Notes under the pieces: model-generated
The model's database searches: none
Told to the model about the DNA's origin: nothing
The model's input: only the letters and a program-made list of their open reading frames with translations
Assembly: GCA_026184775.1 (NCBI GenBank)
Contig: JANCYW010000009.1
Coordinates: forward strand, 310,001 to 374,000
Direction of reading: 5' to 3'
Length of the DNA: 64,000 bases
DNA from: Cyanidium caldarium
Lineage: Eukaryota > Rhodophyta > Bangiophyceae > Cyanidiales > Cyanidiaceae
Made by a program: the position numbers and the translations under genes
Shown: in pieces, positions 1 to 64,000 of the stretch
Numbering within the stretch: the first letter of the stretch is position 1
Layout: each line of letters starts with the position of its first letter

Positions 1-81
1 GATGCGTCTTGCAAAGCACAGCCTTAGCCTCCCGATGAGCGTTATTCACGCCCAGTTCCGCGGACGCATCTGCTTCTCGCC

Positions 82-984
82 ATGACACTCGCAGGAGGTG
101 AGCAGGAGCAGCGGGTGTGGAAGCGCGGGCAGGAGTACGCGCAACAGTTGCGAGAATGCGGTGCCGACAGCACCGCTGCCGTCAAACTTGTCGAGGAGGC
201 AGCGACGGACCCGCTGTTGCTATGTGGTTATGGGGCGCTACTGGCAGTGGCACGAAAGGGAAATTTGCCGGATGATTCGTTGGCGCTGCTGCGGTGGTTG
301 GCGTGGGGCACGCTGCGGCAGCGGCCGTCGTTCCGAACGCTGTCACTGACCGAAGCACTGCTGGATAAGATGCGTCGACTGACGTTCCTAAGCCTGGCCA
401 CGCAGAGCCTGTGGCTGCCGTATGCGGCACTGCGAGATGAACTGGAAATAGAGGAGCAGGAGGAGCTGGAGGAGTGGTTGATAGAGGTGGTGGAAGAGGG
501 CGTCGTGGTGGGGCAGCTCGACACGGACCAGCAGGCGTTTCTGGTGCAGGCGCTGCCGTACGTGCGCGATGTGGACGAGCGGCGGCTGCAACAAATGGAG
601 ACACGAGTCAATGAATGGGAGGCGAACATTCGGGCAACGCTGGAGGTGCTGGACCGCGCCATCGAGGCCATGCGCGCCGCTGCGCAAACTGCCCGAGCGA
701 CATCGCGGCGCATGACGCCGGCTCCGGCGTATCCACAGGAGCGTCCAGGTGGTGCCGAGGGGTGTTCGGACGAGGAGAGCAGCGAGGAGGCAGGCAGCAT
801 CGCGGCCGTGGACCCGGCCACCGCCGCAGCGGCAGCTAGTGTTGCACTCCCTCTCCGATCGCACAGAACCGTGCGCGAGCGGCCGACACTGACCAGTGAC
901 GCAGAGACCAGCCCCGAGCAGATGGAGGCATCGCCAGGCCTGGCGACGGGCACCCGCAGGAAACGTCGATCCGGGCGGGATTGA
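82..984 (+). CDS. CSN7: COP9 signalosome subunit 7 (CSN7)
   Basis: The 300-residue protein matches the CSN7 family: a helical PCI domain at about residues 35-165, followed by a long C-terminal helix and a low-complexity acidic/Ala-rich tail from about residue 210. Family-like segments include LLRWLAWGTL, LTFLSLATQSLWLPYAALRDEL and a following winged-helix-like stretch EEWLIEVVEEGVVVGQLD. CSN7 is a structural PCI subunit of the COP9 signalosome, the nuclear complex that removes NEDD8/Rub1 from cullins. The length is close to the usual 220-275 residues plus a tail. The ATG at 82 is the first in frame and sits just ahead of the conserved region. A second COP9 subunit, CSN4, lies about 18 kb away. 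The call rests on remembered family pattern, not a search. Confidence 0.75.
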   Translation: MTLAGGEQEQRVWKRGQEYAQQLRECGADSTAAVKLVEEAATDPLLLCGYGALLAVARKGNLPDDSLALLRWLAWGTLRQRPSFRTLSLTEALLDKMRRLTFLSLATQSLWLPYAALRDELEIEEQEELEEWLIEVVEEGVVVGQLDTDQQAFLVQALPYVRDVDERRLQQMETRVNEWEANIRATLEVLDRAIEAMRAAAQTARATSRRMTPAPAYPQERPGGAEGCSDEESSEEAGSIAAVDPATAAAAASVALPLRSHRTVRERPTLTSDAETSPEQMEASPGLATGTRRKRRSGRD

Positions 985-1677
985 GCAGCCGGGCATGAAA
1001 GGGATACTGCATGGTGCGACCGACTTGCTTGTCTGTCATTTCACGCCTGTGTTTTACCTCTGACGCTTCAGCATGACTTCGGTAAAGCGGTTGCACGCCG
1101 AGGCGGACGCCTCGGCACTCGCGGTTGTCGGTCAGGTGGAACGTCGCTTCGCACGACGTTGCCCAAAGGCGGAGACGACGCGGTGACGCCGGCGAACTTG
1201 ACTGTCACATTTTACCACTTGCGCAGACGCATGGGCGTATACCCGTTCGGGTGGTCTTGGCGGACCAAGGGCGGCGGTCGCGTGCAAGTGTACGGACTGT
1301 GGTTGACGCTGCCGCTGTTCGGTGGCAGCGGCTGGTGGTGGTGGTGGTGGCAGTCACACCGAGAGCCTGACCGGCAGCTGCGACACGAGCGAAAGAATGA
1401 CCCGTTGCCGACGACTCCCGGCCATGCGGAGGCGAGCGCGAGAGGCGGGTGGCCGTTGCCGAGTTCTAGCGACGACGCTCCCCGGCGACTGCCTTGACAG
1501 GGCGCACAACTCGCCTGGGGGAGAGGCAGTTGCGCCGAACCGAGGAGAACGAGTGGCTGATTCTGCTTTGTGCCTCGGTGCTCGCTCTCGTGTAAAGACC
1601 ACTGTGTCAACTGCTGACGATGCCAAACATGCCTCATCCGAACCTGCTTAGGGTTCCGCACCCGCTCCCGCGTCTCG
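985..1677. other. intergenic stretch, no supported gene
   Basis: No reading frame here resembles a known protein. A short TGG run near 1332-1350 would encode six tryptophans in one forward frame; I treat it as a microsatellite. The stretch holds the 3' flank of CSN7 and the 3' flank of the small reverse gene that ends at 1678. Confidence 0.5.
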
Positions 1678-1962
1678 TCAGGCGATCAGCGGCCGTCGCT
1701 GCCGCAGTGCGTCGGCCATGCGAGCCGCACGAAAAGTCTGCTCCTGCTGCAGCAGCCCCAGTGCTTCTCGTGCAGCGTAGGCCTTGTCCGCCTCCTCTCG
1801 CAGCAGCTCCTGGGCGCTGCCGTTGAGCCAGCCTACCAGGTACGGCAGATTCACCACAAAGAGCACCATGAACATCAGCAGTATGTGTCCGTAAGGGAAT
1901 GGCACCTTGCTGAAGTACCAACCCAGGAAGTGTGCAATCTTCTCCCCTATCACCGGCTTCAT
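1678..1962 (-). CDS. small membrane protein, unidentified
   Basis: A 94-residue reading frame starts at the ATG whose first base is 1962. It has one clear hydrophobic segment (about residues 25-47, around HILLMFMVLFVVNLPYLVGW) and then a charged, Ala/Arg-rich amphipathic helix (about 52-90). The membrane segment is flanked by aromatic and basic residues (FLGWYFSKVPFPYG), which looks like real protein rather than a random GC-rich frame. The opposite strand has no better candidate. The frame stays open upstream of 1962, into the divergent methyltransferase gene, so the start is uncertain. I do not recognise the family; a small organellar inner-membrane protein is one possibility, by inference only. 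Confidence 0.5.
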   Translation of the reverse strand: MKPVIGEKIAHFLGWYFSKVPFPYGHILLMFMVLFVVNLPYLVGWLNGSAQELLREEADKAYAAREALGLLQQEQTFRAARMADALRQRRPLIA

Positions 1963-2177
1963 GAGGTTGCACGGGAACAGCGGTTTGGACCGAAGTGGTC
2001 CGGCAAGCTGCCCGGGACAACTTGCGCAGGCCCGCGTGCAGCGCAGGGGAAGCACCAGGGCGAATGGACGTCCCGAGGCGGCACAGCACTGGATGAATGG
2101 GCGTGGTAGACACAAATACACTCGGCGAATCTGCCGTGTCAGAGGCAAACGTGGGCGTGCAACACTCTCAAGGCGCC

Positions 2178-3392
2178 ATGCAACCGGTGAGACGTTGGCA
2201 GGTGCTGGAGCGAATGCGACACCGGTCGCAGGGTCGGCGACTGCCGTGCCTAGTTCTGGACGGCGGTATGGCCACGGAACTGGAGCGCCGCGGCCATGAC
2301 TTGTCGGGCGTCGATGCAGAGGAATGGTCCGCCAGTGTTCTGCGCAGGATGCCGTCCGATGTGGTGCACGTGCACCGCGACTACATCGAGGCGGGTGCGG
2401 ACGTCGTGAGCACGGCCACCTATCAGGCGCGCGCGGATTTGTTCGCCCGAGGGGTGGAGCTGGTAGACGAGGCCTGGCGAGGTGTGTGCGATGTGGACGA
2501 GCGGAATGTCCGCAGGCGCCGCCCGTTCTGCGCCCTGTCGCTGGGGCCGTATGCGGCTTTTCTGCGCGACGGCAGCGAGTACTCGGGTTATCGCTGGGGC
2601 GATCTCTCGCGGCCGCAGGCGGCGGAAAAGCTGAGCGCCTTTCATGCGGCGCGAGTGGAGGCGGCCTTGCCATGGCTGCGTGGCGAAGCAGCGCAGCCCG
2701 ATGCGGCACAGTCGCCGAGAGCAAGCGCCGACTGGATATTGTTCGAGACCGTCCCGGACGCGCTGGAGGCGGAGTGCATTGCGCGCTTGATGAGTACGCG
2801 GCCGGCTTGTCGACAAGCGCCGTGGGCGCTCTCGTTTCAGGCCCGCATGGATGACGGCCGTGGCGTGTTGGCGGCGGGCGAGTCCGTGGCGGCGGCGGTG
2901 GACAGGGTGCTGTCGGCGTGCTCTGGCGACGACGAGAATGAGCGGTCGTGGTTGGCCAATGGAAACGGGCCGCTGTACCTGGGATTCAACTGCTGCGCAC
3001 CGCAGGACATTGGCGGACTGCTGGGCGAGCTCACGCATTGTCGCCATGCAGTAGCGCGAAACTACCGGGCGCGCTGTCAGGCTCCGTCAAGTCGCCCGGA
3101 CATGTCGCCGCCACCGTTTTTAGGGTGGTGCGTCTATCCCAACTCTGGCGAACGCTGGGATGCGTCGCGCCAACGCTGGACGCCGTCCAGCGACATGATT
3201 CCGCTGGACTCGGCCGGCGCGCGTCACTTCTGGCACAAACATCTACCCGAATGGCGCGCACTCGGTGCAGCACTGGTGGGCGGATGCTGTCGCGTCGGGC
3301 CAACAATCATTGAAGCACTCACTCGGGCAGTGAGAAGTGGAGACCACGAGCGGATTCAGCCCGATGGCCAGGGATGTGAATACGGAGTGTGA
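2178..3392 (+). CDS. homocysteine S-methyltransferase family protein
   Basis: The protein of about 404 residues is a homocysteine S-methyltransferase (Pfam S-methyl_trans). It begins with LVLDGGMATELERRG, the family's opening strand. The zinc-binding cysteines are visible: Cys272 in GFNC and the pair Cys370-Cys371 in GGCCRVG. Other family signatures are EAGADVVSTATYQA and ILFETVPDALEAE. The enzyme moves a methyl group, probably from S-methylmethionine, to homocysteine to give methionine, in the cytosol. I chose the ATG at 2178 because it lies 20-odd residues before the barrel; an in-frame ATG at 2097 would add 27 residues. It is divergent from the small reverse gene ending at 1962. Confidence 0.88.
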   Translation: MQPVRRWQVLERMRHRSQGRRLPCLVLDGGMATELERRGHDLSGVDAEEWSASVLRRMPSDVVHVHRDYIEAGADVVSTATYQARADLFARGVELVDEAWRGVCDVDERNVRRRRPFCALSLGPYAAFLRDGSEYSGYRWGDLSRPQAAEKLSAFHAARVEAALPWLRGEAAQPDAAQSPRASADWILFETVPDALEAECIARLMSTRPACRQAPWALSFQARMDDGRGVLAAGESVAAAVDRVLSACSGDDENERSWLANGNGPLYLGFNCCAPQDIGGLLGELTHCRHAVARNYRARCQAPSSRPDMSPPPFLGWCVYPNSGERWDASRQRWTPSSDMIPLDSAGARHFWHKHLPEWRALGAALVGGCCRVGPTIIEALTRAVRSGDHERIQPDGQGCEYGV

Positions 3393-3648
3393 CCAACGTC
3401 GTCGTTGCCCTTCGAGGAGGTGGCGGCTTTCCTTTCCAATGCGTGCCACTGCGCACACCCTGCACGCACATGCTGCCCTTGTCTCGCCCTCCTATTCGCG
3501 ACTTTGTGAGACTCCACACCGGTTTGAGCGTCCCGGCCTCCCCTCTTGTGCACGCCCGCGTTCAAAAACGTGCGCATGGCCGATCGACGGTTTTGCCCTC
3601 GACGTCATCGGCTGTTGCGGAGACGCTCCAAAACAACCTCTCGATGCC

Positions 3649-5169
3649 ATGAACACCACGGAATCCGAACACTTCGAGGAAGATGAACTGGGTCCAGGTG
3701 AGCTGGTGGTGCTGGAACTGCCGGACGGGTCAGCGGTGATGACCGCGGTGGACGAGACCGAACCGGACGGGCGGCAGTACGTGTTATCGGCCGGGGCGGT
3801 GACAGGTCGCGGCCGGTCGATTGCTGCAGCGCGCGGAGGCGTCTGGTCTACACCGTTGGCGGCGAGTTTGTTTGTTCTGGGTGCAGGTCGCGAACTGCGA
3901 TCGCCAGTTGCCGGCGGGCGAGTGATGGGCTTGTTGGTGCAGGATCAGGTGTTGTCGCCCGAGGGCGGCGAGGTGCTGTTCGGGGATGTTCGGTGCGCCT
4001 CGCAGCGACAGTTGTTACGGTCGTCGTCGGTAGGCAAGTCCAGCGCGCTGTCGACAGGAGCGCTGGCGGCAGAGGTGCTAGAGGTGGCCCGAGCGGCGGC
4101 GCGGGCGGAGCGCGTGCGGGACGAGGCGCGCGCCTGGCAACGTCGCGCGGCCTACTTCGAATCCGCCTGCCGCGAGGTGGCCAAACGTGCTGCGGCCGTC
4201 AGTGTGCGCACCGCGCTGTCCACCTCTCCGAGCAAGCTTATCGCCCATCAGAAGCGGCGGGCGCTGCAGATTGCCCTGCGAGAACTGCGATGGCGCGCGT
4301 TGCCCGCCACGCCGCCGCTGACCAACGACAGCGAAGCGAACGTCTCGAGCACTTCCAAGGAGCGCTCGTGGTCGCACAGCAGCCAGGACACTTCGACGCT
4401 CAGCGCCGCTTCGTTCAGCGATGATAACGAACCGTATTATACCGGGCAGCCGTTGGTGTTGGTGGATGCGGAGGAGCGCGGCCGCGATGCCCCGCTCGGC
4501 AGCGAGGTCGGCGTGGTGTGCTGGCACATCAACGACAAGTTTGGACGGTTTCGTCCGATCAGCGATGCCGCCGCCGTATGGCAGTCGCCGGTCTACACGC
4601 CGGTGGCGGACGACGTCGGCAAGATCGTGCGCGGCGAGCACCGCGAATGCAGCGCCGACGAACCGAACACGTCGGGCGCGAGCACGCGGCCCGGCCGTCT
4701 GGTGCGGTATGCGCACACGCGGCCGATTCGCCTGGCACCCGATGTGGAGCGCGAGGTGAACTTCCGACTGAGCCTGATACCGGAGCGGTCGCCGCACGGT
4801 CTCCGCAGCGGACCGCAAACGACACGAGCGCCAGGTCAGAAGCGCGGCACTGCCGCCGCACCGCCACCGCCAACTGAATCCGCATCGAGTGCGGCGCCTC
4901 TCAACGGTGCGCATGCGGATGTGTGCCGGCCGTTGAGCTGGCCTGGAGTGCTGATCATCACCGAGGCGATGCGGGCGCAGGCCGCTGCCTGGCAGGTGTG
5001 GCAAGACCGCACCGACGAGGTCACCTTGGTGTTCCGGGAGGGCGAACGCGTCGAGGAGCAACGGCTGCAGGCGGCATCGCGCCACGAACGCGACGTGATC
5101 GTGTCCTGCCTGCGCGCCTATGCGGACCGGATGCGAGCGAGCGCCGCACGCACCAAGGTATCTCGGTGA
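3649..5169 (+). CDS. AIR9-like A9-domain protein
   Basis: This 506-residue protein has an acidic N-terminus, a helical Arg/Ala-rich segment (about residues 140-200), a Ser-rich linker, and one segment at about 270-330 that resembles the Ig-like A9 repeats of plant AIR9: a Trp-containing strand (VVCWHINDKFGRFRPI) followed by the family's hallmark YTPVADDVGK. The C-terminus (about 425-500, VTLVFREGERVEEQRL then HERDVIVSCLRAYADR) looks like a compact globular end domain. AIR9 is a microtubule-associated protein marking the division site in plants, but it has many A9 repeats and LRRs; here I see one repeat and no LRRs. Function is therefore only suggested. The ATG at 3649 precedes the conserved acidic start; an open extension to 3337 overlaps the previous gene and is unlikely. 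Confidence 0.5.
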   Translation: MNTTESEHFEEDELGPGELVVLELPDGSAVMTAVDETEPDGRQYVLSAGAVTGRGRSIAAARGGVWSTPLAASLFVLGAGRELRSPVAGGRVMGLLVQDQVLSPEGGEVLFGDVRCASQRQLLRSSSVGKSSALSTGALAAEVLEVARAAARAERVRDEARAWQRRAAYFESACREVAKRAAAVSVRTALSTSPSKLIAHQKRRALQIALRELRWRALPATPPLTNDSEANVSSTSKERSWSHSSQDTSTLSAASFSDDNEPYYTGQPLVLVDAEERGRDAPLGSEVGVVCWHINDKFGRFRPISDAAAVWQSPVYTPVADDVGKIVRGEHRECSADEPNTSGASTRPGRLVRYAHTRPIRLAPDVEREVNFRLSLIPERSPHGLRSGPQTTRAPGQKRGTAAAPPPPTESASSAAPLNGAHADVCRPLSWPGVLIITEAMRAQAAAWQVWQDRTDEVTLVFREGERVEEQRLQAASRHERDVIVSCLRAYADRMRASAARTKVSR

Positions 5170-5233
5170 CGTCCGGCACGGACAGGTGACGACCGTCGGG
5201 GTTTACACTTGTGAGGAATGGCCTCGTCCCCTT

Positions 5234-5989
5234 TCAGTTCATCTTGCGAATCAACTGATTGATGAGGTGCTCGCGGTTGCCGTGCTCGCCGCCCTCCACA
5301 AAGTGGCGCAGTTTGCCGACGCGACTGAAACCGCCCTTGGGCGCGCTCAGCTTGAATGGCCACAGTGCCTTGTTCACCTGCTTAAAATGCGGGCCGCAAG
5401 TGAACAGTTCATGCACCATATCCTCCGTGCACACGATGCCGTGTTTGCCCAGCGCTTTTTCGATCATGTCATTGTCGGTGATGGGCATGCGGCTCCAGGC
5501 GCCGAGTCGGCCCATCTTGAGACAGCCGCGCTTGTACAGCAGTTCGCGGACCGACTTGAGGTTGGGGTAACCGTACGCCACATACGGTTCCACGGCTTGC
5601 AACATTCGCAAGGTGGCGTAGTTGATCTTCAGAAAAACGCCGTTGTGGAGCTGCCGCAAGCGCAGCAGCTGCAGGATCTTGCGCGGCTTGGGCGCCACGC
5701 CGCGGATACCACGGATGCGGATCACGAACGCCACTTTGGCGCCCTCGGGCACGTAAAACTTTCCCTCGCGACGCGCAGCTCGGCGGGCCTCGACGGCAGC
5801 CCGCTCCGCATCGCGGTACTCGAGTGCGTACTGTTCGGCTCGCTTGGTGATCTCCTTGCGGCGCACCCGCCGCGTCGCCTTCGCCTTGCGGGCGGCCGCA
5901 GTGCGCTGCGCGCTGATACGCTCCCGCGTTGCTCGCTTTTTCAGGATCGACTCGGGAACCCGCGGCTCCGTTTCGGGATTCGTGGCCAT
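5234..5989 (-). CDS. RPL7: 60S ribosomal protein uL30 (L7)
   Basis: The 251-residue protein is eukaryotic uL30/L7 along its whole length. A basic N-terminal extension (residues 1-85, with repeated KKRATRERI/RRVRRKEITKR-type helices) is followed by the L30 fold (FVIRIRGIRGVAPKPRKILQ) and the conserved C-terminal section (ITDNDMIEKALGKHGIVCTEDMVHEL, written here in parts: ITDNDMIEKALGKHG, then CTEDMVHEL). It sits in the large cytosolic ribosomal subunit near the 5S rRNA. Length agrees with the family (about 245-250). The ATG at 5989 gives the usual start; longer open frames upstream are chance. It is divergent from TIM23, sharing a 587-bp spacer. Confidence 0.95.
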   Translation of the reverse strand: MATNPETEPRVPESILKKRATRERISAQRTAAARKAKATRRVRRKEITKRAEQYALEYRDAERAAVEARRAARREGKFYVPEGAKVAFVIRIRGIRGVAPKPRKILQLLRLRQLHNGVFLKINYATLRMLQAVEPYVAYGYPNLKSVRELLYKRGCLKMGRLGAWSRMPITDNDMIEKALGKHGIVCTEDMVHELFTCGPHFKQVNKALWPFKLSAPKGGFSRVGKLRHFVEGGEHGNREHLINQLIRKMN

Positions 5990-6576
5990 AGCTACGTTTC
6001 GGGGCGAGCGAAACGAAAGGGACAGACAGAGCGCAGCAGACGTCGTCGTGCGGCAGCGTCGATGTCCGGAGGCGGCCGCGCCGAACGTGAGCGCCGCGTT
6101 GGGGCACGAGCGGCAATTAGAGACTATATGAGACGATATGAGGGGAAATTGGATGCAGATGGAGAGCGCAAATTGAGTTCGTGATGCTGCCTTGGAGCCC
6201 ACACCCAGACACCCACATGTCCACAACAAGTCGTGAGGCGTACCTCGAAAATAGGGCACTGGCTTTGCACTTGCTCGGTGGGCACCTCTCAGGCAGGATT
6301 GGCGCCTTCTCACCCCGCTTGCAACCTTCGCTCCCTCTCGGCGTCCATCGACCGCCTGCATCGTCTCTAACTTGGTCGTCACGTTCCCCACTCGTGGTGT
6401 ATACGCTCTCAGGGTTTGTCCTCTCGCATTCTTCGCGCCGCGGCGTCCGTCGACGCTCTCCTTCGTCGATCGGACGTTGCCCTTCTCTCTGTGCGGGATA
6501 TCGTCACGGAGCGCACTCGCTTTACAAAAGTCATCTCCTGTTCTTGCTCGTTGACATCCACGCGGCAACGGCAACC
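5990..6576. promoter_or_regulatory. divergent promoter region of RPL7 and TIM23
   Basis: No gene is supported in this spacer between two divergently read housekeeping genes. It must hold both promoters. An AT-rich TATAT motif at 6125-6129, read towards RPL7, lies about 135 bp upstream of the RPL7 ATG and is the only TATA-like element I see; its role is a guess. The TIM23 side is rich in pyrimidine runs. Confidence 0.4.
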
Positions 6577-7485
6577 ATGACGCTGTGGGGCCGGATCACC
6601 GGGCGACAGCAGCGCGAGCGGAGTGCGGACGGACGCACCGACGGCAACGCGCGGTCGTCGACCGGCGGGTGGTCGGAGTCGGCGTCGGGCGGCAACGCCG
6701 ACGCAGTGGACGACGCCTTCTTCTCCAATTTCGGGGACGGTACCGAAACTGTCGAGGCGAGCGACACCGGCCCGCGGCTCGATTTTTCCACCTTGGGATC
6801 GATCCGGGCGGACACCGTCGGGCCGGCGCTAGGGGTGTACACGCGGCGGCAAGTGCTGGGGCCGACGGTTGGCGTCGGGGGCTTCGACTCGGGCGACGGC
6901 GGTGGCGGCGACGGTGTGGACTACATCTTCGCTGAGGAGTTTCAGGAGTACCGACACAAGAGCTGGGGCGAGCAGCTTACCTTCTGGGCGGGCGTGAGTT
7001 ATTTGTCGGGCGTGACCGTGGGCGGCGTGCTCGGGCTGCGCGAGGGTCTGGCGCGCGGACGCGAAATGGTGGCGCAGCTTTCCGGCGGCGGCAGCGGCGG
7101 GACCACGGAGGCGGGTGCGGCCAAGAGTGCCGGGGCCGCAGCCACCTCGGAGGCGGCGGGCGCTCGCGCGGCCTCGGCGTTCAAGTTGCGCGCCAACGCC
7201 CTGCTGAATGCAGTCGGACGACGGGCGAGCCGTGCGGGCAACGCTGCTGGCATCTTGGCGATCTGTTTTTCGGCGTTCGAATCCATCCTCTTCTCGCTGC
7301 GCGATGAGACCGACGATGCGTTGAATTACGTGGGCGCTGGCGCGTTGACCGGCGTGCTGTACAAGTCCACGATGGGTCTGCGCGCCGCCAGCAAGTGGAG
7401 CGCTGGGCTGGCCGCCGTCGGGCTGATCGGGCTGTACGGTGCGCGACAAGGCGTTTACGGCCGTCGCATTCGACAGCTCTTGTGA
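6577..7485 (+). CDS. TIM23: mitochondrial import inner membrane translocase TIM23
   Basis: The 302-residue protein has the Tim17/Tim22/Tim23 domain in its second half. After an acidic, Gly-rich intermembrane-space N-terminus (to about residue 130) come weakly hydrophobic, glycine-rich membrane segments: LTFWAGVSYLSGVTVGGVLG, LNAVGRRASRAGNAAGILAI, then a segment ending FSLRDETDDALNYVGAGALT and finally AAVGLIGLYG. The order and the R-D-x-x-D-D loop match TIM23. It forms the presequence import channel in the inner mitochondrial membrane. An Ala/Gly-rich insertion (about residues 165-195) between the first two membrane segments is unusual. The ATG at 6577 is the first codon of a natural acidic N-terminus. 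Confidence 0.85.
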   Translation: MTLWGRITGRQQRERSADGRTDGNARSSTGGWSESASGGNADAVDDAFFSNFGDGTETVEASDTGPRLDFSTLGSIRADTVGPALGVYTRRQVLGPTVGVGGFDSGDGGGGDGVDYIFAEEFQEYRHKSWGEQLTFWAGVSYLSGVTVGGVLGLREGLARGREMVAQLSGGGSGGTTEAGAAKSAGAAATSEAAGARAASAFKLRANALLNAVGRRASRAGNAAGILAICFSAFESILFSLRDETDDALNYVGAGALTGVLYKSTMGLRAASKWSAGLAAVGLIGLYGARQGVYGRRIRQLL

Positions 7486-7558
7486 GGCGATAGGGGGAGC
7501 CGCGCGGCGGGATTGTCTCCAGCATCGCTAACGGGAGCGCGATGCTCCTCTTCGTGAG

Positions 7559-9130
7559 TCACTCCACCCAGCGGATGTCGGTGGATAGGTGCAGATAGCG
7601 CGAGGGCAACTTGCCCGGCGACGGGCATAGCAGCCGCACTCGCGATCGGTAGGTATCGATGGCGGTCACGTGCACAAAGCCGAACGCCGGCGACCGCAAA
7701 AGCCGCTCGGCCAACTCGGCAGACACGGTGCTTTGGGGGAATGCGCCCTCGGTAGCCGCGCCATCGTCGCCTGCGGCAGCTTCCGCACCGGATCCCTCTC
7801 CCTCTGGCGCTTGACTCACAGCCCCGATTGCGTGCATCATCTCCTCCGCGGGCCGCTCCAACACCGTCAGCTCGGCCATGTCTTGTGCGCTGGCCGTCTG
7901 TCCGAGCGGCAACGCGGTCAACGGCGCCATCGGACGCCCGCCGAACTTGTACATAGTCGCGTCGCGCTCGGACACCCATAACGAGTGCGGACTCAGTTCG
8001 CCGGCGTGTCCGTAAAAGTAAGCCCGGAAGCGTTGATCGCGTTCTCGTCGTCGCACGGCGGTGTCGCGCACCACCACGCCGCCGCTCTTGGGAAGGCGCA
8101 CCACTGCGGTCGTCGAAGCGTCGGTGGTCGTCGCTGGTGCACGACTGCGCGCATCGAAATCCCGCTTCAACAGCGCCTGCAGCCGTTCCGACTCGAGCAC
8201 CAGAATGCATGTCGGCTGCACCGTCGTCAGGATCGCGCGCAGCTGCTCGTATCCTTCGCGAGAGTCTATCCAGGCGGGCACGCACACCACCGAGCCAGCA
8301 TTGAACAGCTCCGGCGCGTCGACCGCCCCGCCGCTGGCGGCTGTCGTCCGCGATGCGATCAGCTGCGACCGCTTCTGATCCACACGCTCGCTCCAGGCAT
8401 CCAACCGCTGCCGCACCGCTTCCACCATCGCCAAATACACCTTGTCATTGTCTGACGGCATCAAGTGCCCGTAAAAAAAGCTCATCGGCCGTTCGAAAGC
8501 GGTCGCATCCTCCAGCGGCAACAGCGGCCGCTCCAGCGACGCTAGACACAGTGAACCGGGCACGCCGGCCAGTCGGGTGGCCGCCCCGATGCCGCCGGCC
8601 GGATCCAGGTCCACCATCGCCAACCGTGCACCCAAGTGGCGCAGCGCATAGGCCGCTAGCGTCGACGCCACGGTCAGTTTGCCGGAGTCGCGCGGCCCGA
8701 CCACCGCCACCCGCGGCGGGCGCTGGCCGGCCGCGCCAGTCGTCCCGCGCCGACGCCATTGTTCCCGCTGGTGCTGCAGGACGTCGTGAAAGTTGACCAG
8801 CAGCGGCAGCGGTGTTTCGTCGGCCACATACGGTGGCACGTCGCTGAAGCCACGCACCTCCACACGACAACCGTGCCAGGTGAACACGCCGAGTTTCTGC
8901 CCGGGCCGCAGCGTGTACCACTGTCCGAGCGCTAGTTCCCGTCCGAGCACTTCAGCGGTGCCGCGGCCGAGCCGCAGTTGCAGCGGCGATGCGGCATCGA
9001 ATGGCGCCTCCAGCCGCAGCTCGGTCTCCACCTCCAGATCGAACACTTCGTTGCCGTCCGCCGTGCGCACTCCGGCGGTAGCGGTGAGTTCATCCGCGTC
9101 GCGTGCATCTGATGGTGACGGCCGGCGCAT
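7559..9130 (-). CDS. CLP1: CLP1, pre-mRNA cleavage complex II / polynucleotide 5'-kinase family
   Basis: The 523-residue protein is colinear with CLP1: an N-terminal beta domain, the P-loop region (residues 145-153, GPRDSGKLT), LAMVDLDPAGGIGA as the next nucleotide-site strand, the segment VVRLPKSGGVVVRD, then RFRAYFYGH and the C-terminal domain ending GKLPSRYLHLSTDIRWVE. CLP1 acts in mRNA 3'-end cleavage (CFII) and, in animals, phosphorylates tRNA exon 5' ends. The residue after the P-loop lysine is Leu, where active kinases have Ser or Thr, so catalysis is doubtful. There is an acidic insertion near residues 425-445. It ends convergently with TIM23, 73 bp apart. Confidence 0.88.
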   Translation of the reverse strand: MRRPSPSDARDADELTATAGVRTADGNEVFDLEVETELRLEAPFDAASPLQLRLGRGTAEVLGRELALGQWYTLRPGQKLGVFTWHGCRVEVRGFSDVPPYVADETPLPLLVNFHDVLQHQREQWRRRGTTGAAGQRPPRVAVVGPRDSGKLTVASTLAAYALRHLGARLAMVDLDPAGGIGAATRLAGVPGSLCLASLERPLLPLEDATAFERPMSFFYGHLMPSDNDKVYLAMVEAVRQRLDAWSERVDQKRSQLIASRTTAASGGAVDAPELFNAGSVVCVPAWIDSREGYEQLRAILTTVQPTCILVLESERLQALLKRDFDARSRAPATTTDASTTAVVRLPKSGGVVVRDTAVRRRERDQRFRAYFYGHAGELSPHSLWVSERDATMYKFGGRPMAPLTALPLGQTASAQDMAELTVLERPAEEMMHAIGAVSQAPEGEGSGAEAAAGDDGAATEGAFPQSTVSAELAERLLRSPAFGFVHVTAIDTYRSRVRLLCPSPGKLPSRYLHLSTDIRWVE

Positions 9131-9330
9131 GAGAGGATCAGGAAGGGGGCGGAGATGTAGTTGATGGGCGCCACAGTGCGTTCAAGACCGTCTTTACTGG
9201 CACTATACTGCACGGCTACAATTGCATTCGAGCTGCGACAACAGCCGACTCGCAACGACACACTCGTGGCCAGACGTGGCGGCTCCGGGAGGGTCTGCTG
9301 TGACCGCCCTTTTAGGGCGACGGATGCTCC

Positions 9331-10137
9331 TTACTGTTTGGTTGGTTCGGTGAAGGCTGCAAAAGCGTCAGCGGTGTCGATGGCGTTACTGTCGTTGCGA
9401 TTCTCCTGGTCAGCCTCCGTGGTGTCTTCGACGGGGAGGGCACTCTCGGTGAGACGGTCTATCTCGCGGTAGCCATCTTCCTCGTCCTCCTCGCGTTCGA
9501 CGTCGTAACTGGCGATCGATGTAGCGCGGCCTGGCACCGAGTCGCCTGCGGCGGACGCGGTGCTCACGGTGGCCGGACCAGCGCGGCGGGGGCGGTCGCC
9601 AGACTCGAGGCCGCGTTGCGGCGGCTGGGCGTAATTCCATTCGGACGGACCGTCGTACCTTCCGGCCCTAGGACTGCTTATGGCCAAGTCGGCGGGCACG
9701 CCGGCGTAGATGAGGGTCTCCAGTTCAGAGGCGGACGTGCCTGGAAAGGCCGTCTTGGCGCACTGGATGGCGAACTTTTTGCTCTCGTCCACGATCTGCG
9801 TCACGTATCCGTGCAGCTTTTTGCCAAAGTGCGGCAGCAGCTCGGCACGGTCGTCGGCCAAGTCGCTGGTGCGCATCACGATGGCGCTGCGATGCACCCA
9901 CTCTACAAACTCGAATACGAGCGTGAGCATCTCCTCCTCGGCGGTGCCCTGGAAGGCGCGGGTATCGTACATTTTCTCGGCCTTGTTGGAGATGAACTGC
10001 TTGGAGGACTTCTTGGAGAAGATCTTGGAGAAAGGGCTGGCGCCGCGCTCCAACGTGCTAGTGAAGGACTCGGTGCGCGGGTGGATACCGCGCGAGTTGT
10101 CAGCGATTGCTTGGCTGGTCAGCGAATTGGGCGCCAT
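9331..10137 (-). CDS. unidentified protein with acidic C-terminus
   Basis: I do not recognise this 268-residue protein. It starts at the ATG at 10137. Residues 1-170 look well folded: a Ser/Lys-rich stretch (SPFSKIFSKKSSKQFISNK), then a probable helical domain with EEEMLTLVFEFVEWVHRSA and HGYVTQIVDESKKFAIQCAK. The remainder is low-complexity, with Gly/Pro/Arg and then strongly acidic residues (about 225-268). No signal peptide or membrane segment is visible. It is divergent from the MRS2-like gene across 703 bp. The codon composition resembles the neighbours, so it is probably a real gene. Confidence 0.6.
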   Translation of the reverse strand: MAPNSLTSQAIADNSRGIHPRTESFTSTLERGASPFSKIFSKKSSKQFISNKAEKMYDTRAFQGTAEEEMLTLVFEFVEWVHRSAIVMRTSDLADDRAELLPHFGKKLHGYVTQIVDESKKFAIQCAKTAFPGTSASELETLIYAGVPADLAISSPRAGRYDGPSEWNYAQPPQRGLESGDRPRRAGPATVSTASAAGDSVPGRATSIASYDVEREEDEEDGYREIDRLTESALPVEDTTEADQENRNDSNAIDTADAFAAFTEPTKQ

Positions 10138-10840
10138 GACGGGGGAGGCGCGATGCCAGCAACCGCGGATGAACAGCCTTCGACAGGCACCCTGAGAGAA
10201 TAAGAGCCAACTGCCGGGCATGGAGAAGGTGCCCGGTCACACGCAAGGGCGAGCGCAGCGGAACGGCGGCACGGAGAATCGGGGAACGGGAATCCGTAAC
10301 GGTTCTACGGTGGGATATCCAAGACGAGAGAAACGAGCACTGCAGTAGCACCGTATCTATGCGACAGGGCGATGGTTGCCAAAATGTGCCTGAATACATC
10401 ACACGCTTACTCTGGCCTCCAAAGTGCGCACTTCAGGCGAGGTTGACGTACAGCCGAGTTGGCGGGCGGCTCCTCCGCCGCACCTCGAGGCAAGTGGGAC
10501 GATAAAGCTAGGTAATGGGCCTGCAAGCTGCATGCGTGCGAGTATCTGTACTCTGCTGGTCCGCACGTTTGGCAACTCCTCTCATCCTATTTTCGGGCAA
10601 CACGCTGGCACGACTCCCATGTTCGCAGCGTCGAAACGGTGAGCTGCGCAGGCGGCGCTATGTTTGGCCCTCGTCAGTCTCGCTTGTGGGAGTGAGACGG
10701 CGCCGATGCGCCGAGGGACACAATTTCCCGCCAGGCAGGGTAGAGAGATCACTTAGGGTGGGAACGTTGTGTAGCACGCACTCCGGCGTCGTTAACGCGG
10801 TGGATGGTGCGTCGGGTGTCTTTCTCGCGCGCGACAAATC
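10138..10840. other. intergenic stretch between divergent genes
   Basis: I see no gene in these 703 bases. Long forward and reverse frames are present but look like GC-rich chance frames. The stretch must contain the promoters of the unidentified gene (reverse) and the MRS2-like gene (forward). I found no clear TATA element, repeat or tRNA. Confidence 0.4.
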
Positions 10841-12472
10841 ATGTACGACGCCTCCGATGCGGAAGACGCCTCTGCGTTCCACGCGGAAAGTACCCCGAGA
10901 TACCGCGCCGCCTTGCCGTCTCAAAGCGAGGGCACGCCGGATAGCTTGGACGACCGCGAGGCGCTCGCGGCTGATCGAATTGGCAGCCGTGACCGGCGAG
11001 ACGCCCGCCGATTGGACGATATTGGCGCCGGGTGGCAAGCGTCCGCTCTTCACTTCGGAGCGCACCCGGCACCGTCTTCTGTGAATGAGGGCATCGCCAA
11101 CGCGCTCTGTTGCTCGACGCTGCGGCGAGGCCTGCACCTTCTTGCCGCCGATACTGGCGATGTTTCGGCCGCGCTGCCCGAGAACACCCGTTCTCGGCTC
11201 GCAGCGCTGGACTTTGCCTCGGCGCTGCGACTCGAGACGGGCGACGTCGCCAAGGGCGATCCGCAAGGACGGTGGCGCCTTTCGGAGTGGATGGACGTGG
11301 AGCGATACAAGACGCTGGGCATCGATTGTCTGTTGTTCGACGTCGCCGGTCAGAGCACGCGCTGCCGATATCCGCGGCAGGAGCTGTTGCGGGATTTGCA
11401 GCGCGGCGCCGGACAGGCGACGCAGTATCCCTATGTGCAGAGCAGCGACGATGCGTTCATTCGGAACTCTGTACCCGTGATTGCGGACGATACCGCGTCG
11501 CCAGCGCGGTGTCGATCGGCATTCGCGCAAGCCGTCCGCCATGGCACGCCGCCCAGCGCCGTCGGCATGCCCAAGATGCGCGATTTGCGGTTGGTGGACC
11601 CGGCTTTCCAGGCCGAGCCGGCGTTGGTGGTGCGCGAGGGTGTCATCTTCGTGGTGCTGGATGACCAACTTCGCTCCGTCATTCAGAGCGACCGCGTGTT
11701 GGTATTCGCGCCGGACAGCGTCCCCACCAAGCACGCGCGAGCGGTGCTCGCCGAACGGTTGGCGGCGGCTGCGGATTCGTGGTACGCGCCGTTCGAGTTT
11801 GTGGTGCTGGAGGCGCTGTTGGTGGCGGGAAGCGACCTGCTGGAGGCCGAAGTGTCCCGACTGGAGCGGCGCATCGACCTATCGTTGGCCACGCTGAGGC
11901 GGCGCATCACCAAGGAGCGCGCCGAACAACTGCGCCTGCTGAAAGCGCGCCTACTGCGCCTGGCGCAGCGATGCCGCACCTTTCGCGATGCGTTGACTCG
12001 TGCGCTGGACGATGAACAGACACTGCGGCACATGTATCTGTCGGAGATGCGGCACGCCATCGGCGCACGACGGGCACTGCACGATGACGAAGAGGTGGAG
12101 CTGCTGCTGGAGAACTACCTGCAGATAGCGCAGAATCAGGTCAGCCGGACAGAGCTGCTAGAGAGGCGCATACGCATCGCCCAGGACATTTACGAGCTGC
12201 AACTGGCCGCCGCCCAGAACCGCCTCTGGTCGTTCTCCATCGTGGTGCGCCTGGCATTTGTCGCCCTGCTTATCATGGCCGTGCCCACCGACTACATCGG
12301 CATGTCGCTATGGCTGCCCATATTCAACGAGCTACACTTCTACTGGCCGTGGTACGTGATGACCAGCCTGACCATCGCCGCCAGCGTTATCGGCGTCGCC
12401 GTAACGTTGCGCCAGTGGTCGGCTCGCGGTCTGCTCTTCGGCCTCTTCTCTCAGGGTGACAGCGAAACATAG
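10841..12472 (+). CDS. MRS2/CorA-type magnesium transporter, divergent
   Basis: The 543-residue protein follows eukaryotic MRS2: the segment MPKMRDLRLVDPAF, then a strand pair (EGVIFVVLDDQLRSVI), APFEFVVLEALLVAGSDLLE, a long helix rich in Leu/Arg, the conserved EEVELLLENYLQIAQ and the terminal pair of membrane helices (about 463-483 and 502-522). The family transports Mg2+ across mitochondrial, plastid or vacuolar membranes. The pore signature between the two helices is Gly-Met-Asn in canonical members; here residues 487-489 read Gly-Met-Ser. The N-terminal 150 residues are Arg/Asp-rich and may include an organelle presequence. Start at the first in-frame ATG is uncertain. Confidence 0.8.
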   Translation: MYDASDAEDASAFHAESTPRYRAALPSQSEGTPDSLDDREALAADRIGSRDRRDARRLDDIGAGWQASALHFGAHPAPSSVNEGIANALCCSTLRRGLHLLAADTGDVSAALPENTRSRLAALDFASALRLETGDVAKGDPQGRWRLSEWMDVERYKTLGIDCLLFDVAGQSTRCRYPRQELLRDLQRGAGQATQYPYVQSSDDAFIRNSVPVIADDTASPARCRSAFAQAVRHGTPPSAVGMPKMRDLRLVDPAFQAEPALVVREGVIFVVLDDQLRSVIQSDRVLVFAPDSVPTKHARAVLAERLAAAADSWYAPFEFVVLEALLVAGSDLLEAEVSRLERRIDLSLATLRRRITKERAEQLRLLKARLLRLAQRCRTFRDALTRALDDEQTLRHMYLSEMRHAIGARRALHDDEEVELLLENYLQIAQNQVSRTELLERRIRIAQDIYELQLAAAQNRLWSFSIVVRLAFVALLIMAVPTDYIGMSLWLPIFNELHFYWPWYVMTSLTIAASVIGVAVTLRQWSARGLLFGLFSQGDSET

Positions 12473-12743
12473 GAGAGAGAGTCTCAGGTGTCCGAGGAAT
12501 TCACCAAGTGGTTGCGCTGAGGACACCGACAGTGTTTTCTCCGCATCGACCCGCCTGCATCATCGACGATCCTCCTCTCGCCATGCCCACATGCGCCCAC
12601 CGCACATCCGGCGGGAGCCGTCGCGCCTCATCGGTGCTCGTTCCGACGGGTCTCGCTCTACCGGAGCGGTACGGGGCATGAACTGGTAGAGGCGCCCTGT
12701 GAACGTCCACAGCACGCTCTGGTAACCGCAAGTCCATTATTCT

Positions 12744-15288
12744 ATGCAGGAGTCGTGCAGCGAGTTTAGCAGTGAGGATGCGTTGGCGTTGGTGAACTTG
12801 GTGGACTCGGGCGAGCTGTCGGTGGCGGAGCTGGTGGAGCAGCTGTTTCCGGGTCGGGTGCGGCAGCAGCAGTTGCTGGGGCGTCATGTGGAGAAGGGTC
12901 GGTTGTACCGGTGGTTGGAACTGCGGCGGCGGGTGTTGCGACAGAAACAACAACAGCAACAGCAACCGTCGTCGCCACGCGAGTCGACGTCCATGGAGAG
13001 CGGCGACGAGGGCGTCCTGGCGGACGACGAGTCGGAGCTGATGCCGGATCTGGACTGGAACGAGGGCGGCAGCGGCGGCGGTTGCGGCAGTGAGGAGGAC
13101 TTGGAGGCGCTGGATCGCAACTTGCGAGCGCTACTAGAGGTGGCGCGAGAGCGCCGGCTGCGGCATGTGCGGCGGCTACGACAAGTGCGCGACCGAGCAG
13201 GCGAGCTGCTGGGTGGAGTGCGCGAGCAACTGCGGCCGGCGTTGGAGTCGCTGCAGGCGGACGTGCTGGAGGCGCTGACGCAGCTGGCCGGCGACTTGGC
13301 GGACCTGCAAGCGGTTCGCGATGAGCTGTTTCGGCGCCGCGACGAGCACATCCGGCGGCTGCTCCACGAAGCGGAGGATCGGCTGTGCACCCTGCAGCAG
13401 GAGCTGGAGAGCGCGCTGCAGGAAGATGACGGGGAGGCGGCCGCCGAATCGATGCTGGCTATGTCGAACGTGTTGCGCGAAGTGGAGGAGGGCGTGGGCT
13501 TGTCGCCGGGGGATTTGGCCAAGATACGTCGCCAGGCGCTGGAACGCTATCGCCAGTGGGTGCGTCGCAAGTGCAGCGAGTACCTGAAGCGACTGGGTCC
13601 GTGGCCGATCAGCGGTGGCGACAACGGCAGCGCCGGAGCGTCGCGGTATTCGGGTCCACGCGGACTGGACGCCCAGATACGGGCACTGGCACAGCAGTCG
13701 GTGCGGGTGTTCCGCGACTATTATTGCCCGAGCGGTTTCGCTACGGAGAGCGAGGACGAGGAGGGACGGCACGGTAGCGCCAATGAGGCGGCGTTGCTGG
13801 CAGCATCCCCAACGGATCGTCGCGAGGCGCGCTACTTTGAGTATTGCCTTTTGCAGACGCCAGCGCAGACGTTTCGCGACGCGTTTTCAGCGTTCCAGTC
13901 GTCGGCGGGGGAGTCGTCCACGGCGGCGGCGGCGATGGGTGCGGTTCATCAAGGCGCCACTGTGGCCGAAGCCACGGACGTGCAGTCACGACCGCCGGGT
14001 GCATCCGGTGCGGCTGCGGTAGAGTACGCGTTGCGCTATGTGCAGCAGTTTGCGACCAGCACCACGCCATTCCTGCACGCGCTTTTCGACGGCCTGCACG
14101 AGACCGCCTTCGATCTGGTGGACTCGGTCCGGCACGAGTTTGTGGCCATCGTGACCGAGACGGTGTTTGAGAGTCTGGAGGCGGCGCCGGACACCGCCGA
14201 GACGGCGTTGTTGCGGCAGCGCGGCCGAGCGTCCGTGTCCACTTTCCAGAGCGGCGTGTTGGCGTTGGTGGATGCGCTGGCGCAATACGATCGCCAAGTC
14301 GGCTTGGGCACCGTCGCCGAGAACCATTCGCTGATGCATGCGTGGATGGAGGCGGAGTTTGCCGCTGCGTTACAGGCGCTGGAGAGCGCCCTGAGCACCG
14401 AACAGGCGCTGCAGCTGTCATTGGCCGGGGAGCCGTCGGGGACGCGGTGGGGTGGCGCCGATCAGGAGGCGGTGGCCGTCGCGGAGGAGGAGCATGGCGC
14501 CGCAGCCCGCTTGTCCCTGCGCAGTGTGGGCGGCCTGCCGGAGATCGCTCGCACGCTGCACTCGCTGGCGACGCGGTGCCGGGCGCTACCGCTCCATCCA
14601 CATCGCGCGCGTTACCGCTTTGCGCAGTCGGTGCTGGCGCCGCTGGTGGCGTGGCTGATTGCGCAGCTGCACGATCGGATGCGCGAACTGGAGGCGGCCT
14701 GTCTGAGCAGCCTGCCGCGGGAGAGCACTTCCCCGACCGCGGCGGCGGCGGCGGCGGTGGATGACTCGGAGGCGACGCTCACCGTCTACGCCTGCAGCCA
14801 CGAGGCGTTGTATCGGGTGTTGTCGCTGGCCGCCGCCGCATACTTACTGGCGGAGGACATCCACCAACACGTGGTGCTCTACTTGTACGATGTGGAGGAG
14901 GCGTTCGCGCCGGATCTCGGCGAGGAGGAGGGTGCCAGTTCGGGCAGCGACAGCACCCCCCGCCGCAACATTGCCGGTGCTGGAAACATCTACGACGGCA
15001 TCTCCAACGAGGTGGCTGCGTTGCGTCGTCTGGCGGCCAACGCGCTCGCCTCATTCGCCGACACGATGACCACCGCGTTGGCGCCGTGTTTCGTGTGCGA
15101 CGTCGCCGCTGCTGCGGACGCCAACGATGCGCGTCGGGCGCACGCTCTGAGCACCGTGCAAGAGGCGGTATCGGTGAGTGCGCGGGCGTTGCGCGGCCAC
15201 CGCGTGCTGTCGTTGTGGTTCTGGGCGCCGTTCTTTCTCCAACTGGACGCCAAGCTGGCGGCGTGCATCGCCCAGTGGCAGCAACAAG

Positions 15289-15322
<34 letters not shown>

Positions 15323-15662
15323 TTGGGACGATGACGAAGGCCAGTGGGAAGACAACAAGACGGTGACGACGGACGAAGCACTGTCGCCGCGATGCCAACC
15401 GTCCTGGATGCCTGCTGTTTTACCGATCGATGCCGATATGGTGGATCGCCTTATCGCGTACGCCGAGGCCAACTTTTTCCTCAAGCACCCGCCGCTGCAC
15501 CGCACCAAACATGTGTTGACGCAATTGCTCCATGAGCAACAACAACAACAACAACAACAACAACAGCAACAATCGCCCGAAGTGCCACCGGGGGAGGGCG
15601 CCTCCGGTGGCCGCGTCGCACGAGACACCGTCGAGGCCGCACGGCCACGCGTAGCCCCGTGA
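12744..15662 (+). CDS. large helical protein with polyglutamine tracts, unidentified
   Basis: The 972-residue protein begins with a helical segment (residues 1-65), a short glutamine run, an acidic linker, and then long Leu/Arg/Glu-rich helices (about 120-290) with coiled-coil character. The middle and C-terminal parts are also helical (for example EYALRYVQQFATSTTPFLHAL). Two long glutamine tracts lie near residues 848-860 and 932-944, written mostly as CAA. The all-helical make-up recalls vesicle-tethering (COG/exocyst-like) subunits, but I cannot match a specific subunit and do not assign one. The C-terminus (LIAYAEANFFLKHPPLHRT, then HVLTQLLHEQ) looks conserved. It ends convergently with the PEP-mutase-like gene, 35 bp away. 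Confidence 0.6.
15278..15320 (+). repeat. CAA/CAG trinucleotide repeat (polyglutamine)
   Basis: A run of mostly CAA codons lies inside the large helical protein gene and is read as glutamine with one glutamate near the start. A second CAA run lies at about 15536-15572 in the same frame, and a shorter CAA/CAG run near 12946-12966. These are in-frame microsatellites that could vary in length between strains. Confidence 0.8.
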
Positions 15663-15697
15663 GGGTGTTCGGTAAAGATCCATTCGACAGTACCGCC

Positions 15698-16756
15698 TCA
15701 CTCTCCGGCCTGCATTTGGCGGTAGCGTTCGGAGTCGGCGTCGTACTCGGTGAAGCCGACGATGTCGCGCGTCTCCGCGAAATCCAGCAGCAGCGACGAA
15801 ACCTCCTCGGGGCGGCCAGTACGCAGCACCTGCAGCGCGTCGCGCATCGCCCGCAATGACGCCGACAACAACGTCAGCGGATAGGCGGCGATGCGATATC
15901 CCAGCTGCTGCAGTTGTTCCGGGGCGAGCACCGGTGTCATGCCATTCTCGATCATATTGGCCAGCAGCGGCATGTCGCCCAGCGCGTCGGCAATGCGCTG
16001 CAGGTCGTCGACGGTGCGCGGCGCCTCCACGAACAGCACATCTGCACCGAGGCGGCGCGCCTGCTGCATGCGCCACAGCGCCTCGTCGAGGCCGTGCGTG
16101 GCCACCGCATCGGTGCGCGCCACCACTACGATGTCGTCGGCCGTGGCGCGCGCATCCACGGCCGCCGCCCACCGCCGCAGCGCTTCATCGCGGTCCACCA
16201 CGCTCTTGCCGCGGGTGTGCCCGCAGCGCTTCGGATTCAGCTGGTCCTCGATGAGTACGCCCGCCAGGCCGGCGCGCGCAAAACCGCGCACGGTGCGCTT
16301 CACGTTCATCGCGTTGCCGTACCCGGTATCGCCGTCGCCAATCACAGGCAGCGTCGGCGGTATGGCCTCGGTGATTTCCCGGGCACGCTGCTGCACCTCG
16401 GCATAGGAGACGAGACCGGTGTCGGGCAGGCCCAGCGTGGCCGCCACCCCAAACCCCGACATGAACGTCAGCGGGTAGCCGGCACGGTGGATCATCCGGG
16501 CCGAGAGCGCGTCGAAGCAACAAGGCATCTGCAGCAGTTGCGGTCGCGCCAGCAGCTGCCGCAAGTGCGCCACCGCCTGCTGCTGTTGGTTACGGGGCGC
16601 GGCGGCGGGCGGTGATGAAGTCGCCCGGTCCGCAGTGGCCGACGCTCGCCAGCAGGCGCGGGTGCTCACCCCAGGGCGGCGATCGGAGGCGGCGTCGAGA
16701 GCACGGCGGTGCGCTGGCTCTCTGCGCGTCCACCTCGTCTGCAAGATGAAGCCCAT
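15698..16756 (-). CDS. PEP mutase / isocitrate lyase superfamily enzyme
   Basis: The 352-residue protein is a member of the isocitrate-lyase/PEP-mutase superfamily. It shows the opening PCCFDALSARMIHRAGYPLT, the metal-site segment PVIGDGDTGYGN, the loop KRCGHTRGK (Lys176, Cys178) that carries the catalytic Cys in lyases, and IVVVARTDAV. The K-x-CGH form is typical of methylisocitrate/oxaloacetate-type lyases and the plant carboxyvinyl-carboxyphosphonate phosphorylmutase-like proteins. The exact substrate cannot be told from sequence. About 65 N-terminal residues rich in Arg, Ala and Ser precede the barrel and look like an organelle presequence. It is convergent with the polyglutamine gene. 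Confidence 0.83.
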   Translation of the reverse strand: MGFILQTRWTRREPAHRRALDAASDRRPGVSTRACWRASATADRATSSPPAAAPRNQQQQAVAHLRQLLARPQLLQMPCCFDALSARMIHRAGYPLTFMSGFGVAATLGLPDTGLVSYAEVQQRAREITEAIPPTLPVIGDGDTGYGNAMNVKRTVRGFARAGLAGVLIEDQLNPKRCGHTRGKSVVDRDEALRRWAAAVDARATADDIVVVARTDAVATHGLDEALWRMQQARRLGADVLFVEAPRTVDDLQRIADALGDMPLLANMIENGMTPVLAPEQLQQLGYRIAAYPLTLLSASLRAMRDALQVLRTGRPEEVSSLLLDFAETRDIVGFTEYDADSERYRQMQAGE

Positions 16757-17114
16757 TTCGGGAGCAAGATCCTGGCGAAAGAGGCGTCAGTTTGCTTCGT
16801 TGGTGACGGCAAGATGAGATTGCCCAGGCCCACCTCCCCTGCCGACGTCCGTAACACCGTTCACGTCTTGCGGCGGGCGCGGAACATCTCCGTCGATGCA
16901 GACCGTCAACGGATATCCGCGTAACCGCGGACGGCATGACAGCGTGTGCCCGTACCGGATAACAACAAAAGTGGAGCGTCCAGTTTTACTCGCGGTACAT
17001 GTCCGTGAGCAGCGTGCGATGCCATCTCGCGATGACCCGATATCCGCCTTCCCGTCTGACATCCACTCGCTTACGGCGCGCCTACTCGCCATACGTGCTC
17101 GAGACGGGCGCCTG
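16757..17114. other. intergenic stretch, promoter of the reverse-strand enzyme
   Basis: No gene is supported. The spacer separates two reverse-strand genes and must hold the promoter of the PEP-mutase-like gene and the 3' end of the phosphatase gene. At 16922-16933 it contains TAACCGCGGACG, which repeats 12 of the 14 bases shared by both cytochrome c introns but without the ACT that would complete a branch point. Confidence 0.4.
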
Positions 17115-18668
17115 TCACCTCTCCCACTTGAACAGGCCCTTCGTCTCCCGCTCTCCCTTTATTCTCGTCCAGCGATCCGCAAAGCTGCGCACAAACGCCT
17201 CCTGTCTCAGGCCGCCGCCATCGGTCGCGTAGAGGTGTTCTTGTTTCAGTGCCTGGTCCACCGAGGCGCCGTGAGCGATGCGCCAGCATGCCACCATAGT
17301 GCCGGTGCGTCCGATGCCCGCTTTGCAGGACACATACAGCGGCCGATTGCTGGCCTCGTTCACCAGATCCACGAACGAGAGCACCTGCGCGAACGTCGGC
17401 GCCTGAAAGTCCTCGATGGCGATGTGGTATCGGCGGATCGGGCCCCAGGAGGCGCTGTCGGGTGCGTCCCACTGATTGCCGCGGTCGGTGCCACGCAGGT
17501 CCACCGACGCGCGCACTCCGTAATCCATGAGCCAGCGCATGCCGGCAGCGGTCGGCTGGCCGCCGCGCAGCAGCGTCGCCGGCTCGACGATCTCAAAGTT
17601 GGGAATGTCCGCAAACCGCGGTCGAAGCAGCATCGACTCGCCGTGTAGTACGGGCGGTTGGCCCAGCGCCACGGCCGCGTACGCGGTCTCCTCAAACAGC
17701 GAGGCGCGCAGGTTCTCCAACGGCCGTTGAATGGTCAGCGGCAGGCCGGCCGAGGCATTGCCCGAGGGCGTGTCAGGGCAGTCCCCCAGCGATCGCTCCA
17801 GGTGCTCGTGCAGTCGCCCCAGCGTCTGCCGCAGCCGCGACCGGCCACGCACTCGGTACGTGCCGATGCGCAAATGCGCCGCCGCCTCGTTCAGCGTCTC
17901 CAAATGACTCATCGTGGGCGCGCGCGCCCCTTCCGGCACCTGCGGCAAGTAGGCGTACACGGCGCGCTGCACCTCCTGATGCAGGATGCGCAACGACAGC
18001 AGCTCCAGCATGAGCGCGTTTTCCTGCGTGACCAGCTGCAGCGCATGGCGGGTAACCTGATCGTGTGCCGAAGTGCCGTTGGTGCCCGGCGACATGGCGG
18101 CGTCGGGCGTGGGCATGCTCGTCGTCGTCGTCGTCGTCGCCGTCGGTGATACCGACCACTTTTCGTAGCTGTTATCCATGAGGGCGCTGCGCAACTCCTC
18201 CACCATGGTGCGAATCAGCTCGGGCGGTTGCAACGGATCCAGCGCGGTGCGCAGCTCCCACAGCACTTGCCGCATGTCCGCCTTCAATCGCGGCCGGTCC
18301 GCAGGCGCCACTGCGCGCCGGGCGGATTCGTGTAGCGAGCACGCCAGCGCTTCCAACTCGAGAAGCAGCGCGTCCACCGGCGCCTGCACGCCCGACGCCG
18401 TGTGGCGCAGCAGCGACCACCGAATACGGTCGGAGAGGTCTTGCGCCACTAGTCGCACCAACTGCGCCTTGACGCGGACGATGGCCTCGTTCCGCCGCAC
18501 CTGGTCCCCCGACGCCAGCTGCTTCGCTCGAATGAGCTCCAACGCCATGTCATCTAGAGTGTCGGTAGTCAGTCCCACGGTTCCCGACGGCCGACCTTCC
18601 CTGAGCGATGCGACAGCGTTCCCGCGAGATGCAGACGTCGCACGGGGCATTCGGAACGCCTCGCACAT
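17115..18668 (-). CDS. phosphatase resembling the N-terminal domain of plant NADK2
   Basis: The protein of about 517 residues has a helical N-terminal half and a Cys-based phosphatase domain in the last 150 residues. The domain reads LLRGGQPTAAGMRWLMDYG, VDLRG, APTFAQVLSFVDLV and YVSCKAGIGRTGTM, with Cys448 and the Arg of a Cys-x5-Arg loop. This order, including the preceding FRGGQ-type and APT-type segments, is that of the phosphatase-like domain at the N-terminus of plastid NAD kinase 2; no kinase domain follows here. The residue before the Cys is Ser rather than the usual His. I place the start at 18668, giving a presequence-like N-terminus; 18548 (MALELIRAK) and an open extension to 19004 are alternatives. 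Confidence 0.65.
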   Translation of the reverse strand: MCEAFRMPRATSASRGNAVASLREGRPSGTVGLTTDTLDDMALELIRAKQLASGDQVRRNEAIVRVKAQLVRLVAQDLSDRIRWSLLRHTASGVQAPVDALLLELEALACSLHESARRAVAPADRPRLKADMRQVLWELRTALDPLQPPELIRTMVEELRSALMDNSYEKWSVSPTATTTTTTSMPTPDAAMSPGTNGTSAHDQVTRHALQLVTQENALMLELLSLRILHQEVQRAVYAYLPQVPEGARAPTMSHLETLNEAAAHLRIGTYRVRGRSRLRQTLGRLHEHLERSLGDCPDTPSGNASAGLPLTIQRPLENLRASLFEETAYAAVALGQPPVLHGESMLLRPRFADIPNFEIVEPATLLRGGQPTAAGMRWLMDYGVRASVDLRGTDRGNQWDAPDSASWGPIRRYHIAIEDFQAPTFAQVLSFVDLVNEASNRPLYVSCKAGIGRTGTMVACWRIAHGASVDQALKQEHLYATDGGGLRQEAFVRSFADRWTRIKGERETKGLFKWER

Positions 18669-19183
18669 CCGCCAGCCGGCGGGTCGTTTGCACGCCGCCC
18701 ACCATCCTCGCCGCAGCACCGACACAAGCGGCAACGCCCTCTCTCGACAGCGCGCTGACCACCGAGTAGCGCCATTCCCTGCTCGCCGCAGAGGACACGC
18801 TACAAAAGCGCCCGACCCGTTCACCCGCCCACTCGGCAACCGGGCTGTCGCCCCTCTCCCGGCTGTGTTCCACGCAGACCCCCAAACACCCGCCTCCCCA
18901 CCCATTCTTCTTGCGTCCTGTCGCATCCTGGCCTCAGCGCTACCGTCCCGTCCGGTGCTCACACACGGACCCACTTGAGAGGTTCCTCCGCGAGCGCCCA
19001 TCAACCGGGCGGCTTGGGTGCTCTCGAGAGGAGCCGCACCACGCGCGGCCTATGCGCAGCGGTGCGTCGAGCGGGTCGTTTGGAGTGTACAGCGCGCACG
19101 ATGGTGTCGCAGAGCACCGCAGCCGTGCGAGAAAGACGAGAGGCACGCCTTCGTTGTTATATAGTCCTATCCCAGTGATGCGT
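18669..19183. other. intergenic stretch between two reverse-strand genes
   Basis: No separate gene is supported. The reverse frame of the phosphatase stays open to 19004, so part of this could be coding if translation starts further upstream. A TATATA-like element at about 19157-19163 lies just beyond the CSN4 stop codon and could belong to the phosphatase promoter. Confidence 0.35.
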
Positions 19184-21292
19184 TTAGATATGCCCTCCGG
19201 ACCGACCAGCATCGTCCGCAATCAGATGGGGACACAGTCGGGCAATGCGCTGGGCGATGCGGTGCGTGGCTTGACAGACCGCATCGATTTGCCAGGACGC
19301 CAGAGAGCGCGGCTGCCGATCCAGGGCGCTCGATGCCACCTCTCGTTCGGCAGCGGTATCGCCCGTGGTGCCGTCCAGCAGGCCCCCCGGGTGTCCGGCG
19401 AGCGCATCGTCGGCGGCAGCCACGAACACCTGGTGCGGACGCGAGGGGCGAAAGTAGATGCGCTCGTCGGCCTGGTCGATGTACGGGCCAGTGTCCTCCG
19501 TATCGTCGGATGCCGCACTTGCGGCTTCGGCACCGGAGCGCCCGGGCGTGGCGGCCGGGAGGCGTCCCTCGGCGATCATGCAGGCGGCCACCCGTTCGGC
19601 GCTCTCCTCCGCGCCCTGGACAGACGCGCTGGCGCCTACGGCATCCGATGCTTCGTGGTGACGGTGCACGGCGGCGTGCCGTTGCAGCTCTGCAAAGCCG
19701 ATGTTGTTGTACACCAGCGACAGGGCGGCGATGTTGTGTTCCAGCAGCGCCCGGTGCAACCATTCGCCGCGCTGATGCGGGAAGAGGAATTCGTCGACAA
19801 AATAACGCAGCTGCGGTCGGTCAGCACTGCTTCCGGTGCTGGACGCGCTCGGCAACCGCATCCGCCGATGTCGGCACAACGCCATGAACACATCCAGCGG
19901 AAAGCGCGCATCCACCGACTGGTCGCTGGCGTCGGCAGCGTATCGCCGCAATGCATCGCTGCCGATCAGCACGTGCAGCAGATGGGAGCGCTGCGCCCCG
20001 GCCGGTGCCAGCGCGATGGCGTTCGCCGCCCGCCGCAACAAGTGACGCATCAGCCACGGGTGATACGCGGCATCGGCTGCACGACGTTCCCACGCCGTCG
20101 CCTCCTCTTCGTGGCGTGGTGGCGATGCCGATGTCGACGACGCCTCGGCCGGCGACAATCGTCCCCGCATGGCACGCATGCGACTCTCCACGCTCTCTAC
20201 GTGCCGCTCCTCTTGCGCCTGTGTCCAATGCACCCAACGCTGATGCGCGTTCTCGATACCGAACAGCGCCGTCAAGTAGCCGCGGCCGGCGCGCAGAAAG
20301 TCGCCGCGGTAATCGGCCACGCGGGCGTGGGCCACCGTGGCGCCGCACGCCATGGCCGCATCGCCGCCGCTCTTGCGCAGCACCTCCTCCAACCGTTGCA
20401 GCCAAGCATCCGTCTCCGGTGTTTCCGCACTCTCCGTGGACGCTGCCGACCACGCGCTACTCTCCATCGTCTCGCAGGTGCGCGCCTTGGTGGCGTGGTA
20501 TTGGGCGCGGCGCAGCCACTCGGCCGCCGTCTCGCCACTGCCCCGCGGCTGTCGCTCCCAGCATTCCTCCTCCCAGGCGTCCAAGTAGAGCGAGGCGATG
20601 CGCACGTGAATGAGGAACGGGTCCATGCAGGCCGCGAAGCTGGACACGTCCACCAGCTGGGCCCAGGAGCCGGCGCCGCTGACCGGCGGCGCCGAGGCAG
20701 CAGCAGGTGATGATGGCGTCCGTTCAGTGAGCCCCTCGTTGGCCATCAACTCGGCAGCCGCCGTTCCAGCAACCGTGCCCGCTTCTGCGCCCACGGACTC
20801 CAATATCGCCGCCGCCTCCACATAATGTCCGCGGGCGGCGTAGATTTGGGCGATGCGGGAGCGCAACACCGCCAGCGCCTCGTTGAAACTCAGCGCCCGC
20901 GGTCCCTGCACCACCTCCAACACGTACTCTGCCACTGCCCGCAGATGCTCTTCGGGTATGGCGCAGTCGGTGGTAGCGCCGGCCACGCCTCCCTCGGGCG
21001 TCCCACGCTGGAACAGTCGCAACGGCCGCGCCGGACACAATCGCAGCAGCTCGTACACGAACACGGGCACCGCGCGACGCGACACCACCAGCGGCACCGT
21101 GTCCGATGTGCACACGTGCACGATGATACGGCCGAGCGGTGGATGTCGCGCGTCCGCCTCGCCGCGCTGGCACTCTGAGACGGTGCGCGCCAAGTGCGTT
21201 CGAAACAGCTCCAAGTACGTCTCACAGCGACGCTGCGGGTCGCGGATGGCATCTATCGCCGGGAACTTGGACTCGGGTCCAGGCGGGGTCAT
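19184..21292 (-). CDS. CSN4: COP9 signalosome subunit 4 (CSN4)
   Basis: The 702-residue protein is CSN4, enlarged by low-complexity insertions (the usual length is about 400). Family segments appear in the right order: LSFNEALAVLRSRIAQIYAA, VRIASLYLDAWE, VAHARVADYRGDFLRAGRGY, a stretch FVDEFLFPHQ, LLEHNIAALSLVYNNIGFAE (the PCI winged-helix region), VAACMIAEGRLP and YIDQADERIYF, then a final helix (IDAVCQATHRIAQRIARLCP). CSN4 is a PCI scaffold subunit of the nuclear complex that strips NEDD8 from cullins. Ala/Ser/Thr-rich inserts near residues 185-215 and 600-640 break the domain. The ATG at 21292 (MTPPGPES) is preferred to one 18 codons upstream. Confidence 0.85.
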   Translation of the reverse strand: MTPPGPESKFPAIDAIRDPQRRCETYLELFRTHLARTVSECQRGEADARHPPLGRIIVHVCTSDTVPLVVSRRAVPVFVYELLRLCPARPLRLFQRGTPEGGVAGATTDCAIPEEHLRAVAEYVLEVVQGPRALSFNEALAVLRSRIAQIYAARGHYVEAAAILESVGAEAGTVAGTAAAELMANEGLTERTPSSPAAASAPPVSGAGSWAQLVDVSSFAACMDPFLIHVRIASLYLDAWEEECWERQPRGSGETAAEWLRRAQYHATKARTCETMESSAWSAASTESAETPETDAWLQRLEEVLRKSGGDAAMACGATVAHARVADYRGDFLRAGRGYLTALFGIENAHQRWVHWTQAQEERHVESVESRMRAMRGRLSPAEASSTSASPPRHEEEATAWERRAADAAYHPWLMRHLLRRAANAIALAPAGAQRSHLLHVLIGSDALRRYAADASDQSVDARFPLDVFMALCRHRRMRLPSASSTGSSADRPQLRYFVDEFLFPHQRGEWLHRALLEHNIAALSLVYNNIGFAELQRHAAVHRHHEASDAVGASASVQGAEESAERVAACMIAEGRLPAATPGRSGAEAASAASDDTEDTGPYIDQADERIYFRPSRPHQVFVAAADDALAGHPGGLLDGTTGDTAAEREVASSALDRQPRSLASWQIDAVCQATHRIAQRIARLCPHLIADDAGRSGGHI

Positions 21293-21859
21293 GGGATGCG
21301 CCCGGAGGATGACGCTCTCGGGGCGGCTGTACACAGGGACGCGCACGCGCGCCAGGACCGCTGGAACGGATCGAAGATCAACTCAGGGGCTCATGGTGTC
21401 CAGAACGGCAGGAGCAGTGGCTAGGCGACTTGCTTCACGGAAGATTCCCTCCCTGCCTGCCCTTTGCAGCGCCCTCCGCAGCCGATACGACTGCCTCGGT
21501 CGGCGTCGCGCGCGGTGCAGCAGCGACCCGCGACAGCCGATCGATCGAGCACAACACGCGAGACACGTCACCGCGCGATCCGATTGCCCACCCGGGGCCA
21601 AGAGGGCGCGCGCCGCTGCGCCCCTCGAGCGGGATGCCTGCGGCAGGTGCACCAGCGCACGACCAGCTTGCAACGAGATGCGAGTGTTACGGTTGTGAAG
21701 AGCGCGTGGCCCTTTTCATCGTCGCCGGCGGTGACGCTACTGGTCGAGCCGATATTTGAGGGGTGCAGCGGATGCCGCCGTTGCCAGACACGCTGTCATC
21801 TCTGTGCGCTCTCTCCATCGAGTTGCCCGTGTTGCCATATACACGCCTCCTCCTGCCCC
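21293..21859. other. intergenic stretch, no supported gene
   Basis: Two reverse-strand genes flank this 567-base spacer. It holds the CSN4 promoter and the 3' flank of the SAM-domain membrane protein. I see no tRNA, repeat or convincing short reading frame. Confidence 0.4.
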
Positions 21860-23020
21860 TCAGAGGCGCCTCCTCGAGGCGGCGAACATCTGCTCGAGAA
21901 AGTCCCGCAGCAATTTGCGTTCGCCAAAGGTGAGCGGCGGTTGCGCCGCCGACAGCAACTCGGCCCGCTCGACTTGGGTGAGGCTGAGCACCACACGGCC
22001 GTCAATGTGTTCGCGTTCCATCCATTGGCATACTCGTCGCGGCACGCCGTAGATGGTGGCGGCGCGCGCTACATCGGCCGGCTTCCAGCGCAACATGCCT
22101 TCGGCGTTTTGCTGAATCCACTGGGGCAGTGCGCTCAGCGCATTCCCCGCGTTGGCGCCGTCCGGCCCGTGCGGTTGCCCTAGGATGACCGACGGACGCG
22201 CAGCTGATGGGCCGTAGAGGCGCTCGTCGAACTGGGCCAGCTCCTCTCGGGCGAAACGCAGATACTCTTCCTCTGCCGCCTCCTCTGCGGTATCGGGCAT
22301 CGTCGAGTGCCTCTCGGTGCCGGTTGCGGCGGGCACATCCGCCACGGTGGTCGACGGGGGCATGTTTTGCGACGCCACCTGCTGCCAGCGGCGTTTGCGG
22401 GCGTTTTGGAAGTAGCCCATCGCCATGATGATGGCCAGCGGCCACAGGATCCCCTTGAATACCATCGTCAGCGAGAAAAGCGGCAGCACCAGTAGCATCA
22501 ACGCGCCCGACAGCAACACGCCCACGGCGCCCAGCAGCGGCACCAGCCCCAGCAGTAGCGCCGGTGCGCCGAACAGCAGCGATATCACCAGCAGTTGCGA
22601 CAGCGACGCGGCCGCCGCCAGCACCAGCGGCGCCGAGAGCAGAAACACGCCCAACGCAACCACCGCGATGGCTGCCGACGGCGCCGGCACCGGTGGTCCG
22701 CCCTTGATGGAGAAGGTCATGAACTCACCGCGGAGCGCGGCGTCGAGACGGCGAGGCCAGCCGCCCAACCAGCCCGAGCGCGTCCGCGACGACCGACTGC
22801 GGCCGTTGCTGCGTTGGGTGTCAGCGGCGCGCCGGGCCATGGAGAGGGCGCGAGGGCAGGGCCGCGCGAACCCCGGGCGCCGCCGCGGTGAAGGGACGCG
22901 GGTGGCCTCGGTGGGGCGCACCACCCGCACGCGACGACATGGCGAGTCGGGGCACCAAGTAGTGAGAAACGCCCATGGCTGGCTGGGAAGAGACGCGTGC
23001 GCTGATGGCAGCGCGCTCAT
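21860..23020 (-). CDS. membrane protein with C-terminal SAM-like domain, probably plastid
   Basis: The protein of about 386 residues starts with 100 residues rich in Arg, Ser and Pro and poor in acids, typical of a plastid transit peptide. A continuous hydrophobic block follows (about 113-201) with three or four membrane helices, for example ALLLGLVPLLGAVGVLLSGA and KGILWPLAIIMAMGYF. After a linker, residues 315-383 resemble a SAM domain: WKPADVARAATIYGVP, EREHIDGRVVLSLTQ, LTFGERKLLRDFLEQM. That fits the SAM pattern of an IDG-x-x-L-L-x-L-T core and a G-x-R-x-K-L-L helix. I do not know a named family with this make-up. The ATG at 23020 was chosen for the transit-peptide-like start; the frame is open to 23278. 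Confidence 0.6.
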   Translation of the reverse strand: MSALPSAHASLPSQPWAFLTTWCPDSPCRRVRVVRPTEATRVPSPRRRPGFARPCPRALSMARRAADTQRSNGRSRSSRTRSGWLGGWPRRLDAALRGEFMTFSIKGGPPVPAPSAAIAVVALGVFLLSAPLVLAAAASLSQLLVISLLFGAPALLLGLVPLLGAVGVLLSGALMLLVLPLFSLTMVFKGILWPLAIIMAMGYFQNARKRRWQQVASQNMPPSTTVADVPAATGTERHSTMPDTAEEAAEEEYLRFAREELAQFDERLYGPSAARPSVILGQPHGPDGANAGNALSALPQWIQQNAEGMLRWKPADVARAATIYGVPRRVCQWMEREHIDGRVVLSLTQVERAELLSAAQPPLTFGERKLLRDFLEQMFAASRRRL

Positions 23021-23926
23021 GGCGCCGACGCAGCCGGTGAGGCAGGATGCGTGTGTGCGGCGGCGGAGGTAAGGCGGTCTGCAGTTTCGCGACGGGGTGG
23101 CGGGAGACTGCCTGACGAAAATCAATGGAGCGAGGTCGCGAGGTTGCACCGCGGAGGAGACGGCGGCGTTGCCGAGAGAGAGGAGGGAAAGGGCAGAGCG
23201 GTGAACAAGGCCCTGGTCGGGAGAGATCAAGGGTTGCTGCGGTTGTGAGTTTGTGGGGCGAGCCGGGCGGGCGGTCACTTTGTCACCGGTGCCTGTGTCG
23301 GGATGACGTGGGCGCCTTGACCGTCATGGCGAGACAGGAGCGGGACGCACGCAGGTCCATTCTGAATGGCACAGTCGCCAAGGTGGACGCAATGCCTGGT
23401 GAATAGGTGAGTCCGTGGCGCGCCAGGAAAGAGGTGGTCAGCGACACAGGGTGTTCGGTAGAAGTGATGGCGGTCCAAAGGCGCCTCAGTGGCCACATGC
23501 CATCGCCTCTCCACGAGAACACTCGGCAAGGCAGCACGGAACGTGGCCACCCATCTCCTCACGGGTGGTTTTTCCTCCCACTTGCAGCGCAACCACAGAA
23601 TAGAGCGTGCGTGGCGGTGCGCGATTCCGCGATCGCCCAAAATCCGCGCCGCCGACCGCAACTTGTCGCATCTGCGGCTCCAGCGACTTGCGATAGGCCG
23701 GTCCACCGTGCACCAGACGCACCCCAACCTACGGTGTCGCGCAGCGCGAGTCGGTCGATACGCGGGGCATTTCGCCGCTCAGACGTGGGATATGCTACAT
23801 GGTGCGGCGTGTGTGCAGCAGTTGTCTGGGCGTCGTCTGGACGATTGTCGTTATCGTTGGCCTACATTCGCGGAGTTTGTCTACCCTCGCGACCACCAAC
23901 TCTTATCAACAGCTTCGTAATATATC
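23021..23926. other. longest intergenic stretch (906 bases)
   Basis: The spacer lies between the divergent SAM-domain protein and the cupin gene. Long frames exist on both strands but none reads like protein: they are rich in Arg, Pro and His with no domain-like pattern. The part next to the cupin gene (about 23850-23925) is more AT-rich than the surroundings, as expected for a promoter. I see no tRNA, repeat or transposon remnant. Confidence 0.4.
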
Positions 23927-24748
23927 ATGGAGAGTGGAGCCTATCCTACTCGGCGCGGTTCGTCGCGCAGCATGTGGGTGTGGGCGGGCAGCGTGGCGTT
24001 CGCGGGTGTGCTGGGTTTCATCGCACTGGTGGTTGCCGCGGTGGCCATCACGCGTGTCGACGACAGCAGCCCGTCGACTTCGGTTGGCGGCTCGCCGTCG
24101 CTGCGCACAGTGTCGCGCGTCATCCAGCCCAGTATTGAGAGCGCACAGCTGCTGGATTTCGCCACCACGCTGGGTTTCAGCGACCGCGTGAGCACGCTGC
24201 AGGCCGGCGAGTCCAATTTCGCTTTCAACTTCAATACCGAGGCCGAGGCCGCGGTGAGCAACTCGTTCGGCTCGTTCCGTCTGGTGACCGGCGCACAGAA
24301 CAGCCTGCTGTACTCGATCGGACTATCGAACGCCGTCGTGACGCTGGAGAAGTGCGCGCTGCTGGAGTGGCACGCACACGTCAACTGCATCGAATACGAC
24401 TACGTCATCAGCGGCAGCGGCTACATGTCTATGTGGTCCGCCAACGGCTCGCTGGTGCTCGATCAGGTGCCGATGCAGCCAGGCGACGTGTTCGTGATCC
24501 CGCCCGGCTGGCCGCACGTGCAGTCGGCCTCGTCCAGCTCCAGTGGCAGTCCGCTCATCTTCGAGGCCACCTTCACCAGCGGTGACCCGCAGGTGTACTT
24601 CCTGGCCGGCGTGAACAGCATCTTCAACGAGGGACAAAAGTCGCAGCTCGCGTCGGATTTCAACGTCACCGGCAGCGAGTACAGCGGTTTCTTCGGGGCG
24701 GCCACCGGCGGCGGTATCATCTTCAACCGCACGTGCTCCAGCAGCTGA
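23927..24748 (+). CDS. membrane-anchored cupin (germin-like) protein
   Basis: The 273-residue protein has a short basic N-terminus, one membrane helix (about 17-43) and then a cupin_1 domain. Cupin motif 1 is complete: WHAHVNCIEYDYVISGSG gives His-x-His-x4-Glu-x6-Gly (His148, His150, Glu155). Motif 2 is GDVFVIPPGWPH, with the P-x-G-x2-H pattern and its metal-binding His; the final Asn is replaced by Ala. The orientation suggests a type II signal anchor or an uncleaved signal with the cupin outside the cytosol. Germin-like cupins bind manganese and may have oxalate oxidase or superoxide dismutase activity, or none. The C-terminus contains N-x-S/T sites. The short 3' spacer leads into the transporter gene on the same strand. 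Confidence 0.82.
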   Translation: MESGAYPTRRGSSRSMWVWAGSVAFAGVLGFIALVVAAVAITRVDDSSPSTSVGGSPSLRTVSRVIQPSIESAQLLDFATTLGFSDRVSTLQAGESNFAFNFNTEAEAAVSNSFGSFRLVTGAQNSLLYSIGLSNAVVTLEKCALLEWHAHVNCIEYDYVISGSGYMSMWSANGSLVLDQVPMQPGDVFVIPPGWPHVQSASSSSSGSPLIFEATFTSGDPQVYFLAGVNSIFNEGQKSQLASDFNVTGSEYSGFFGAATGGGIIFNRTCSSS

Positions 24749-24923
24749 GCGCGAAGGGAACGAAAGCAGAGGGGAACGTAGAGAGGGAGGGAGAGGGAGA
24801 CGGAGACGGATTTTCCGTCGAGATCGAACGCTAAAACGGAACTCTGGCGAGAGCGTGAAGGTATCCGACGCGTGCGGGTGTCGATTCCAGAGGGCACTGG
24901 ACGCTCCCGCACTTGTATTGCCG

Positions 24924-26372
24924 ATGGAGTCGACGGAAACATTCTATTGGAGCGACGGGCGAGCACCAATCGAAGACCTCGATGAAGTGTCCACTGTGAG
25001 GGTGTACGGCATGGCGTCGGCCATGCTGGGCTTGCAGTACTGCTGGGCGGTGCAGAACGGCTGGGCGACGTCGGTGCTGCTGGAGCTGGGACTGTCCAAG
25101 CGCTGGGTGGCGGCGGCGTGGCTGGCGGGGCCACTGGCAGGGCTGGTGATGCAGCCGCTGGTGGGCGTGGTGTCCGATAGGTGGCGGGGACGGTTGGGGC
25201 GGCGGTGTCCGTTTGTGTGGGGCGGGGCGCTGGGCACCGCGGCGGCGTTGTTGGCGTTTGCGTACGCGAGCGCGGTGGCCCGCTGCCTGCCGGGGGTGTC
25301 GGCGCTGGCGGTGGCGATGATCGCGTTTTGGTCGCTGGACTTTTCTATCAACGCGGTGCAGGCGGCATTGCGGGCGTTGATATACGATCAAGTGCCGGCG
25401 GCACGACAGGAGGGTGGCAACGGCGCGCTGGCGTTTTACACCGCGGCGGGCACCATTGTGGGTTACGGCCTCGGTGGCGCTCGACTGAACGGCCGGCTGC
25501 TGCCGTCCGGCTGGTTTGCGACCGACGCGCAGGCGCTGCTGGTGCTGGGTGCGGTTTTGGTGCTGGTGAGCGCCGCGGTCACCGTGGCGGCGTCGGTATC
25601 CCGGGACCGCCAACGAACCGAAGGTGATGTAGCCGACGCGTTGACGGCAGCGGCGGCGGATGCCAAAACGTCGGTACAGCAAATGCAGCAGCGATGGCGC
25701 GAGGCGGCGGCCACCGTGCGCGCCGCCCCACACCCTTTTTGGCACGTCTTCCTCATCCAACTCTTCTCCTGGTTCGCCTGGTTTGCCCTGTTCGTGTACG
25801 CCTCGTCGTGGTTCGGCGTCGAGGTGTACGGCGGTGAGCCGCACGCGACACCTGACAGCGCCGCGCGAAGACGTTACGACACGGGTGTGCGGCAGGCCAA
25901 TCGAGCGTTTGCCGCGCAGAATGTGTTGGCGGCGCTGTATGCTGCCGCACTGCCGCACCTGCCGTGCGAGCTCGGGTCGTGGCACAGCTGCACGATCAAG
26001 TACCTGTTCGCGCAGCTGGTGCAGGCGGCGGCGTTGTTGTTGATGCCGCTTTTGGGAGCGAATCGCGCATGGTTGGCGACGGCGCTGTTGATATCGCTGG
26101 GCGTGCCGTGGGCCAGCACCATGACCTTGCCCTGGGCCATCGTCGGGCGGCACGTGCAGAGCGCTGCGTATCGGTCAGACGCCGGATTGTATGCCGCTAC
26201 CCTCAACGCCAGTCAGTGTCTGTCGGAGATCCTGGTGTCGGTGCTCGGCGCGGGCATTGTTCGCGGCGATGACGGCGGCGGTGTCCCCGATCGCCAGTGG
26301 GTGCTCCTGCTACTGGGCGGGGTGTCGGCGGCGGTGGGCGCCGGGCTGGTGGCGGTATATCGCGTTTCCTGA
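24924..26372 (+). CDS. SUT/SLC45-type sugar transporter (MFS)
   Basis: The 482-residue protein is a 12-helix MFS transporter of the sucrose transporter/GPH family. The first helix (MLGLQYCWAVQNGW), the loop after helix 2 (WLAGPLAGLVMQPLVGVVSD) and the following RWRGRLGRRCPFVWGG match the SUT signature G-P-x2-G-x2-VQP-x-VG-x2-SDR and GRRRPF. Further helices can be followed to the end (VLLLLGGVSAAVGAGLVAVY). Family members carry sucrose or glucosides with protons, at the plasma membrane or vacuole. I chose the ATG at 24924, giving a short acidic cytosolic N-terminus; an upstream frame start at 24855 is possible. Confidence 0.82.
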   Translation: MESTETFYWSDGRAPIEDLDEVSTVRVYGMASAMLGLQYCWAVQNGWATSVLLELGLSKRWVAAAWLAGPLAGLVMQPLVGVVSDRWRGRLGRRCPFVWGGALGTAAALLAFAYASAVARCLPGVSALAVAMIAFWSLDFSINAVQAALRALIYDQVPAARQEGGNGALAFYTAAGTIVGYGLGGARLNGRLLPSGWFATDAQALLVLGAVLVLVSAAVTVAASVSRDRQRTEGDVADALTAAAADAKTSVQQMQQRWREAAATVRAAPHPFWHVFLIQLFSWFAWFALFVYASSWFGVEVYGGEPHATPDSAARRRYDTGVRQANRAFAAQNVLAALYAAALPHLPCELGSWHSCTIKYLFAQLVQAAALLLMPLLGANRAWLATALLISLGVPWASTMTLPWAIVGRHVQSAAYRSDAGLYAATLNASQCLSEILVSVLGAGIVRGDDGGGVPDRQWVLLLLGGVSAAVGAGLVAVYRVS

Positions 26373-26526
26373 AGCGTGGAGGTGTCGAGTCGGCGGGATG
26401 GGAGCGTGCTGGACCACTGGATGCGTCGCTCCTCGATCTGGGGTTTACGGACTCGTTCGCGTGTCCGACTCGATTTCGATACCCGCCTGCACGATGCAGT
26501 CACTTTTCCCATCTCCCTCTCGCTGT

Positions 26527-27426
26527 TTATCGTCCCCGGGCGGCGGCCGCTTGCCGTCGGGCGACCAGCTCGTCGAACATGCGCAACGCCTCGAAACCGT
26601 CGTCGGGCAAACGGTCCAGCACTGCATCGGCACCGTCGAACGCCTCGAAGCGGGTGAAGGCGCTCTTGGTGATCACGCACGGCAAGTTGGCCGCCTGTGC
26701 CGCCCGCATCCCGATGGCCGAATCCTCCACCACCACCGTCGTGGCCGCATCCAGTCGCAATTCGTCCAGCGCCAGGAGGTAAATGTCCGGCGCCGGCTTC
26801 TTGCGCTCCACCGCGTCACCAGCGTAGACGTGAATGCGCGCTGCCCGTCGTTCCCCCAGCAGATTCACAATAGCCCGCACCGCCTTCTCGTTCGAGGTGC
26901 TGCACACGGCCACCTGCATGCCCTGTCGCGCCAGCGCCGCGTCCACCAGCGACTCCACCCCGCGGCGCAGCGGGATGCGGCCCTTCTCCACCAGCTCCAT
27001 GAACAGTGCCGTCTTGCGCTGGTGCAGCTGACGCACCAGCTCGCGCTGCTCCTCGCGCGTGCGCGCCACATCCGGCCACCCGACTTCGTTGAAGTGCGCC
27101 GTCATGCGCTCCTTGCCACCGCCCACCTCCAGCAGCCGCCCGTACAGATTCACGTCCCAGGTGGCCAGCGCCTCGTCGATCTTGAATTCACGAAACGCCA
27201 TATTGAACGCCACCCGATGTCCGTCCCGCTCCGTGTCCGCCAACACCCCGTCGCAGTCGAAGAGAATGGCCTTGGCCTGGATCATGCGCAGCGAGAGAGA
27301 GGACAAGGTGGTGCCGGTGCGGGATGGGCGTCCCGCAACCAGCCGCGGACGATTCCGGGTGCACGCACGACAGGCTCCAGAGGAGCGCAGAGAACGTGCA
27401 GGAGGCGACACCACCACAAACGTCAT
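26527..27426 (-). CDS. CbbY-type HAD phosphatase (xylulose-1,5-bisphosphate phosphatase)
   Basis: The protein is a HAD-superfamily phosphatase very close in pattern to plant plastid CbbY. It shows the nucleophile motif FDCDGVLADTERDGHR, the family signature GGGKERMTAHF, motif II VAVCSTSNEKAV, KKPAPDIYLLA (motif III Lys) and VVVEDSAIGMRAA (motif IV). CbbY removes the Rubisco inhibitor xylulose-1,5-bisphosphate. The core starts at Met 27285; the frame is open to an ATG at 27426, and those 47 residues are Arg/Ser-rich and acid-free, as in a plastid transit peptide, so I report the longer form (299 residues). It ends 155 bp from the convergent transporter. Confidence 0.87.
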   Translation of the reverse strand: MTFVVVSPPARSLRSSGACRACTRNRPRLVAGRPSRTGTTLSSLSLRMIQAKAILFDCDGVLADTERDGHRVAFNMAFREFKIDEALATWDVNLYGRLLEVGGGKERMTAHFNEVGWPDVARTREEQRELVRQLHQRKTALFMELVEKGRIPLRRGVESLVDAALARQGMQVAVCSTSNEKAVRAIVNLLGERRAARIHVYAGDAVERKKPAPDIYLLALDELRLDAATTVVVEDSAIGMRAAQAANLPCVITKSAFTRFEAFDGADAVLDRLPDDGFEALRMFDELVARRQAAAARGR

Positions 27427-27711
27427 GTTGACTGCGAGTGCAGGGAGGAGAATGAGTGCTCGAGGTGGTCAATCTGGCGCGTGGATCGGCACCAGCACCA
27501 ACGGCCAGTGAGAGCACGCCCACGAGACGCGTCGTCGAGGAGCGGCACCATCGCTGCCGACGGGAGGCATCGACGAAGGCGATTCGGGCGGGTGAGACCT
27601 TCGCGGAGGGCGCTCTCGGTCTCGGTCTCGGTCTCTGCTTCCCATCGTGTGGGACACAACAGGAGACGACTCTGTCACTTGGAGTCACCGACAGTGGACG
27701 CACAGCAGTGT

Positions 27712-30700
27712 ATGTTGTCGAATGGGTCGAGCGGGACGCCATCGAACACGGTGCCTGCGACGGCTGCGGTGTCGTTGGATTGGCAGTTGGTCGCGTCGCG
27801 CATCGCCCGCCTCGGCGACGGCGTTCTGTTGCAGCTGCCGGACGGTGAGAACGCGCTGAGTCAGTTTTATGGTGATGGAAGTGGTGGTGGTGGTAGTGGT
27901 GGTGGTGGTGGTGGTGGACGGCGATCGGCAGAGTGGTCGCAGCCGCTGGTGCCGCAGCTGGCCGATCGCGCGCGTATCGCCGAGTGGATCGGCGCTGCGT
28001 TGCGGGCCGGGGAGGCGGTGGGCGATCATGCGGTTACCGCGGGGATCGACTCCGAGCCGCGCCCTAAGCGTCCCCGCAGCGACGCGCAGCCGCGAGCCAT
28101 ATCCGAAAAGGAGGTGTTGTCGCTGCTGCGCGGCGAGGCGCAGGGCGAGTGGATCGCGCAGGTGGTCGCACAGGTGGATCTCTTCGCGCACGACTTGGTG
28201 CTAGAGCGACAAGTGCTACCGCAGGCGGCGGCACTGCAGATGACCCACCAGCAGCAGGTGCAGATGGGTGCGTTTATCGGCCGCGAAGTGCCGCCGCCGC
28301 ATCCACTGTTGCCTATCGTGGTGCGTTGTGGGTTGGAGCTGGGCCACAAGGCAGACGTGTTCGCGCTCTTGCTCGGCTGTCTGGCCACTTATCCCTTGGA
28401 AGAGCCGGGAGGGGCAGCCGAGCACGGCACCAAATCGCCCTTGCATGTGGACGTGCACTTTGCGCGCCAGGTGGCAGCCCAAGTGGTGGAGGCGGTGCTG
28501 GCCGCGTTCACCACTGCGCTGAAAGACATGGCGGCGGGCGTCGCATCCCAGGCGATGCTGTTCGGGTCGGCACTGGCACCGACCGCCTTGGCATCGGCCA
28601 CCACGGCGCTGTTCGGTAGTTTGCCGGCCGTGTTGCGCGCCCGCCGGGCGCTGCGTTTTCTGGCGGAATTGGCCAACGTGCACGTCATCGACCCGGAGTG
28701 GTTTGTGCGCCAGCTGCTGGTGGAGTCGCTGGTGGAGCCGGCTGCGTTTGGCGCCGAGCAGGACTGCGCGCCGCTCGCCCGATCCCAGTGCCTCATCGGG
28801 CTGGCGCTGGATGCGTTGGTGCGCTGCGGGCGGGAGGCCGAGCGCGTCACCAGCGAAGCCGTCGACCGGATTCTGGCGGCCGCCGAGCGTTTCGCGGGCG
28901 GTGCGCGGTCCGCTGCGGACACTGTGCAGACCTGCCAACAGATGGAGCGGCTGTTGTCGCCGGTGGCGGGAGGCGATACGGCGGACGCCGATGTCGCGCC
29001 CGAGTTGCGCACGACGCGACGGCTGGTGGAGTTGCTGGCAGCGTGCAAGCAGCTGCGCCGCCGCGCCTGGCACTGCGCGCTGCTGCCGCAGTATTATCGC
29101 CTGTTGGCCGACGAGCGCTTGCATTCGCGCGGGCCGCGCCTCCATTATCGAGCATGGCCGATGCCGCGACACAGCATCGATGCGCGGTACCCGCCGCCGG
29201 AGTTTGTGCTGCAGGTGTTGGCGCACCGCAGCACCGCCGACGAATGGCGCGTCCGGGCGCTGCCGTCCGCCGCCAGCACCGATGCGGACGAGGCGACGCC
29301 GGCGCCCGTGCACGCCGTCTCCCGTGCGGAGATGTTGCTGATGAGAGAGCGCCTGTTGGACGTGCTGGATGCGTTTGCCGCCGAGCGGGCGTTGTGTTCG
29401 CGGGTGCTGCGGCAGGCACCGCCCGGGGTGGATCCGGTGTGCCACGATGTGGCGGTGGTGGAGTTGCTGCTGGGCGGCATGCTGGAGCTGCCGCGCTCCC
29501 GTCGGCCGCTGCTTTTTTACGCGACGCTGCTGATCGATCTGTGCCGCCGCGGTGAAGCGCACCTGGCGGCGCGGCTGCTGCAGGCGGTGGACGTCATGGT
29601 GGCGCAGGCTTCGCGCTTGGACGCCGAGGCCGCCGACCGCCTGGCCGAGTGGTTCGCCTACCACCTGTCGCACTTTTCATGGCGGTGGCGTTGGTCGGCC
29701 TGGAGCGACTGCACGTCGGATATGCATCGCTGCGCGTTGGTGATCACGGTGTTGGAGCGGGCGGTGCGGTTGGCGTATCGAGAACGCCTCGCCGAGCTGC
29801 TACCACCCGAAATGCATCCGCTGTTGGTGCCCGAGCCGGAGCCGGCGCTGGACGATGCTACGACGGAGGCACCCGAGGCGATGGCGGTGGAGACGGCGTT
29901 GGCGCAACGCCTGGCCGAGTCCTCCTACGACGTCATGCCGTTCCTGGCGGAGCGCGTGCCCGGTGAACAGCGCTTGCGGGTGTTCCTGCGAGCCATGTTG
30001 CGCAGCGGTTACCGCGCGCCCAGCTTCTTCGCCGCCCTGGTGGACGCCTGGGGCGCCACACTGCTGTCGCTGCGCCATGCAGGCGGTTCGCGCGCACCCG
30101 CCGATATGGTGCAGGTGGTGTTAGCGTGTTGGCGGGATGCGCACCAGTCGGCGCTGATCACCCTCGACAAGTTGTGCAACGCGGGCGTGGCGGAGCGCGA
30201 TACGGTGGTGGCGGGGGCGTTTCGCCACACCGCTGCGCAAATGTCAGCGGCGGCGGCGGCGGCGGCTGCAGGCCGCCATGCGCTGGTGGAGCTGCGTTTC
30301 CCGTTCGAGGTGGTGCGGCACTACGAACAGCAGCTGCTGACGCGCATCGAGTTCACCCAGCGCGACATCCAGCACCTGGCCAGCCGGGCCTCCAGCGCCG
30401 CCGAGCGAGACGCGGAACGGCTGGCGGAACAGCTGGAGGTGACGCGACGCACGCTGGAGACGTATCGACAGCTGCTGAAGCGGTTGCTGCTGGCGGCGGT
30501 GGATCAGGCCACCAGCGTGGCGGTGTTGCCGCCCGATAGCCCCGCCGAGTTGCAGCAGTGGTATCGGGAGCGCACCCGCGGCCTGGTGCGCGAGCTACTG
30601 CGGCGCCACGCGCCCCTCGCCGCCAAACTATTGCCCAGCGTGCGCGCGCTCCTCTCCAGCTCGCGGGCGGACGAGCGCCTGCAGCAGGATCTGCAGGACG

Positions 30701-30738
30701 TCGAGGCGTCGACCCACTGGGCCCTGTCGAGCCGGTAA
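27712..30738 (+). CDS. NCBP1: nuclear cap-binding protein subunit 1 (CBP80)
   Basis: The 1008-residue protein is CBP80, the large MIF4G-fold subunit that binds the 5' cap with CBP20 in the nucleus. Clear landmarks are RALRFLAELANVHVI (MIF4G-1), RPLLFYATLLIDLCRRG, and the strongly conserved LAEWFAYHLSHFSWRWRW followed by WSAWSDC, then LVITVLERAVRLAYRERLAE. It is longer than the animal protein (about 790), with a Gly-run near residue 58-70, an Ala/Pro-rich N-terminus and an Ala run (about 845). The ATG at 27712 follows the repeat-free upstream region; the open frame to 26191 crosses the neighbouring gene and is not coding. A long helix precedes the C-terminal MIF4G-like domain. Confidence 0.9.
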   Translation: MLSNGSSGTPSNTVPATAAVSLDWQLVASRIARLGDGVLLQLPDGENALSQFYGDGSGGGGSGGGGGGGRRSAEWSQPLVPQLADRARIAEWIGAALRAGEAVGDHAVTAGIDSEPRPKRPRSDAQPRAISEKEVLSLLRGEAQGEWIAQVVAQVDLFAHDLVLERQVLPQAAALQMTHQQQVQMGAFIGREVPPPHPLLPIVVRCGLELGHKADVFALLLGCLATYPLEEPGGAAEHGTKSPLHVDVHFARQVAAQVVEAVLAAFTTALKDMAAGVASQAMLFGSALAPTALASATTALFGSLPAVLRARRALRFLAELANVHVIDPEWFVRQLLVESLVEPAAFGAEQDCAPLARSQCLIGLALDALVRCGREAERVTSEAVDRILAAAERFAGGARSAADTVQTCQQMERLLSPVAGGDTADADVAPELRTTRRLVELLAACKQLRRRAWHCALLPQYYRLLADERLHSRGPRLHYRAWPMPRHSIDARYPPPEFVLQVLAHRSTADEWRVRALPSAASTDADEATPAPVHAVSRAEMLLMRERLLDVLDAFAAERALCSRVLRQAPPGVDPVCHDVAVVELLLGGMLELPRSRRPLLFYATLLIDLCRRGEAHLAARLLQAVDVMVAQASRLDAEAADRLAEWFAYHLSHFSWRWRWSAWSDCTSDMHRCALVITVLERAVRLAYRERLAELLPPEMHPLLVPEPEPALDDATTEAPEAMAVETALAQRLAESSYDVMPFLAERVPGEQRLRVFLRAMLRSGYRAPSFFAALVDAWGATLLSLRHAGGSRAPADMVQVVLACWRDAHQSALITLDKLCNAGVAERDTVVAGAFRHTAAQMSAAAAAAAAGRHALVELRFPFEVVRHYEQQLLTRIEFTQRDIQHLASRASSAAERDAERLAEQLEVTRRTLETYRQLLKRLLLAAVDQATSVAVLPPDSPAELQQWYRERTRGLVRELLRRHAPLAAKLLPSVRALLSSSRADERLQQDLQDVEASTHWALSSR

Positions 30739-30811
30739 ATGAGTGTGCCTCGGAGAGAGAGCGAGAGCGTGCCCCACTTGTCCCGTGGGCTTGCGGTCAC
30801 CGACGCGTCCT

Positions 30812-31003
30812 TCAGGTCGTCTTCTTGCGCGCGTTGTACAGTGAACTGCTATTGCCGCCGGCTTGGTCGAATTGCGACGGTGTCTGCACCTGTGCCAAAC
30901 ACCACAACCCTGGCACAAACACGCACAACAGCACCACAGCCACCAACAGGCCCATCCACGCTGCTGGGCTGATCGGGGGCGGCGGCAACGCCAGTTCCGC
31001 CAT
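30812..31003 (-). CDS. small single-span membrane protein, unidentified
   Basis: A 63-residue frame on the reverse strand has a Pro-rich N-terminus (MAELALPPPPISP), one clear membrane helix (about 15-38, MGLLVAVVLLCVFVPGLWCL) and a polar tail ending SSSLYNARKKTT. The amino-acid make-up differs from chance GC-rich frames. A TATA-like CTATAAAG on the same strand at 31177-31184 lies about 175 bp upstream of the ATG, and the gap between CBP80 and TrpB has no other candidate. I do not recognise the family. Confidence 0.45.
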   Translation of the reverse strand: MAELALPPPPISPAAWMGLLVAVVLLCVFVPGLWCLAQVQTPSQFDQAGGNSSSLYNARKKTT

Positions 31004-31176
31004 GCTTCTCAGCTGCAGCGGTGCCGGACGCGGGAGCGAGGCGTAGCGTCCAGGACGAATGACAGAGGCGGAGCCGCGGCGCGCCTGCACGGTCTCCCTC
31101 TCTCACCGAGGCACTGGCAACACATCCCGACACGGGATAGACGCCGGTTATCTTTCACTCGCGTGCACCGTCCACA

Positions 31177-31184
31177 CTTTATAG
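31177..31184 (-). promoter_or_regulatory. TATA-like element
   Basis: The reverse strand reads CTATAAAG here, about 175 bp upstream of the small membrane-protein gene that starts at 31003. In this GC-rich sequence such a motif is rare, which supports that gene, but the site is not proven. Confidence 0.35.
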
Positions 31185-31234
31185 CCACCGTCCGGCTCTC
31201 CTCCATCTCTTCGACCGTCCACACCGACCGTTCT

Positions 31235-32791
31235 CTACAGTTCCAGCCCTTCCACCAGCCGGCTGCGGCGCTTCTTCAGCACGCCCAGCACCGTGTTCAC
31301 GTCCTTATCGCCGCGCCCGGAGCAGTTGACCACCACCACCGGCCGTTGGCCCTCGGGCACCTCAGCGCTCAGCCGTTCTAGGGCGGCGAACGCGTGGCTG
31401 GTCTCCAGCGCCGGGATGATGCCTTCGAGTTTGGAGACGCGCAAAAACGCGGCCACCGCCTGGTTATCGGTGACCGCCCAGTACTCGGCGCGGCGGGTGT
31501 CACGCATGTACGCGTGCTCCGGGCCGACGCCGGGGTAGTCCAATCCGGCACTGATGGAGTGCGGCTCGCGGATCTGGCCCCACTCGTCTTGCAGCACGTA
31601 CGACATGGCGCCGTGCAGCACGCCGGAGGTGCCCTTGGTGAGCGTGGCCGCGTGCTTCTTGGTGTGCACTCCGGCGCCGGCGGCCTCGACTCCGATCATC
31701 CGCACCGACGGCTCGTCCACGAAACGACGGAAGAGGCCCATGGCGTTGCTGCCGCCGCCCACGCACGCCAGGAGGATATCCGGCAGGCGGTTCGGCCCGA
31801 GCCGCTCCTGCACCTGCTGGTGCACCTCGTCGCCGATGACGGCCTGAAAGTCGCGCACCATCGCTGGATACGGGTGCGGCCCAGCCACGCTGCCCACAAC
31901 GTAGTGCGTCTTTTGCGGGTAGGTGACCCAGTCGCGGATCGCCTCCGACAGCGCGTCCTTGAGGGTGGCGGTACCGCTGTGCACCGGTCGCACCTCGGCA
32001 CCCAGCAGGCGCATGCGGAACACGTTCAGCTTTTGCCGCTCCATATCCTTGGCGCCCATGTACACCACACACGGCAAACCAAAGCGGGCGCATACGGTGG
32101 CCGTGGCCACGCCGTGCTGTCCGGCGCCGGTCTCGGCGATGATGCGCTTCTTGCCCATGCGCCGCGCCAGCAACACCTGTCCGATGGCGTTGTTGATCTT
32201 GTGCGCTCCGGTGTGCAGCAAATCCTCCCGCTTCAGATAGATCTGCGGGCCGGATCCATCCGCCCGGGCGTGGTGCGCAGTGAGCCGCTCCGCAAAGTAG
32301 AGCGGCGTCGGGCGGCCGGCAAACTCGCGCAAGTGCGATCGCAGCTCCGCTTGGAACACCGGATCCCGCACGATTTTCGGGTACGCGTCCCGCAGCTTGT
32401 GCACCGCGAAAATAAGCGTCTCGGGCACGAAGGCGCCGCCGAACGGGCCGTAGTGGCCGGTCTCGTCGGGCTGGTCGGAGTAGTACGGTCCGATGCGGTC
32501 GGTGAAGTAATCCACGCGCTCCCCGTCGAGGTACTCGGGAGGGATGATGGTCGGTCGGGTTTGGGGTTTGGTTTCTGGTTTGGTTTCCGGTTTGGTTTCC
32601 GGTTTGGTTTCAGGATCGGCGGTTCGTCGCTCGGGCGTGAGTACCATGCGGAGCGGGCGTGCACAGGCGCGATGAGGTTGTGCGGGCGGTTGGCGCGGAG
32701 TGAACGAGGAGAATCTCGAGAAGGGGGTGGGGTGTCGGCGGGCATTTGCCGGGGTGACGGGGAGGGAGGCGCCGGCCACGAAAGCGGCCAT
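31235..32791 (-). CDS. TrpB: tryptophan synthase beta chain, plastid-type
   Basis: The 518-residue protein is TrpB. The catalytic PLP lysine is Lys198 in [13 protein letters not shown], the Glu site is in [13 protein letters not shown] and the PLP phosphate loop is GGGSNAMG. TrpB condenses indole with serine to make tryptophan. The family core begins near residue 90 ([15 protein letters not shown]). Before it lies a transit-peptide-like sequence (residues 1-50, Ala/Pro/Arg/Ser-rich) starting [11 protein letters not shown], and a short tandem linker of Lys-Pro-Glu-Thr units at about 61-78. The plastid location is inferred from that N-terminus. The ATG at 32791 is preferred to one 50 codons upstream because it opens the transit-like segment. 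Confidence 0.95.
32570..32612 (-). repeat. 12-bp tandem repeat encoding Lys-Pro-Glu-Thr units
   Basis: The forward strand shows repeated GGTTTGGTTTCC-like units, read on the reverse strand as four or five Lys-Pro-Glu-Thr repeats between the presumed transit peptide and the TrpB core. The units are nearly identical in DNA, so the array probably grew by recent slippage. Confidence 0.8.
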
Positions 32792-33032
32792 GATGTGAGG
32801 TGAACGAGGGAGGGAAAGCGCAGGGGTAGTCGATGATGGCGTGCGCGAGACGACACCGAAGGACCCACCATGGATGGACCGCAAAATCGATAAGATGGGA
32901 CAATATGAAACACTTCCAAGAGACGGACGAGCTCCCTGCACTGCCGTCGTGCATTCATGACCCTCGTTTACGTTTCCCGGTTACTCTAGTCCCAAGACGT
33001 TCCTTATGCCACCGCTTTCCTCCCCCAGCTTT

Positions 33033-33566
33033 TCAAGAAGATGCGCCCAACGACGAGCCCACCGACGTAGGCGTGCCCGTAGACAGGTACAGAGTGCCCA
33101 CGCGCGCCACCAGGTGGGTGCCCGGCACCAGACGCCCGATGCCGACGTACAAGACGCTGACGACGCCGGCACTGCGCAGCGCCGATACCGACGACAGCGT
33201 CACCGTGTGTCTGTCGACTTTGATGCTCGTCACCGGCAGCACGCTGGTCGACGAGCTGCCCAGGCCGCTGAACACGTCCCCGAACGTGGCCGCCAAGCCC
33301 GAGCTGATATCCGAGGACATTTTCAAACCAGACGAGGGGCGCGGGCAGTCCACGCTCGACGACGAGGAGCATACCGCGCTGGAGGAGAAGGATACGGAAG
33401 TAGACGCCGAACCGCGGCCGGAATTCCAGACGACCACCGACTTGACGTAGTTGGGTGTGGGCAGCGCCAGTGCTGAGATCCACGGCGCCGTCAGCAGGGT
33501 GACGCACAGCCAGAGTGCGAGCAGGAAACGCGCCGCTGACGCGTGGTTGTGAACGCGAGTCAACAT
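33033..33566 (-). CDS. secreted Ser-rich protein, unidentified
   Basis: A 177-residue frame starts at the ATG at 33566 with a good signal peptide: a basic n-region, then a hydrophobic core (AARFLLALWLCVTLLTAPWI) and a likely cleavage after SALA. The remainder is rich in Ser, Thr and Val with few charges, and cysteines near residue 70-76 only. It may be a surface or wall protein. An in-frame ATG at 33731 would add 55 residues and bury the signal peptide, so I prefer 33566. Composition is low in complexity, and function cannot be inferred. Confidence 0.5.
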   Translation of the reverse strand: MLTRVHNHASAARFLLALWLCVTLLTAPWISALALPTPNYVKSVVVWNSGRGSASTSVSFSSSAVCSSSSSVDCPRPSSGLKMSSDISSGLAATFGDVFSGLGSSSTSVLPVTSIKVDRHTVTLSSVSALRSAGVVSVLYVGIGRLVPGTHLVARVGTLYLSTGTPTSVGSSLGASS

Positions 33567-34392
33567 GATGAGAGAAGAGTAGAGAAGAGTGAAGGCCAAG
33601 TTCGTCTTTGAGGGAACAATAGAAGAGAACAACTCCAAGGAGAACGGGAAACAAGAATCGCATGGATGCTGAGTGGGAGAGCACACGCGTGTAGTAAGTC
33701 GAAAAAGCACCCAGTCATTACACGTCATCATATCTCAAGGTCGAGCCGCTCTGCGTGCAACTTCCGCAATGCCCACGTGGATGAACGCGCGCGCTCAGAG
33801 ATGCGTGATGGCGCCAGTGGGATTCGCCGAGAAGGCCCATTGGGAACGCGAACGGGTCTCGAGAGGCCTCATCGGTTCTCTCACGGTGTCAACAGAAAGA
33901 AGAGTGTAGGAAATTTGTACAGTCACAAGGGGACACCGGCTGCGCTCCTTGTGCAATATTTGGTGCATTGACGGAGTTCTCCACCAGTACGTGCCGTCCG
34001 TGCTCTTGTCGAGTTCCTCACCAAAACCTGGGTTTTGCTGACACCGCGTCTCGTCATCTGTCAATACATGCTCTCTCGTACATACGCCCCTCCTCAACAA
34101 CCTTGTTCCGCCTCTGCGAGTCAACCTGCCACTCAAACTTGTGACTGGATGCTCCTATTCGTCCTGGCGGATGCGAACGCCTCATTGCGCGGCTGACGCG
34201 AGCCATTTCGAACGCATATTCTGACGCTGGTGGTGGGAGGGCGTGGACGGCACTGTCTCGCCTTGCACAATCGCTCAAGACCGATCTCTACTCTGACGCA
34301 CACCATCACAGACGACTTCTCCCTCCGCGAGACGGATCGCCACCCCCGCTTACCTCCTATTCACGCCCACCCCGTCAGCGCCCCCACGGCCG
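33567..34392. other. intergenic stretch, no supported gene
   Basis: These 826 bases lie between the divergent secreted-protein and desaturase genes. They are less GC-rich than the coding DNA. I see no tRNA-like cloverleaf, transposon or convincing frame; a GTAAGT at about 33695-33700 on the forward strand is not followed by an ACTAAC branch point. Confidence 0.4.
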
Positions 34393-35499
34393 ATGTGCCG
34401 GGTGAAGGAGGCGGCGCGGCAGCCGTCAACACCTGCATCCGACGCCAAACACCTGCCGGGTACGTGCTTATCCCCCACACCTTCCCGATCCCATTACTGC
34501 AACATCACCCGCCTCATGTGCTCCCCCGCGCTCTGGGCGTTCTGCTGGGTGCACGGCATGGCCCTCAAGGGCCTCTCCGACTTGCACTTTCGACCGCGCC
34601 CATCGGCTTGCTGGCTGGGCGTGTTCACGTACGGCCTGCGCATGTTCGGCATCACCGCCGGGTATCACCGCTACTTTTCGCACCGCTCGTTCAAGACGTC
34701 GCGCGCCTTTCAATTCGTGCTGGCGGTGCTGGGCGCCTCCTCGTGCCAAAAGGGGGTTTTGTGGTGGGCATCGTGGCACCGGCATCACCACCAGAACGCC
34801 GACAACGAGCGGGACGCCCACTCGCCGGTGCGTCGCGGCTTCTGGTGGAGCCATTTCGGGTGGTTTTTGCTGAGCGATGCGCACACCGAGGTCGTGCGCG
34901 CGCTGGTGCCCGACCTGCTGCGATACCCGGAGCTGCGCGCCCTGGACCGCTGGCACTTGCTGCCGGGCGTGCTGCTGGCGCTGGCCTGCTACTTTCTCGG
35001 CGGCGGTTACGATGCGCTGGTGTGCGGCTTTTTCGTGTCCACCGTGGCGCTCTGGCACGCGACCTTCACCATCAACTCGCTGTCGCACATGTTCGGCACC
35101 CGCCGCTTTCAGTGCGAGTTCCAGGGCGATTGCAACGCCCGCAACAACGTATGGCTGGCCATACTGACCCTGGGCGAAGGATGGCATAACAACCATCACA
35201 GCTTTATGGGCAGCGCGCGGCAGGGCTTTTACTGGTTTGAATTCGATCCCTCGTACTGGGTGATTCGGGTGTTGGCGCGGCTCGGGCTGGTGAGCCAGGT
35301 GCGCGAGCCGCCCCTGCAAGAGCTGCAGCGGCGGCGGTTGCCGGCCGCCGCGCAACGACAGCGCGTGTGCTCGTGTGAGTATCGAAGGCGAAGACGACAG
35401 CACGTCGAGGATAGGGAGAGCTGCTCGTTGGCGGTGCCCACGCTGTTCCAAATCACCGCCTGCCCCGTTGCAGGCAAAGAGAGTCCAAGAGAGCGGTAG
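34393..35499 (+). CDS. delta-9-type acyl-CoA/acyl-lipid desaturase
   Basis: The protein is a membrane fatty-acid desaturase with the three histidine boxes in order: GITAGYHRYFSHRSFKT, HRHHHQNADNERDAHSP and EGWHNNHHSF. The segment QKGVLWWASWHRHHH and GFWWSHFGWFL between them are typical of delta-9 desaturases. It introduces the first double bond in saturated acyl chains in the ER or plastid using a di-iron centre. The region before box 1 is short for the family, so the true start may be the ATG at 34393 (368 residues) or 34516, or an upstream exon may be missing; I give the longest form. The C-terminus after about residue 310 is Arg-rich and not conserved. It ends convergently with the SNF2 gene, 66 bp apart. 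Confidence 0.85.
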   Translation: MCRVKEAARQPSTPASDAKHLPGTCLSPTPSRSHYCNITRLMCSPALWAFCWVHGMALKGLSDLHFRPRPSACWLGVFTYGLRMFGITAGYHRYFSHRSFKTSRAFQFVLAVLGASSCQKGVLWWASWHRHHHQNADNERDAHSPVRRGFWWSHFGWFLLSDAHTEVVRALVPDLLRYPELRALDRWHLLPGVLLALACYFLGGGYDALVCGFFVSTVALWHATFTINSLSHMFGTRRFQCEFQGDCNARNNVWLAILTLGEGWHNNHHSFMGSARQGFYWFEFDPSYWVIRVLARLGLVSQVREPPLQELQRRRLPAAAQRQRVCSCEYRRRRRQHVEDRESCSLAVPTLFQITACPVAGKESPRER

Positions 35500-35565
35500 A
35501 TAGGTTCGGGCGTTTGCGCCAATTCGTCTTTAAACCATCGCATGGCGGGACGCGCTACGGGTCGT

Positions 35566-38085
35566 TTACGAGAACAGACGCGGCTGCCCGCCAACGCCCG
35601 ACTCGAACACCTGATAGCCGACACCTTGCGCCACTGCCCGCGGTGTCTCTCCCGCGTTCTCCACCATTTTCTCCGTCGGGCTTTGAAGTCGCTCCCGTCG
35701 CACCCGCTTGGGGGCGCGGCCGGGCGACGGCACCTCCTCTGCGGTGTCGCTCTCCCGGTCCAACATGTCCTCGCGATCCATCAGCGCATCCAGGTTCGCA
35801 TCAGTGATCTGACCGCCGCTGCCGTACTCGGCCTCGGCGGCCTTGAAATGGAGCAGCGCACGCAGCTCTCGATCCACCTCCTCGGCCGTCATTCCCATGC
35901 TGGCGCACAGCTGGTCGTCTTCCAGCGCCGCCAGCTGCCGCGCCAGCACTTCGTCGAAAGACAGACCGGCGGCTCCTGTCTCCGGCGCGTTCGCCGCCGC
36001 CGCACCCGATGATACTTCTCGGTCCGCGTCCACCTCGCGCCGCACTTCATCCCGGGCAAACTGACTGCGTCGCACCACCAGCCGCTCCAGCTTGCGCTTC
36101 TCCACTGCCCGCTGCAGCATGCTCTCCTCCACCGAATTCGGCGTCACCAGCCGGTACACGTGCACCGGTCGGGTCTGTCCGATGCGGTGACAGCGGTCCA
36201 TCGCTTGCAGGTCCATCTGCGGGTTGGGATCGCTATCGTACAGCAGCACGGTGTCGGCCGCCTGCAGATTCAGGCCCAGACCGCCGGCACGCGTGCTCAG
36301 CAGGAAGATGAAGATATCCGACTCGGGCGCGTTGAATGCCTCCATCTGCTGGATGCGCTCCTCGAACTTGACGGTGCCGTCGATGCGGCAGTACTTGTGG
36401 CCGCGCAGCCGCAGGTAATCCTCCAGTACATCCAACATGGTGGTGAACTGCGAGTAGAGCAGCACCTTGTGGCCGCGTTGTCGCAAGCGCGGCAGCAGCC
36501 GATCGGCCAGCGCCAGCTTGCCAGCCGCCTGCACCAACCGCTCGTCGGTGAGCGGCACCTCGCCGTGGAAATTCTCCTCCGGTTCCGCCAGCAGATACGG
36601 ATGACAACACACCTTGCGCAGCTGCATAAACTGATTCTTGAGCGAGAGGTTGCGGGTAAAGCCGGCGCCGCGCTTGCGCTCCAACACCTCGTGAATGCGG
36701 TTCTGCATGATGGCGTGGTAGTACTCGCGTTGCAGCGGCGTCAGCGGCGCAAACAGATGCACCTCCCGCTTGCGGGGCATGCGCTGCTCCACGTCCGCTT
36801 TCAGCCGCCGCAACAGAAACGGCCGCAGGATGGCATGCAGTTTGGTGACAATGGCATCCTCCTGCTGTTTCTCGATGGCGCCCAGGGCGACGTCGGCCCC
36901 GAAATCGAACCACTCGCGGAACAGCTCCACCGAGTCGAAAATGTCCGGCATGAGAAAGTGTAGCAGCGACCACAGTTCGTCGAGGTTGTTCTGCAGCGGC
37001 GTTCCGGTGATGAGCAGCCGATTGGCGGAGGTGTACGAGCGCAGCTCCCGCACCAGCTGACAATCCATGTTCTTGATGCGGTGGCCCTCGTCGATGATGA
37101 TGTACGCCCAGGCGTGCTTGTTGAGGTGCGCCCGGTCGCGCATGATGATCTCGTAGCTGGTGACCACCACCGGCATCTTGGCGGCGGCGGCGGCTCGCCC
37201 GCGCGTGGGCATGTACTGTTGCCGCAGCAGGGTGCGCTCCTCCTTGGTGCCGTGATACAGCAAAACCGGCACGGCGGGCGCGAAGCGACGGAACTCGGCA
37301 ATCCAGTTGGGGATGACCGTCAACGGGCCCACGATGAGAAACGGTCCACGCACACCCATCTCTCGCAGGTGGCAAATCAGCGCGATGCATTGCACGGTCT
37401 TGCCGAGGCCCATCTCATCCGCCAGAATGCCGTTGATGCCGTTCTCGTAGAGCGACTTGAGCCACTCCAGCCCGGCCAGCTGATAATCGCGCAGGGTGCC
37501 GCCGGTGAGTTCCGCGGGTTGCAGGGTGTCGGCATGCCGCGCCTCGGTGCGTCGCATATCGGTCTGCTCAGCGTCGGCCTGCTGCACCAGCGTCTGCAAC
37601 TTGGCCAGGCCGTCGGCCGCCTGGCCCTTGCCGCGCCGCTTGCCCGGTGAGCTTCCGGCTTGCATCCGCGCCATGGCCGCCTGGCGGTTCGCCTCTTGCT
37701 GCTGGCGGATCTGCTCCGACACCACCGTAGTGTACAGTGTGGCCGCCTTGAGCAACTTGTCCAGGTGCTCGTACCGTCGGCGTCGTTCCTCGACCAGTCC
37801 ACCCGGAGCACTCGGAGTGGGGAGTTGCAAATTCGCTTCGGGAGGCTCTTCATCGAACGACAGGCTATCGGCGCTCTCTGCGCGTTTCGTCTCTGGCACC
37901 CGATCGGTTGTCGACGCCCGTGCGTCCAGCACCGCATCCGATCCGCCGCGCACATCCGACGCGTGCCGCCAAACATCTCCTGAGCTCTCCCCATTCACCA
38001 TTTCCATACAACCGCTCACAGCCGCCCTATTCGACTGTTTCCCTCTACACCCATTCTCTTTCCTCGCGGGCGTCCCCGACCCCAT
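35566..38085 (-). CDS. SNF2-family chromatin remodeller, DDM1/HELLS type
   Basis: The 839-residue protein has the complete SNF2 helicase core: motif I DEMGLGKTVQ, Ia IVGPLTVIPNW, II DEGHRIKN, III LLITGTPLQNNLDELWSLL, IV KVLLYSQFTTMLDVLEDYL, V STRAGGLGLNLQAADTV and VI DRCHRIGQTRPV. The DEGH form of motif II, the short spacing between lobes, and the segment NLSLKNQFMQLRKVCCHPYL fit the Lsh/DDM1/HELLS branch, which maintains DNA methylation by remodelling heterochromatic nucleosomes. I do not see a bromodomain, SANT-SLIDE or chromodomain, which speaks against SWI/SNF, ISWI and CHD classes. An acidic, helical N-terminus (about 1-170) precedes the core. It shares a 232-bp divergent promoter with the kinase. 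Confidence 0.85.
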   Translation of the reverse strand: MGSGTPARKENGCRGKQSNRAAVSGCMEMVNGESSGDVWRHASDVRGGSDAVLDARASTTDRVPETKRAESADSLSFDEEPPEANLQLPTPSAPGGLVEERRRRYEHLDKLLKAATLYTTVVSEQIRQQQEANRQAAMARMQAGSSPGKRRGKGQAADGLAKLQTLVQQADAEQTDMRRTEARHADTLQPAELTGGTLRDYQLAGLEWLKSLYENGINGILADEMGLGKTVQCIALICHLREMGVRGPFLIVGPLTVIPNWIAEFRRFAPAVPVLLYHGTKEERTLLRQQYMPTRGRAAAAAKMPVVVTSYEIIMRDRAHLNKHAWAYIIIDEGHRIKNMDCQLVRELRSYTSANRLLITGTPLQNNLDELWSLLHFLMPDIFDSVELFREWFDFGADVALGAIEKQQEDAIVTKLHAILRPFLLRRLKADVEQRMPRKREVHLFAPLTPLQREYYHAIMQNRIHEVLERKRGAGFTRNLSLKNQFMQLRKVCCHPYLLAEPEENFHGEVPLTDERLVQAAGKLALADRLLPRLRQRGHKVLLYSQFTTMLDVLEDYLRLRGHKYCRIDGTVKFEERIQQMEAFNAPESDIFIFLLSTRAGGLGLNLQAADTVLLYDSDPNPQMDLQAMDRCHRIGQTRPVHVYRLVTPNSVEESMLQRAVEKRKLERLVVRRSQFARDEVRREVDADREVSSGAAAANAPETGAAGLSFDEVLARQLAALEDDQLCASMGMTAEEVDRELRALLHFKAAEAEYGSGGQITDANLDALMDREDMLDRESDTAEEVPSPGRAPKRVRRERLQSPTEKMVENAGETPRAVAQGVGYQVFESGVGGQPRLFS

Positions 38086-38317
38086 GAGTCACCTTGCCCC
38101 GCTACGTTCCCGCCAAGCGGATTCGTGCGAGCGTGCGCGCGAACGGATGCGCGTCGCGGATCGCGTCGCTCCTGTCCGCGGGGACACGCGAGGGCGTAGG
38201 GAGAGCGTCGGTGCAGAGATGGCGAGATGCGTAGGCACGGAATGGACGGTCACAACAATATCGTCTCCTATGCGCTGAAGATCTGCCTTCAACGTCTTCT
38301 CTATTGTCTCATTTTTC
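38086..38317. promoter_or_regulatory. short divergent promoter between SNF2 and UMP-CMP kinase genes
   Basis: Only 232 bases separate the start codons of two divergent genes, so they must share or overlap promoters. The part next to the kinase gene (38260-38317) is relatively AT/pyrimidine-rich. No TATA element stands out. Confidence 0.4.
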
Positions 38318-38971
38318 ATGGCGTTTACTGCGACGCGCACCGTCCTCTTTCTGCTGGGCGCGCCGGGATCGGGCAAGAGCACACAGGGCGCCCGGTTGCA
38401 TCGCCAGTACAGCTGGCCGCACTTCTGTGTGGGTGACTGGTTGCGCAAGCGGGCGGCGTTGGCGGGGGCGGCGGACGGCACGGCGGACGACGTCTTGGTG
38501 GCGGAGGTGTTGCGCGGCGGAGAGCGCATCGTGCCAAGTCGCATCACGATGACCATTATGCAACAAGTTCTGCGGGTCGAGTGGAATGAGCTGGCGAGCG
38601 TGGCCATCGTGGACGGGTTTCCGCGCAACGTCGAGAATGCGACGGCGTTGCAGGAGGCGGGCATGTCGGTGCTCGGTGCGCAGCGCGCGGCGTATCTGTG
38701 GTTGCACCTGCCGGAGGCCGAGGCGCTGCGACGCCTGGCGGGCCGGCGACGGGCAGACGATGTCGACGAGGCGGCTCGGCGGCGCTGGCAGACCTATTAC
38801 CGGAAGACGCTGCCTCTGCAGGAATATTTACGGCGGGAACGACTGCGTCCGGTAGACGCGTCCGGTACCGAGGCACAAGTGGCCGCCCGCATCACCCAGG
38901 CGCTGCACGAGTTGGAGCTGCTGCCGCCGCCCGTTGTCGCCGACGGTCATGCATCCGAGCGCGGTCGATGA
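38318..38971 (+). CDS. UMP-CMP kinase-like adenylate kinase family protein
   Basis: The 217-residue protein is a nucleoside monophosphate kinase: P-loop LLGAPGSGKSTQG, the NMP-site segment VGDWLRKR (usually GDLLR), VDGFPRN and a short LID (GRRRADDVDEAARRRW). The short LID and R-x-DD pattern fit UMP-CMP kinase or short adenylate kinase. It makes UDP/CDP (or ADP) from the monophosphates. Trp in place of Leu in GDLLR is unusual. The start at 38318 gives a normal N-terminus just ahead of the P-loop. Its 3' end overlaps the convergent HemK gene by 25 bp. Confidence 0.85.
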   Translation: MAFTATRTVLFLLGAPGSGKSTQGARLHRQYSWPHFCVGDWLRKRAALAGAADGTADDVLVAEVLRGGERIVPSRITMTIMQQVLRVEWNELASVAIVDGFPRNVENATALQEAGMSVLGAQRAAYLWLHLPEAEALRRLAGRRRADDVDEAARRRWQTYYRKTLPLQEYLRRERLRPVDASGTEAQVAARITQALHELELLPPPVVADGHASERGR

Positions 38972-40413
38972 GCAGGCGTACCGCGCCGGCGCAAGCGCAC
39001 AAACCGCGGCGCGCCGCTCCAGTCGGTTCGCGTCTCCACCCACTCCAGGTTAGGTAGACCGCCTGAAGAACTTTGCAGCTCCTCTTGGATGAGGGGTGGC
39101 TGACTCGGATCCACCTCCATCCACAGCTCGCCGTCTGCGGCTAGCAGTGCCGTGGCGGAGGCGGTATCCGAGGCGCCGGCGCAAGCGCGCAGGATGTCTC
39201 GAATGACGCGCATGCCATCCGGGTCGATGCCCGACAGCGCCGCCGCACTCTCGTATTGCAGAATCTCCGGCGCCAACGCCGGCATATCCCGTGGCGGAAT
39301 GTACGGCGGGTTGGATATTACCAAATCGAACGTCGGGGGCGCCCGTGACGCATCGGCGCCACACCGCGCCCGTTGTTGATGCAGATGCGCGGCGAATTCG
39401 GTGATGCTCATGCGCAGCGCCTGCAGCACCTCAGCGTCGGCCGCGACATCCGAGCGCTCACTGGCAGCGATGTCATTCAGCGCGGCATTCTCCACGGTGA
39501 GCTGCACTGCCTCGGCGCTGGGGTCGATGGCCACCGCCTGCACGACAGTCCCGCGCAGCGCCGCCAGCAACGACAGAATGATGGCGCCGCTGCCGCAGCC
39601 AACGTCCAGTACGCGCAGCGGTCGACCGAGCGGCGTAGCGGGGCGGTTGTGCGTGGCCAAGCATTGCAGAGCGTGCGCCACCAGCTCTTCCGTCTCCGGT
39701 CGCGGTATCAACACCGGCGCCCGCATTTTCAGAGTGAGGCGGTGAAACTCCCAGTCGCCACACAGGTATTGCACCGGCTCGCGTCGTTGTCGTCGAGCAC
39801 ACAGCTGCGAAAACTCCGCTTGCACCCGCGCTATGACTTGCGCAATGGTTCGGTCGGCACCACCTGCACTTACGGCGGTGGCCACGTCTTTTTGGGCGAT
39901 GCGATGCGTCTGCAACGCCGCCAGCAACGCACTGCGCTGCACGGGCAGCGGCAGCAGCAACACCGACTGCCACGCCATCAGCCACCCGGGGCGCGAATTA
40001 CGGGGCAACGCCTCGGTAGCCGCTCGCGCCGCGTCTGCCAAAGCCGGCGTCATCACCTGATTCACCGCCGCGGTCAGCAGGTGCTCGGCGGATAGTCGCG
40101 GCTCGGGCACCTCGGCGAACAGCACGCGCTCGGCATACCTGAGGCACTCGAGCGGTGTGGAGGACAGGCGAATGAGTGGATCGGGAGTCGAATGGGGTGA
40201 GGTGGGAGCGTGTACGTTGGCGTCAGACGCTTGGGTGCCCCGCGCCAGGAGGGAAAGTCGCCGACGCTGCGCAAAGGCGGGCGACACGCTCCGGCCAACA
40301 GGTCGCCGCCGGCAGCGACCGAGAGTGGGGGCAACGCTCGAAGGTGTTCTCCAAACCGCCAACCGCATCCAGGCCTGTATAAAGGACAGGCGCCGTCTCT
40401 GCATGCTTGTCAT
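38947..40413 (-). CDS. HemK/PrmC-type protein-(glutamine-N5) methyltransferase
   Basis: The protein of about 488 residues is a HemK-family methyltransferase. It carries motif I DVGCGSGAIILSLLA and the catalytic FDLVISNPPYIPPRDM (NPPY), preceded by PVQYLCGDWEFHRL and VLIPRPETEELVAHAL, as in PrmC. The enzyme methylates the Gln of the GGQ motif in peptide release factors. The N-terminal 70 residues are basic and rich in Arg, Ser and Pro, consistent with organelle targeting, so an organellar release factor is the likely substrate. It is longer than bacterial PrmC (about 280) through this extension and insertions. Start at 40413 is a best guess; the frame is open to 40542. Confidence 0.87.
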   Translation of the reverse strand: MTSMQRRRLSFIQAWMRLAVWRTPSSVAPTLGRCRRRPVGRSVSPAFAQRRRLSLLARGTQASDANVHAPTSPHSTPDPLIRLSSTPLECLRYAERVLFAEVPEPRLSAEHLLTAAVNQVMTPALADAARAATEALPRNSRPGWLMAWQSVLLLPLPVQRSALLAALQTHRIAQKDVATAVSAGGADRTIAQVIARVQAEFSQLCARRQRREPVQYLCGDWEFHRLTLKMRAPVLIPRPETEELVAHALQCLATHNRPATPLGRPLRVLDVGCGSGAIILSLLAALRGTVVQAVAIDPSAEAVQLTVENAALNDIAASERSDVAADAEVLQALRMSITEFAAHLHQQRARCGADASRAPPTFDLVISNPPYIPPRDMPALAPEILQYESAAALSGIDPDGMRVIRDILRACAGASDTASATALLAADGELWMEVDPSQPPLIQEELQSSSGGLPNLEWVETRTDWSGAPRFVRLRRRGTPAHRPRSDA

Positions 40414-40570
40414 CAATATGCGCTGGGCACTCTTCCGTCCATACTGCCTGGTGTGAACCTCGGCCAGGCAGGTCCCCGGAGGAGGTGCTGCAATTCCCCA
40501 CGTGCGACAACGTCCGCTGTGACCGTTCGGTCGTGTCGGCATGAAGAGCCCCCGGCCATCCTATGAAGCT

Positions 40571-41611
40571 TTATGTACATCGCGCCGGGGTTGCGTATCG
40601 GTCGGGTGAGCGCCACAGTTGCGCCTGAGCCGCGGCATCCGCAAACGGCAGTCCGGTGTGCGGGTCGCGGTATCGAGCCGGTCGACCGGTGACCACGCAC
40701 CGCGTCGATGGTCGCGGAGGCGAGACGGTGGGGTCGGTGGGTGCAGCATCGTCCTCTTTCGTTTGCGGTCGGAGGCGGCCGCGGAGAAACGGTGGGATAT
40801 CGGCGTCGCTGCGAAAGGCCACCCAGCTGTCGATGGCTTCCGCGGTCACCTCGTGCGGTGGTGCGCTCTGGTCACCGTTGCGAAACGCCGTGTGCCATAA
40901 CACGCGGCCTCGATGTCGCGGCCGGTTATGCAGTTGCACACGCGACTTTTCCCTCCACTCATCTTCCAGTTGCAACAGGCGCTGCAGATCGGCCCGGTTG
41001 GCCGGCTCGGTGACCTCTAGCGCCTCTTGCAGGCGCTCCTCTTGGGTGAGCGGCCGCAGCTGCGCTCGATGCTCTGCCATCCGCTCGCGTACGCGCTGAG
41101 CGCGCTCCGCCCCCTCCTGAGCGCGTTGCTCCCGCGCCTGCGCTGCCTCCACTGTGGCTCGCTTGGTCGAGTGTCGCAAACCCTCCCGCATCGCCGACGA
41201 GGCGGTATCGGACACACTCTCCCGTCGCGCCCTCTTTTTCACCGGCACCGCGTCGATTCCCGACTGGCGCCCCTCCGCCGACGGCTCCACGCGCGGACGG
41301 CGCCGACTTTTCTCGTGCGCGCGCTCCACCTGCCGCACCTCTCGCTCGGCCTCCTCGGAGACCGACTCCGCCTCCGCCAGGCCCGCATCCACTTGCTCTT
41401 CGCCGCTGCTCACGGCGTCGTCCGCGTCAGACAGTTGCGACGCCTCGCTCGACCGAAAGTCGTCCTCTTCGGCTTCCTCCCGCAGCGCGTCCTGATTCCA
41501 GAAGAGATCCTCCGCCTCCAGCTCCTCGCCCACCAGCTCGTGCATGCGCCGCCCGCGCGTACTCCGCTGCGGCAGCACTCGCCGCTGACTCGACCCTTCC
41601 ACGTCCGGCAT
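40571..41611 (-). CDS. VPS72: YL1/VPS72 (Swc2) subunit of the SWR1 complex
   Basis: The 346-residue protein has an acidic N-terminal region with an EELEAEDLFW-like start and a long basic/acidic helix (YL1 domain, which binds H2A.Z-H2B), and ends with the YL1_C domain: CVVTGRPARYRDPHTGLPFA, then AAAQAQLWRSPDRY. That C-terminal pattern is diagnostic. VPS72/Swc2 delivers H2A.Z to the SWR1 remodeller, which exchanges it for H2A in nucleosomes. Length matches the family (about 300-360). The ATG at 41611 precedes the N-terminal conserved acidic region. It is divergent from the NOL11-like gene across 186 bp. Confidence 0.82.
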   Translation of the reverse strand: MPDVEGSSQRRVLPQRSTRGRRMHELVGEELEAEDLFWNQDALREEAEEDDFRSSEASQLSDADDAVSSGEEQVDAGLAEAESVSEEAEREVRQVERAHEKSRRRPRVEPSAEGRQSGIDAVPVKKRARRESVSDTASSAMREGLRHSTKRATVEAAQAREQRAQEGAERAQRVRERMAEHRAQLRPLTQEERLQEALEVTEPANRADLQRLLQLEDEWREKSRVQLHNRPRHRGRVLWHTAFRNGDQSAPPHEVTAEAIDSWVAFRSDADIPPFLRGRLRPQTKEDDAAPTDPTVSPPRPSTRCVVTGRPARYRDPHTGLPFADAAAQAQLWRSPDRYATPARCT

Positions 41612-41797
41612 GGCGGGGGAGACAGCAGAGGGGAGGCGGTGCAGCGCAGGGATCCCTCTGCAACCTCAACGCAAGAACCCGAAGGGCTCGGCGCTCCGCT
41701 CGACGGCGCCGACGCGGCGAACGGGACGCCGTCTCGGCGAGTCTGGCGGACGGTCGTGCAGCGTCATGGCCGGTTGATCACGGACGACAAGAGGGAA

Positions 41798-43984
41798 ATG
41801 GACGCGACAGAGGACGATGTGAATGCCGTGGAGGCGCGCGTGGTGATCGAGTGGGAGGGCAATGGAGTTGGCGAGGGCGGAAGCGCGGAGAGGCAGGAGG
41901 ACGGGGTGGCTGCCGTCGATGGATCGTCCACGACGACGTCGGCTGTGGGGGATGCGAGTGAGCGGATAGGGAAGGAATGGGAGGTCGTGGGCGCGATTCG
42001 CACCCACGAAGTGCGATGGGCGTTGGCGCAACAGTGTGAAGGAGCGCGGCAGCTGGCGCTGTGGCGGTGGACGGCGTCCGGGGAGGGACTGGAGCGGTGG
42101 CCGTTGTCGGCGCCCGGTGGAGCGGCGACCGCGGAGAAGTGCATAGCGGGATGTGTGTGGCCAGTGCGCAGCGGATCAGCTTTGGAGGATGAAAACGCGT
42201 CAGATGTAGACACTGAAGAGCAGCTGGGTTGTGCAGTGGTGACCGAGTCGCATCACCTGTTGCTGTGCTGCGGCTCGTACGGTTTGACAGGGGCCACGCT
42301 GCAATGGCAGCAATGTTGGCGCGTGCCGTTGGGAGCGGAGCTGCCGACGGCCTTGCCCAACGGCGATGCGCAGCTCGCGACGCATACACGAAAGACTCGG
42401 AGCGGTCGACGGCCGATGCACGGAGCGGACGGTCGTGAGGTGGACGTGGCCCCGGTTGCTGCCGCTGCGAGGCGTGTCGATCGATGGGTGCTGATGGGTT
42501 GCACCGGCACGCCCTATTGCGTGGTGCTGGAACAACCGGTATGGCGACGGCACGGCGACCGCCATGATGACGAGGACGCGTTGTGGGAGCGACACGCATC
42601 TACAGTACAAAGCGGGCCGTCGAAGCGCCGCCGCCGCCAAGAGACGGCCCAGACGCCGGCTCCTCCCGTCCCCGCTGACCACGGTATGCGCTTGTCAGTG
42701 TGGGACGTGCGATACGGTCGCCAACACTGGATGGCCGGCGTGCACGCCACCGAGATGGCCCTGAACGGCGCCGTGTATCGCATTCCGGTGCCGACGGCGC
42801 TGCCGGGAACTGCGGCGGCCGTCTACGAGGCGCACGCCCATCACCTCCAGATAAGTTGGCGCGGAGTGGTGCATGCGGGGCCGTCGTCCGGTCAACGGCA
42901 CAGCGTGGAGATCAGCGAGCCGGTGACGCTGCCGCAAGTGCTCACGCTGCGCGATATGGTGGCGCAAGAAGTGCAGAGGGCACGTTCCGGGGCGAATGAT
43001 ATCGATCGAATGGCGAAAGGCCACGGCGACGACGGGAACGCGTCCAAGCGCACTGGGGCACGCCAGCACAACCACGGCCACGGCCACGGCCACGCCCGAC
43101 CACCATCCGCAGGCGACGCCGAGAGGCGGGCGGCCACAAATTTGGCAGCGGTCCTGGCCGTGGTGGAGCAGAGCGGATCGACGGCGGCGTGGGGCAAGGC
43201 GTGGCGAGGCGCGAACGCGTCCACGGACGCCGCTAGCCAAGCGTCGGAACGCGATTGGCCGACGATCCTGCAGGGCTGGGAGCGGCAAATGCGCGCTGCC
43301 ATCGCCGACGATGCGCGCCATCGCCGTCGTGCAGACGACGGCAGCGCGTCGGCAATCCACAACTTTTGCGAGTCGCTCTCGCGGCAACGCGTCGACCACT
43401 CGGTGTTGATGCCAGCCTTCTCCGACGCCCGCTCTTTGGCCGAGGTGAGCGATCGCGTGCCGTATCTGCCGCTCGGCTACCTGGTGGCGGCTGCGCCCGC
43501 CGAGGAGATGATCGGCGTGCTGGTGCGGGTCGTGCGGCGGCAGGCGGCGACGGCGACGGCGGATGCGGACACTGCAGCGGGAACCGCTCTGGCCATCGTG
43601 GCCGACTCGGTGTACGCTTACGCTTTCATGTCGCGTGCCGATGTGGTGGAGGCGCTGCGGTCCGTGTCGCTGCGCGATGCGTGTCGCATCCTGCGCGATG
43701 TCGCCGCGCGGTTGCGTGCTGTAAGCGACGGTAGCGCGTCGTCTGCCGATCCCGCCGCCTTGTCGGGCGCGATGCACCTGGCAGCGCTGCTCCTGGACAC
43801 CCACTTGCCGTCGCTGTTGCTCACCGAGCTGCCAGTGGTGATGCAGTTGCACGAGGCGGCGGAGCAATTGGGTCAGTGCCTGGGCGATACTGCTCGTCTA
43901 CGCGGGGTGCTCGACCAGTGGATGGCCTACCATGCCCCGACGAAAGCGTCCATGCGCCATCGCCCCGTGGCGTGCAGAAGGTGA
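41798..43984 (+). CDS. NOL11-like nucleolar protein (tentative)
   Basis: The 728-residue protein has an N-terminal region of repeated strand-like segments with tryptophans and a 'W-D-x-R-Y' element (MRLSVWDVRYGRQHW), suggestive of a divergent beta-propeller, followed by a helical C-terminal half. The last 100 residues (ALSGAMHLAALLLDTHLPSL, then LLTELPVVMQLHEAAEQLGQ) resemble the end of NOL11/UTP8-type t-UTP subunits, which have a similar helix pair with LLDAHF. NOL11 works in early 18S rRNA processing and rDNA transcription. The match is faint and remembered only, so other propeller-plus-helix proteins remain possible. I chose the ATG at 41798; the frame runs open to 41027 but that part overlaps VPS72 on the other strand. 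Confidence 0.45.
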   Translation: MDATEDDVNAVEARVVIEWEGNGVGEGGSAERQEDGVAAVDGSSTTTSAVGDASERIGKEWEVVGAIRTHEVRWALAQQCEGARQLALWRWTASGEGLERWPLSAPGGAATAEKCIAGCVWPVRSGSALEDENASDVDTEEQLGCAVVTESHHLLLCCGSYGLTGATLQWQQCWRVPLGAELPTALPNGDAQLATHTRKTRSGRRPMHGADGREVDVAPVAAAARRVDRWVLMGCTGTPYCVVLEQPVWRRHGDRHDDEDALWERHASTVQSGPSKRRRRQETAQTPAPPVPADHGMRLSVWDVRYGRQHWMAGVHATEMALNGAVYRIPVPTALPGTAAAVYEAHAHHLQISWRGVVHAGPSSGQRHSVEISEPVTLPQVLTLRDMVAQEVQRARSGANDIDRMAKGHGDDGNASKRTGARQHNHGHGHGHARPPSAGDAERRAATNLAAVLAVVEQSGSTAAWGKAWRGANASTDAASQASERDWPTILQGWERQMRAAIADDARHRRRADDGSASAIHNFCESLSRQRVDHSVLMPAFSDARSLAEVSDRVPYLPLGYLVAAAPAEEMIGVLVRVVRRQAATATADADTAAGTALAIVADSVYAYAFMSRADVVEALRSVSLRDACRILRDVAARLRAVSDGSASSADPAALSGAMHLAALLLDTHLPSLLLTELPVVMQLHEAAEQLGQCLGDTARLRGVLDQWMAYHAPTKASMRHRPVACRR

Positions 43985-44095
43985 GGTGGTGGGCGCAGTG
44001 AAAAGCCGCCGATGCTGCCCGCCGGTCAACCACCGGCCGTCCACATGCCACGAACGGTTCTCCCTTCACCCCATCACTTCCCACCCATCTCCCTC

Positions 44096-45754
44096 CTACG
44101 CCTGAAAGCACCGTTTGAATTCCTCGCGAATGGCCGCAACGCGCTCGACAGACACGTCGCCATCACGCAGCAGTCGCCACTCGAGAAACTCAGCCCAGCT
44201 CAGACTCGCTTCTGAGGCGTCGGCGGCACCGTCCGAGCCGTTGCCTTGGGCAGCACTGCGATGGACCTCATCTCCTTCCAGCAGCTCCGGGTGGGTGCGG
44301 CGCATCTCCGCTTTCCACGCCAACGCCGAGGCAATGGTGTGCGGGTCAGGTACCGACGACGCCGACGTATCGATTGCTTCCCGCGCCTGCGCCTCTTGTT
44401 GCGCCAGCTGCCGTGATGTCTGGCGTTCGTACAGGCAGACGAAAAAGTCGGCCACCCGCCCGAGCGTGGCCGCGTACACCGCCACCCCGCTCAGCAGAAA
44501 AACAATGCAGAATGCGTGGGAGACGACATCCGAGGACGGCGGCGGACTCAGGCCGAGCGTGCTCAAACTGCTCACCGAGAAGAGCAGCGCCTCCGCAAAA
44601 GGCAGGTGCTCGTGCGTGATGCCGAACAGGGTGCCGGCCCCGATCCACACCCACAACAGCGAGTAGGACGATACGACGCTGCCCAGCGGCGACGAGATGA
44701 ACCGCGCCCACAACACCTGCATGTCGCTGGCCAGCAGTGCTAGGCCACGTAACGGGACGGCGGACGCGACCGCCGATGCGACAGTCGGCTCTGTGTCGGT
44801 TTCTTCCGCCAGCGCCTCGATACGCAGGCGGTAGGCATGCACCAGCTCCCCGCCGGTGCGCAGGAAACGCGGTGGATCGGTAAACAGCCAGCGCCACTGT
44901 AGTGAACGCCATGGGATTGTGAGCGACGCGATGCCATCCGCCGAATGGGCGGCGTCGGCCATGCCCCGGGCCAGCTTCTGTCGTCGCCGTTGCTGCCTCC
45001 GCAACATCGCCCTGGCGCGGCGCTCCATCTGTTGCTCCTGACGTTTCAGCGACTGTCGCACGAACAGACCCAACGCTCCGCCGAGCAGCAGGTTGCCGGC
45101 CAACAGATACGCAGCGGTAAACAGCCGCGACAGTGGATTCGTCGGTTGCATGTCGCCGTAGCCGACGTTCAGGCCGGCCTGCACCACAAAGTAGAGCGCA
45201 TCAATGGGCGACCATGACTCGGCGAAAGAATAGAAGGCGGTGCCGGTGGACAGATAGGCCACCACGAACGCCGCCGCCACTCTCGGTATCGACCAGAATG
45301 ACTTGAGCTGCGACTTTGGAGTGTCTTGCGGTGTTACCGACGATTCGGTGGAAAAAAGCGACGGTGGGTCCAACGAGGGGCGGCGCGGCCGATGGTCCAC
45401 CCCGGCGACATCGCGTCCCTCACGCGAATCACCTCGTAATTCACCCTGCAAACCGGATATATCACGGTGCCGCCTCCAGACGCCTGCTCGTTGCCGTCGC
45501 GCTCGCACGCCTCGCAGAGGTGGCCGAGAGGCCGCCGCCCAGGGCGGAGGACGCGTTCGCACTGCCCATCGTCCAGACGAGCCTCGTCTGACGTCATTTC
45601 TGTGCCCGTATAAAACTTCCCACTCACCTCCCACGAATGCCATCCTGAACCTCGTTCCTCTCCTGGATCGGTCGTCTCGCCAGTGCGACGTACGCTCAAC
45701 GTCCACCGCCTGGGTGGTCGACACGTCTCTCTCGGTGGCCACCAGATCGGCCAT
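44096..45754 (-). CDS. two-pore-type potassium channel with a degenerate second filter
   Basis: The protein of about 552 residues has four membrane helices in two pore units. Pore 1 has a classical filter, AGLNVGYGDMQPT (Asn195-196 region), and pore 2, in a matching position, reads SSLSTLGLSPPPSSD, without the GYGD/GFGD. After pore 2 comes FCIVFLLSGVAVYAATL and a charged C-terminus with an EF-hand-like end segment (LSWAEFLEWRLLRDGD). Plant TPK channels are tonoplast K+ channels with two GYGD-like filters. The N-terminal 120 residues are Arg-rich and not conserved. Met 45643 is an alternative start; the gene is divergent from NFU1. Confidence 0.72.
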   Translation of the reverse strand: MADLVATERDVSTTQAVDVERTSHWRDDRSRRGTRFRMAFVGGEWEVLYGHRNDVRRGSSGRWAVRTRPPPWAAASRPPLRGVRARRQRAGVWRRHRDISGLQGELRGDSREGRDVAGVDHRPRRPSLDPPSLFSTESSVTPQDTPKSQLKSFWSIPRVAAAFVVAYLSTGTAFYSFAESWSPIDALYFVVQAGLNVGYGDMQPTNPLSRLFTAAYLLAGNLLLGGALGLFVRQSLKRQEQQMERRARAMLRRQQRRRQKLARGMADAAHSADGIASLTIPWRSLQWRWLFTDPPRFLRTGGELVHAYRLRIEALAEETDTEPTVASAVASAVPLRGLALLASDMQVLWARFISSPLGSVVSSYSLLWVWIGAGTLFGITHEHLPFAEALLFSVSSLSTLGLSPPPSSDVVSHAFCIVFLLSGVAVYAATLGRVADFFVCLYERQTSRQLAQQEAQAREAIDTSASSVPDPHTIASALAWKAEMRRTHPELLEGDEVHRSAAQGNGSDGAADASEASLSWAEFLEWRLLRDGDVSVERVAAIREEFKRCFQA

Positions 45755-45871
45755 CGGTCGGCGCGCGCGCGTCGAGGACGCGTTTCGGGTTGCGGGACGT
45801 CGGTGTTCTCGCCGAAGACCAGAAGACGGGAACCGTGTCTGTCGTGCTGGTGCTGTTGCTGAGCTGCAATC

Positions 45872-46747
45872 GTGACAGCCATGTGGAGGAAGACGGCCAC
45901 TCTCCTGTCGCGCACGGCGCGGAGCTGGAAACGTCTGCACACCGCCGCGAACCGCCGCCTCGACCACGCGGCCGCCACCGCGACGGCCCCGTCCAAGCCG
46001 CGGGCGCCGACGTTGGCGGCCCTGCGGAACTCGGCAACCCCACGACACCACCCTCTCTTCCTGCAAGTGCCGCGGCGCAGCATGTTCATCCAGACCTCCA
46101 TCACCCCGAATCCGAACAGCGTCAAGTTCCTGCCGGGCACGGTGGTGATGGAGGACGAGCGCACCTGCGACTTTCCCACCTTTCGGGCGGCGTCGCGTTC
46201 GCCGCTGGCGCGGCACTTGTTCCAGGTCGACGGAGTGGTGGGCGTGATGTACGGTCCGGATTTTATCACGGTGTCCAAGCGCGAAGACGTGGACTGGTCG
46301 GTGTTGCGGCCGGAGATTTTCTCGGTGATCATGGATTTCTTCACCTCGGGGGAGGCGCTGTTTCCGGCGGACGGGGACAGCGCTGACGACGCCGCGGCAG
46401 CCGGCGGCCGCTCGGACACCGAGATCCTCGACACCGACCCCGAGCACGTGGCCATGATCAAGGAGCTGCTGGAGACGCGCATCAAGCCGGCCGTGGCGGA
46501 AGACGGCGGCAGCATTCTGTACTGCGGCTTCGAGGAGGAGACCGGCACGGTGCTGCTGGAAATGCAGGGTGCCTGCTCCAGCTGCTCCAGCAGCAGCGTC
46601 ACCCTCAAGAACGGGGTGGAAAACATGATGCGACATTACATACCGGAGGTGAAGGCCGTGCGGGAGGTAAAGAGTCCCGAGCGGCAGCGACTCGAGGCCG
46701 AGAGCGCCAAGATGCTGGCCGACCTCGAGCAACGGATGCACTCCTGA
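45872..46747 (+). CDS. NFU1: NFU1, mitochondrial iron-sulfur cluster scaffold
   Basis: The 291-residue protein has both domains of mitochondrial NFU1: the N-terminal Nfu domain beginning MFIQTSITPNPNSVKFLPG and the C-terminal NifU domain with the cluster-binding pair Cys235-x-x-Cys238 in GACSSCSSSSVTLKNG. NFU1 hands 4Fe-4S clusters to lipoyl synthase, complex I/II and aconitase. The first 68 residues are basic, rich in Arg, Ala and Ser and lack acids, a good mitochondrial presequence. MTAMWRK is the first in-frame ATG. The gene is divergent from the K+ channel with a 117-bp spacer. Confidence 0.93.
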   Translation: MTAMWRKTATLLSRTARSWKRLHTAANRRLDHAAATATAPSKPRAPTLAALRNSATPRHHPLFLQVPRRSMFIQTSITPNPNSVKFLPGTVVMEDERTCDFPTFRAASRSPLARHLFQVDGVVGVMYGPDFITVSKREDVDWSVLRPEIFSVIMDFFTSGEALFPADGDSADDAAAAGGRSDTEILDTDPEHVAMIKELLETRIKPAVAEDGGSILYCGFEEETGTVLLEMQGACSSCSSSSVTLKNGVENMMRHYIPEVKAVREVKSPERQRLEAESAKMLADLEQRMHS

Positions 46748-46897
46748 GAGGGAGCAGTGAGGTGCAGTTTGTAAAGAGAGTGAAAGAGGAGGATATAGAA
46801 CGGCGGTTATACTGCGGCTGGTGGCGACACGGGTGTCGTTCAGTACCCTGGCGCTGTGATGCTCTGCGTTGGGGCGCGCCCGTCGATCGTCGCAGGT

Positions 46898-46917
46898 TGT
46901 GTGTGTGTGTGTGTGTG
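46898..46917 (+). repeat. (TG)n microsatellite
   Basis: Ten TG units lie in the 257-bp spacer between NFU1 and UTP18, about 90 bp before the UTP18 ATG. It is the leader or promoter side of UTP18. Confidence 0.85.
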
Positions 46918-47004
46918 ACGGCGTGTCGGGGCGACCGAGGGAGTGGGAAGAATTGGACGAGAGATGCTCGTCACTAAGGAAGTGACCGGATGAATCACTC
47001 GTAA

Positions 47005-48675
47005 ATGGGTGAGTTGCGCGTGTACGAGGACCGGCAAGGTCAGGCGGCGGCGCCGCGTAGACAACCGCCGAAGCCGCCGACGGACGAGCCGTCGGAGGAG
47101 GTGCTGGCCGATCGGTTGTTTGGCGATGCGGCCGCCACAGAGGAGTTGGCAGCGAAGGGCCAGTCGCAGAGGAGGGGGAAGCGAGTGCGACAAGTGGGAG
47201 AGAAGGAAGACAACGGTCAGAATGCGACTGAGGATGGGCCACGGCACCCGAAGGTCTCGGCGGCCTGGCACGATCCCGACGATGCGGACGACGGCGGCGC
47301 GTTGCTGGCCGACACTCCCGCGAATACCCCTGCGAGCGTTTCCCTCACGGCACCTGCTCGACGGCGGAAACTGCGACGTGTCCCCCAGGAGACGCACGTG
47401 TCCAAGCGACAGTTTGTCGAGCGACTGGCGGAGCGATATCGAGCGCTGTACGGCGTGCCCGAGTGGGCCCAGCGACTGACGGATGCTGCAGTCAAGGACA
47501 GCAGTGTCGTGCCTCCGGAGCATACGACGGCTCCTCGGGCCGATGACGCGCACACGCCGGACTCTCCCTCATCTCGTCCACCACTGCCCAGTCGTCAGCT
47601 GCGCATTCGGCGGCTGACCGACGCCAACGCCGCTGCCCCGTCGGCGGCGGTGGTGCGCAGCCTGGAATTCCATCCTGGCGCCGGCCACTTACTGTTCACC
47701 GCGGGGCTGGACAAGCGCCTGCGCTTGTTCCACATCGGCGACGACGGCGAGTCGGCGTCGGCGGACGCTTTTCACGGCAACCGCTGTCTGCACACCGCCT
47801 GCTTTGCGGATCTGCCGGTGTGGTCGGCGCATTTTCTCGGTCCGCCGCGCTCGCCGTACGACCAACGGGTGGTGCTGGCCGGTCGTCGGCGCTACTTTTA
47901 CGAATACGACCTGGGCGCCATGCAGGCGCTGAAAGTGCGCACGCTGGAGTCGCTGCGGCACGAGCTGAGTTTCGAGCGCTTCATCGCCTCGCCGGCCATG
48001 CCGCTGATGGCATTTTACGGTGATAACGGACAGGTGGTGTTGGTGAGCGCCGCCAGCAAACAGGTGGTGGGGATGGTGCGGGTGGGCGGCGGCGCCGGTG
48101 CGGCTTGCGATCTGCGGGCGGCGGCGTTTTCCCCGGATGGACGCGTGCTGGCGTGTGCCGGCCGCACCGGCGGTTACGTATACCTATACGATATTCGAGC
48201 CGGCCGCGGATCAGCGTCGGAATCGCCGGGCACGCTGACGCCCGCACCGCTGGCGCGGCTGGCCGACGAGGGCTCGCTGCAATGCACGGCGCTGGCGTGG
48301 TCTCCATGCGGCCGGGTGCTGGCCACCGGCTCGGACAGCGGGGTGGTGAATTTGTATCCGATGGAGAAGGGCCAGGTCGATACGCGCTCCGCGTTGCATT
48401 ATCAACGTGCGGTGATGAACCTCACCACCCGCATCGATCATCTGAGCTTTACGCCGGACACGCAAGCGCTGGTGTACGCCTCCGGCGCCAAACGCAATGC
48501 GCTGCGGGTGCTGCACACCACCACCGGACACACGTTTGCCAACTGGCCCACGCAGCAGACGCCGCTGCAACGCGTGTCGGCCGCGGCGGTCTCGCCGGGC
48601 GGTGGGTATATGGCGGTGGGCAACGACCGCGGTCGGGCGCTGTTGTACCGCCTGGAGCACTATGCGCCGATGTAA
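47005..48675 (+). CDS. UTP18: UTP18, SSU-processome WD40 protein
   Basis: The 556-residue protein matches UTP18. A charged, Ala-rich N-terminal region (about 1-210) contains the UTP18 linker pattern EEVLADRLFGD near its start; the WD40 propeller begins VRSLEFHPGAGHLLFTAGLD and includes FADLPVWSAHF, GRRRYFYEYDLGAMQ and FSPDGRVLACAGRTG. UTP18 belongs to the UTP-B module of the U3 processome and recruits the exosome cofactor Mtr4 in yeast through an N-terminal arch-interacting motif; I could not find a clear LFxVD motif here. The ATG at 47005 is the first codon of the acidic N-terminus. Confidence 0.85.
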   Translation: MGELRVYEDRQGQAAAPRRQPPKPPTDEPSEEVLADRLFGDAAATEELAAKGQSQRRGKRVRQVGEKEDNGQNATEDGPRHPKVSAAWHDPDDADDGGALLADTPANTPASVSLTAPARRRKLRRVPQETHVSKRQFVERLAERYRALYGVPEWAQRLTDAAVKDSSVVPPEHTTAPRADDAHTPDSPSSRPPLPSRQLRIRRLTDANAAAPSAAVVRSLEFHPGAGHLLFTAGLDKRLRLFHIGDDGESASADAFHGNRCLHTACFADLPVWSAHFLGPPRSPYDQRVVLAGRRRYFYEYDLGAMQALKVRTLESLRHELSFERFIASPAMPLMAFYGDNGQVVLVSAASKQVVGMVRVGGGAGAACDLRAAAFSPDGRVLACAGRTGGYVYLYDIRAGRGSASESPGTLTPAPLARLADEGSLQCTALAWSPCGRVLATGSDSGVVNLYPMEKGQVDTRSALHYQRAVMNLTTRIDHLSFTPDTQALVYASGAKRNALRVLHTTTGHTFANWPTQQTPLQRVSAAAVSPGGGYMAVGNDRGRALLYRLEHYAPM

Positions 48676-48695
48676 ATGCGTATTGCGGGTGCGCC

Positions 48696-50177
48696 TCACT
48701 TCATGCGCTCACGGGCGCTCACGGGCCCCTCTCCGTGCTGGTTATTTTCCTCCTCCCCCTCTTCCTCGATCGCGATCTCGTGCGGCGGCGGCAAGTTCTC
48801 CACCTCCGACACCACCAGCCGCAGATCCTCCCGGAAAGCGTCGTCGCCGAGCGCGCTGCCGACGCGACTCTCAGAGCCAAACGCCGCCAAGTACCGCAGC
48901 AGTTTGTCCTTGTTGCGCGCCAGGATCTTCTTCACCGCGGCCGGTTTCTTGGGGTTGGCCACAATCAGCTTGAAGATGTGAAAGGCCTCGTACTGGATGG
49001 AGCGGCCCGGGTCCAGCATCAGCACCATAATCAGCTTGAGGTTTTCCACCAGGCTGATGTAGCGCGTCATGACGTAAAAGTTGGAACGGTCCAGCAGTAT
49101 CTCGCCCAGCAGCTTCAATCCCTGCCGCTTGGTGACGTAATTGGGCGCGCGCAGCAGCGCCGCATACTCTTCCAGGAAGAATCGATCAAAGTGCTGCAGC
49201 AGAAAGTCGGCGGCGACTTTCTTGTGTTTGGTGAGCACTGCTCGCAGCGTGGTGAAGGCGTCGCTGGCCACGTCAAAATTGTTCAACTGCACCAGGTGAA
49301 ACAGCAGCCAGAATCGCTCCGACTGGAAGAGAAACGTACGCACGCAGCTGTCGTGTCGGAACGCCTCGCGCAACATGGCGCCGCAGGTGAGCGCCACACT
49401 GGCTCGCCCGTAGTCTTGCATCAGCGCCTCCAGAATGGGGAGGTCCACCTGCAGGTTCCGCTCGGCCGCTTGTCGCCGCAGGATGTTGTTGAAGATGGCG
49501 GCAGCGTCTTTGCGCGACTCGAACTCCATATACGGGAGGGACGACGCCAACAGGAGCAGCAACTCGTGGTCGCACACCAGCGCTTGTAGCTGCATACGTT
49601 GCTCAGCCAGTTCCGCAGTATTGAGAGGTGCGTCGGCGGTGTTCGCTGCCGCTGCAGCGTGCGCATCATCCAGAGAGCCGCGACACGATCCCGCGGGCGA
49701 CACATTGGGCGGCGAGGTGTCCGCCGTCACCGCCGTGCCCGCCGACGAGCCGCTGTTCATTCGCGACAGTTCCGCGTCCGTCGGTCGCTCGGCGTCGTCG
49801 TACAAGTACTGCTTCAGCGCCACCAATCGCTGCGCCAGCTCTCGCCGCGCACGCTCCGCACTGTCACTGCTCCCCGTGCCGCGTTGGCGAGACCACGCGG
49901 ACGCCGCCGCCCGCGCCATCGACTCCAACACCCCCACCGTCCGGGAGGGGGCGACATCGGCCGCCGTCGCCCCCGACGCCACCGGCTCGTCCGACACCGC
50001 ACTGGTCAGCGTTTGCGTTGAGGCGCTGGCCGGCGGCGCGGTGGGCAATTCGGTGGCTCGCACTTGTTCCAGGGATGCTTTGACCTGCTGAGCGAGATCG
50101 GGTAGTGACGGCGGGGGTCGATCGGTGTCGTCCGCGGTGTCGGCGGTCTGTCGCCGGCCGCCCAACAGACCGAGCAT
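48696..50177 (-). CDS. Mo25/CAB39 scaffold protein
   Basis: The 493-residue protein is Mo25 in its C-terminal 320 residues: LPYMEFESRKDAAAIFNNIL, YVTKRQGLKLLGEILLDRSN, ISLVENLKLIMVLMLD and the final IQYEAFHIFKLIVANP. It is a Helical-repeat scaffold that, with STRAD in animals, activates LKB1; in fungi and plants it works with GC-kinases in polarity and division. The start at Met 50177 (MLGLLGG) resembles the short, Gly-rich starts of the family. Low-complexity Ala/Thr/Ser-rich insertions (about residues 50-170) enlarge it compared with the usual 340. Confidence 0.9.
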   Translation of the reverse strand: MLGLLGGRRQTADTADDTDRPPPSLPDLAQQVKASLEQVRATELPTAPPASASTQTLTSAVSDEPVASGATAADVAPSRTVGVLESMARAAASAWSRQRGTGSSDSAERARRELAQRLVALKQYLYDDAERPTDAELSRMNSGSSAGTAVTADTSPPNVSPAGSCRGSLDDAHAAAAANTADAPLNTAELAEQRMQLQALVCDHELLLLLASSLPYMEFESRKDAAAIFNNILRRQAAERNLQVDLPILEALMQDYGRASVALTCGAMLREAFRHDSCVRTFLFQSERFWLLFHLVQLNNFDVASDAFTTLRAVLTKHKKVAADFLLQHFDRFFLEEYAALLRAPNYVTKRQGLKLLGEILLDRSNFYVMTRYISLVENLKLIMVLMLDPGRSIQYEAFHIFKLIVANPKKPAAVKKILARNKDKLLRYLAAFGSESRVGSALGDDAFREDLRLVVSEVENLPPPHEIAIEEEGEEENNQHGEGPVSARERMK

Positions 50178-50798
50178 GGACTCCGAAAAAAGCCAAAGGC
50201 CGAAAGCGACACCGACCGAGTCTCCCCAAGAGGTAGGCACGAACCGCGACGCGTGTCTCCCGTGGCTCTCAGCGGGCCTCCTCCGCGCAGGGCCTGCCGC
50301 GGCCACGTCGACACGACAGCGCGCAGCGAATCGGGAGTTCCGCGCAGCACGACGGGATGCGAGCGTGCCGCTCGGCATCACAGAGGCCGCTTGCATCGGA
50401 AGGCGAGCACGCAGGCAAGCATAGGGCATGTTGGGGGAGGTGCCAGGCGAGATGGCAAGGAGGAACGTGTCAGTGGATGTGCGAGCGTCTTCGAGGGCGC
50501 ATGGAGAGGCTGTTGAGAGGGCGACGATGACTCGGATAGGAATGAACCCGGCGTTTTAGAGAGTCGCAGCGAGAATGGCGCGTCGAACGTCGCTGCGTAA
50601 TACCTCACGTGGGGCCATTGTCAATCGATGTGGACGTCATCACACAGTGGAGCAGGGCGGCGTCATGGGCGCGCCGCATACTCCCTACAAGCTTCTCACG
50701 GCCATCTCACGAGGCACTCACATCTCACAGACACCACCCGGCAATACCCCGTAGCCAACCTCTCTTCCGACGCGGCGACAATGTCCTCCCGTCACCTC
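50178..50798. other. intergenic stretch, no supported gene
   Basis: This spacer lies between two reverse-strand genes and holds the promoter of Mo25 and the 3' flank of the zinc-ribbon gene. No reading frame looks like protein and no repeat or RNA gene is visible. Confidence 0.4.
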
Positions 50799-51485
50799 TC
50801 AGTCGTTATCCTCGCGCACCTCCTTGGCCTCCACATTGATGGTGGCCGAGCCGGCCGGCTCCCGAAACACAAACGCGCCGCTGCGTTCCGCCTCGATGCG
50901 CTGCCCGCAGGACGGACACGGAAAGTCGCGTCCCACAATGCCGGCCACGTTGGCGTTGCAGTTGGGACATGCGCCCTCTTTCACGTTGTTGGCGAACCAC
51001 CATCGGAACGCCAGCACGCCCACCACCGGTGCAACGCTCAGCAGGGCGAACAACACCAGGAACGAGTCAAAGATGAACCCGATTCGACCCGTCACCACCA
51101 GCCACACCAGTAGCGCCCACGCGACCAGTTGTCCTTGGGAGGAGGAGAGGAATCGTCCGGCGCGCACAAGGAGGTCGTCCACCGGGGGTCCGTTCCGACC
51201 GCGTTGCGCCGTGAGGTTGCAGACGCCGTGCCGCCGTTGTGGATGGCTTGTCCGTCGGTGAACCGGAAATGATGGGTGCACCCCATGAAGAGCGCCTGCG
51301 GGTGCCCAGCCCAGCGACTGCGGGAGTCCCGAGCCACTGACGGCTGCGCTCTTGCACGCTCCGCTCACCGAAGCACCCGCTCCATTCCTCTGGAAACGGA
51401 CCGCCGCGCGCCCGGCAGCACCTACACGAAGCGCGCCACTTATAAAAGACAACTCTCGCGTTGACCCAAGCCTCCAATACCTCAT
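50799..51485 (-). CDS. zinc-ribbon membrane protein, probably organellar
   Basis: The protein of about 228 residues begins with a basic, Ser/Ala-rich presequence-like stretch (about 1-90), has two membrane helices (about 118-138, VAWALLVWLVVTG, and 142-165), then a zinc ribbon with paired CxxC knuckles: CPNCNANVAGIVG and CPSCGQRIE. The C-terminus is acidic with a final VREDND. Similar membrane-plus-ribbon proteins occur in plant plastids, where their role is largely unknown. The ATG at 51485 is the last Met before the membrane helices, so the start lies there or further upstream. I do not name the gene. Confidence 0.62.
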   Translation of the reverse strand: MRYWRLGSTRELSFISGALRVGAAGRAAVRFQRNGAGASVSGACKSAAVSGSGLPQSLGWAPAGALHGVHPSFPVHRRTSHPQRRHGVCNLTAQRGRNGPPVDDLLVRAGRFLSSSQGQLVAWALLVWLVVTGRIGFIFDSFLVLFALLSVAPVVGVLAFRWWFANNVKEGACPNCNANVAGIVGRDFPCPSCGQRIEAERSGAFVFREPAGSATINVEAKEVREDND

Positions 51486-51710
51486 GACTGCCGGCTTTGG
51501 CGGGTACACGACGTCTCGCCGCTCGCGACAGCTGCCCGACGCGGCGGCGCGGGCTCGACGCTCGGCGCTTTTCGGGTGCGCACCTCGTGGCTCGGTTACA
51601 GCAGGAGAAGGGAGCTTTGAGGAGAATCGGGGAACGCTGACCTCATAGCCGAGCACATCCCAGAGCATGCCTCTAGTCTCATTCCCTCTCCGACGTTTTT
51701 TGTCCTGATC

Positions 51711-52769
51711 ATGTTCGTGCCCACTGGTTTGCCTCGGTGCCGGATGACCATCACTCCGGACGCGCCCGACCACCCCTCCGCCTCCCGCGCCTGGGAACAC
51801 TTTTCTTCAATGGGATCACCGCGGTACATCTGCGCGCCGATGGTAGACGGCTCCGAACTGGCGTTCCGGCAGTTGGTGCGGCGGTACGGCGTGCAGTTGG
51901 CGTACACGCCCATGTTGCACTCGGCCAATTTTGTGCGCTGCCCCCAATTCCGTCGCGAGCACTTCACCACCTGCGCCGGCGACCGTCCGTTGGTGGCGCA
52001 ATTCTGTGGCAACCAGCCGGAGGTGGTATTGCAGGCGGCACGGTATGTGGAAGATCACGTCGATGCGGTGGATCTGAATCTGGGCTGTCCGCAGCATATC
52101 GCCCGACGCGGTCACTACGGCGCCTTTCTGCAAGACGATTGGGAGCTGGTCGCGCGCATCGTACGGACGCTGAGAGATGGCTGCCGGGTGCCGGTCTGGT
52201 GCAAGATACGTGTGTTCGACGATGTGCCGCGCACGCTGCAGTACGCCCAGATGCTCCAAGAAGCCGGCTGTTCGGTGTTGGCGGTGCACGGGCGCACCCG
52301 CGAGCAGAAGGGACAGACGCCCGGACCGGCCAACTGGGATACCATACGCGCCATCAAGCAGCATCTGCGCATTCCGGTGCTGATGAACGGCAACGTGCAG
52401 AGCTGGGCGGATGTGCAGCGCGGGCTGGCCGAGACCGGCACCGACGGGGTGCTGTCGGCCGACCGGCTATTGGCGTATCCGGCGCTCTTCTCCGGCCGGG
52501 AGGGCATCCCGGTGCGGCAGCTGGCGCACGAGTATTTGGAGTGCGTGCGGTCTTACGATCCGAGCACGTCGCCCAAAATCATCCGCAGCCACCTCTTTCG
52601 ACTGTTTCAGGACGAGGCGCGGGTGAATGTGCAGCTGCGCGACGGCCTTTTGGATGCGCAGTCGGTGGACGCGTTCGAGCGGCTGCTGCACGCCGTCAAA
52701 CCGGCGGATGCAGAGGCCGCGCTGCAGTCCGAAGATCACAAGGCGTCTCTGCCGGCGCCGCGGCGGTGA
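51711..52769 (+). CDS. DUS1: tRNA-dihydrouridine synthase DUS1-type
   Basis: The 352-residue protein is a DUS1-family flavoprotein. It has APMVDGSELAFR, the active-site cysteine in LNLGCPQHIARRGHYGAFL, VWCKIRVFDD, LAVHGRTREQKGQ and PVLMNGNVQSW. DUS1 reduces uridines 16 and 17 of the tRNA D-loop. The length agrees with yeast and animal DUS1 cores (without the long C-terminal tail). The final barrel segment GVLSADRLLAYPALF departs from the usual E-G-x-L-x-N-P-ALF. The ATG at 51711 or the inner one (MTITPDAPD) could start it. Confidence 0.9.
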   Translation: MFVPTGLPRCRMTITPDAPDHPSASRAWEHFSSMGSPRYICAPMVDGSELAFRQLVRRYGVQLAYTPMLHSANFVRCPQFRREHFTTCAGDRPLVAQFCGNQPEVVLQAARYVEDHVDAVDLNLGCPQHIARRGHYGAFLQDDWELVARIVRTLRDGCRVPVWCKIRVFDDVPRTLQYAQMLQEAGCSVLAVHGRTREQKGQTPGPANWDTIRAIKQHLRIPVLMNGNVQSWADVQRGLAETGTDGVLSADRLLAYPALFSGREGIPVRQLAHEYLECVRSYDPSTSPKIIRSHLFRLFQDEARVNVQLRDGLLDAQSVDAFERLLHAVKPADAEAALQSEDHKASLPAPRR

Positions 52770-52809
52770 GGCGGCGAGTCGCTCTGTCTCCGCTCCATCT
52801 GCCTCTGCT

Positions 52810-54294
52810 TTATCGATCCACTTCGCCAAACACCAGATCGAGCGTACCCACCATGGTCACGATGTCGGCGATCATATGGCCGCGGGCCATCATGTTCAGT
52901 CCGCTGAGGTGGGCAAAGCCGGGCGCACGAATGTGCACACGGTACGGCCGGTTGGTGCCGTCCGAGATCATGTACACGCCCTCCTCGCCTTTGGGCGCCT
53001 CCACCGCCGCATACGTCTCGCCGGCGGGCACCACGGTGCCCTCGGAGAAGAGCTTGAAAAAATGAATGAGCGACTCCATGGACGCTTTCATGTTGTGCCG
53101 GCTCGGCGGGGCGACTTTGCGGTCGTCCACGCGCACCTCCCCGTCCGGCATCTGGTTCAGACATTGTAGGATGATGTCCAGCGACTGACGCATCTCCTCC
53201 ATACGCACTAGGTACCGATCGTAACAGTCGCCGCGCGTGCCCGTCGGCACCCGAAAGTCGACAAACTCGTACGCATCGTACGGCTGCGCCTTGCGCACGT
53301 CCCACGGCACGCCGCTGCCGCGCAGCATCGGACCGCTGAAGCCCCACTTGAGCGCATCCGCGGCGGTCACCACCCCGATGTCCACCAGGCGCATCTTCCA
53401 GATGCGGTTCTCGGTGAGCAGCTCTTCCATTTCATCCAGGCGGGAGGCCATCTGCCTACACCACGCGTAGATGTCATCGCACATGCCCAGCGGCAGGTCC
53501 TGATGCACGCCGCCCGGCCGGATGTAGTTGGCGTGCATGCGGGCGCCGCTGGCGCGCTCGAAAAACTCGAACGTCTTCTCGCGCTCCTCGAACGCCGTGA
53601 AAAAGGGCGTCAGCGCGCCCACGTCCATGGCGTGCGTGGCCACCGCCAGCAGGTGGTTGGAGATGCGAGTGATCTCCGCCATCATGGTGCGGATGTACTT
53701 GGCGCGCAGCGGCACCTCCACCTTGAGCAGATTCTCCACCGCCAAGCTGAACACCTGCTCGTTGCACAGGATCGAGCAATAGTCCAGCCGGTCCATGTAT
53801 GGTAGCGCCTGCTGATACGTCTTGTACTCCATTAGCTTCTCGGTGCCGCGGTGCAGCAGGCCAACGTGCGGATCGGTGGACTCGACCACTTCGCCGTCCA
53901 GTTGCAGCACCAGCCGCAACACGCCGTGCGCTGCGGGATGTTGTGGGCCGAAATTGATGGAGAAGCTGCGAATCTCCCGCGAGTTTTCCAGGTTGGATTC
54001 CATGCGCTCCCGCTCGTACGGCTCCAGGTAGGCCGGATCCACCTCGCCGGTGAACGCGGCGTACTCGCGCAACCGCTGCTGCTCGCCGCGCTCTGCGGGA
54101 GGCGGTGCAGGCGTTGGGGCTGTGGACGGGATGCTGGTTCGTTTCTCCGGCAGGGTGCTGCGCGGTCGCAGCGCGGCGCCAGCGAGGGGCAGAAGGGTGG
54201 AGGCGGCGGTTGCCGGGAGGTTCCGCTGGGGATGGCGGAGGCGGAGGGAGCGCCCAACCGCTCGTGACGCCCGCAAGATACCATGTGCCTGCAT
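52810..54294 (-). CDS. NDUFS2: NADH dehydrogenase 49-kDa subunit (NDUFS2 / Nad7)
   Basis: The 494-residue protein is the mitochondrial complex I 49-kDa subunit. The quinone-site signatures are present: [51 protein letters not shown] and the terminal [12 protein letters not shown]. It supplies the quinone-binding pocket together with NDUFS7. A 70-90 residue presequence precedes the core (from SFSINFG), rich in Arg, Pro and Ala and starting at the ATG at 54294. The gene is nuclear here, whereas many algae keep nad7 in the mitochondrion. It lies 40 bp from DUS1, convergent. Confidence 0.96.
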
Positions 54295-54597
54295 GGCTAC
54301 GTGAACTCGTTAGAGAATGTCACTAGACGGTCCCGATGCGACCGAAGCGTCGGCTTGGGCTTCTGAAACGAGCGAGTGGGGCGCGCTCTCCGCAACGGCG
54401 AGAGGCGCCCGAGACCGAGCAACCGGCGCCAGACGGAGGGCGCACTCCGCGCATGGATATGTTCGGGGGGCTCGAAAAAGTTCGCTGAGAAAAAAAGCGA
54501 GAGCACCTGCTTTGTTGATGGAAGCACGGAGTGATTTGAGAAGCATCCTCGTTGTCGGTTGTCGATCCCCACTCGATTCACAAGTTTGCTCCACCCC
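54295..54597. other. intergenic stretch upstream of NDUFS2
   Basis: The 303-base spacer between NDUFS2 and a small forward frame holds the promoters of both. A run of A and G at about 54476-54500 is the most AT-rich part. Nothing else stands out. Confidence 0.35.
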
Positions 54598-54888
54598 ATG
54601 GCTGCTCTGTTCCGGGGCGGCGGGTTCGACGATGCGGACCCCATCGACCGCGCGACTGCAGGCGGCCGGCGGGCTGCCGGGACATCCGACACTCCGAGCA
54701 CGCGGGGGTGGATGACGGAACGGCGGTTGGACCGGCTGGCGCAACTGTTAGGTCAGCCGGCGCTGCTCGACTATCGGGCGCTGTGCGAGGGGGCGTCGTC
54801 GCCGTATGCCGAGCGGGTCGACCGGATGGAGGAGTATGTGCGGGAAGCGGTGCGGGCGTGTGCCGAAGCGTCCGCGCCGAGGCGGTGA
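54598..54888 (+). CDS. small protein, unidentified
   Basis: A 96-residue frame starts at the ATG at 54598. Its second half looks helical and amphipathic (ERRLDRLAQLLGQP, then ERVDRMEEYVREAVRAC). Nothing identifies it. It is one of the weaker calls; an intron-containing gene or a chance frame cannot be excluded. It ends 81 bp from the 3' end of the cytochrome c gene, convergent. Confidence 0.35.
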   Translation: MAALFRGGGFDDADPIDRATAGGRRAAGTSDTPSTRGWMTERRLDRLAQLLGQPALLDYRALCEGASSPYAERVDRMEEYVREAVRACAEASAPRR

Positions 54889-54969
54889 TAGGGAGTACCG
54901 GGAAGGCACGACATGGACGGGATCAGGTCGAAGCAGCGCTTCCCGTGTGCGTGTACATCTAGGGGCGCT

Positions 54970-55589
54970 CTAGCCGCCCGTGGCTTGTTTAAGGAAGGCG
55001 ATCAAGTCTGCCCGCTCTTGGGGTTCTGTGGATGTGGACTCGCCGGTAGCGTGCCAGCACCATAGGCGTCGCTGCCCACTTTGCCGTGGCGCATCGCACG
55101 CACGCCCGCCCCTTTCGTCCGCGGTTAGTTCGCTGTGCTCCCTACTCGCCTCCAGCTCCACCTCCATCTCGTCGCCCTCGTCGCAGCCAACTTGCTCTTT
55201 ATGCCGGCAAACACCATCTTCGTGCCGGGAATATACTTTTTGGGGTTCTCCAAGTACTGGAACAGCGTGTCCTCTCCCCAGGTCACTCCCGAGTTCTTGT
55301 TCGCGGCCGTATACGCAAAACCGGGCACCGATCCTGCCGGGCGCCCGAACAGACCGTGCAAGTTGGGCCCCTCTGCTCCTCGACGGTGGTCCACCAGCGC
55401 AACCGTACGCTCCACCGTCCGCGGTTAGTCTCCGACACTCGACCGAGTTGTTGCCCCGGACAACTCTCGCCACACGATCTCCAGCTTACGCTTCGTCGGC
55501 CCGCCTTCCTCATAGGTGTGACACTGCGAGCACTTGGTCTTGAACACCTTCTCGCCCCGTTTCGGGTTGCCCTCCGGTATCTCCGACAT
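54970..55589 (-). CDS. CYC: cytochrome c (three exons, two introns)
   Basis: The exons join as 55589-55490, 55372-55196 and 55025-54970 on the reverse strand and give a 110-residue cytochrome c. The haem motif CSQCH, then [19 protein letters not shown], the segment [21 protein letters not shown] and the end [19 protein letters not shown] are all canonical; correct spacing at both junctions (Lys-Gln-Gly and Lys-Lys-Pro) fixes the splice sites. Cytochrome c carries electrons from complex III to IV in the mitochondrial intermembrane space. Intron 1 is GT-AG, and intron 2 GC-AG. The start Met is at 55589. A CA microsatellite lies just upstream. Confidence 0.92.
55026..55195 (-). other. cytochrome c intron 2 (GC-AG, 170 nt)
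   Basis: The donor reads A|GCAAGT and the acceptor CACAG|AA on the reverse strand; only this pair gives the canonical KKPQERAD junction. The branch region ACTAACCGCGGACG lies at 55116-55129, with its likely branch A about 100 nt before the 3' end. Confidence 0.85.
55373..55489 (-). other. cytochrome c intron 1 (GT-AG, 117 nt)
   Basis: The donor reads C|GTAAGC and the acceptor GAGCAG|AG on the reverse strand, restoring CAG for Gln in KQGPNLHG. The branch region at 55416-55429 has the same 14 bases, ACTAACCGCGGACG, as intron 2; the likely branch A lies about 52 nt before the 3' end. Confidence 0.9.
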
Positions 55590-56265
55590 GGTCGCGTACG
55601 CACACACACACACACACGCCCGTGACCTCTCCCACAAACGCCGTAACGTCAGCCAACACGCACGTCCCTTCGCCGGTGTCTACGTCAACAGGAGCGGATC
55701 TACACAGAGCGGTGCTATCGCCTTCAATACACCGCGCTCCCACCTACGCCAGCGTGATCACCGTTGCGACCCCAACGGCCAACGACGACGCGGCCCGCAG
55801 TCGAAACGATTCCGAAACGCCTTCCCGAGGCGAAGAAATGGGCGACGCGGACGCGGTGCGGTCCTGCGAATCGCTGGGAAGCGGCATGCCGGGGGAGAGG
55901 GGAGCGGGAAAGGGAGGCACGGAGACAGTGAAGCGTGTGGGAATCAAGACACGTCGGTGCGAAGACTGAGGCGATTTATGTTACTGTACGAAAGTGGATG
56001 GAGTGGATCGACACTGCAGCATGCATTCACGGCCTCGTGAGCGGGCTTGCTGACGCCATCCGCCTTCTGTTTCGCCGAGCACACTGGTCGCTTGCGTAAC
56101 GTCCAAGCGCTCCCGTGGGCGAGTCGGGTTCGGCTTTCGAGGCACCGCGTGGACGTCACTCATCTGTCCTCAACGCTCTCGGCGGTCAGCCGCGGAAACT
56201 GTCGTGGAAGACCCTGGTAGGAATGGCCGGTCTGCAAACGCCCTGCCCACAACCGCATCCTGGAC
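55590..56265. other. intergenic stretch between divergent mitochondrial genes
   Basis: The spacer lies between cytochrome c (reverse) and NDUFAF5 (forward). It holds a CA microsatellite at 55601-55617, 12 bp before the cytochrome c ATG. Short frames on both strands look like chance. No tRNA or repeat family is visible. Confidence 0.4.
55601..55617. repeat. (CA)n microsatellite in cytochrome c leader
   Basis: Eight CA units on the forward strand, read as GT repeats on the gene's strand, end 12 bp upstream of the cytochrome c start codon, so they lie in the mRNA leader or at the promoter. Confidence 0.85.
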
Positions 56266-57405
56266 ATGCGTTGGGGGTGTTGGCGTCGGCTGCGCCGGTG
56301 GGCGGGCGCCGGAACCCGTTGGGGCGCCGAGCGACCGGCCTCTCCGCCTCGCCAGCGCGACCACACCCGGATCGACCGCCGTCAGACCGGATCGCACGCG
56401 CCGCTGCTGTTCGATCGAGCGGCCAAGCGGCAACACCGGGACCGAGCGGCACGGGCATCGGATTGGATGACGTACGAGTACCTGCGGAACGAAGTGGCCG
56501 GCGTGTTGTGTGAGCGGCTGCTGGACGTGCAACGGCGGTTCGACGCGGCGGTGGACGTGGGCGCGGGCGCATCGCACTTTCGCCGCGCGCTGCTATCCAA
56601 CGGGTTGGCGGACCGCGTCGGCTCATTGTTAGAAGTGGACATGTCCGGGGAGATGCTGGCGCGCGGTGCGGCCGTCTGTCCGCTACAGCAGTCCGCCCTG
56701 CCGGCCACTCAGTTGGTGGCCGACGAGGAGCGCGTACGATCGGCGGTGTTGCACGACGCACCAGCACGTCGGTCGCTGTCGTTCGATCTGGCGGTGTCGT
56801 GCTTGGCGCTGCACTGGATGAACGACTTGCCGTCGGCACTGGCCCAGATCGCCCGGCTGCTGGTGCCGGACGGCTTCTTCCTCGGCGCCATGCTCGGCGG
56901 CGACACCCTGCACGAATTGCGCGTATCACTGCAGCTGGCCGAGGAGGCGCTCACCGGTGGCGGCATCAGTGCACACGTCAGTCCCATGGTGCGCACCCGC
57001 GACGTCGGCAGCGTGCTGTCGCGTGGCGGTTTCGTGCTCACCACCGTGGACGTCGACCGCTTCACCGTCGCCTATCCGGATCTGTGGACGCTGATGCGCC
57101 ACCTGCAAGGCATGGCCGAGAACAACGCGCTGCGGCGGCGGCGATATTGGTTCGGCCGGCGAGCATTCCAGCACGCGCAACGCATCTACCGGGAGCGGTT
57201 TGGGGTGCCGGCCGAGTCGGCGGCCGTCGCCGCCGGACACGATGCCCGCTCGCCACTCGTCTCACACGACGCCTGGCTGCCGCTCACCTTTGAAGTGATC
57301 TACATGGCCGGCTGGACGCCCGACCCGCACAAGCAGCAGCAGGCGTTGCCGCGCGGCTCCGCGCAACACTCCCTCCGCGACCTGCAACGAACCGGGAAGG
57401 AGTAG
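56266..57405 (+). CDS. NDUFAF5: NDUFAF5, complex I assembly arginine hydroxylase
   Basis: The protein of about 379 residues is NDUFAF5. It has FDRAAKRQHRDRAAR (the FDR-x-x-K-x-x-QR signature), AVDVGAGASHFRRALL (SAM-binding motif I), LALHWMNDLPSAL, GAMLGGDTLHELRVSLQLAE, SPMVRTRDVGSVLSRGGF and the C-terminal EVIYMAGW. NDUFAF5 hydroxylates an arginine of NDUFS7 during early complex I assembly. Motif I here reads GAG rather than GCG. A basic presequence-like segment of about 50 residues precedes the core; the first ATG at 56266 is used. Confidence 0.92.
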   Translation: MRWGCWRRLRRWAGAGTRWGAERPASPPRQRDHTRIDRRQTGSHAPLLFDRAAKRQHRDRAARASDWMTYEYLRNEVAGVLCERLLDVQRRFDAAVDVGAGASHFRRALLSNGLADRVGSLLEVDMSGEMLARGAAVCPLQQSALPATQLVADEERVRSAVLHDAPARRSLSFDLAVSCLALHWMNDLPSALAQIARLLVPDGFFLGAMLGGDTLHELRVSLQLAEEALTGGGISAHVSPMVRTRDVGSVLSRGGFVLTTVDVDRFTVAYPDLWTLMRHLQGMAENNALRRRRYWFGRRAFQHAQRIYRERFGVPAESAAVAAGHDARSPLVSHDAWLPLTFEVIYMAGWTPDPHKQQQALPRGSAQHSLRDLQRTGKE

Positions 57406-57663
57406 AGTGCGTGGGGGCAGGGCCGAAAGGCACTCGCTGCGGTGGACGCTGTGCAGACAGTGACATACTGCCTTTCTGTGAGGATGGTGTTGGTGTTTGA
57501 CCTCCCAACGACGTGAACATGCTCCACCGACTCCGCATCGGCCATCGCGCGCCTCTCGTCCGTCCTCTCGCACACTCGTTCTTGTCGCACACCGAGCGCG
57601 CCCGCCTTCGACTTGTGCCTGATTCGAGGCGCCGACCGCCACACCGCGTACCTCACCGATCCC

Positions 57664-58578
57664 ATGGCCACGTCACGGTTACGAAAGCGGTGGGCGGCGG
57701 CGCGAGACGAACCCGACGCGTACCTGTTCGAGCAGCTGACGAGCACGCTGTACGACCGGCTGCTGAAGCAGGGGGACCGTCCGGCGGCCGCCGACCTGCT
57801 GCAAGAGAGCGTGGGACACTTGGCGCGGCTCGGTCGATGCGCCGAGGCAGCCGAATTGGGTATACGATGGATACGGCACCGACGAGAGGTGGATCGGGCT
57901 CCGTTCCGGGCGGCGGAGGTGTACGCGGTGTTGCACGCACCGATGGAGGCGCGCACCGAGGCGGCCACGTCGTTGGCGACTTGTTACGAGGCGGTGCTGC
58001 CGTGGTGTCTGGACGGTGCTGGAGTGGATGGATCGGACCGGTCTGCAGCGAGTCCGTTGTGGAAACCCATCACGACGCTCTTCACTGTCGGGGCCACTGC
58101 CACCACCTCTGCCGCCTCCTACGTGCGCCAGGTGCTGGTGGACGCGTATGTCGCCAGTGGTGACTGGCCGCGCGCCCAGTATCACCTGCTGCGCTGTGGC
58201 GGTCCGGCGGAGTTATCGTTGCGCTTTATCGACCAATATCTCGCGCCGCAGCTCGCCGACGAGGGGGAGCGTGGACTGGCGCGCGCCCGCCTCGCCCTCT
58301 TCTACTACGCGTTGGGTGACCTGGCCGCGGCGCGAGCGTACGTGGAGCTGTTGGAACGACAGCATCCGGCCGCGCCCACCACCCATTTGGCGTCCGCGGT
58401 GTCGCGCGCCCTGCAGCTACTGGGTAGCAAGGCGGGCGGCGATCGTCGAGCGGTGCGCGCGCTGTTGGACGAGCTGCAACGAGCGTACGCCCCGCTGCTG
58501 ACGGCCGACCCGGAGTTGCGTGCGTTGATGGACGAGGCGTGGCGCGTGCACCTCATCGCTGTTGCGAGAGGTCGATGA
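57664..58578 (+). CDS. GET4-like tail-anchored protein targeting factor
   Basis: The 304-residue protein is all-helical with TPR-like repeats. Its start MATSRLRKRW, the segment LFEQLTSTLYDRLLKQGD and ADLLQESVGHLARLGRCAEA resemble the first repeats of GET4; RQVLVDAYVASGDWPRAQYH and the end ELQRAYAPLLTADPELRALM fit its C-terminal part. GET4 binds GET5/UBL4 and delivers tail-anchored proteins to GET3. The match is by overall pattern and order, not by a diagnostic motif, so it could be another alpha-solenoid protein. The ATG at 57664 begins the conserved start. Confidence 0.6.
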   Translation: MATSRLRKRWAAARDEPDAYLFEQLTSTLYDRLLKQGDRPAAADLLQESVGHLARLGRCAEAAELGIRWIRHRREVDRAPFRAAEVYAVLHAPMEARTEAATSLATCYEAVLPWCLDGAGVDGSDRSAASPLWKPITTLFTVGATATTSAASYVRQVLVDAYVASGDWPRAQYHLLRCGGPAELSLRFIDQYLAPQLADEGERGLARARLALFYYALGDLAAARAYVELLERQHPAAPTTHLASAVSRALQLLGSKAGGDRRAVRALLDELQRAYAPLLTADPELRALMDEAWRVHLIAVARGR

Positions 58579-58741
58579 GAGGCACCAGAGGCGCAGGACG
58601 GAGACGATGATATGCACGATTCGGGTACGGCCATGGTTAGGTATGCTGGCTTTTTCCCGCGCTACGGTTACTGCCCGCAACATTGCTGTACATCCCCCGC
58701 TGTACATCGGCCATGCCCGTGTACTCTATCTCGCGCGCGCC

Positions 58742-60991
58742 TCACTCTTCCGACATGGTCGCAGCTGGCGACAAGTCGGTCGGGCCGACGCGCTCCAGAA
58801 ACTTGGCCAGCTCTTTCAGCGAGCGGAATCGACGGCCGTCCGGCGACACGTACACGCGATCGATGCGGCCGGCCAGGGAGCCACCGCGGCGGATCTGCTC
58901 CTCTAATCGCCATCCGGCCGGCAACGTGAGGGTCATAGTGGGTTTGCGGCCGCCCTTGTGGCGACGATCGGCGGCGCCCGCGCCCACCACCAGACCGTCG
59001 GCGCCGGCCACCACTTTCCCGCCCGGGACGACCAGCGGTGCTGCCGGGCGCCGATCGGCCCCAGAGCCGGTAGTGGAGTGGGTGGCGGCGCGACGCCCGC
59101 CGTCGGATTCGGTGCGCGGTCGCCGCGATGGCGCCGGCGGCGGACGTCGCCCTCTGCCCGCCTGCAAGCTCTTCAAAATCGGATGCGCCGGCGCCTGCCA
59201 CGGCTGCCGCACCCACTCGTGGCGCTGCTGCCGCAGGTGCTCCAGCGCCTCGTCCATGTCCTCCTGTCGTTGGCGTTCGCGCGCGGCGGCCACTTGCGCG
59301 TCCCTCAACGCCAGCTGCTGCGCGGCCACAATGGAGCGGCCGTGCCGCTGCGGGTAAAACGCCTCCTCCCATTCCTCGTGCGGCGACGGGTGCGTCGCCC
59401 CAGCCGTGGTCACTGCCCGCCGCGACACCGCCACTGGCGCCTTGCTCTTCACCTGCCACTGATCGCCGCCGCGCCACGTGGCGTACGGCCGCAGCGCGTC
59501 CAGCCGCAGCCATTGCTCTTCCATGTCCGCAAACGCAATGAGGTATCCCTTGCGGGCCAAGTAGTCGCGCACCTGTCCGGCGATCCAACAGCCGCTGCGA
59601 TGCGCCGGCCATCGCGCCGCCGTCGAATCCAACGCCGACGCCGACGGCTGCTGCTGCTGCTGCTGCTGCGCATGGGTCGCCAAGCGCGGTGAATACCGCA
59701 CCCCAGCGACACGGGTGGCGCTGGTGGCCGCCGTCGCCGACGGCATGACCAGCGCCTCAACCGCTTCGCCAATGTCCGGCCGCCAATCTCGGGGCGCCAG
59801 CGGCGGCGCCGGCCGCAGACGCACGCCCAGGGCCACGCGCCGAACGGGCGTCACCGGCCGCTGCGGCATCTCCATTTCCCCGTGTCCCTCGTGCGGTGCG
59901 CCCGCGTTGTGAGATGGAGCCGGCGTGAGCAACTCGATCTCGTACGCCGTGCGGATGGTGGCCGGAATGCCGTCAAATTCCGAGAACCGGTCGATACCGT
60001 CTTCGCGGGCAATCTCCACCGCCGACAACAACGAGTCGGTGGGCGATTGCAGCGGCACGTTGCAGCGCACCACGCGCGCCGCATACCAGGCGCGCACCGG
60101 CCCGGAGGCGTCCAGCAGCTCAACCGGCTCGCCGGCACGATACGTGCGATGCGATTGCAGGCGCGGGGTGGGTGGCACGCGCGTGCGTGGCGAGCGATGC
60201 GGCGAGCGCAGAATCGGTGGCGGCCCTGTCAACGGCAACTGCATCAGGTCGGGATGCGTATCGAGTGCGGGAGCGGTGGCCTCGACGGCCATGCTCCCTG
60301 AAACATCGGAATCCGTATGCTTCGTCGTCGTCGTCGTCGTCGTCGCTCTTGAATCCTTGTTACTGGAATCAGACGCTGGGTGCTGGTGCTCTTGCACGCT
60401 CGCACCCGCAACGCCCAGCGCCGACAAACGCAGCGAGGCGTGTTGGGCGGCGTTGCCATCGGTCACAACCGATGCGACCGTCTCCGAGTGACGAGGAGCA
60501 CGAGCTTCTTCATTGGTATCCGGCGCCACCGCCTCCGAACTGGTCTCTGGCGCGGCGTCTCTGCAGGCGCCCTCGCTGGGCTTCCCGAGCCAGCGCGCCC
60601 GCCGGTTCTTAAACCACAGGCGGCACGACCCGAGCGGCACCTCGACCGCCTCCGCCAGCGCCCGCAACGTCTGCGACGATGGCGACGGGTTCACAGCAAA
60701 CGCCGTTTTCAAAGCCTCCATCTGCTCGGGCGTGAAACGGTGCCGCTTGACCCGCCTGGCCTCCGCGGCGGTCCCGCTGGCGGTGGCAGTCCTCTCCGTG
60801 CCCGCCTCCGCAGACGCCGCCACCTCCACCGGTGTCGAACCCTCGCGCACTTCCGCCTCTTCCTCCGTCTCCTCACCCGAACCGTGCCCCACGTCAGTCT
60901 GAAACGCCAACGCCGGTGCCGTGTCCACCGCCTCCGCGTTTTCAGCCTCCTCCCCGCCGCTCACCCACAACGCCACCTGCTGCTCGTCCAT
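58742..60991 (-). CDS. homeodomain - tandem Agenet/Tudor-like - MBD protein
   Basis: The 749-residue protein combines three chromatin modules. After an acidic N-terminus comes a homeodomain (about 79-138) with FTPEQMEALKTAF and the recognition helix CRLWFKNRRARW: Trp48, Phe49, Asn51 and Arg53 are kept, and position 50 is Lys. Two Agenet/Tudor-like segments follow: TYRAGEPVELLDASGPVRAW (then YAARVV), about 281-350, and GEAVEAL, GCWIAGQVRDYLARKGYLIA and EEQWLRLDALRPY, about 410-510. The C-terminus (about 683-735) resembles an MBD: TLPAGWRLEEQIRRGGSL, then RVYVSPDGRRFRSLKELAKF. The set suggests a nuclear DNA- and histone-binding regulator. The start at 60991 is the first Met of the acidic region. 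Confidence 0.75.
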   Translation of the reverse strand: MDEQQVALWVSGGEEAENAEAVDTAPALAFQTDVGHGSGEETEEEAEVREGSTPVEVAASAEAGTERTATASGTAAEARRVKRHRFTPEQMEALKTAFAVNPSPSSQTLRALAEAVEVPLGSCRLWFKNRRARWLGKPSEGACRDAAPETSSEAVAPDTNEEARAPRHSETVASVVTDGNAAQHASLRLSALGVAGASVQEHQHPASDSSNKDSRATTTTTTTKHTDSDVSGSMAVEATAPALDTHPDLMQLPLTGPPPILRSPHRSPRTRVPPTPRLQSHRTYRAGEPVELLDASGPVRAWYAARVVRCNVPLQSPTDSLLSAVEIAREDGIDRFSEFDGIPATIRTAYEIELLTPAPSHNAGAPHEGHGEMEMPQRPVTPVRRVALGVRLRPAPPLAPRDWRPDIGEAVEALVMPSATAATSATRVAGVRYSPRLATHAQQQQQQQPSASALDSTAARWPAHRSGCWIAGQVRDYLARKGYLIAFADMEEQWLRLDALRPYATWRGGDQWQVKSKAPVAVSRRAVTTAGATHPSPHEEWEEAFYPQRHGRSIVAAQQLALRDAQVAAARERQRQEDMDEALEHLRQQRHEWVRQPWQAPAHPILKSLQAGRGRRPPPAPSRRPRTESDGGRRAATHSTTGSGADRRPAAPLVVPGGKVVAGADGLVVGAGAADRRHKGGRKPTMTLTLPAGWRLEEQIRRGGSLAGRIDRVYVSPDGRRFRSLKELAKFLERVGPTDLSPAATMSEE

Positions 60992-61434
60992 GACGCCCAG
61001 CACCCACCACTCTCCACAAGCGTTACACGCCCCACTGCACTCTCTCCCCACACTATACCGCACCCATGCACGCTGTGCCCAGACACGTCTCCTGCGGTGC
61101 CGCTCGTGTCCAACCGTCGAAAGCGCGCAACGCCAAAAATACCGACGCACACGACCCATCACCGCACATCCCCGCCATCGGGCGCGATCGATCGATCGAT
61201 GCGGTCCGCGCGGCGGCCGGATCGCGGGCAGCGGGCACACACCGGAGAGGCGCGAGTCACCCGATCGCCGGGCACATGCGGGTTGGGCGGTTGACGGGCT
61301 GCGTGCGCGCGCGCGCGCTCTCTCTCTCTCCCTCCCCGTCTGTCTGTCTGGCGCGCCGAACCTCGTGGCGACCCGTAGACAACCTGCATTCCTCTCAAGC
61401 ACGCACGCACACACACACACAACAACAACAACGA

Positions 61435-61465
<31 letters not shown>

Positions 61466-61469
61466 AACG
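60992..61469. promoter_or_regulatory. divergent promoter/leader region of the homeodomain and EttA genes
   Basis: The 478-base spacer shows stacked simple repeats: GATC repeats near 61190-61200, alternating GC and CT runs at about 61306-61330, and a long CA/CAA/CGA run (61400-61469) that ends at the EttA ATG. No gene is supported. It must hold both promoters. Confidence 0.5.
61400..61469 (+). repeat. CA then (CAA/CGA)n repeat forming the EttA leader
   Basis: The repeat starts as ACGCACGC, passes through a CA run and continues as ACAACAACGACAACAACG-type units directly up to the start codon at 61470. It has almost no U and little G, so the mRNA leader would be unstructured, much like known CAA-repeat translation-enhancing leaders. 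The role is inference. Confidence 0.8.
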
Positions 61470-63446
61470 ATGGAAATGGCGTTCGTGTCCACTTTCCTGG
61501 GGCAGTCGTGCGCAACCCGCTTTGCTTGGTCATTTCAGGGGGAGGCGGTCGGACGGCGGCGGCCGCCGACGACGCGGCTCGCACGTCACTCGCTGCGCAT
61601 GGGTCTGAATGCGTCCAAATTGAAGAAGCAGATGCAGGGCGGTGGCAAGAAGAAGGGCAAGGCGGCCACGGCGGAGAGGCGTGGTGGTGGCGGTGGTGGT
61701 GGGCGCGTCGATGCCACCCGCAAAGAGTACATGTTTCAAATGTGGCGCGTCTCCAAGACGCTGCCCAACGGCAAGGAGCTTCTGAAGGATATCAACTTGG
61801 CGTTCTTCCCGGGCGCCAAGATCGGTGTGGTGGGCAGCAACGGCGCCGGAAAATCGACGCTGCTGCGTGTGATGGCCGGGGTGGACACCGACTTTGAGGG
61901 CGAAGCGCGGCCGCTGGTGGGCGCCACGATCGGGTTCCTGCCGCAGGAGCCGGAGCTGAACGACGGCGAGACGGTGCAGGAGAATGTGGAGGCGGCGGTG
62001 GCGGAGGTGAAGCGGGATCTGCGGCGTCTGGAGGAGCTGTCGCACCAGATGGCCGACATGTCGCTGTCGGAGGAGGAGCGGGAGCGCGCCGCCAAGGAGA
62101 TGGATCGGGTGCAGGCCGCCATCGAGGCTGCCGACGGCTACAATTTGGATTCCATCCTGGAGCGGGCGCTGGAGGCGTTGCGCGCCCCACCCGGCGATGC
62201 GCGGGTGGCCACCCTGTCCGGCGGTGAGCGGCGGCGGGTGGCGCTGGTGCGGCTGCTGATCAAGCGGCCGGATTTGTTGCTGCTGGACGAGCCCACCAAT
62301 CATCTGGATGCCGAGTCGGTGTTGTGGCTAGAGCAGTTTCTGTCCAAGTACTACACCGGCACCGTCGTGGCCATCACGCACTCGCGCTCGTTCCTGGAGA
62401 ACACCTGCGAGTGGATCCTGGAGATGGACGGCGGACGCGGCATTCCGCACCAGGGCAACTACTCGTCGTGGTTGCAGGCGAAACAGGAGCGGCTGGCGCT
62501 GGACAAGAAGGAGGTCGACAGCCGCCGCCGCCTCATCGAGGCCGAGTTGGAGTGGATCCGGGCGACGCCCTCGGCCCGGCAAGCCAAGAACAAGGCGCGT
62601 GTGGATCGCTTCGAGGAGCTGTACTCGCGACAGAGAGGCCACGAGGCGGACAGCTCGCACCAGCTGGGCATGAACCAGATCGTCATGCCGGTCGGGCCGC
62701 ACCTGGGCGACGTGGTTATCGAGGCGGAGCACCTGTGCAAGGCGTACGGCGAGCGGGCGCTCATCCACGATGCCACCTTCTCCATACCGCGCGGCTCGGT
62801 GGTGGGCATCATCGGCGGCAATGGCGCCGGCAAGTCGACGCTCTTCCGCATGATTATCGGGCAGGAGCAGCCGGACTCGGGCGTGCTGCGCGTCGGCGAG
62901 ACCGTGAAGCTGATGTACGCGGACCAGAGCCGGGAGAGTTTGAATGCTGCCCACACCGTGTACGAGGAGATCTGCGGCGGTAAGGAGAATATCGGTGAGG
63001 TGCTGACGTTGGGCACGCGGCAGGTGAATGCGCGCGCGTATTGCTCGTGGTTCAACTTCCGCGGCGCCGACCAGCAAAAATTGGTCGGTCAGCTGAGCGG
63101 CGGCGAGCGCAACCGGCTCAACCTGGCCAAGGCGATTCTGAACCGCGAGCACGGCGGCGCGGGCAACGTGTTGTTGTTGGACGAGCCGGGCAACGATTTG
63201 GACACCGCCACGCTGGCCAACCTGGAGCAGGCCATTCTGGACTTTCCGGGCGTGGTGTTGGCCATCAGTCACGACCCGTGGTTCTTGTCGCGGGTGGCCA
63301 CGCACATTCTGGCGTTCGAGGGCAACTCCGAGCTGCGTTTCTACACCGGCGGCTTTGAGGAGTATCAGGCGGACAAGGCGGCGCGGCTGGGTGCGCAGGC
63401 GGTGACTCCGTCGCGGATGAAGTTTCGCCCACTGCCCAAGATGTGA
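61470..63446 (+). CDS. EttA-type ABC-F protein, plastid-targeted
   Basis: The protein of about 658 residues is an ABC-F ATPase of the EttA type. The core opens with YMFQMWRVSKTLPNGKELLK and LAFFPGAKIGVVGSNGAGKS, keeps LSGGERRRVALVRLL and LLLLDEPTNHLDAES in the first half, and GGNGAGKST, QLSGGERNRLNLAKAI and LLLDEPGNDLDTATLANLE in the second. The second Walker B reads DEPGNDLD, not DEPTNDLD. EttA-like factors gate the ribosomal E site according to energy status. About 85 residues precede the core, with an RRR-x-PPTTRLARHSLRM transit-like stretch followed by a Lys/Gly-rich segment; plastid targeting fits the bacterial (cyanobacterial) type of sequence. Confidence 0.92.
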   Translation: MEMAFVSTFLGQSCATRFAWSFQGEAVGRRRPPTTRLARHSLRMGLNASKLKKQMQGGGKKKGKAATAERRGGGGGGGRVDATRKEYMFQMWRVSKTLPNGKELLKDINLAFFPGAKIGVVGSNGAGKSTLLRVMAGVDTDFEGEARPLVGATIGFLPQEPELNDGETVQENVEAAVAEVKRDLRRLEELSHQMADMSLSEEERERAAKEMDRVQAAIEAADGYNLDSILERALEALRAPPGDARVATLSGGERRRVALVRLLIKRPDLLLLDEPTNHLDAESVLWLEQFLSKYYTGTVVAITHSRSFLENTCEWILEMDGGRGIPHQGNYSSWLQAKQERLALDKKEVDSRRRLIEAELEWIRATPSARQAKNKARVDRFEELYSRQRGHEADSSHQLGMNQIVMPVGPHLGDVVIEAEHLCKAYGERALIHDATFSIPRGSVVGIIGGNGAGKSTLFRMIIGQEQPDSGVLRVGETVKLMYADQSRESLNAAHTVYEEICGGKENIGEVLTLGTRQVNARAYCSWFNFRGADQQKLVGQLSGGERNRLNLAKAILNREHGGAGNVLLLDEPGNDLDTATLANLEQAILDFPGVVLAISHDPWFLSRVATHILAFEGNSELRFYTGGFEEYQADKAARLGAQAVTPSRMKFRPLPKM

Positions 63447-63640
63447 GCGGCGCCGGGCAACGATGAGGATGGAGGGCGGATGGCCGGCACGCTCGGCTGG
63501 TCGACGTCATCGGGCATCACGACATGGTGCATGTGCCTGTTCCCACCGGATAAACATCTGCGGTTTAGCCGATGTGCATCTGCCTGCGCGGCGCAGCGTG
63601 CCCCACACTTCACTGCCCCTCGCCTGACACCCGCACCGCT

Positions 63641-64000
63641 TTAAAGCACGCCCGCGGCCAGCAGCGCTTCGGTGAGGCCCGCCGCACCCGCCTTGTCGGC
63701 CCTCACCACCGTCACGTGCCGCTCTAGCACCCGAGTCACCTCGGCGGCGGTGGCGGCGTCTCCGTCCGGCAGCAGGATCGCCGTGCCGTTGGCGCGCGAC
63801 CGGGCATCGATGGCCTCGGCGGCCGGCGCGCCCTCTGCCTCCTCTGTCGGCGCCGGGGCGACCGATGCACTGCGCATCGGGTCTTGCCGCATTTCCCGCA
63901 CCATGCCGCGCAACAGACCGCCGGACCCGCGCTGTGTCAGCGCTTCGGCGGCATCGTGGAACAGCGCACTGGACGCCCGCCCGACCAAAATGGTGTCCTG
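63641..64000 (-). CDS. 3' part of an unidentified gene, cut by the window end
   Basis: The reverse frame is open from the window edge to a stop at 63641, giving at least 119 C-terminal residues. The part near the edge reads TILVGRASSALFHDAAEALT, then GLLRGMVREMRQDP, a helical pattern, followed by an Ala/Glu/Thr linker and a short final domain (VTRVLERHVTVVRADKAG, then LTEALLAAGVL). The start codon lies outside the window. I cannot name the family. Confidence 0.55.
   Translation of the reverse strand, partial: QDTILVGRASSALFHDAAEALTQRGSGGLLRGMVREMRQDPMRSASVAPAPTEEAEGAPAAEAIDARSRANGTAILLPDGDAATAAEVTRVLERHVTVVRADKAGAAGLTEALLAAGVL

What the first reader, a model, noticed from the sequence alone, without database searches (positions are those of the whole stretch)
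58742..60991. Homeodomain, tandem Agenet-like and MBD modules in one protein
A TALE-less homeodomain with a Lys at position 50, two Agenet/Tudor-like segments and a C-terminal MBD occur in one 749-residue chain. I know of proteins with Agenet plus MBD-like or homeodomain plus other readers, but not this set. It could join sequence-specific DNA binding with reading of methylated histones and methylated DNA. Aligned by eye, the MBD keeps the Asp and the Arg-Ser pair of methyl-CpG binders but has Val where a key Tyr is usual, so methyl-CpG binding is open.
Basis: partly seen in the sequence, partly recalled or inferred. Interest (0 to 1): 0.75.

Follow-up and report, generated by a model that had tools for sequence, protein, structure and literature searches.

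The report
Homeodomain, Agenet-like, MBD protein in algae
A tiny red alga encodes one protein that joins a sequence-specific DNA-binding part, a chromatin-type double module and a methyl-DNA-type binding part, a combination kept in its relatives whose binding partners are still untested.

Summary
ORF 60991-58742 (-) encodes 749 aa with a 60-residue non-TALE homeodomain (Pfam 49.2 bits, Lys50) and a C-terminal MBD (44.5 bits). The two Agenet-like segments fail the Pfam cut-off in the intact protein (13.9 bits; cut-off 27). They pass it as a tandem once inserted loops are cut out (30.0 bits; 32.3 and 34.0 in two relatives); seven reversed controls gave nothing. A loop-free relative's second unit is predicted to fold as a Tudor barrel, closest to plant AGDP3/ADCP1. 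Four orthologues, one from Cyanidiococcus, keep all three parts on one chain. The proposed reading of methylated histones and DNA is only partly supported: at most one of three cage residues remains in unit 2, and the mCpG-selectivity Tyr is Val in all five MBDs. I judge it a chromatin adaptor with two DNA-binding ends. It holds the only MBD found in a genome where one cytosine-5 DNA methylase domain, DNMT3A-like, was detected. The domains are known; I found no paper describing the combination.

The parts
58742..60991 (-). Single uninterrupted ORF, 749 aa plus stop: homeodomain + tandem Agenet-like + MBD protein
   Evidence: orthologues with the same order
60578..60757 (-). Homeodomain (residues 79-138), non-TALE, Lys50 (residue 128), Asn51, Arg5
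   Evidence: PF00046 49.2 bits; numbering and spacing; AF2 pLDDT 79-93 by ten-residue block over residues 81-130
59801..60148 (-). Agenet-like unit 1 (residues 282-397) with an insert between its two halves (about residues 313-383)
   Evidence: loop-excised unit 19.8 bits, tandem 30.0 bits against 27; boundaries from the family alignment
59414..59800 (-). Agenet-like unit 2 (residues 398-526) with a loop holding a Gln run (about residues 417-465)
   Evidence: loop-excised unit 14.1 bits; the loop-free unit of P0007 is predicted as a Tudor barrel, best matches AGDP3/ADCP1
58925..59011 (-). Conserved stretch before the MBD (residues 661-689), contains GGRKP, AT-hook-like by eye
   Evidence: 79% identical to each of P0004, P0005 and P0006; the AT-hook likeness is recalled, not tested
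58781..58924 (-). MBD (residues 690-737); Arg701, Asp711 and Arg723 kept, Val713 in place of MBD2 Tyr178
   Evidence: PF01429 44.5 bits; alignment to MBD2, all five family MBDs; MBD2 numbering from PMC9520026 passages

Best explanation
It is a chromatin adaptor with two DNA-binding ends. The homeodomain picks sites by sequence. The MBD holds nearby CpG-containing DNA with its two Arg fingers but with weak or no preference for methylation, like MBD3. The Agenet-like pair between them binds a protein or histone tail without the canonical H3K9me2 cage. Together they would hold a regulator at chosen loci. Shown here: homeodomain and MBD by profile, the Agenet-like pair by loop-excised profile and a relative's predicted fold, the conserved order, and the residue changes. 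Inferred: all DNA binding, the weak methyl preference, the adaptor action and any link to DNMT3 or PRC2 silencing.
For: Homeodomain and MBD are well over the Pfam cut-offs. Key DNA-contact residues of the homeodomain are present. In all five family MBDs both Arg fingers and the Asp are kept and the Tyr is Val. A single Tyr-to-Phe change is given as the main cause of the lower mCpG selectivity of MBD3 (PMC9520026, passages). Agenet-like pair: loop-excised tandem 30.0 bits with seven null reversed controls; AGDP3 is the best PDB match; the second unit of P0007 is predicted as a Tudor barrel with AGDP3 on top. Cage positions of ADCP1 (Y129, W134, F151) read V, I and F in P0001 and T, L and S or T in P0007. 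Identity to P0004, P0005 and P0006: MBD 81-85%, homeodomain 63-68%, Agenet-like cores 52-71%, the two long linkers 15-25%.
Against: No binding or expression data. Cage residues were read from pairwise alignments at low identity; in P0001 a loop sits beside the first cage position, so that position is uncertain, and a different cage, above all in unit 1, was not excluded. I know of no assay of an MBD with Val at this site, so methyl preference is not excluded. The genome does carry a DNMT3A-like methylase.
Confidence: 0.5

Rival explanations
1. It is a true multivalent silencing reader: the MBD reads mCpG deposited by the DNMT3-like enzyme, the Agenet-like pair reads a methylated histone, and the homeodomain chooses the loci.
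For: One MBD and one DNA methylase domain were found in the genome (the tool calls its counts lower bounds); the methylase is DNMT3A-like. Dnmt3 is reported as diploid-dominant in three Cyanidiales (PMC13353863, passages). The MBD is strongly constrained and keeps both Arg fingers.
Against: Tyr to Val in the MBD and at least two of three cage residues non-aromatic in unit 2. CpG is not depleted in the window (observed/expected 1.19), which argues against dense, long-standing CpG methylation there. No Pre-SET H3K9 methylase was found, but that search is inconclusive because nothing rang in its control genomes.
Confidence: 0.25
2. It is an ordinary homeodomain transcription factor in which the MBD serves mainly as a second DNA clamp or protein surface and the Agenet-like pair is structural only.
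For: Homeodomain intact; most cage residues absent in unit 2; an MBD lacking the Tyr, as in MBD3.
Against: Agenet-like cores are conserved at 52-71% and are kept in P0007, where no MBD was seen, which suggests more than passive structure.
Confidence: 0.2
3. The ORF fuses two genes by an assembly or annotation error.
For: No transcript was available to me.
Against: The same order lies on one chain in four other records (P0002, P0004, P0005, P0006), and Cyanidium is reported to have fewer than 50 introns (PMC9812998, passages).
Confidence: 0.03

Closest known systems
ADCP1/AGDP1 and AGDP3 of land plants (tandem Agenet H3K9me2 readers)
   Same: Tandem pair; AGDP3 is the best PDB sequence match of the loop-excised P0007 tandem (E 1.1e-5) and AGDP3 chains head both fold searches with its unit 2
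   Different: Their cage residues are mostly not kept in unit 2 here; a homeodomain or MBD in them is not mentioned in the passages I read
MBD2/MBD3 of animals and MBD6 of Arabidopsis
   Same: MBD with 22 of 45 residues identical to MBD2 and both Arg fingers kept
   Different: Val at the Tyr178 position, where MBD3 has Phe; that these proteins lack homeodomain and Agenet is recalled
SHH1 (homeodomain + SAWADEE tandem Tudor)
   Same: Homeodomain joined to a tandem Tudor-like module (homeodomain of SHH1 recalled); the SAWADEE domain reads H3K9me2 with a topology like AGDP1 (PMC6208443, passages)
   Different: No SAWADEE family in the Pfam scan of P0001; no MBD in SHH1 (recalled)
SETDB1 (Tudor domains + MBD + SET)
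   Same: Tudor-type modules and an MBD on one chain (recalled)
   Different: No SET family in the Pfam scan of P0001, and a homeodomain instead

Membership tests
Homeodomain (PF00046), non-TALE | Profile score over the curated cut-off, standard spacing, WFxN with Asn51 | tested here: met
   49.2 bits against 22.9; WFKN at residues 126-129 and 28 steps from position 20 to 48
MBD (PF01429) | Profile score over the curated cut-off | tested here: met
   44.5 bits against 21
Methyl-CpG-selective MBD | Two Arg fingers plus Tyr (MBD2 R166, Y178, R188) | tested here: not met
   Arg701 and Arg723 kept, Tyr replaced by Val713
Methyl-CpG-selective MBD | Binding preference for mCpG in vitro | not testable with these tools
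   needs a binding assay
Agenet domain (PF05641) | Profile score over the cut-off in the intact protein | tested here: not met
   13.9 bits against 27; no match in the six-frame genome search. I therefore write Agenet-like
Agenet domain (PF05641) | Profile score over the cut-off after removing inserted loops, with reversed controls | tested here: met
   Tandems 30.0 (P0001), 32.3 (P0006), 34.0 (P0007); seven reversals none. Single units of P0001 and P0006 stay below 27
Agenet / Tudor fold | Small beta barrel matching solved Agenet pairs | tested here: inconclusive
ADCP1/AGDP1 H3K9me2 reader | Aromatic cage (ADCP1 Y129, W134, F151) in the second Agenet of a pair | tested here: not met
   V, I, F in P0001; T, L, S or T in P0007
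SHH1/SAWADEE | SAWADEE profile hit | tested here: inconclusive
   No SAWADEE family listed at E up to 10, but HMMER filters drop most weak matches

The most novel reading that the evidence does not exclude
A single protein is the methyl-DNA effector of a minimal red algal DNMT3 system: the homeodomain chooses loci, the MBD recognises CpG methylation through a Val-containing pocket unlike the usual Tyr one, and the Agenet-like pair reads a histone state by a non-canonical site, giving a three-input switch for the haploid-diploid transition.
Probability: 0.15. Interest if true: 0.75.

Novelty: new variant of a known kind. Interest (0 to 1): 0.5.

Why it matters
If it binds as its parts suggest, one chain couples sequence choice to chromatin contact in a genome of about 8.8 Mb where one MBD and one cytosine-5 DNA methylase domain were detected. 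The question of who reads DNA methylation in these algae would then come close to a one-gene test, in Cyanidiococcus, where the orthologue is seen, or in the model Cyanidioschyzon if the orthologue is there (none was named in my hits). It would also place a tandem Agenet-like module of the plant type in red algae, and so possibly in the common ancestor of red algae and plants.

Tried and rejected
The whole-protein structure prediction was uninformative: mean pLDDT 36.6 with six rows, high only in the homeodomain, moderate in one helix (about residues 546-595), and low (37-55) even over the MBD. It was not searched. A profile search with the whole alignment listed 5 proteins of 7997 scored candidates, and a region search with P0007 listed only P0007 of 7981 scored. 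In both, only the candidates sharing most words were scored, so misses prove nothing; P0004 was absent though listed. No Cyanidioschyzon merolae protein was named among the hits.

Considered and dropped: TALE class (spacing); fusion artefact; kinship with double homeobox proteins (DUX4 heads the PDB list for the homeodomain, but one hit list is no classification). My first reading of the other homeodomain matches as mostly TALE was mended: by spacing and reading L004 and L005 are TALE-like, L003 is standard, and L002 has one extra residue and is left open. P0007 unit 2, uncut, gave no Pfam hit. The SRA and Pre-SET searches found nothing, but nothing rang in their control genomes either, so absence is not shown.

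Print: five searches showed 2 of 2, 5 of 5, 20 of 37, 16 of 18 and 15 of 518 papers. No listed title or start of abstract describes a homeodomain + Agenet + MBD protein. Of those listed I read passages only of PMC10808059, PMC8566409, PMC6208443 and PMC4280507. The library is open-licence only, and the gene lists in the supplements of PMC13353863 could not be read here, so this gene may appear there.

Full report
What was checked. The reverse-strand ORF at 60991-58742 is as described: 749 residues and a stop. The window lies in a genome of 8,787,356 bases in 20 contigs, a mean of 439.4 kb per contig. That equals the smallest mean chromosome size given for three 20-chromosome Cyanidiales (PMC9812998, passages). 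One sentence of that paper gives 12.0 and 8.8 Mbp for Cyanidium and Cyanidiococcus 'respectively', the opposite of the other passage.

Is it one gene? The frame is open for 916 codons. Four orthologues (P0002, P0004, P0005, P0006) have homeodomain and MBD by profile and the same region between them by alignment. A fifth record, P0003, ends after residue 395 of this protein. P0005 is a named Cyanidiococcus yangmingshanensis protein, whose source label already calls it a homeobox domain protein. Cyanidium is reported to have fewer than 50 introns. Start: P0002, P0004 and P0005 begin with the aligned Met-Asp, P0006 with a Met in the same column, and P0003 is modelled 56 residues further upstream.

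Homeodomain. PF00046 scores 49.2 bits. Arg5, Phe8, Trp48, Phe49, Lys50, Asn51 and Arg53 are present, and the spacing is standard, not TALE (the rule is recalled). Lys50 is invariant in the six aligned sequences, P0007 included. Five homeodomain matches were found in the genome, this one among them. By reading and spacing L003 is standard, L004 and L005 are TALE-like, and L002 is left open.

MBD. PF01429 scores 44.5 bits; it is the one MBD match found in the genome. In the ungapped alignment to MBD2, 22 of 45 residues are identical. MBD2 uses R166, Y178 and R188, and the lower selectivity of MBD3 is put down mainly to Tyr-to-Phe (PMC9520026, passages). Here these positions are Arg701, Val713 and Arg723, and all five family MBDs read Arg, Asp, Val, Arg at the four key sites. 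The MBD is the best conserved domain: 81, 85 and 83% identical to P0004, P0005 and P0006, against 15-25% in the two long linkers. It is under constraint for some function.

Cage. ADCP1 holds H3K9me2 with Y129, W134 and F151 (PMC6318295, passages); RsAGDP1 with Y122, W127 and F144 (PMC6208443, passages). I placed these in the ADCP1 sequence by pattern. The matching residues are T, L and S or T in P0007 and V, I and F in the loop-excised P0001 piece. In P0001 the loop starts beside the first position, so that one is uncertain. Canonical H3K9me2 reading is therefore unlikely; another pocket, above all in unit 1, is not excluded.

Genome setting. One DNA methylase match was found: a 654-aa protein with a PHD-like finger below its cut-off (21.8 against 24 bits), whose best PDB matches are DNMT3A. 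A 2026 paper calls Dnmt3 the only predicted enzyme for DNA methylation, diploid-dominant in Cyanidiococcus, Cyanidioschyzon and Cyanidium (PMC13353863, passages); its main text has no occurrence of MBD or methyl-CpG. A review also places a DNMT3-like protein in Cyanidioschyzon (PMC9861306, passages). The two chromodomain matches lie in one frame that reads as a CHD-like remodeller. The five SET matches read as E(z)-like, two SET1/TRX-like, one ASH1/SETD2-like and one Rubisco-LSMT-like (names recalled). Counts from this genome tool are lower bounds. CpG observed/expected is 1.19 in the window and 1.16-1.23 in its eight 8-kb blocks: no sign of old, dense CpG methylation there, though sparse or phase-limited methylation would not show.

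Interpretation. The best reading is a chromatin adaptor with two DNA-binding ends and a central Agenet-like pair. Reading of methylated CpG and methylated histones, as first proposed, is possible, but the residues known to mediate it are partly lost. No listed paper in five searches describes this set of modules, in an open-licence library seen only in part. The novelty lies in the combination and its setting, not in a new domain.

Noticed in passing
L007:568-2532 (+), G000:C10 near 430437: DNMT3A-like cytosine methylase of 654 aa with a PHD-like finger below its Pfam cut-off; the one DNA_methylase match found in this genome. DNMT3 in these algae is already in print (PMC13353863 and PMC9861306, passages).
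   Followed up: partly
window 1-64000: CpG observed/expected is 1.19, not depleted, although the genome has a DNMT3-like gene.
   Followed up: partly
protein P0007, residues 74-1054: An unnamed 1293-aa relative has the same homeodomain and Agenet-like pair but no recognisable MBD; whether the MBD was gained, lost or lies in an unseen exon is open.
   Followed up: partly
58925-59011 (-): The 29 residues before the MBD, with an AT-hook-like GGRKP (by eye), are nearly as conserved as the MBD (79% to each of three relatives).
   Followed up: no
60921-63446 (+) and 57613-58578 (+): Neighbours: a two-domain ABC ATPase (ABCF-like by eye) in divergent orientation, whose ORF as listed overlaps this gene's start, so a later start is likely; and an ORF with a below-cut-off GET4 match (27.5 against 30 bits) converging on the 3' end.
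   Followed up: no
L002 and L005 (G000:C9, 177094-178517): Two further homeodomain matches lie about 1.2 kb apart on the same contig and strand; L005 reads as TALE-like, L002 has one extra residue before Trp48 and is unclassified.
   Followed up: no
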